NCBI GenBank assembly: GCA_021736615.1
Contig: JAIPFN010000010.1
Coordinates: 1 to 7,654, forward strand
Source: Phycisphaerae bacterium
Lineage (GTDB): Bacteria; Planctomycetota; Phycisphaerae; Sedimentisphaerales; Anaerohalosphaeraceae
DNA length: 7,654 bases
Reading direction: 5' to 3'
Under the pieces are notes generated by a model. It saw only the letters and a list, made by a program, of their open reading frames with translations. It had not been told where the DNA came from and ran no database searches. Numbering within the stretch: position 1 is the stretch's first letter; every line of letters starts with the position of its first letter. This document shows, piece after piece, positions 1 to 7,654 of this stretch. The translations under genes and the position numbers were made by a program.

Positions 1-339
1 GATGGTCTGCTTTAATGAGGAAGAGCCTGCGTGGAACATTACGACGCCGGGGAAATACTCCCTGGCGAGTTTGAGACAGACCTTACGCTCGTCTTCGGTC
101 ATTGAAAAGAACTCAGCGGTGGTTCCGTTGACGAGAATACGCTTTACACCCTGTGCGGCGAGCATATCAAGGTGCTCGATGAACATCCGCTTGTCGATCT
201 TGTCATTTTCGTCAAACGGGGTGGTGATGGGAACGACAAGGCCCGACAGGTCTGCAGCTAATCCGACAAGAATTTCCTCTGAGGATCCTCGCCGAGCCTG
301 GCGGCCTTTGTATGTCACGTGTGTTTTGTACTTATGCAT
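1..339 (-). CDS. DapA/NanA-family aldolase or lyase, N-terminal part (runs off left edge)
   Basis: Reading the minus strand from ATG at 339 gives 113 uninterrupted residues that continue past the window edge. Residues 33-42 (GLVVPITTPF), the following DENDKID, and GTTAEFFSMTEDER (72-85) are the hallmark N-terminal beta-strand and substrate-loop motifs of the dihydrodipicolinate synthase/N-acetylneuraminate lyase TIM-barrel family, Schiff-base enzymes that cleave or condense pyruvate-containing substrates. The catalytic Tyr and Lys lie outside the window, so the substrate cannot be assigned: DapA, NanA, keto-deoxy-sugar-acid aldolase and 5-dehydro-4-deoxyglucarate dehydratase are all possible. 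The usual GTTGE loop reads GTTAE. The frame is closed by a stop at 385-387 with no other ATG between, so 339 is the most upstream ATG. This leaves a basic extension of about 30 residues before the barrel, and no convincing Shine-Dalgarno is seen. Family certain, specificity unknown. Confidence 0.85.
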   Translation of the reverse strand, partial: MHKYKTHVTYKGRQARRGSSEEILVGLAADLSGLVVPITTPFDENDKIDKRMFIEHLDMLAAQGVKRILVNGTTAEFFSMTEDERKVCLKLAREYFPGVVMFHAGSSSLKQTI

Positions 340-384
340 TGAAATCCCAAAAACAAAACGCCTTGGCCGTAAATTTGAGTTGAG

Positions 385-438
385 TCAGGCACCTATTTGG
401 AACCGGTACGCCTCAGGTAGTTTCCGGCAAGTCAGGTA
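385..438 (-). repeat. Three TCAGGYA direct repeats at the promoter start region
   Basis: TCAGGTA occurs at 432-438 and 413-419, and TCAGGCA at 385-391 (minus-strand sense TACCTGA, TACCTGA, TGCCTGA). The first copy overlaps the predicted transcription start of the DapA-family gene, and the other two lie in its leader, 19 and 28 bases apart. They could be operator half-sites or mRNA protein-binding sites, or chance. No regulator gene is visible to assign. Confidence 0.3.
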
Positions 439-442
439 ACAT

Positions 443-471
443 TTTATAGTCGAAATTTCCTCTTATGTCAA
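443..471 (-). promoter_or_regulatory. Sigma70-type promoter of the DapA-family gene
   Basis: On the minus strand, TTGACA (466-471, perfect -35) is separated by exactly 17 bases from TATAAA (443-448, 5 of 6 to the -10 consensus). Transcription would start near 436, giving a leader of about 97 bases before the ATG at 339. This is the best housekeeping-type promoter in the window. Seen directly in sequence; activity is inferred. Confidence 0.75.
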
Positions 472-670
472 GTGTAAATTTAAGTATCATACCAGGCATA
501 TCCGCGATTAAGTTTTCAATTTTTTTATTTTTTTTGTAGAAAAATCAAAATTTAATGATACATTTTTGCTTAAAGCGCGTCTTAATAATGGTACTGTGAC
601 CGATTTTAGAGGGAAAATAACGGGCATGCCATGAATAATAAACATATAAACCTATTATGTGTAAATACTT

Positions 671-2656
671 ATGGAAGATGGCGACAAACTAGATCTTATT
701 ATCGAGGCCTCAATTTCCGGCAACGAGATAGCGAAAGAAAAACTGGTGAAGTATGTTTCTGCGCGAATCGAGACGTACATTTATCGAAGTACGCTCGACA
801 GGGATGTTACAGGGGATATTTCGCAGGAGGTTTACTGCAAAATGTTTGATTCGCTGGACAGACTAAGAGATTTTAACGCATTTTGGCCATGGCTTTACCG
901 GATCTCGTTGAACTGCATAAATACTCACTACAGGTCTAAATACAGAGCTTCAAAACACTTTAACCTTCACGATGAGTTGCTGGATTCGATAGTCAGCGAC
1001 AGCAAAACGTCCGAATCGGACTTGTTAAAAAAGGAACTCGGTCAAGCCGTCATCAAAGCCGTCGCAACTCTTAAGCCCAGTCAAAGACAGATGGTCACCC
1101 TACGGTGTTTCGAAGATATGTCGTTTAGAGAGATCAGTGAAATCGAGCAGACTACCGAAATTTATGCTCGCGTTGTATTTCACCGGGCCATCGAAAAATT
1201 GCGTCTTGCCCTAAAAAAACAGGGTTTCAGCAAGGCGTCTCTTGTGCTGGCACTTTCGTTGTTCGGCAAATTGACGGCTTCTTCGGAGGCAGCAGCTGCA
1301 GCTACGAGCGTTACGGCAGCGAGTATTACAGGTGCCGGGGCGGCGAAAGGTTCGGTTATTGCCGCAAAAATCGCAAAATCCGTAGGGGCAATCTCGGCAC
1401 ACCATGTAAAAGTCGGGGTCGTTTCCGTCTCCGTCGCCGCTATTATAACAATATTGTTGACAATAGGAACTCTGCGATCAAACGTTACCAGTATGCACTT
1501 TTTCGTTCAAGGGGTTAGACCTATAGATAATCCCGTTGCCGGAAGTAGTTCTTCGTCGTCGCCTTCGACTCCTCCTTCTTCTTCTTCTTCTTCTTCTTCA
1601 TCATCGGCATCTTTTGGTCCAGACCGTGCAAAAGTCGAATATCGGACAATGGGTGCATACGAAGATAAGATCATTATGCCTGACGGTCCGGACGGGGCAA
1701 TGCTTCGTTTTTCGCAGAGATGGAACATAAAAAAGACCGGCAAACTGTGTTCATGGCTACAGGACGGAAGCGGCAACTACTATTACGCTTCATATGAGAA
1801 TAAAATACACATTTACAACGAACCCCTGCGAATGCCTATTTTGCCGACTGATCCGCCGGAATTTGTTGAGTTTTTTCATTCTCAGGTCGGTTATGATTCC
1901 CGTGTTAGTAATAATTATAAGTTCTTCAGCGGACTGTTAAAGTCCAGAATTGACAACCGTGTCTCCAAAGTTCCCGATTTCAAGTCCGAGTATGAATACA
2001 ATACTCTGGAAGTGGCCGATTTGGCCAGCACCTGGCCAAAAACTGATGACATAGTCGATGAGCGGGATGAAATGCACAAACGGGGCTGGACCTCTTTTGA
2101 GGTCGATGGCCTGGTAAACGGAAAACCGGTAACGGGGCTGGGGCAGATTCCATTTACCTATGACATGTACGCCGATCACAAACCATGGATTTCCATCAAG
2201 GCCGACAAAGATGTCTACATTGATTATCCCGGGGCGTTCGCCGGTGCCATCAGCGACAATGAGGTTCTGATATTTGAAAAAGAATCTTTCTTCGAAGGTT
2301 TTAGTCGCCCCTGGCAGGGCATTCCATGTATCGATTCTGTAATGCGAGACGCGGCGAAACGACGTTTACGATTTACTCTCCAGCAGAAGAATAACAAGGC
2401 AGAAGTGACGGTGTTCGTCGATACAATGCGAGGAAAAATGAAGATCGTTTACGGTATCGACAGGGAGGCAGATGTTATAGACAGCATACTATACTACAAA
2501 GACAATGACGTCATCGGTCAATTGTATTTTAAATACATGCAGGATGCGGCAAGCGCAGAAGATGAAAAATTCACTCCGCCTCACACCGACATTCCGGATA
2601 AAAAAGGAGTAAGCCCGGTTACTCCGTGGCTGGTAACGCTCGCAATTAATATTTAA
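671..2656 (+). CDS. Membrane-anchored sigma-70 (ECF-like) factor with large C-terminal extracytoplasmic domain
   Basis: A 661-residue protein. Residues about 5-92 look like sigma region 2 (DISQEVY at 49-55, WPWLYRISLN at 72-81). Residues about 123-187 are region 4, with LKPSQRQMVTLRC from 134 and the helix-turn-helix from MSFREISEI at 150 to about 180. It therefore should bind core RNA polymerase and direct it to promoters. An Ala-rich stretch (about 203-242) leads to one hydrophobic helix at about 248-268, then a Pro/Ser-rich linker (292-315) with ten consecutive Ser, then about 340 residues of soluble-looking sequence that I do not recognise. Sigma domain inside and C-terminus outside is the natural topology. 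Typical ECF factors are about 180-200 residues, so two thirds of this protein is extension. Planctomycetes are known for ECF factors with C-terminal fusions. The tail (WLQDGSGNYYY at about 355, and IDSILYYKDNDVIG-like sequence near the end) faintly resembles LolA/RseB-type lipoprotein-sorting folds, a guess only. A stop at 662-664 forces the start at 671; there is no Shine-Dalgarno. No anti-sigma gene follows. Confidence 0.85.
   Translation: MEDGDKLDLIIEASISGNEIAKEKLVKYVSARIETYIYRSTLDRDVTGDISQEVYCKMFDSLDRLRDFNAFWPWLYRISLNCINTHYRSKYRASKHFNLHDELLDSIVSDSKTSESDLLKKELGQAVIKAVATLKPSQRQMVTLRCFEDMSFREISEIEQTTEIYARVVFHRAIEKLRLALKKQGFSKASLVLALSLFGKLTASSEAAAAATSVTAASITGAGAAKGSVIAAKIAKSVGAISAHHVKVGVVSVSVAAIITILLTIGTLRSNVTSMHFFVQGVRPIDNPVAGSSSSSSPSTPPSSSSSSSSSSASFGPDRAKVEYRTMGAYEDKIIMPDGPDGAMLRFSQRWNIKKTGKLCSWLQDGSGNYYYASYENKIHIYNEPLRMPILPTDPPEFVEFFHSQVGYDSRVSNNYKFFSGLLKSRIDNRVSKVPDFKSEYEYNTLEVADLASTWPKTDDIVDERDEMHKRGWTSFEVDGLVNGKPVTGLGQIPFTYDMYADHKPWISIKADKDVYIDYPGAFAGAISDNEVLIFEKESFFEGFSRPWQGIPCIDSVMRDAAKRRLRFTLQQKNNKAEVTVFVDTMRGKMKIVYGIDREADVIDSILYYKDNDVIGQLYFKYMQDAASAEDEKFTPPHTDIPDKKGVSPVTPWLVTLAINI
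1577..1597 (+). repeat. (TCT)7 microsatellite encoding poly-Ser linker
   Basis: Seven perfect tandem TCT codons, followed by TCA TCA TCG, encode ten Ser (residues 303-312) in the linker just outside the membrane helix of the sigma factor protein. Nearby TCG runs and CCT CCT make the whole 1550-1610 segment low-complexity. Because the unit is three bases, slippage would change linker length without breaking the frame. Confidence 0.9.
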
Positions 2657-2700
2657 TTGCGTTGGCATGGACCGTCCAGTTTGTTTGGCACTACCTTACT

Positions 2701-2725
2701 CAAATCGACCTATTCGGTCGGTTTG
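2701..2725 (+). terminator. Hairpin downstream of the sigma factor gene, possible weak terminator
   Basis: CAAATCGACC (2701-2710) pairs with GGTCGGTTTG (2716-2725) over ten base pairs, one of them G-T, around a five-base loop. It lies 44 bases after the sigma gene stop. There is no U-tract beyond the TTT within the stem, so intrinsic termination would be weak. It might instead protect the mRNA 3' end. Confidence 0.4.
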
Positions 2726-2866
2726 AAATGCATAATGTCTATTGTATGATTTATAATGAAGGATTCAGTCTTATTCTATCTTCACTGTCATTTCGGGCCT
2801 CCTTATGCTTTAATTGCTTAAAAAACGCCAATCTTTTACAAAATAATGGTTTCATTTCTTTCAGAC

Positions 2867-2935
2867 TTCCCTTATAATCCCATTTTCGATAAAACTTATT
2901 AAGGGAATGATTTGTTGGAAAATGGTCAAATTTTC
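2867..2935. repeat. Cluster of interlocking inverted repeats upstream of rhaA
   Basis: TTCCCTTA (2867-2874) and TAAGGGAA (2900-2907) are perfect inverse complements, as are CCATTTTC (2880-2887) and GAAAATGG (2918-2925). GAAAAT (2918-2923) also forms a compact dyad with ATTTTC (2930-2935) across six bases. The compact dyad lies about 90 bases upstream of the predicted -35 and has the shape of a dimeric regulator site. Functional role is inferred, and AT-rich sequence makes chance dyads common. Confidence 0.35.
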
Positions 2936-3027
2936 ACAGGATTGACGCTTGAATTCAGGGTCGCGTATATTGGCTGCGGCTGCGGAAACACCCCCTTTGC
3001 ATTTTGTCAGAATCATTTCATAAACCC

Positions 3028-3055
3028 TTGCGAATTTAGCAGGATTGAATATATT
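3028..3055 (+). promoter_or_regulatory. Candidate sigma70 promoter of rhaA-rhaT
   Basis: TTGCGA (3028-3033, 4 of 6 to TTGACA) and TATATT (3050-3055, 5 of 6 to TATAAT) are 16 bases apart. The start of transcription would be near 3062, leaving a leader of about 42 bases before rhaA. The palindrome ATATTAATAT (3051-3060) overlaps the -10. Plausible, not certain. Confidence 0.45.
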
Positions 3056-3103
3056 AATATTAAGTAAGCAATAGTAACTTTTATTTGAAAGTGAGTGTTT
3101 GGT

Positions 3104-4369
3104 ATGAAAAAAGAAGCAATTGAACAGGCTTATGAACTGGCAAAACAACAGTATGCGGCAATCGGTGTTGATACCGAAGCGGCTATGAAACAGCTTGAGA
3201 CCGTTCCGGTTTCCATGCACTGCTGGCAGGGCGATGACGTCGGCGGATACGAGCATGTCGGCGGCAGCGAACTTAGCGGCGGAATCCAGGCAACGGGTAA
3301 CTATCCCGGCAAGGCCCGCACGATCGATGAGCTTCGCGGCGATATCGAAAAGGCACTTGCGATGATCCCCGGTAATCACCGTCTGAACCTGCACGCATGT
3401 TATATCGACAACGGCGGTAAATTTATCGACCGTGACGAAATGAAGCCTGAGCACTTCCAGAGTTGGATCGACTGGGGCAAAGGCAAACTTCACGGTATGG
3501 ATTTCAATCCCACTTATTTCTCGCATGATAAAGCGGCTGACGGTTTTACGCTGAGTCATCCGGACAAGGCTATCCGCGATTTCTGGATCGACCACGGCAA
3601 AAGATGCCGTAAAATCGGTGCTGAAATGGGTAAACAGTTCGGTACGACTACCGTTACCAATTTCTGGATTCCTGACTCGTATAAAGATACTCCGGCAGAC
3701 CGTGTTTCTCCTCGTGAACGTCTTGCCGATTCGCTTGACAAAATCTTCGCCGAAGAGATCGACCCGAAACTGCACCTTGACGCTGTTGAATCCAAGCTGT
3801 TTGGTATCGGCGGTGAAAGCTATACTGTCGGTTCGCATGAGTTCTACATGGGTTACGCAGTTTCCCGTCAAAAGCTTCTATGTCTCGATGCCGGTCACTA
3901 TCATCCGACCGAAATGATCTCCGAGAAGATTTCTTCTGTTATGATGTTCTGCCCGGAACTTCTGCTGCACGTCAGCCGTCCGGTTCGCTGGGACAGTGAC
4001 CACGTAGTTTGCTTCGACGACGAACTCCAGCAGATCGCCAAGGAACTTGTTCGCAGCGGCAAGCTCGACAAGGTTCATATCGGTCTTGACTTCTTCGACG
4101 CGAGCATCAACCGTGTGGCTGCGTGGGTTATCGGTACGCGTAACATGGTTAAGGCACTGCTGTTCGGTATGCTCGAGCCTATCGCAGACATCCGAAAAGC
4201 CGAACTGGAAATGGACTTCACCAAACGCCTGGTTATGTTCGAAGAGCTTAAGTCTCTGCCATGGGCGGCTGTGTGGAACTACTACTGCATGAAGCAGGGC
4301 GTTCCGGTTGGTCTTGACTGGTTTGCAGAAGTTAAGAAGTACGAAGATGACGTTCTTAGCAAACGCTAA
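3104..4369 (+). CDS. rhaA: L-rhamnose isomerase
   Basis: Cytoplasmic, Mn-dependent isomerase converting L-rhamnose to L-rhamnulose, the first catabolic step (EC 5.3.1.14). The 421-residue product matches the usual length (E. coli about 419) and carries the family signatures throughout: [13 protein letters not shown] near the N-terminus, [16 protein letters not shown], the [10 protein letters not shown] motif around residue 261, [13 protein letters not shown] around 290-302, and [12 protein letters not shown]265, D297 and D299 correspond, with a constant offset of three, to the metal-binding H262, D294 and D296 that I recall for E. coli RhaA, so the active site appears intact. ATG at 3104 is preferred over in-frame GTG at 3095 because a GAAAGTGAG ribosome site ends eight bases before it. 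It is the first gene of an operon with rhaT, 50 bases downstream. No kinase or regulator gene lies beside it in this window. Confidence 0.97.
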
Positions 4370-4408
4370 GCATTAAGGGAACCTTTAACAAGTATGTTGT
4401 TTCAAATC

Positions 4409-4413
4409 AGGAG
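4409..4413 (+). promoter_or_regulatory. Ribosome binding site of rhaT
   Basis: AGGAG six bases before the ATG at 4420 is a canonical Shine-Dalgarno site and fixes the rhaT start. It is the clearest one in the window; the sigma gene and the DapA-family gene lack one. Confidence 0.8.
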
Positions 4414-4419
4414 TAACGT

Positions 4420-5553
4420 ATGACTAATCTATTAGCAAACGCGACCAACCCGGCTATAGGGATTATGATCTTTATGATCGGCGGTCTGGCAGGTGCGATC
4501 TTTTATATGCCCCTGAAAAAAGTCAAGAACTGGGCATGGGAGAGCTACTGGATGATCTATGCGGTTTTCGGACTGTTGATCGTTCCATGGATTCTCGCAC
4601 TGACAATGTCGCCGAATGTTTTCGATGTCTTAAAAGAGGCGCCGAAAAATGAGATATTATATTGCTTTATCTGTGGTGCGTTATGGGGATTCGGCGGACT
4701 TACATGGGGTCTGATGATCCGGTACCTCGGTGTTGGGCTAGGCCTTGCACTCGGTTGCGGTATCTGCTCGGCTGCTGGAACTCTCATCCCGCCGATGCTT
4801 AAAGGCTCGGAGGCAATTTCTGCTATGTTTACAACCACTTCCGGCATAGTTTCAGTTATCGGTGCACTGGTTTCGGTTGCCGGTATTGTCTTTGTCGGAA
4901 TGGCAGGGATGTCCAAGGAAAATGAACTGCCTGAAGAAGAAAAGAAAAAGGCAGTTGCCGAATTCGACTTTAAGAAGGGTATCATCGCGGTGCTGTTTTC
5001 GGGTCTTATGAGTTCGGCAATGAGTTTCGGTTTGCAGGGCGGCGGAGAAATTGAAAAGCTCGCATTGATAACCGAACCATTTACTACTGTTGCCTGGAAG
5101 GGAATGCCGGTATTAGTGGTCGTTCTTCTCGGCGGTTTCGTGGTAAATGCCGGATGGTGTCTTATCTTGAATATCAAGAACAAGACCACAGGCGACTATG
5201 TCAAGACGAGTTCGCCGATACTTCCGAACCTGATCTTTGCCGGTATTGCCGGTACCATCTGGTGCTCACAGTTTATCTGCTTTAAGACTGGCGAGCCTCA
5301 AATGGGCGATACGTCGTATATCGGCTGGGCGGTTTTGATGGCTAGTGCAATTTTGTTCAGCCAGATACTCGGTCTGTTTCTTGGCGAGTGGAAAGGTACC
5401 AGCAAAAAGACCATGTCGCTTCTTGGTATCGGCCTGTTTTTGCTTGTAATCTCTGCAATTGTCGCAGGTTACAGCGGCCACATCGCAGCAAGCGAGAAGA
5501 CACCGATAATAGATGTTCCGGCAGTTGTTGCTGAGCTAAATAAAACATTGTAA
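4420..5553 (+). CDS. rhaT: L-rhamnose/H+ symporter, RhaT family
   Basis: Inner-membrane sugar transporter of the drug/metabolite transporter superfamily that imports L-rhamnose with a proton and supplies RhaA. The family signature is seen near the N-terminus as FYMPLKKVKNWAWESYW (28-44; E. coli has a very similar KKVKKWSWET), then GALWGFGGLTWGLMIRYLG (86-104) and GCGICSAAGTLIPP (112-125). About ten hydrophobic segments are visible, roughly at 12-31, 44-63, 79-100, 104-124, 139-161, 187-205, 227-250, 268-288, 301-321 and 331-352. A charged cytoplasmic-type loop (KENELPEEEKKK, 166-177) divides the two halves of five, as expected of this fold. At 377 residues it is somewhat longer than E. coli RhaT (about 344), mostly in loops and a C-terminal tail of about 25 residues. 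Co-transcribed with rhaA; a terminator follows. Confidence 0.93.
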   Translation: MTNLLANATNPAIGIMIFMIGGLAGAIFYMPLKKVKNWAWESYWMIYAVFGLLIVPWILALTMSPNVFDVLKEAPKNEILYCFICGALWGFGGLTWGLMIRYLGVGLGLALGCGICSAAGTLIPPMLKGSEAISAMFTTTSGIVSVIGALVSVAGIVFVGMAGMSKENELPEEEKKKAVAEFDFKKGIIAVLFSGLMSSAMSFGLQGGGEIEKLALITEPFTTVAWKGMPVLVVVLLGGFVVNAGWCLILNIKNKTTGDYVKTSSPILPNLIFAGIAGTIWCSQFICFKTGEPQMGDTSYIGWAVLMASAILFSQILGLFLGEWKGTSKKTMSLLGIGLFLLVISAIVAGYSGHIAASEKTPIIDVPAVVAELNKTL

Positions 5554-5598
5554 GAGTTTCTGCCATGTCATTAAGCTGCAATGATGGAGTTAAATAAC

Positions 5599-5640
5599 AA
5601 GCGGAGCCCGTCGTTACAGGTGGGCTTCGTTTTTTGTTTT
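5599..5640 (+). terminator. Intrinsic terminator of the rhaA-rhaT operon
   Basis: CGGAGCCC (5602-5609) pairs with GGGCTTCG (5622-5629) around a 12-base loop, with one G-T pair, extendable by flanking A-T pairs. It is followed by TTTTTTG and more Ts to 5641. The GC-rich stem and long T-tract make a good rho-independent terminator 45 bases after the rhaT stop. Confidence 0.85.
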
Positions 5641-5658
5641 TAATCATTAGGGATGCAA

Positions 5659-6633
5659 ATGTTTGATTTCGATTACGCCAGGGGTGTTATTGAGTGCGAG
5701 GCGAAAGCTATCGAGTCGCTTGTTAAGGTTGTCGACGGCGAGTTTGCTCGTGCGGTCGAGGCGATGTTTAATTGCAGCGGTTCGATCATTGTCAGCGGGA
5801 TGGGCAAGGCGGGGATCATCGGCAATAAGATCAGCGCGACGCTTGCGTCGACGGGGACTCCGAGCCATTTTCTGCACCCGGCAGAGGCTATTCATGGTGA
5901 TCTTGGAAGGGTCCAGCAGAACGATATTGTGCTTGCTCTCAGTCACAGCGGCGAAAGCGAAGAGATCATTCGCCTGATTGACGCGATCAAACGCAGAGAA
6001 ATAAAACTTATTGCCATCACCGGAAACTGCGAGTCTTCGCTGGCAAAATACAGCGACATTGTGATATGCATGGGACAGCTTAAAGAGGCCGGGCCATTTG
6101 CGATTGCTCCGAGCGTTTCGACGACGTGCATGCTTGCATTGGGCGATTCGCTGGCGTTTACCATCATGAAGGCCAGAAACTTCAGCAGCGAAGACTATGC
6201 GAGATTCCATCCGGGCGGGGCGATAGGGGCGAGCCTGATAACCGTCGAGCAATCGATGATGTTCAAGAAGGGCGAGAAACTTCCGCTTGCTCAAATAAGC
6301 GATACGGTCGGCGATATGTTCGAAAAACAAGCCGGGCTGAAAAGACGCGGAGCTGTCATGGTCGTGGACGCCGCCGGCAAACTGGCAGGGATTATTACCG
6401 ATGCCGATCTCAGGCGCGCGGTCGTCAGTAAGAAATCGGAACTGTTCGACACGAAGGTCAGCGAGATAATGACTCCGGACTGTAAGCGGGTTACCGGCGA
6501 TACGCTGGCCGCAGAGGCGATGGCGATCTTCCATAAGTTCAGGATCGACGATCTGCCGGTTGTAGATGAAAATGACAAACCTGTAGGCCTTATCGACGTT
6601 CAGGATGTTGTGACATTAAAGGTCGTTTCGTAA
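5659..6633 (+). CDS. kdsD: D-arabinose-5-phosphate isomerase (SIS plus two CBS domains)
   Basis: Cytoplasmic aldose-ketose isomerase interconverting D-ribulose-5-phosphate and D-arabinose-5-phosphate, normally the entry step to Kdo for lipopolysaccharide. Numbered from ATG at 5653 (326 residues), the SIS domain spans about 40-195 with GMGKAG (49-54), ASTGTPSHFLHPAEAIHGDLG (65-85), SHSGESEE (97-104) and HPGGAIG (186-192). K52, E104, E145 and H186 align at a constant offset of seven with the catalytic K59, E111, E152 and H193 reported for E. coli KdsD. CBS domains follow at about 200-262 and 268-326, the second with a clear VSEIMTP and DDLPVVDE; the first has a degenerate opening (EQSMMFKKG). 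ATG at 5659 is chosen because TAGGG at 5648-5652 sits six bases before it, whereas it abuts 5653. No kdsC or kdsA is adjacent, so a role in LPS precursor supply rests on the family; a sugar-catabolic isomerase (GutQ-like) is possible. Confidence 0.92.
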   Translation: MFDFDYARGVIECEAKAIESLVKVVDGEFARAVEAMFNCSGSIIVSGMGKAGIIGNKISATLASTGTPSHFLHPAEAIHGDLGRVQQNDIVLALSHSGESEEIIRLIDAIKRREIKLIAITGNCESSLAKYSDIVICMGQLKEAGPFAIAPSVSTTCMLALGDSLAFTIMKARNFSSEDYARFHPGGAIGASLITVEQSMMFKKGEKLPLAQISDTVGDMFEKQAGLKRRGAVMVVDAAGKLAGIITDADLRRAVVSKKSELFDTKVSEIMTPDCKRVTGDTLAAEAMAIFHKFRIDDLPVVDENDKPVGLIDVQDVVTLKVVS

Positions 6634-6635
6634 CA

Positions 6636-6679
6636 AAAAAAAACAGCCGAACAGATCAATCGACCGGCCCGGCTGTTTT
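6636..6679. terminator. Bidirectional terminator between convergent kdsD and aldolase/dehydrogenase gene
   Basis: AAAACAGCCG (6640-6649) and CGGCTGTTTT (6670-6679) form a perfect ten-base-pair stem with a 20-base loop. For the minus-strand gene the stem is followed by a run of Ts (complement of the A-run 6635-6643), a full intrinsic terminator. For kdsD the T-tract is only the TTTT of the stem, so it is weaker in that direction. It begins just after the kdsD stop. Confidence 0.85.
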
Positions 6680-6710
6680 CAATAATAAATAATCAATCAT
6701 CAATAATAAA

Positions 6711-7654
6711 TCAACGAACCATTACCTGTCCTCCGTCTACTACCAGTGTCTGGCCGGTGATCATTCTGGCTTTGTCGCTTGCAAGGAATACTACTGAGTT
6801 TGCGATGTCCTGGCCGAAAATCTCTTTGTTGAGTATCGTTTTGCTGACGTAGAATGGTATGACCTCATTGGGCTTGATGCCGTATTTTTTTGCACATACC
6901 TTGATGTATTCGGGGTTCCATATCTTTGAGCCTTCGAATACGTTGCCGGGGCAAATCGAATTTACGCGAATGCCGAACTGGCCGAGTTCCATTGCCCAGC
7001 CGCGTGACATGTGTATCTGTCCGGCTTTGCCGGCGTTGTAGGGAGTATTGTTTTTGCTTGCGTCCAGTCCGGTCTTGGAGCTGATGGTGACTAAATTGCC
7101 GCCGATGCCTTGTTTGATCATTGTTCTGGCCGCGTATTTTGCCATAAGGAAATAACCGGTGAGGTTGACTTCGTTGGCGAAACGCCACTTGCCCGCTTCC
7201 ATGTCGACGAGTGCTCCGGCAGGTGCCATACCTGCGGCGTTTACGAGTATGTCAAGCCCGCCAAAATCATCAACGATCTGATTGAAACCGGCTTCGACGT
7301 TTGCTTCGTCTGTGACATTGCACTTGATGACGACGGTGTGTGCGCCGGCGATTTCGTTTTGGATTTCCTGCTGAGCCTCTATTGCGGCATTCTCGTCGAT
7401 GTCTGCAAGGGCGACCATGGCGCCTGCACGGGCAAGACCTATCGCGATGCTTTTTCCGATACCGCTGCCTGCACCTGTAACTACCGCGATGCGGCCGTCG
7501 AGGTCGCCTGCACCTGCGCCGGCTGCAAGGGCTTTTCTAAATGCCTCTGATTCCCACTTGTCAATGAAGTCCTTCTGCATTTTGGTAAGGGATGAAACTC
7601 CGCCCATCTTGTCGGCGTTAGTGCGAATAAAGAGGGAACTTGTTACGATCTCGT
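6711..7654 (-). CDS. Probable bifunctional rhamnulose-1-phosphate aldolase/lactaldehyde dehydrogenase, C-terminal SDR part (5' end beyond window)
   Basis: The stop is at 6711-6713; the frame remains open through the right edge. The SDR domain is complete: TGAGSGIG nucleotide-binding motif, DILVNAAG, LVTISS with the catalytic Ser, and YNAGK with catalytic Tyr (codon 7038-7040) and Lys (7026-7028), then RVNSICPGNVFEGSKIW and a C-terminal VVDGG. Met at 7607 could start a 298-residue SDR, but no Shine-Dalgarno precedes it, and the 15 upstream codons read smoothly (EIVTSSLFIRTNADK). Together with GGVSSLTKMQKDFIDKWESE they resemble the aldolase end and linker of RhaEW/YuxG-type fusions (class II aldolase plus SDR), which also share the GSKIW...YGIKP segment. 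In those enzymes the aldolase yields dihydroxyacetone phosphate and L-lactaldehyde, and the SDR oxidises the latter to lactate using NAD. This fits the neighbouring rhaA-rhaT. The alternative is a stand-alone sorbitol-6-phosphate-like dehydrogenase. Confidence 0.82.
   Translation of the reverse strand, partial: EIVTSSLFIRTNADKMGGVSSLTKMQKDFIDKWESEAFRKALAAGAGAGDLDGRIAVVTGAGSGIGKSIAIGLARAGAMVALADIDENAAIEAQQEIQNEIAGAHTVVIKCNVTDEANVEAGFNQIVDDFGGLDILVNAAGMAPAGALVDMEAGKWRFANEVNLTGYFLMAKYAARTMIKQGIGGNLVTISSKTGLDASKNNTPYNAGKAGQIHMSRGWAMELGQFGIRVNSICPGNVFEGSKIWNPEYIKVCAKKYGIKPNEVIPFYVSKTILNKEIFGQDIANSVVFLASDKARMITGQTLVVDGGQVMVR

Follow-up and report, generated by a model that had tools for sequence, protein, structure and literature searches.

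A candidate autoregulated ECF sigma factor family of Planctomycetota with a predicted membrane anchor and a C-terminal outer domain

How a sigma factor is controlled when its anchor and its input domain appear to lie in the same polypeptide is the question raised by a single open reading frame (671..2656, + strand) in a stretch of 7,654 nucleotides from a Phycisphaerae bacterium (contig JAIPFN010000010.1), referred to here as the window. The gene encodes 661 amino acids, with sigma regions 2 and 4 followed by a hydrophobic motif, a predicted transmembrane segment, a Ser-rich linker, and a C-terminal domain of 344 residues. Coordinates and domain order agreed with an earlier note made from the letters of this DNA alone. 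We regard it as probable that the product is an autoregulated membrane-tethered ECF factor with an outer input domain of its own.

The sigma part was compared with profile models, as the earlier note had proposed. Region 2 (746..946, + strand, residues 26–92) matched Pfam PF04542 with an E value of 5.4e-5, and region 4 (1043..1201, + strand, residues 125–177) matched PF08281 with an E value of 6.1e-7. The window protein scored 29.4 bits for PF08281 (Sigma70_r4_2; cut-off 25.7) and 57.4 bits for the NCBIfam model sigma70-ECF (TIGR02937; cut-off 42.9), with PF04542 (Sigma70_r2) slightly below its cut-off (23.4 versus 24 bits). Both Pfam models were matched by all 75 family members at E ≤ 1, and Q52 and W74 of region 2 were invariant in the alignment of these 75 sequences. 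Regions 2 and 4 of the window protein could be aligned to solved ECF factors, which at the level of whole regions answers the concern that region 2 might have lost its polymerase-contacting residues. By the features tested, the product of 671..2656 is an ECF sigma factor.

Relatives were sought among 5.8 billion proteins, scoring being restricted to the 7989 candidates with the most shared words. Among the candidates scored, 93 entries including the window protein were retained, the 92 others with E ≤ 5.1e-51, and 85 of these 92 spanned at least 92% of the window protein. Alignment of 74 relatives to it (75 sequences with the window) gave identities of 25–56%; the closest piece seen, P0204, was an outer-domain fragment of 335 amino acids with 74% identity. 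A genome scan, with the best 80 of 94 relatives kept, led to 79 loci. Their record titles named Planctomycetota/Planctomycetes, Phycisphaerae, Phycisphaerales, Sedimentisphaerales, and Anaerohalosphaeraceae, together with three Actinomycetes, which are likely mislabelled bins. A paralogue survey of the kind suggested earlier returned co-linear relatives in Planctomycetota, several per genome. Within the taxonomic family of genome G012, the outer domain was matched in 61 of 89 genomes, with 1 to 7 matches per genome, counts that include some single genes matched as two pieces; four short ORFs fetched from these matches each abut a contig end. G002 is a bin whose title names Anaerohalosphaeraceae and which bears one of the two closest loci; in its taxonomic family, a match at 1e-60 was present in 6 of 39 genomes. 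No published description of the family was noticed among the literature matches listed, and absence from print is not claimed.

The fusion was retained throughout this collection. Seventy-nine outer-domain ORFs were found across 77 of the 79 fetched loci, and 77 of the 79 ORFs carried at least part of the sigma region; the two sigma-less exceptions (L074 and L079) have an assembly gap of 100 N directly upstream. An outer domain apart from a sigma part was not found in the places checked. For a stand-alone form, 19 sequences among 134 matches, 120 of them listed, were examined and had no signal peptide before the domain; each began within region 4 of sigma, within the linker, or within the domain itself, or else had an unrelated start. 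Thirty-five pattern-matching stretches in viral contigs encoded no relative. The chance that the gene is an artefact, a frameshift or a merge of two genes, which the earlier note had named as an outcome that would overturn its reading, is negligible, as the same fusion is kept across independent genomes and this conservation refutes it. Judged from these comparisons, the fused layout is one conserved protein and neither a merge nor a frameshift.

Next to region 4 lies a conserved hydrophobic motif (1223..1297, + strand, residues 185–209, GFSKASLVLALSLFGKLTASSEAAA), in which G185 was invariant and L195, F198, G199, and A207 occurred in at least 90% of the 75 sequences. Sigma factors that lack this outer domain also contained a similar motif. 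Further on, a transmembrane helix is predicted from hydropathy (1412..1468, + strand, residues 248–266); it is the single strong hydrophobic segment of the window protein, with a mean Kyte-Doolittle (KD) value of 2.44. On the same hydropathy basis, 73 of the 75 family members have a segment at KD ≥ 1.6, but the predicted helix is only moderately hydrophobic in many relatives. The helix is followed by a Ser/Pro-rich linker (1523..1621, + strand, residues 285–317) with 18 Ser in 33 residues. The poly-Ser linker described earlier holds for the window and its closer relatives, but the more distant relatives shown have a short linker. Membrane insertion with a single crossing is predicted.

A different topology was also considered, in which the hydrophobic stretches are peripheral or form a hairpin and the C-terminal domain is a cytoplasmic, built-in anti-sigma factor. 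In many members there is a weaker hydrophobic stretch around residues 190–205, and 13 of 75 reach KD ≥ 1.6 in a second segment. Lys and Arg before versus after the helix numbered 4 versus 2 in the window protein, and the family means of 2.05 versus 2.01 give no family-wide positive-inside bias. These features would fit the cytoplasmic arrangement. However, the stretch at 190–205 is short and usually contains a Lys, Asp and Glu are more frequent beyond the helix (family means of 0.41 before and 1.67 after), and the window protein has its Ser/Pro-rich linker past the helix. Moreover, the more distant anchored sigma factors L095 and L096 carry ∼1000 residues of repeats beyond the anchor, which by eye are carboxypeptidase-regulatory-like. 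With these points weighed, a cytoplasmic anti-sigma domain appears very doubtful. A separate anti-sigma factor was absent from the five other window proteins scanned against Pfam, in line with the earlier statement that none is encoded next to the gene. The motif of zinc-finger anti-sigma factors, HxxxCxxC, was found anywhere in just 1 of 75 members, and no zinc-finger family matched the window protein at E ≤ 1. The sigma factor IutY has a fused anti-sigma part, which is of the FecR type; the window protein, in contrast, gave no FecR match at E ≤ 1.

The C-terminal domain (1622..2653, + strand, residues 318–661, delimited in an alignment of 30 sequences) is probably extracytoplasmic. Its conserved polar/aromatic core reads D-x-R-D-x-MHKRGW. 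Within the MHKRGW motif (2072..2089, + strand, residues 468–473), M, H, R, G, and W were invariant and K was present in at least 90% of the 30 aligned sequences. The earlier note could not name this domain, and the searches gave it no name either, with no Pfam relative at E ≤ 10 and no convincing PDB relative in a PDB profile search. The sole PDB profile match was the designed protein Pizza6 (E 0.0086), of which no stretch passed alone and which was taken as chance. Kinship with LolA_like proteins or RseB was rejected, as hhalign against six LolA_like proteins, three of nine such loci being left out, gave a probability of 4.8% over 22 columns. Neither LolA_like nor MucB_RseB was matched in the outer domain in Pfam at E ≤ 10, and MucB_RseB was found in 0 of 12 genomes. 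WD40 was not found in the outer domains of 30 members (Pfam scan, E ≤ 10), no carbohydrate-binding match was found in the window protein, and no internal duplication of the domain was detected at four cut points.

A promoter was sought in the regions upstream of 73 genes, comprising the window gene and 72 other members of the family. A dyad, CGTTA..GGCACT, was prominent in these regions, and a two-block profile was refined iteratively and scored by leave-one-out against a null of 1460 shuffles. By this score, in which the scored sequence alone was dropped and its relatives stayed in the profile, 51 of the 73 genes exceeded the 99% level of the null and 46 the 99.9% level, with 22 upstream regions below the 99% threshold. 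As a control, other genes in the same loci were scored, and 5 and 0 of 416 exceeded the respective levels. The putative window promoter (549..593, + strand) has the form AATTTAATGATACATT-N9-AGCGCGTCTTAATAATGGTA, with the -35 core GATAC at 557–561. Its leave-one-out score was 16.7, and 99.9% of shuffles fell below 16.56. With the full profile, in which the site is included, it scored 19.6 compared with 8.0 for the next-best site on both strands of the whole window. In locus L001 a comparable site of the TGATAC type is found about as far upstream, but with a score of just 6.9. The upstream regions of L007, L008, L009, and L032 contain TGTAAC...CGTCTA, which we take to be a textbook form of an ECF promoter. 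A sigma-54 reading of the TGGCAC block was rejected, the sites having no TTGC element by eye. Since only 1 of 61 first downstream genes had a site of its own above the 99% level, these genes probably share the transcript of the sigma gene. The in silico data suggest that the family sigma factor recognizes a promoter of ECF type that directly precedes the gene encoding it, and this predicted two-block promoter of the family's own genes is newly described here.

Partial Mantel tests on 54 sites were applied to the part of the protein that reads the promoter. Given the outer domain, promoter and sigma distances were correlated with r = 0.41 (0 of 2000 permutations as high), whereas promoter and outer-domain distances, given sigma, yielded 0.05 (417 of 2000 permutations as high). 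Promoter distance seems to track the sigma domain and not the outer domain, consistent with a promoter read by the sigma part. A point against this is that the unnormalized mean mutual information was no higher for sigma than for outer columns, at 0.56 versus 0.54 with the -35 element and 1.01 versus 1.12 with the -10 element. Over 414 columns, the top normalized mutual information with the -35 triplet was that of residue 168 (0.80 compared with 0.61 for the next column). This residue, V168 in the window protein (codon 1172..1174, + strand), is located in the recognition helix of region 4 and aligned to the Ser within the VRSRIFRA string of solved ECF factors; in E. coli sigma-E, this Ser presumably makes contact with the -35 element. 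In the 54 sites, M occurred with TTA in 27 of 29 cases, A or S with TCA in 13 of 14, V with TAA in 6 of 7, K with TCC in 2 of 2, and T with TGA in the single case, one residue being unread. The middle base agreed for 33 of 35 distinct helix strings. It speaks against this reading that for the -10 core no residue was outstanding among the 414 columns, the best being column 184, followed by column 351 in the outer domain.

The relation was also examined out of sample in 38 relatives <90% identical to the training set, several of them from related genomes. Twenty of the 38 scored above the 99% threshold and 18 below it. The base predicted from residue 168 was found in 19 of the 20 above-threshold sites and in 31 of 38 at any score. 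Separated by residue, the prediction held for M in 20 of 21 cases, which are partly built in, given that the profile has its own preference for T at this position, and for other residues in 11 of 16, with one L giving no prediction. The window itself is an exception, as V168 is paired with GATAC against the V-GTAA rule, and the same pairing was found in L001.

Sites matching a strict form of the promoter pattern numbered 24 and were spread over 7 of the 12 genomes; the backward pattern yielded none. Of these sites 20 were read. Six are followed by sigma genes, five of which (L117, L125, L127, L128, and L131) belong to the family by position, and the sixth (L114) is an ORF for a sigma factor of 218 amino acids without outer domain. 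Seven (L115, L119, L121, L122, L124, L126, and L129) are followed by genes that look exported by eye. The site of L123 lies 309 bases upstream of a membrane-protein-like gene, and six (L116, L118, L120, L130, L132, and L133) had no clear gene or were chance-like, so that 7 of the 20 were chance-like or without a clear exported gene. The labels beta-helix, LamG, and protease for regulon genes were assigned by eye and not by scan. One of the four remaining sites (G011 C346) is located directly upstream of a family gene by position. These sites support the view that the putative promoter of the family genes also precedes some exported-protein genes not linked to them.

The neighborhood of the family genes points in the same direction. 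The first downstream gene was co-directional in all 71 loci having one, in 65 of them within 250 bp or overlapping; six loci have no downstream gene, among them L026, where a further 3.0 kb of sequence remain. Upstream neighbors were divided 37:32 in direction. In the out-of-sample loci, the next gene (longest ORF starting within 700 bp) was co-directional in 37 of 39 cases. Pfam scans of the 71 first genes gave overlapping matches to Beta_helix (30), Disaggr_assoc (30), NosD (21), and Laminin_G_3 (11). Co-directional second genes had a pilin-like start in 23 of 42 cases by pattern and N_methyl in 21 of 33 scanned. By a simple rule, with second genes and short and cut ORFs excluded, a signal-peptide-like start was present in 59 of 68 first genes compared with 156 of 372 others, and in 28 of 37 out of sample. 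A link of the family sigma factor to exported-protein genes is thereby supported at the level of gene arrangement.

Sigma factors with other C-termini were found in the same genomes. L088, L089, and L091 have a similar sigma and anchor part and hydrophobic helices without the outer domain, and L092 (twice), L093, and L094 continue after a similar sigma and anchor part with a different domain of ∼170 residues. The one-protein tethered layout proposed in the earlier note is supported by co-linear conservation within the family and by these same-genome sigma factors, which share a similar sigma-anchor region and diverge beyond it. One alternative would assign the C-terminal domain a structural or enzymatic role at the surface, the tether linking cassette transcription to proper export. 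The frequent exported beta-helix, LamG, and pilin-like neighbors would agree with such a surface part, as would the highly conserved D-x-R-D-x-MHKRGW core, but different C-termini on a similar sigma-anchor region fit interchangeable inputs better, and we consider a surface part quite improbable.

In the favored reading, that of an autoregulated tethered factor with an input domain, the N-terminal sigma2-sigma4 part would be cytoplasmic, a single helix would span the membrane, and the 344-residue domain outside would serve as input. The sigma part would read the promoter upstream of its own gene and thereby establish positive feedback. In many relatives, activation would also reach the neighboring exported protein, commonly a beta-helix or LamG protein, and a pilin-like protein. 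A cue on the outer domain may free the sigma part, and regulated intramembrane proteolysis would be the most likely route. Proteolysis is favored because the sigma part of IutY is reported to be released by processing via Prc and RseP (PMC8999054) and release of sigma was proposed for SCO4117 (PMC5826349). M50 proteases were present in 13 of 13 genomes and likewise in 14 of 14 controls, and for this reason their presence is not evidence for proteolysis. Action at the membrane without release, with the outer domain altering the conformation or oligomerization of the sigma part, would correspond to a ToxR/CadC-like mode. The juxta-sigma4 motif (residues 185–209) could couple the membrane to sigma4 in this way, and its occurrence in sigma factors with other C-termini would fit. 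However, the holoenzyme would need to function at the membrane, and the literature on fused ECF factors with experimental data favors release, shown for IutY and proposed for SCO4117. We judge action without release to be rather unlikely and favor a tethered factor that would be released.

The family resembles fused transmembrane ECF groups, without zinc finger, FecR, or WD40 as far as tested. In PMC5826349, SCO4117 of Streptomyces coelicolor (ECF52) is described as one protein with sigma part, zinc finger, membrane helix, low-complexity linker, and carbohydrate-binding module; positive autoregulation of ECF52 is suggested, and the group is described as confined to Actinobacteria. The window protein likewise joins an ECF sigma part to a predicted membrane helix, a low-complexity linker, and an additional domain, but differs in the lack of a zinc-finger or carbohydrate-binding match and in its relatives, which are from Planctomycetota. 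IutY of Pseudomonas putida (ECF243), according to PMC8999054, has a fused membrane-bound anti-sigma part and acts in iron-starvation surface signalling. Here as there, a C-terminal part is fused to the sigma factor, membrane-bound in IutY and predicted to be so in the family. The same text lists ECF57 of Singulisphaera acidiphila with a long C-terminal extension and without an anti-sigma factor (PMC8999054). The window protein is likewise a planctomycete ECF factor with a long C-terminal extension, and no anti-sigma factor was found among the five other window proteins scanned, but some ECF57 members have WD40-like extensions. ECF57 proteins may be membrane-bound. In the SigI-RsgI systems of Clostridium thermocellum/Acetivibrio, as described in PMC11557425, extracellular polysaccharide is sensed across the membrane and the signal passed to a sigma factor for exported-protein genes. 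Sigma-controlled exported-protein genes and sensing across the membrane, the latter inferred here, would be common to both, whereas RsgI is a separate anti-sigma sensor that is not fused to sigma.

Single-protein ECF signal transducers are known in a few groups, and few have been studied. For the present multi-copy family, a promoter has been predicted, the regulon can be seen in first outline, and one residue supplies a specificity rule, so that the outer domain becomes approachable through a ready reporter. The promoter, the regulon, and the usual neighbors are additions to the earlier note. The family offers a testable entry to the control of exported proteins in the poorly studied Planctomycetota and supplies candidate insulated sigma-promoter pairs. 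A wider reading, which we put forward tentatively and with somewhat less than even confidence, is that of modular one-protein trans-envelope sigma factors, in which a fixed sigma-anchor part is combined with interchangeable sensors, promoter 'dialects' are set mainly via one residue of the -35 helix, and the operons are private and self-amplifying. If so, each operon would lead to one large surface protein, often with a pilin-like partner, and what the outer domain senses would be how that surface structure stands, or its ligand. Feedback loops running in parallel and insulated from each other would then let a genome with several sets choose its surface repertoire.

The window copy is without the usual neighbors, a point against the favored reading. 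rhaA starts 439 bp downstream of the sigma gene and is followed by rhaT. Control of rhamnose genes by the window sigma factor was rejected, the best site before rhaA scoring 7.3, below the 95% level of the null (7.8). Close relatives also differ in their surroundings, with the next gene opposed in L151 and L153, purC following in L001, and another sigma gene in L002.

Sigma factors that end in hydrophobic helices and lack the outer domain, the C-terminal and probably extracytoplasmic domain of the fused family, were found at three loci fetched from related genomes (L088, 2517–3932; L089, 2591–3880; L091, 2985–3833; locus coordinates are internal to each locus). The regions upstream of these genes had TGTAAC...GGAC-TATA-like sites in common, with scores below the family threshold. 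The hydrophobic motif following sigma region 4 in these proteins resembles the one conserved in the family. In another set of tethered sigma factors, the C-terminal domain is a different one, ~170 residues long and containing a D-x-PGP-[DE] stretch; such proteins were encoded twice in L092 (3027–4391 and 13317–14660) and once each in L093 (1788–3149) and L094 (2964–4331). Giant sigma proteins of 1283 and 1391 residues were present in L095 (2644–6495) and L096 (3737–7912). In both, the anchor is followed by ~1000 residues of repeats, which by eye are carboxypeptidase-regulatory-like.

Good copies of the family promoter, the two-block ECF-type site, also occurred in L130, L132, and L133, where no clear co-directional gene was found in the stretch read. 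These copies possibly reflect untranslated transcripts or missed genes. In the relative G012, contig C42 (L133) held three promoter sites inside 13 kb among the matches listed.

In the window, rhaA and rhaT (rhamnose), a KpsF/KdsD-like gene, and an SDR gene occupy positions 3095–7654. The SDR matched bifunctional RhaD-ADH only over the dehydrogenase half of the latter. Because its ORF reaches the edge of the window without closing, the aldolase half may be encoded beyond that edge.

Two family genes shared one locus in L012 (7953–11962, in tandem) and L030 (3069–9746). In L002, the segment directly 3' of the fused sigma gene (4658–6134) contains another sigma-like gene, which the ORF call shows in fragments, along with two small ORFs. 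L003, L004, and L005 form a subclade in which a downstream gene encodes an AAA ATPase that by eye resembles MoxR, and one more gene (DUF58 in L004) comes after it. This pair directly follows the fused sigma gene in L004 and L005 and is more distant in L003.
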